Source: Candidatus Schekmanbacteria bacterium (GTDB lineage Bacteria > CSSED10-310 > JACPHN01). From it: 13,931 nucleotides of DNA. Where the stretch lies: contig JACPHN010000154.1 of assembly GCA_016188575.1 (NCBI GenBank), positions 1-13,931 of the forward strand. The letters are read 5' to 3'. Of this stretch, positions 1-13,931 are shown in pieces. The position numbers and the translations under genes are program-made. The notes beneath the pieces were generated by a model. That model searched no databases, had not been told where the DNA came from, and was given only the letters and a program-made list of their open reading frames with translations. Every line of letters begins with the position of its first letter. Position 1 is the stretch's first letter.

Positions 1-8
1 AGTCGCTC

Positions 9-339
9 TTGCGGGCGGCGTTGAGCACGTACCAAGCTGCGAAGCAGAGCACGGCCTCGTGTTCTCGCCCGTCTGGCGTTGTGCAGGCGGGACAGAGTGG
101 CTTGCCCGCGCAAGTTGAACGGATGGCGGCTGAGATCGGCCGGAGCACAAATCGCAAGGTTTGCAAGGACCGGGACTTGGTGGCTGGACATTGCTTGCAA
201 GGTCCAACCGCCAAGTCGGATGTTGTAGCGCCAGGCCCAAGTGCTGGTTGCGAGAGCCCCGAAAAGGCCAAGTCTTTTGCGCATGCCGTTCGCCCTCTTC
301 TCTTGAGAAGGTATGTACAGAAGATCCTTCCGTTCAGAA
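9..339 (+). pseudogene. possible decayed 3' end of an IS200/IS605 tnpB
   Basis: There is no convincing intact gene in this stretch. One frame (codons from position 9) is open and contains K-D-R-D-L-V-A-G-H-C-L at about 165-197. This resembles the RD-x-N-A-(A/G)-x-N-(I/L) motif that carries the last RuvC aspartate at the C-terminus of TnpB nucleases, with both Asn positions lost (to Val and Cys). Upstream, C-S-R-P-S-G-V-V-Q at about 60-86 loosely recalls the CSxCG zinc-finger half-site, but the second Cys is absent. The stretch ends at a stem-loop (340-361) typical of IS200/IS605 ends, which is the expected order of tnpB 3' end then right end. A TTGCAAGG direct repeat (161-168, 195-202) and an imperfect inverted repeat (174-183 with 208-217) also lie here. 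The motif match is short and degenerate, so this could simply be non-coding sequence. Confidence 0.27.
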
Positions 340-366
340 CCCCCCGGCTTTAGCCGTGGGGAGACT
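338..366 (+). mobile_element. IS200/IS605-type right-end stem-loop (omega-RNA scaffold-like remnant)
   Basis: The sequence folds as CCCC-C-CGGC-TTTA-GCCG-T-GGGG (340-361): a 4-bp stem, one C/T mismatch, a 4-bp stem and a TTTA loop, followed by GAGACTCA. Hairpins built on GGCTTTAGCC or GGCTTCAGCC with flanking C4/G4 arms are characteristic of the subterminal ends of IS200/IS605 elements, where they are read by the TnpA HUH transposase and form the 3' scaffold of the TnpB guide RNA. No transposase gene remains in the window, so this would be a relic or solo end. It sits directly before the coding region of the nucleotidyltransferase gene and supplies its best Shine-Dalgarno-like sequence. The identification rests on remembered family resemblance. 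Confidence 0.45.
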
Positions 367-369
367 CAG

Positions 370-1792
370 GTGGACGAAACGCATCTGACCGCCAACGAGG
401 CGAGAATTCTGCGCTCGCTGCGCTATCGAGACGCGGCGATGGCGGAGTTGCCGCCGCCGCGGCTTGACGCGCTGGTGCTCGCGGGCACTCATCAAGATCC
501 GACCAAGCTGATCAACGGGCGAAACAAGGCCCTGCTACCGCTTGAGGGAAAGCCCGTCGTTTGCCATGTCGTGGAGGCCGTTTGTGCCGCGCCTTCTGTG
601 GATCGCGTCTTTGTCGTCGGCCCCGTCGAGGAGCTCGGTAGAGCGCTCGCCGACCTCCGCGCTTCCACCGATCGCGTTCACCTCGTCCCGCAGCGGGGAA
701 ACTTCCTGGAGAACGGGCTGGCTGCGTATATGGCCGCACTCCCGGGCCAGGTGAGGCCGCCCCGTGCTGCTGACTTCGCACAAGACGTGTTAGCCAGGGC
801 GGATCTCGAGCTCGTGGCGAAGTCGCGGCTCACCGCTTGGGTCGTCGAGTGCCTGCAGGCTCTGGCCGTTCGGCTGGTGCTGACCGGAGCCGTAACCGCT
901 CGCTGGGACTCCACGGAGCGCAGCGGTGGCCCACAGGAAACGACGATCGAGCGAGCGCTCACTCTGCCCGAGTACGGTGAGCTGATCCAACAGCGCCTGA
1001 ACCTGATCGCGGATCGGCACTTGCTGCCGCCTGGATTGGGTGTGGAGAGCGTCGACCGGCTACTGCGGCGCCTCAGCCTGCTGCACTTCGGTGTCGCCCG
1101 CATCTCGTTCCGCCGCGCCGACCTCGTGCGCCAGCTCGCTTTCCGCGAGGCGCTCATGGACTGGCCGGCACTGATCGTCACCGGCGACGTGCCCTTGCTC
1201 ACACCCGAGGTGATCGAAAGGTTTGTTTCGGACTGTGATCTCAGGCGATGCGACCTGGCGTATGGCGTGGCGGACGCCGAAGCGCTAGCCCCCTACGCGA
1301 GCTCGCCTGGGGGGCCGGGAATCGACCGGCCCTATGTCGCCCTCCGTGAAAAGTTGCTGCGCATCGCCAATATCGCTATCGCGCGTCCACTACGGCTCGG
1401 GAGGTTGACCGAAGTGCAGCGCGGATATCAGTTGCGCAAGGCAAAGCAATGGGGAACGATTCTCGGGCTCCTCGCTTTTTCTCTCCAGCTTCCGGGCGGC
1501 GGCCGGGCGCTCAAGTACGTGTCGAGGTTTCAGACTCTCGCCGTGCTGTTGCGGCACCGCCGTCTGCCGCGGACGTATCGATGGCTGCGCAACAAGACGG
1601 GCGTCCGCGACCTCGAGTACCTCCTCGGTATCCTGCTCGCGGGACGGGTGCTGCTGGTGCCGACGCCCACGGGCGGCGTATCTATAGACATCGACGAGCT
1701 TTCCGACTATGAAGTGCTGAGGAAGAACTTTCGCCTTTGGCGCCAGGAGGAGCTCGCTCGCCTTTCCCCGCCACCCCGTACGAGAATGGACA

Positions 1793-1809
<17 letters not shown>
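370..1809 (+). CDS. MobA-like NTP transferase domain protein
   Basis: A nucleotidyltransferase of the GT-A/MobA-like fold (NTP_transf_3 type), which transfers a nucleotidyl group to a small-molecule or sugar acceptor. The exact substrate is unknown. The N-terminal signature LDALVLAGT, then [16 protein letters not shown], is the phosphate-binding loop with its Lys. [16 protein letters not shown], in the middle of the protein, carries the metal-binding Asp. Between these lies an unusually long insert of roughly 130 residues, and after it a C-terminal region ending [15 protein letters not shown], giving about 479 aa, far longer than MobA (about 190 aa). The start is uncertain: GTG at 370 has GGGGAG six bases upstream, ATG at 313 has a Shine-Dalgarno too close, and ATG at 439 begins four codons before the domain but has a weak site. 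The stop overlaps the guaB start by 17 bp, indicating operon coupling. Confidence 0.8.
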
Positions 1810-3222
<1,413 letters not shown>

Positions 3223-3235
3223 GCGGCGAGAGCGT

Positions 3236-4123
3236 ATGCGGTTCGTCAAGATGCACGGATCGGGGAATGATTATGTGTTTGTCGAACAGCACTGGCTCCC
3301 CAGGCGGCTCGACCTGGCTCGGCTTGCTCAGGCCGTCTCGGATCGACACTTCGGTGTCGGCAGCGATGGGTTGGTCGTGCTTGAAGCCTCCTCCTGCGCC
3401 GACGCCAAAATGCGGATCTGGAACGTCGACGGTTCCGAGGCCGAGCTCTGCGGCAACGCCTTACTGTGCACGACGAAGTTCCTGATTGAGCGCGAGCGCG
3501 TCGCGAATGATACCGCTCGTATCGAAACCCGAGCGGGGGCGCACAGGGGGCGCGGCCATCTGGAAGACGGCAAGGTAATGGAGGCAGAGGTCTCGCTTCC
3601 CGGTCCCCGGCTTCTCTCGGATGGCGTGTTTGCGCACCCCTTCGTCACCGAGGTGGTGGGTCTCGCGGTCCCGGCGACTGCCCTTTCCTTGGGAAACCCG
3701 CATTGCGTCGTCTTTGTCGACACGCTGTCGCGGTATCCTGTCGAACCCGTCGCGCGCGCACTGGCCGGCCACCCCCTGTTTCCCGACGGCGCCAACGTCG
3801 AATTCGTCCAGCCCAACGCTGACGGCACGTTCGCTGCTCGCATCGTCGAACGGGGGAGCGGGGAGACGCTCGCGTGTGGCTCCGGTGCGTGCGCGGTCGC
3901 GGTCGTTTCGTACCTGCACGGACACGGCGGGGCTGGGACGACGATTGCGCTTCGGGGGGGCACGGTGAGGGTTCGGTGGGAAGGAGCACCGCCGGTTACG
4001 AACCGCACGGATTTCGCGAGCAGCGATGCTGGGACACTTTGGCTTCGCGGCCCCTGCACGGAAGTCTATGAGGGCCGGCTAACAAATGTCGACAGCCTCT
4101 TGCACCGTTACGAAGAAAGGTAG
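3236..4123 (+). CDS. dapF: diaminopimelate epimerase
   Basis: Interconverts LL- and meso-2,6-diaminopimelate in the cytoplasm, for lysine and peptidoglycan synthesis; it uses two active-site cysteines and no cofactor. The sequence shows MHGSGNDYV near the N-terminus, then VGSDGLVVLE, and the first catalytic Cys in DGSEAELCGNALLC (about residues 67-80). LSLGNPHCVVF and GANVEFVQ follow, and the second catalytic Cys is in RGSGETLACGSGACAVAV (about residues 212-229). At 295 aa it is slightly longer than typical (about 275-285). CGNA-LLC departs from the usual CGNGIRC, but the Cys and Asn are kept. The ATG lies 13 bp after the guaB stop and the next gene starts 6 bp after its own stop, so it belongs to one transcription unit. 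Confidence 0.95.
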   Translation: MRFVKMHGSGNDYVFVEQHWLPRRLDLARLAQAVSDRHFGVGSDGLVVLEASSCADAKMRIWNVDGSEAELCGNALLCTTKFLIERERVANDTARIETRAGAHRGRGHLEDGKVMEAEVSLPGPRLLSDGVFAHPFVTEVVGLAVPATALSLGNPHCVVFVDTLSRYPVEPVARALAGHPLFPDGANVEFVQPNADGTFAARIVERGSGETLACGSGACAVAVVSYLHGHGGAGTTIALRGGTVRVRWEGAPPVTNRTDFASSDAGTLWLRGPCTEVYEGRLTNVDSLLHRYEER

Positions 4124-4129
4124 GCGGAA

Positions 4130-5029
4130 ATGAGCGAAGAAGTCGCGGAAGGCGGGACAAACAAGATTCTTCTATTGGAGACCGATGCGGCTGGGCGTGC
4201 CGCGTGCGCTGCCGCCTTGTCAAGGGCCGGATTTGAAGTGCAAGCCGCGGCGGACGCGAATGAGGCGAGGCACCTGCTGCTGAAACATGAATGGTCACTG
4301 GTGATCCTCGACCTGGAATCCGCCGAGGCTGATGGCGAGACCATTCATGATGAAATTCGAGAAAGCCCATTGCGCTGGGTCCCGCTCATTGGCCTCAGTC
4401 GGCTGCGGCCGGCGATAAGTGACCCACAAAGCCAAAAGGAGGCCTGGTTGGGGCGGCCGTTTGAGCTGGAGCAACTCGTGCGCCTGTCCTCCACGCTGAT
4501 CGAGCGCGATCGCCTGTACCGTAAGATCGCCACTGTCGATCCCACAACGGGAGCACTTTCGCATCGCGCCGCCCGCGAGGCCCTTGCGGAAGAGATTATC
4601 CGCGCCGAACGATCGTATCATCCGGTGGCCGTCGCGGTGCTCAATATCGACCTCTTCGACAGCATCAATCACACGCATGGACACCGCGTCGGAGACCAGG
4701 TGATGTCGGAGCTCGTGTGGCTGTTCAAGGCGCGAATGCGCAGGACGGACCGCATCGGCCGCTTCGGCGGCGGCCAATTCCTGGTTGTCTTGCCGGAGAC
4801 GAAAGTCGAGGGCGCCCTGCAAGCGTTGGAGAATCGCCGTGCCGAATATGAGGAGCTGGTCTTCTCCGGCCGCTCCGGGGATTTTCACGTCACGCTGTCG
4901 GTGGGGGCCGCATCGTATCCGGACGACGCCGAAGCCCCTGGCGAGCTCGTGGATCGGGCCCTGGACGCGCTGGCGCGTGCTCGCCGGGCCGGCGGAAATC
5001 GCGTCGAGATCTTCCAGCAACTGGTCTAG
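4130..5029 (+). CDS. receiver-GGDEF protein with degenerate active site
   Basis: A two-domain protein of 299 aa. Residues 11-125 form a response-regulator receiver domain: acidic pocket E17/D19, probable phospho-acceptor D61 in VILDLES, and Arg109 in the usual Lys position of (K)PFE. Residues 130-299 form a GGDEF domain (DPTTGALSHR, NIDLFDSIN, GHRVGDQVM, RRTDRIGRF). The signature loop reads GGGQF (213-217) instead of GG(D/E)EF, so the metal-binding acid and catalytic Glu are gone and diguanylate cyclase activity is unlikely. RxxD at R204-D207 sits exactly five residues before the loop, as the c-di-GMP inhibitory site does. It may therefore act as a c-di-GMP-binding effector or a structural partner, which is inference. 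It begins 6 bp after dapF, and is probably the last gene of this operon because a strong promoter follows. Confidence 0.88.
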   Translation: MSEEVAEGGTNKILLLETDAAGRAACAAALSRAGFEVQAAADANEARHLLLKHEWSLVILDLESAEADGETIHDEIRESPLRWVPLIGLSRLRPAISDPQSQKEAWLGRPFELEQLVRLSSTLIERDRLYRKIATVDPTTGALSHRAAREALAEEIIRAERSYHPVAVAVLNIDLFDSINHTHGHRVGDQVMSELVWLFKARMRRTDRIGRFGGGQFLVVLPETKVEGALQALENRRAEYEELVFSGRSGDFHVTLSVGAASYPDDAEAPGELVDRALDALARARRAGGNRVEIFQQLV

Positions 5030-5118
5030 TGAACAATCTCCATCGGGTGCTCTCCCTGCGATCGGGGCGCCAGGAGAAGTCCGGCCCGGGGAGGTCTCTC
5101 TCCATCGCGGCCTACGCC

Positions 5119-5147
5119 TTGACAGCGACAAAGGTGCTCCGTAGAAT
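5119..5147 (+). promoter_or_regulatory. sigma70-type promoter
   Basis: A perfect -35 TTGACA (5119-5124) is followed, after a 17-bp spacer, by the -10 TAGAAT (5142-5147), which matches TATAAT at five of six positions. It lies in the 201-bp gap between the GGDEF gene and the SH3-like gene, on the same strand. Transcription would start near 5154 and leave a 5' leader of about 75 nt. No riboswitch or terminator could be recognised in the leader. Confidence 0.75.
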
Positions 5148-5230
5148 GCCAGGCGGGGAGCGGGAGAGCAACTGCCGCGACAAGCCGTCGGCACCTCCGA
5201 GCTCTGAATCCAGCCCCGGGAAGTCGGTAG

Positions 5231-5962
5231 ATGATCATGATCGCGCAGCAAGCCTCGGGATGCGGGAAATGCTCCGGTGCACGGGTCCGCGCCACCATCT
5301 TCGTCGTCGCACTTGGCGCCATTGTCGGCGCGGCCTGCCAACGCGGGAGTGTGGAGACGGACGTGGGCCTGTCGGTCAAGACGTCTATCTATCATGTGGC
5401 GCGAGCTGACTGTAACTTGCTCGCCGATGTGGCACCAAACCGCCTGGGGGCCGAGGCCGACTCACTGAAGGAACAAAAGACGAAAGTGCTCGGGATTGGC
5501 ACCATAGAAATGGTGCACCAGGGAGACGAGCTGGAGGTCCTCGGGAGGCACCAGTCGTGGGCGCGCGTGCGCGTGCGGCGCACCGGTCGGATTGGCTGGC
5601 TCTACGCCGACTTCATTCGCACCTACGAGCTTGGCGAATGGTGGCACGGCGACACGGATCGTGCCCGGTTACACGCCAAGAGGATCTTTCAGGACAAGTT
5701 TATCCCCGTGGGCGGTTACCCGATCGCGCATGTGACCATCGAAGAAGCCTGGAACCAGCTCCGCTTTGAGTGCAAGCCCGATGAGGACTTTCCCGTGGAG
5801 GAAGCGAAAGACTTCGCGAAGCACTGGCTCATTTATCTGAAGGACGCGTTCCCCTACTGGGAGGATTACTTCGTGACGCTCACCGGATACCATGACGGTC
5901 AGGCGTTTGACGTCTTCTTGAGCGACAAGTCTGCCGAGCCGCACGTGGAGCTCAGATCCTGA
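5231..5962 (+). CDS. exported SH3-like domain protein, possible lipoprotein
   Basis: A 243-aa protein of unknown specific role. Residues 18-35 form a basic then hydrophobic segment (ATIFVVALGAIV) ending in G-A-A-C36, a weak lipobox (Gly at -3 instead of Leu), so lipid anchoring in the cell envelope is plausible but not sure. About residues 72-130 resemble a bacterial SH3 domain: GDELEVLGRHQSWARVR, then GRIGWLYADFI, the pattern of SH3b modules that bind peptidoglycan or protein partners. The C-terminal 110 residues (rich in W, Y, D and E) match nothing I recognise. Starts at 5231 and 5237 are both possible; the first has GGGAAG seven bases upstream. It is preceded by its own promoter, and the patatin gene begins about 20 bp downstream, suggesting co-transcription. 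Confidence 0.7.
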   Translation: MIMIAQQASGCGKCSGARVRATIFVVALGAIVGAACQRGSVETDVGLSVKTSIYHVARADCNLLADVAPNRLGAEADSLKEQKTKVLGIGTIEMVHQGDELEVLGRHQSWARVRVRRTGRIGWLYADFIRTYELGEWWHGDTDRARLHAKRIFQDKFIPVGGYPIAHVTIEEAWNQLRFECKPDEDFPVEEAKDFAKHWLIYLKDAFPYWEDYFVTLTGYHDGQAFDVFLSDKSAEPHVELRS

Positions 5963-5983
5963 ACCTGCGGCATGGAGTTACCC

Positions 5984-7384
5984 ATGTTTCAGCATGCCGA
6001 CCCGCTCCGACGGATTGCTCCCGTGCCGCTCTCCCAGAGCGCCGAGCAAGACGGTGTCCGCAGGGCGCTCAAGGATAAGGGACGTCGCACTGCCCTGGTC
6101 CTGGCAGGTGGCGGGATCACGGGGGCGTTCTATGAAGTCGGTGCCTTGAAGGCGCTCAATGACTTCATGGACGGCACGTTTGTAACGGACTTCGACATCT
6201 TCGTCGGCACGTCATCAGGCGCCTTCATTGCCGCCTCCCTGGCCAACGGAATCAGCCCCGAGGAGATGTTTCGCTCCTTGCACACCGAAGCCGGCTTCCT
6301 CTCGCAGCTCAAGCGTGCGGCCTTCTTCCACCCCGATTATGAGGAGCTCTGGAGAAAGGTCGCCGCGTTTCCTGCCACGTGGTTGAGCTTGACGCGAAAG
6401 TACCTGGCGAACCTCGAGGAAATGACGTACATCGACTATCTGTTGTCATTTTTCGAGGTCATGCCCGCAGGCATTCTCTCCAACGCCGGCCTGGAAACGC
6501 ATTTTCGCAAGATCTTCTCGCGGCCGCCGTTTGTCGACCGCTTTGACCAGATCCGCAAGGAGCTTTTCATCACGGCCGTCGATCTGGATGCCGGACGCCG
6601 CGTTGTATTCGGCGCGAAAGATTCCCCTGATGTGCGCATCTCGACGGCGATCCGCGCCGCCAGTGCCCTGCCGGTGATCTATAGTCCCGTGCGCATTGAC
6701 GGGATCGACTATGTCGACGGCGCGGTGCGCAGGACGCTCAACGTCGACGTTGCCATCGAGCGCGGTGCCGATCTGATCTTTCTGATCAACCCGCTCATGC
6801 CACTCCATAATACCTATCGAGAATCTTGCGTACCATTGGCATCGGGCAGTAGCCGTCACATCCGCACGAAAGGCCTGAGCTTCATCGCGGATCAGGTCAT
6901 GAGACTTTCCTTTGAATCCCGCGTTCTCTATGGGCTGAACGTATATCGGGCGCAGCATCCCGAAGTCGACATTCTGTTGATTCAACCTGAGCCGCGTGAT
7001 TTCAAGATGTTCTTTTACCGATACTTCCAATACTCACACCGCATCGCCTTGGTTGAGCATGGCTACGCCTCGGCCCGCTCCGCCATCATGTCCAACTATG
7101 AGCACTGGCGCCGGGCCTTTGACCAGCACGACATCCGGCTGTCGCAAGGTCTGGTGGAGTATGAGCTCGGAGTGATGAACCGAGCCGGCGCCCAGCTTTG
7201 GCATGCGGACCCGGCAACGCTTGAGGGCAGCGGCGCGGAGACTCTGGACGAGCGCCTCGGCCTCTCATCCAACCTTGCCGGTGGCGCTGGCCCGCGCCCG
7301 AAGTCCTCGGATGCCGCGGCCCGCCTGAAAATCTCACAAATCTCTGACGGCGAGCGCGGCGCTGGCCCCGTCGATCTCGGCTGA
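5984..7384 (+). CDS. patatin-like phospholipase
   Basis: A serine lipid acyl hydrolase of the patatin/PNPLA family, with a Ser-Asp dyad. From the ATG at 5984, the oxyanion-hole glycine-rich loop LAGGGITGAFYEVGALKAL falls at about residues 40-58. The nucleophile elbow GTSSG is at residues 75-79 (Ser77), and the catalytic Asp is in YVDGAV (Asp245). At about 466 aa it is larger than minimal patatins. The extra C-terminal part (from about residue 310) has an aromatic-rich segment and then a low-complexity Gly/Ala/Pro tail. The start at 5984 is chosen because GGAG lies six bases upstream; ATG 5972 would add four residues. The last 51 bp overlap the 3' end of a convergent gene on the other strand. 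No signal peptide is seen, so it is probably cytoplasmic or peripheral to the membrane. Confidence 0.9.
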   Translation: MFQHADPLRRIAPVPLSQSAEQDGVRRALKDKGRRTALVLAGGGITGAFYEVGALKALNDFMDGTFVTDFDIFVGTSSGAFIAASLANGISPEEMFRSLHTEAGFLSQLKRAAFFHPDYEELWRKVAAFPATWLSLTRKYLANLEEMTYIDYLLSFFEVMPAGILSNAGLETHFRKIFSRPPFVDRFDQIRKELFITAVDLDAGRRVVFGAKDSPDVRISTAIRAASALPVIYSPVRIDGIDYVDGAVRRTLNVDVAIERGADLIFLINPLMPLHNTYRESCVPLASGSSRHIRTKGLSFIADQVMRLSFESRVLYGLNVYRAQHPEVDILLIQPEPRDFKMFFYRYFQYSHRIALVEHGYASARSAIMSNYEHWRRAFDQHDIRLSQGLVEYELGVMNRAGAQLWHADPATLEGSGAETLDERLGLSSNLAGGAGPRPKSSDAAARLKISQISDGERGAGPVDLG

Positions 7385-8209
7385 CAGATTCGCCAGCAGC
7401 TCGTTGATCTTCTCAAGCTCGGCCGGCTGGGCGGCGTCCTGCAGGGTTACCTGAACGACGCGAACGTACGTGGCATCGAGCGCCGCCGCGATGTCGCGCA
7501 TGCGGAGCTCGTGGTCGCCGAGTAGGCCGCCGATCTCGCGCAGCGTCTGCAGCGTTGTCGCGCGCAGGTCGCGTACATGCACCAGTCGCTTCCCAAAGGC
7601 CGTGTCCTGTTCGCGGGCGATGTCGCGGTCGAGGCGACTGATTTCCAGTTGAATGAGCCGTTCGTCGTACTGGTCGAGAAAGTCCATCATGTGCTGCACG
7701 CGCTCCAGCACTTTCCGCGCGGTGCGCACGACGGGTAAGACATGGGGAATGAGCGGTCGGAGAAGTAGTCTCGCGGGATCACGGCTGCGGACTATCGTCA
7801 ACACGATTTGCGCCGAGAGGTGCACCACGTTGGTTCCCAGGGCGTAAAAAGCCTCACCACGAACGCATTCCACCACCATGGACAGGTCGGCGAGCTCATG
7901 TGCGACGGGCGGATTGCCCTTCAACTCCCTGCGCAGAGCGGAGAAGAGCGCCTGCATGACCGCCGCATTGCTGTCTCCGGCTGTGACTAGCCCCAACGCT
8001 TCATTCAGCCTCTCATGGGCACTCGGCTGGTCTTCTCCCTCCCGCACCCCGACCTGGCGCTCGCGTCCCAGCAGGTGCGCCGAATATACCTGCTCGACCC
8101 ACATCTTCTGCGCGCAGTGGAGCAGGTGCGTCTCCAGGACAGCCATAGCCGCGACACGAGTGCCGCAATACTCGCAGATCACCGCGTGTGGTGCTGGCTC
8201 GCTCGACAA
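7334..8209 (-). CDS. hypothetical protein with N-terminal zinc-finger-like motif
   Basis: I do not recognise the family. The 291-aa product starts with C12-x2-C15-x12-H28-x2-H31-C32 (ICEYCGTRVAAMAVLETHLLHC region), a C2H2-like knuckle likely to bind zinc. The rest is rich in charged and leucine residues and looks mainly helical. The stretch RKVLERVQHMMDFLDQYDERL and the following residues suggest coiled coil or a helical bundle. No membrane segment is evident. The start is TTG at 8209: an in-frame TGA lies four codons upstream (8219-8221), and GAGG sits about four bases before the TTG. It begins 25 bp after the enolase stop on the same strand, so it is probably translated from the enolase transcript. 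Its 3' end overlaps the patatin gene tail-to-tail. Confidence 0.7.
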   Translation of the reverse strand: MSSEPAPHAVICEYCGTRVAAMAVLETHLLHCAQKMWVEQVYSAHLLGRERQVGVREGEDQPSAHERLNEALGLVTAGDSNAAVMQALFSALRRELKGNPPVAHELADLSMVVECVRGEAFYALGTNVVHLSAQIVLTIVRSRDPARLLLRPLIPHVLPVVRTARKVLERVQHMMDFLDQYDERLIQLEISRLDRDIAREQDTAFGKRLVHVRDLRATTLQTLREIGGLLGDHELRMRDIAAALDATYVRVVQVTLQDAAQPAELEKINELLANLSAEIDGASAALAVRDL

Positions 8210-8234
8210 TTTTCCTCGTCACGATCACCGGCGG

Positions 8235-10087
<1,853 letters not shown>

Positions 10088-10090
10088 TGC

Positions 10091-10101
10091 CGGGTGACCC
10101 G
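10091..10101. repeat. small palindrome between divergent start codons
   Basis: CGGGTGACCCG is a perfect 5-bp inverted repeat around a central G. It fills the 14-bp gap between the minus-strand ATG (10087) and the larC ATG (10102). It could be an operator half-site or chance; in an odd-length GC-rich repeat of this size chance is quite possible. It leaves no room for two promoters, so each transcript would have to start inside the opposite gene. Confidence 0.35.
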
Positions 10102-11361
10102 ATGAACCGGAACCCCGATTTTCTGTTGCTCGACGCCGCCTCGGGGATTGCGGGCGACATGTTTCTCGCGGCGCTACTCGACGCCGGCGTGCCGCGGCAG
10201 GAGCTCGAAGCGACACTTCACTCTCTACCGCTACCACGGTTTGAGATGAAAGTCGAGTCCGTGCGTCGCGCCGGGCTGCGGGCGCTGCACGTGACGTTTG
10301 CGGGTACGGCCGGCGGAGGCCGCGTGGTCCAGCGCCTCGCGGACGCGCGGGCAGTGATCGCTGGCGGCTCCTTGTCCGCGCGCGCCAGCTCAGTCGCGCT
10401 GTCCATGTTCGCCGAGCTGTTTGCAGCGGAGGCGCGCGTGCACGGAGAGTCTCCGGAGGATGCGCATCTCCACGAGATCGGTGATCTGGACTCCGTGCTG
10501 GACATTGTCGGCAGCGCGGTGGCGCTCGACATGCTCGGATGGCCGGAGATCTACCTGATTGGGCCCCTGCGCACCGGGACAGGCGCGGTCGCGACCGCCC
10601 ACGGCATCTTGCCCGTGCCCGCGCCGGCGACCGTCGAGCTACTTCGCGGCGTGGACGTGCCGCTACTGCTGGACGGCGACGGGGAGCTCGTCACGCCGAC
10701 AGGCGCGCTCATGATCAGAACCCACTGTCGCGGCGTCGCGGGGGCGGCGCGTCCAGGCTCGATTGTATCGGTTGGCCATGGTGCCGGCGGCCGCGACACG
10801 CCGGCGCGTCCAAATGTAGTGCGGGTCTTTCTGGTCTCGGCGGCCGCCGCCGATCCCGCTGAGGCGGACCTGCATTCGGCGTTTGCGTCACTGCCAGACG
10901 ACGTGGCGCAGGACGAGGTGATCGAGCTGCGAGCACATCTCGACGACGCCACCGGCGAGGAGCTTGGGGAGCTCGTGAACATGCTGTCGGCCGTGGGTGC
11001 GCTCGACGTCGGGCTGTTGCCGGGCGTGGGAAAGCGGGGAAGACCGCTGACTGCGGTCACCGTGCTCTGCCCGGCGGCGCGGGCGGCGGCGCTCGCGACC
11101 GTGCTGTTTCGCGATTCCCCGACGCTGGGTGTGCGCTTCGCGGTGGCGAGGCGGCTCGTCTTGGCTCGTGACGTCATTTCAGTCCCGGTGGACGAGCTCG
11201 GCGAAATCCCCGTCAAGATCGCCTATCTGGGTGGAAAGCCGGTAAAAGCCAAGGTCGAATGGCGGGCTGCGGTGGAGGCCGCGGCAAGCAGCGGCGACTC
11301 CGCGCGGACAGTCTGCGAGCGCACACTTGCCGCGGCGCGGCGACTGGGGCTGCTGCCGTAG
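10102..11361 (+). CDS. larC: nickel-pincer cofactor biosynthesis protein LarC
   Basis: LarC (the former UPF0272/TIGR00299 family) inserts nickel into the pyridinium bisthiocarboxylate mononucleotide in a CTP-dependent step, making the nickel-pincer cofactor used by lactate racemase and related epimerases. The 419-aa product has the family's N-terminal LLLDAASGIAGDMFLAALLDAG, the acidic/His motif HLHEIGDLDSVLDIVG, HGILPVPAPATVELL, ELVTPTGA and GHGAGGRDTPARPNVVRVFL. The C-terminal domain runs from about residue 265. It is a single continuous frame, unlike the Lactobacillus gene, where a programmed frameshift joins larC1 and larC2. ATG 10102 is chosen over 10075 because the conserved N-terminus follows at once and 10075 would overlap the divergent gene. 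No larB, larE or racemase is nearby, so the cofactor's client enzyme is not in view. Confidence 0.9.
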   Translation: MNRNPDFLLLDAASGIAGDMFLAALLDAGVPRQELEATLHSLPLPRFEMKVESVRRAGLRALHVTFAGTAGGGRVVQRLADARAVIAGGSLSARASSVALSMFAELFAAEARVHGESPEDAHLHEIGDLDSVLDIVGSAVALDMLGWPEIYLIGPLRTGTGAVATAHGILPVPAPATVELLRGVDVPLLLDGDGELVTPTGALMIRTHCRGVAGAARPGSIVSVGHGAGGRDTPARPNVVRVFLVSAAAADPAEADLHSAFASLPDDVAQDEVIELRAHLDDATGEELGELVNMLSAVGALDVGLLPGVGKRGRPLTAVTVLCPAARAAALATVLFRDSPTLGVRFAVARRLVLARDVISVPVDELGEIPVKIAYLGGKPVKAKVEWRAAVEAAASSGDSARTVCERTLAAARRLGLLP

Positions 11362-11794
11362 CGACTTGCCGCCGCGGAGGTGACAAGGCGGAGGCGCGGA
11401 AAGAGAAATATTGGAGCAAGCAGGGCTTCGACGGCCCGTGGGACTGCGGTGAAACAAACGCGCGTTCCGTATCGCGCCGCCGCGGAATCGCCGTGACCGT
11501 AGGGGCGCGATTCATGGCGCCCGGGACACGCCCCCAGGGTGCTACGGGTGCCATGAATGGCGCCCCTACCGCCAATTTGTGGGTGTAAACCACATTCGAC
11601 CGACGCCCGCTATCGCCACTACGCCGCCGGTGTCCGCTCGCGTGACAGACCGCGTTGCGGGCCGATCGCGCGCGGCGGTTTGATGCGGTTCTCAGCGCCC
11701 GATCTTGCGTGGCTATCGCGTGACAGGCTCTCCAACGCAGGCCAACCGAGGCCTATTTTACGCCATCGGCGGCTCGCGGGCGCTTGCGGAAACG
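11362..11794. other. non-coding gap between larC and the tRNA terminator
   Basis: About 430 bp with no gene I can support on either strand. Its only clear structure is the 71-bp palindrome at 11499-11569. No intrinsic terminator with a U-tract was found directly after larC, so the palindrome may serve as its transcript end. The open frames here are Arg-rich and lack ribosome-binding sites. Confidence 0.5.
11499..11569. repeat. 71-bp near-perfect palindrome (REP/MITE-like)
   Basis: Two 25-nt arms (11499-11523 and 11545-11569) are reverse complements at 23 of 25 positions, separated by a 21-nt loop. The outer ends read GTAGGGGCG and CGCCCCTAC. The element lies in non-coding sequence between larC and the tRNA-Pro terminator. 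GTAGGGGCG-ended palindromes recall dispersed extragenic repeats seen in GC-rich environmental bacteria. A copy number could not be tested; only this copy is present in the window. Confidence 0.75.
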
Positions 11795-11827
11795 AAAAAC
11801 GCCGAGAACGTGAAGATCTCGGCGTTT
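11795..11827 (-). terminator. intrinsic terminator of tRNA-Pro
   Basis: Read on the minus strand: an 11-bp perfect stem (arms 11827-11817 and 11807-11797, core ACGCCGAGA), a 9-nt loop, then a run of five U in total (complement of 11799-11795). It begins 8 bp after the tRNA 3' end, the standard position for ending a monocistronic tRNA transcript. On the plus strand no U-run follows, so the direction is clear. Confidence 0.85.
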
Positions 11828-11832
11828 CCGAA

Positions 11833-11908
<76 letters not shown>

Positions 11909-12421
11909 CCTGCTGCCATGCGCTTCCACAAGCAACAAGTGTCCACGAAATGTTAACAAGATGTTTTCAAAAAAACAAGCCCCTGGGGGCGCACCGGATT
12001 GCCCCGCCAGGTGACGCGACGCCGCAATCCAGCATTGAGGCGATCGCTTGGCCCACTCGCAAGGGCCTCTGCCGTGCCGCTCCGACGGCCGGCGCCTCGC
12101 CGTCCGTTCTATCGGTCAGTGTGGCACGATGAGATGGCGGCCCAGATGAAGTAACGGGCATCCACCGCCGACAGGCCGTGAACCACGCGCGCCCGAAGGG
12201 AGAGCGATCCGCTAGCCTGGGTTTATGGTCGACTTCTGGCCGGCACAGATGGCCTGATTTTCGCCAGCGGCGAAGCCGCTTGCGGAGGGAGGCAGGGGGA
12301 CGCCTACGACCTCGTAAAGGAGCATCTCAAGATAGTCGGCCCACGCCGGACTTTCGATTGTCCCCAAAGCACCTTTCATGCCAGGTCAGGCGCCGGGCCG
12401 AGGAGCGGAAAAAGCGCGTGG
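11909..12421. other. gene-poor stretch upstream of the FGE-domain gene
   Basis: About 510 bp with no gene I can support. It begins with an AT-rich patch (11940-11980) upstream of the tRNA. A hairpin lies at 12262-12284 (AGCGGC-GAA-GCCGCT extended by three pairs after a mismatch), without a U-tract on either strand. The open plus-strand frame from 12178 to 12672 has no ribosome-binding site or recognisable domain. It does read R-R-R-A-E-E-R-K-K-R at about 12388-12417, which might be the relic of a charged linker from an older N-terminus of the following gene. Confidence 0.4.
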
Positions 12422-13486
12422 TTGGCGCACTTTCCTGGGTGGGGCGCGAGCGCGGCGCAGAGCTGGGAGCAAGGATTTGGCAAGGTGGGGGTCGAGGTCT
12501 TTTCGTCGAGCGCGGCGGCATGCGGTTGCCGGAGTGGTCCTCCGGAGCCTGCGGAAGCGCTCCGGAACGGCGGAGCGCGGCGGAGGTCGACGCTACGGCT
12601 CCGCCATTTCGGAGGCAGGCACAGGTGGGCAACCCTCACCCTCCGGCGCGCCGGAACGGTGCGGCTGGGTAGCCCGGCGGGAGAGGAGGGTCGCGATGAT
12701 GATGAGGGTCCGGTGCACGAGGTGTGCGTGGACGGGTTCTGGCTGGGGAAGTATGAGGTGACGCAGGGTGAGTGGGAGAAGGTGATGGGGAGCAATCCAT
12801 TGCGGTTCAAGAAGGATGAGCGGTATCCGGTGGAGCAGGTGTCGTGGGACGACGTGCAGGTGTTCGTGGGGCGGCTGGGGTCGGGTTTTCGCTTGCCGAC
12901 GGAAGCGGAGTGGGAGTATGCGGCGCGTGGGGGGACGACGGGAGCGCGATTCGGGGATCTGGACGCGATTGCGTGGCATTATGGGAACAGCGGTGGCAAG
13001 CCGTATCCGGTAGGGGAGAAGAGTCCGAACGCCTATGGGCTGTATGACATGCTGGGGAATGTGTGGGAGTGGACGGGGGACTGGTTTGGAGGCTATCCGT
13101 CGGGGAGTCAGCGAAATCCTACAGGGGCAGGCGCTGGCACCGACCGGGTGAACCGCGGCTGCGGTTGGAACTGCGGGCCGCGCGGCGTGCGGGCGGCCCT
13201 CCGCTTCGGGAACACGCCGTCCGGCCGCTACGTCAGCCTGGGCTTCCGCCTCCTGAGCACGAAGGCGCAAACCAGGCGCATGGGGCAGCATCCGGTGTGG
13301 TCACGGCCCACCGGACCGTCTCCACGCTCGTCCCGGCCCGAGATCCCGCACCGGCGCGTTGCCGGTCGAATACGCCTGGCAGCTCCGGGGCTGGTAGCCG
13401 AGCGGCGAACGTCCCGGGATTGCCTTTCTCGCCGCCTGAAGGCGGCACCGAATGAGCGAGAGGACCGCCCATGCCCAACTCCGTAG
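12422..13486 (+). CDS. FGE-sulfatase domain protein with DGR-like variable C-terminus
   Basis: About residues 71-280 form a formylglycine-generating-enzyme/sulfatase-modifying-factor domain, a C-type-lectin-like fold. It shows VRLGSPAGEEGRDDDEGPVHEV, FWLGKYEVTQGEWEKVMG, YPVEQVSWDDVQVF, RLPTEAEWEYAARGG, PNAYGLYDMLGNVWEW and, at 241-277, DRVNRG...LGFRLL. This fold is the usual scaffold of DGR target proteins, and the last block looks like a variable region. Many members are not true formylglycine enzymes, so a ligand- or protein-binding role is more likely. The first about 70 residues match nothing and the only far-upstream start is TTG, so the real start is unknown. About 75 residues after the domain look like read-through: family members usually stop soon after GFRLL. 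The end overlaps the kinase gene by 16 bp. Confidence 0.65.
   Translation: MAHFPGWGASAAQSWEQGFGKVGVEVFSSSAAACGCRSGPPEPAEALRNGGARRRSTLRLRHFGGRHRWATLTLRRAGTVRLGSPAGEEGRDDDEGPVHEVCVDGFWLGKYEVTQGEWEKVMGSNPLRFKKDERYPVEQVSWDDVQVFVGRLGSGFRLPTEAEWEYAARGGTTGARFGDLDAIAWHYGNSGGKPYPVGEKSPNAYGLYDMLGNVWEWTGDWFGGYPSGSQRNPTGAGAGTDRVNRGCGWNCGPRGVRAALRFGNTPSGRYVSLGFRLLSTKAQTRRMGQHPVWSRPTGPSPRSSRPEIPHRRVAGRIRLAAPGLVAERRTSRDCLSRRLKAAPNEREDRPCPTP
13142..13258 (+). other. putative DGR variable region (VR)
   Basis: This 117-bp segment encodes residues 241-279 of the FGE-domain protein. At places where DGR templates commonly encode Asn (AAC), the codons are TGC (13160, 13172), GGC (13184, 13223), CTC (13199), TTC (13205), TAC (13229), GTC (13232) and AGC (13235), with AAC kept at 13169 and 13211. 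All end in C and all can arise from AAC by altering adenines only, as DGR mutagenesis does. GGT (13163) and GGG (13208) could come from AGT and AGG. Invariant scaffold codons (RG, W, VRAA, TP, LGFRLL) lie between them. No template repeat or reverse transcriptase is in the window, so the call depends on pattern alone. Confidence 0.5.
13431..13446. repeat. perfect hairpin GCCGCC-TGAA-GGCGGC
   Basis: A 6-bp perfect stem with a TGAA tetraloop, 25 bp before the kinase start and about 170 bp beyond the putative variable region. DGR targets often carry a hairpin just after the variable region that aids homing, but those lie within a few bases to tens of bases. This one is more likely the transcript-end structure of the upstream gene or a part of the kinase leader. 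No U-run follows. Confidence 0.4.
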
Positions 13487-13755
13487 CCCCCACGAACGCC
13501 GCTGCCGACGCTGCCGACGCCGACCGGCAACCGTCGCGCCTCGCGGTAGGAGATACCTTCCTCGGCAAATACGAGATCCGGCGGGTGCTCGGTCGTGGGG
13601 CGATGGGAGTCGTCTACGAAGCGGCGGACCGGTTCATTGGCCGGCGGGTGGCCATCAAGACGATCAGCTTCGACGCGGCGGCGTCGCCCGCGGTGATGGC
13701 CGAGCGGTTTGCGCGCGAGGCCCGCGCCGCTGGACGTCTCATGCACCGTTCCTAA
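13471..13755 (+). pseudogene. Ser/Thr protein kinase, truncated after N-lobe
   Basis: The start of a Hanks-type (PknB-like) Ser/Thr kinase: LGKYEIRRVLGRGAMGVVYEA carries the GxGxxG nucleotide loop (residues 41-46), VAIK gives the ATP-binding Lys63, and REARAAGRLMHR is the alphaC helix with its Glu83. The family would continue with (P/N)NIV and the C-lobe, but the frame stops at TAA after 94 residues, so no catalytic loop or DFG exists. The ATG has AGAGGA six bases upstream, a good ribosome-binding site. From about 13742-13751 the sequence changes to one resembling an insertion-sequence end, so an insertion is the likely cause. Kinases of this kind are often fused to FGE-sulfatase domains; the lost part could have carried one. 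Confidence 0.7.
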
Positions 13756-13931
13756 AAAGGTAGACAAACGTAGACACCGTTGATGTCCAAGCCGTCTCCG
13801 TCGCCAGGCGAACAGCGTTCCTGACTTGCAGTCGGAGTCGCACCGACCTCCCGGAGATTGCCGCCAAGACCGGCCTTGCTCCCCTCGCGGGAAGTCGGTG
13901 CGGTCGAGCGGAGAGCGTGAATACCTCCTCT
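13742..13931 (+). mobile_element. possible left end of an IS3-family-like insertion sequence
   Basis: The kinase frame breaks at a segment that starts TGCACCGTTCCTAAAAAGG and continues TAGACAAACG. Terminal repeats of many IS3-family elements begin with TG and contain a CC(T/C)AAAAAG(G/T)TAGAC-like core, which is the basis of this call. GTAGACA is directly repeated at 13760-13766 and 13770-13776. An imperfect inverted repeat (13837-13853 with 13888-13904, 14 of 17 matching) follows. No transposase frame is recognisable in the remaining 190 bp: one plus-strand frame is open from 13764 to the end but matches nothing I know. The exact boundary and family cannot be settled here. Confidence 0.3.

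Follow-up and report, generated by a model that had tools for sequence, protein, structure and literature searches.

Several DGR classes together with degenerate loci have already been described in a single genome, that of Thiohalocapsa PB-PSB1 (PMC10907252), and the locus analysed here (a stretch of 13,931 nucleotides, hereafter referred to as the window) belongs to this known kind of system. The features shared with PB-PSB1 are the coexistence of several DGR classes within a large genome (the second being putative here), FGE/C-type-lectin targets, loci without a reverse transcriptase (RT) or template repeat (TR), and transposon-derived sequences nearby. The TRs of PB-PSB1 were recovered, whereas no TR was found here, and the variable region (VR) of the window does not match the resident class. 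The DGR of Bordetella phage BPP-1 (mtd, avd, TR, brt) provides a second point of comparison. The RT of the resident DGR is related to Brt (phmmer, E 2.4e-23) and its Avd belongs to the same family as that of the phage (NF033474, 103.8 bits for a cut-off of 80; bAvd, PF22296), but the resident cassette has no TR between avd and the RT gene, and its target is an FGE protein rather than Mtd.

The closest full relative is IMG/VR contig 3300047160_021337 (hereafter referred to as L189), which carries an FGE target VR, avd and an RT 60% identical to the resident RT. In contrast to the resident cassette, nothing is missing from this compact locus, in which the TR immediately follows the RT (order target, avd, RT, TR). 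Within this contig from a viral collection (positions 1–2247), the VR, at 312, and the TR, at 1954, differ only at A sites throughout the 37-codon repeat. The TR of L189 and the window segment can be aligned codon by codon, but their scaffold bases differ.

Anatomy of the window and its FGE gene

The window corresponds to the entire contig C267 of a 9.2 Mb genome assembled in 275 contigs (completeness 93.8%, contamination 3.7%), the sole representative of its order and class in the genome set compared. The reading frame, coordinates, scaffold residues and FGE-sulfatase domain given in the initial annotation were borne out, and a search of the window confirmed that it contains no RT, Avd or TR. 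The features considered are as follows:

12422–12646, + strand: in-frame stretch 5' of the FGE domain, without a recognisable N-terminal domain or a plausible start near the FGE domain
12647–13255, + strand: FGE-sulfatase (C-type-lectin fold) domain (PF03781, E 9e-44, residues 76–278 of the ORF at 12422–13486)
13145–13255, + strand: VR-like segment of 37 codons (RVNRGCGWNCGPRGVRAALRFGNTPSGRYVSLGFRLL), delimited by the codon-usage break at its start, the pattern of differences from paralogue C18 and the alignment with the TR of L189
13256–13486, + strand: read-through tail of 76 codons plus stop, identified by comparison with FGE paralogues
13471–13755, + strand: N-terminal fragment of a protein kinase gene (weak match to PF00069; repeat search)

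The PF03781 match ends at 13255, so the VR-like segment constitutes the C-terminal end of the C-type-lectin-fold domain. In most of the FGE paralogues of the same genome with an intact end, the stop lies 3 to 13 codons past the equivalent point. The sequence of the 12422–12646 stretch suggests that the FGE gene of the window may be truncated at its 5' end. The kinase gene is interrupted at about position 13745 by a repeat (13745–13931) that ends the contig, is common to contigs C63, C227, C48 and C40 (80–98% identity) and is probably the end of a mobile element. On the basis of this anatomy (no plausible start, a lost stop and an adjoining disrupted kinase gene), we take the FGE gene to be degenerate.

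Codon usage, paralogue comparison and template searches

The initial annotation read the segment as a DGR-type VR on the grounds that nine of its variable-site codons end in C and depart from AAC at A positions only. This is true of any NNC codon, making the argument nearly circular and of little weight alone, and a template or an independent contrast is therefore needed. Two variable-site codons (13175 and 13208) are GGG rather than NNC, that at 13208 being compatible with an AGG template codon, as in the TRs of relatives. Three AAC codons remain (13151, 13169 and 13211), not two as counted initially. The scaffold residues are kept, except that in the RGG motif a TGC codon (Cys, 13160) stands in place of that for the second Gly; this G>T change is beyond adenine mutagenesis unless the lost template had an A at this position.

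Third positions shift from 15% C and 59% G upstream to 65% C and 33% G in the segment, with the switch at about 13139. The break holds in four-fold codons, for which amino acids play no part: 7 of 62 such codons end in C in the body, versus 14 of 27 in the segment (p=8e-5). The same four-fold break was found in paralogue C18 and in the five aligned resident targets, but is missing from most of 76 FGE homologues; by this measure, the window ranks eighth among the 76 FGE segments, with resident targets and the TR-verified target L047 around it. In L047 (10001–11000), the VR and TR form a clean pair, with 14 A-site differences and no others over 105 bases, and the TR lies about 270 bases after the VR. 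The codon break cannot be relied upon as a diagnostic feature in all genomes, and its lack means little: a TR-verified target, L122, shows no break, its whole gene being C-rich.

Contig C18 carries the only close paralogue of the window segment (76% DNA identity). In codons with a changed amino acid, the third base was kept in 11 of 13 cases in the VR and 8 of 23 in the body (p=0.006), and adenines accounted for 1 of 55 unchanged positions in the VR and 36 of 202 in the body (p=0.002), in a comparison that covers 27 codons and involves a paralogue that is itself a decayed fragment. Among control pairs of GC-rich FGE genes (n=363), 0.3% reached the third-base contrast and none reached all three measures; these pairs are more diverged than the window and C18, which flattens their codon-position contrast. 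Several synonymous scaffold differences between the window and C18 are, like Cys 13160, ordinary mutations. All 10 codons starting with AA in the TR of L189 align with NNC codons of the window, versus 13 of 27 elsewhere. This test and those based on the codon break and C18 were devised post hoc and overlap in part. The segment stands out beyond chance in the codon-usage tests, which presuppose no template. The differences from C18 and from independent TRs thus lean to adenine-derived positions, with ordinary changes also present, in a segment without a template of its own.

The second copy differing at A envisaged in the initial annotation was not found: neither BLAST nor a degenerate pattern that tolerated substitutions at candidate A sites retrieved a TR matching 13145–13255 anywhere in the assembly, which is incomplete. 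No RT of a second DGR class was detected in the assembly either. DNA searches within the order, the class and the phylum matched only the window itself, a pattern search of viral contigs yielded no template-like sequence, and a plasmid search returned short conserved FGE motifs only. The interpretation of the segment as a DGR-type VR is supported by the codon-usage break and the contrast with C18, but not by a matching TR.

These results bear on the possibility that the segment is part of an ordinary FGE domain on which no DGR has ever acted, with C-terminal loops that vary naturally and a codon bias of accidental or recombinational origin. The failure to find a TR in the assembly is consistent with such an origin, as are the variation of the C-termini of most FGE homologues at the same residues and the weakness of the NNC argument alone, the enrichment in C-ending codons at columns variable among resident targets being non-significant (14/19 versus 9/18, p=0.18). 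We nevertheless consider this origin unlikely, given the break in four-fold codons that most homologues lack, a contrast with C18 in the direction expected for a DGR, and the presence in the same genome of FGE genes targeted by a DGR.

The resident DGR and its targets

A DGR RT, the other element envisaged elsewhere in the genome, is indeed present, with avd, an IGNQTSQ motif in the RT and several diversified FGE targets. Contig C70 (L170, 1–1113) contains an FGE target, followed by avd and then by a DGR RT that is cut off by the end of the contig. Contig C111 (L172, 58978–60286) contains a target, a disrupted avd remnant and the RT fragment with the IGNQTSQ motif; its avd/RT region holds a 23S-rRNA-IVP-like four-helix gene (PF05635), which disrupts avd. 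These RT fragments surfaced only when ORFs at contig ends were searched with Brt by phmmer; the PF00078 search missed them, its only match being an unrelated RT fragment at the end of contig C164. Candidate L139 (contig C164, 42327–42769) was rejected as a DGR RT: it is group II intron-like, with permuted matched stretches, and lies at a contig end.

The C-terminal half of the resident RT is absent from the assembly, and no convincing candidate for it emerged from a search. For the resident TR, a search with a guessed, mostly AAC template matched only VRs, both RT copies being cut at contig ends. As the TR comes after the RT in L189 and the resident RTs run off contig ends, the absence of a TR here is uninformative; by analogy with L189, the resident TR probably lies in the missing part of the assembly.

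A strong adenine-type VR footprint was observed in five to six other FGE genes of the genome (L173, L174, L170, L172, L175 and L171, on contigs C221, C136, C70, C111, C119 and C91, respectively). The six paralogues have conserved bodies and hypervariable ends, with an inversion of variability by codon position (0.165/0.151/0.294 in the body and 0.384/0.279/0.160 in the VR). In the five targets aligning without gaps, the 66 invariant positions of the VR include no A, whereas the body has 21 among 122 (p=1e-4). Several of the six proteins have their FGE domain after long low-complexity Thr/Pro/Ser-rich linkers or repeats, which probably break the assembly.

The window VR differs at 23 of the 66 positions invariant among the five resident targets, whereas genuine resident targets differ at 0 to 4 of 66–70 such positions in a leave-one-out check, and no non-A mismatch with the TR is seen in the trans targets of the published case (PMC10907252). 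The window therefore appears to belong to another template class, which would be represented here only by the window and the decayed C18 copy. Judged by its scaffold, the segment does not currently serve the resident DGR as a substrate, and the initial proposal of a remote target of a DGR elsewhere is unsupported for the only DGR detected. The window gene and the targets of the C70/C111 DGR share their fold, the general layout of the segment and the genome, but the scaffold mismatches make it highly improbable that the window is a remote target of this DGR.

Origin and significance of the window segment

The segment at 13145–13255 is probably a stranded former DGR VR in a degenerate FGE gene, derived from a second DGR class that has been lost or was not assembled, and the stranded, fixed copy was the better fit of the two options initially put forward. 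According to this scenario, an error-prone RT would have reverse-transcribed the TR RNA, introducing random bases at adenines, as in known DGRs, and the cDNA would have replaced the 3' end of the FGE gene, leaving AAC and AGG codons randomised and the scaffold unchanged. The template class of this copy would be distinct from that of the DGR now seen in the genome. A matching TR would thus have existed in the past, and diversification of the gene would have come to an end. The gene would have decayed afterwards, with the loss of its start and stop and the accumulation of non-A changes, and the VR variant is probably frozen because of this decay.

The segment might instead still be diversified, as a remote target, by a second DGR of this genome that was not assembled. 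The completeness and fragmentation of the assembly would leave room for such an element, the detected cassettes being cut within the RT at contig ends, and multiple DGR classes per genome are documented (PMC10907252). We regard this as improbable, as only one RT class was detected and the gene looks truncated, with its stop lost. Similarly low credence is given to the broader proposal that kinase-associated FGE genes, such as the window gene and C18, are remotely diversified by a second DGR class that has a template of its own.

Under the reading that we favour, sequence alone sufficed to pick out an orphan VR here, and following this lead brought to light a fragmented DGR with multiple targets. 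Roux et al. stated of their own survey that remote or orphan targets are missed when an RT is required beside the VR (PMC8144416). Screening for orphan VRs without a template may be possible through the break in codon usage, an approach that fails where, as in L122, the whole gene is C-rich. The host of this DGR is a bacterium alone in its class among the genomes compared and, should a second class be at work in it, this one bacterium would have two separate FGE repertoires.
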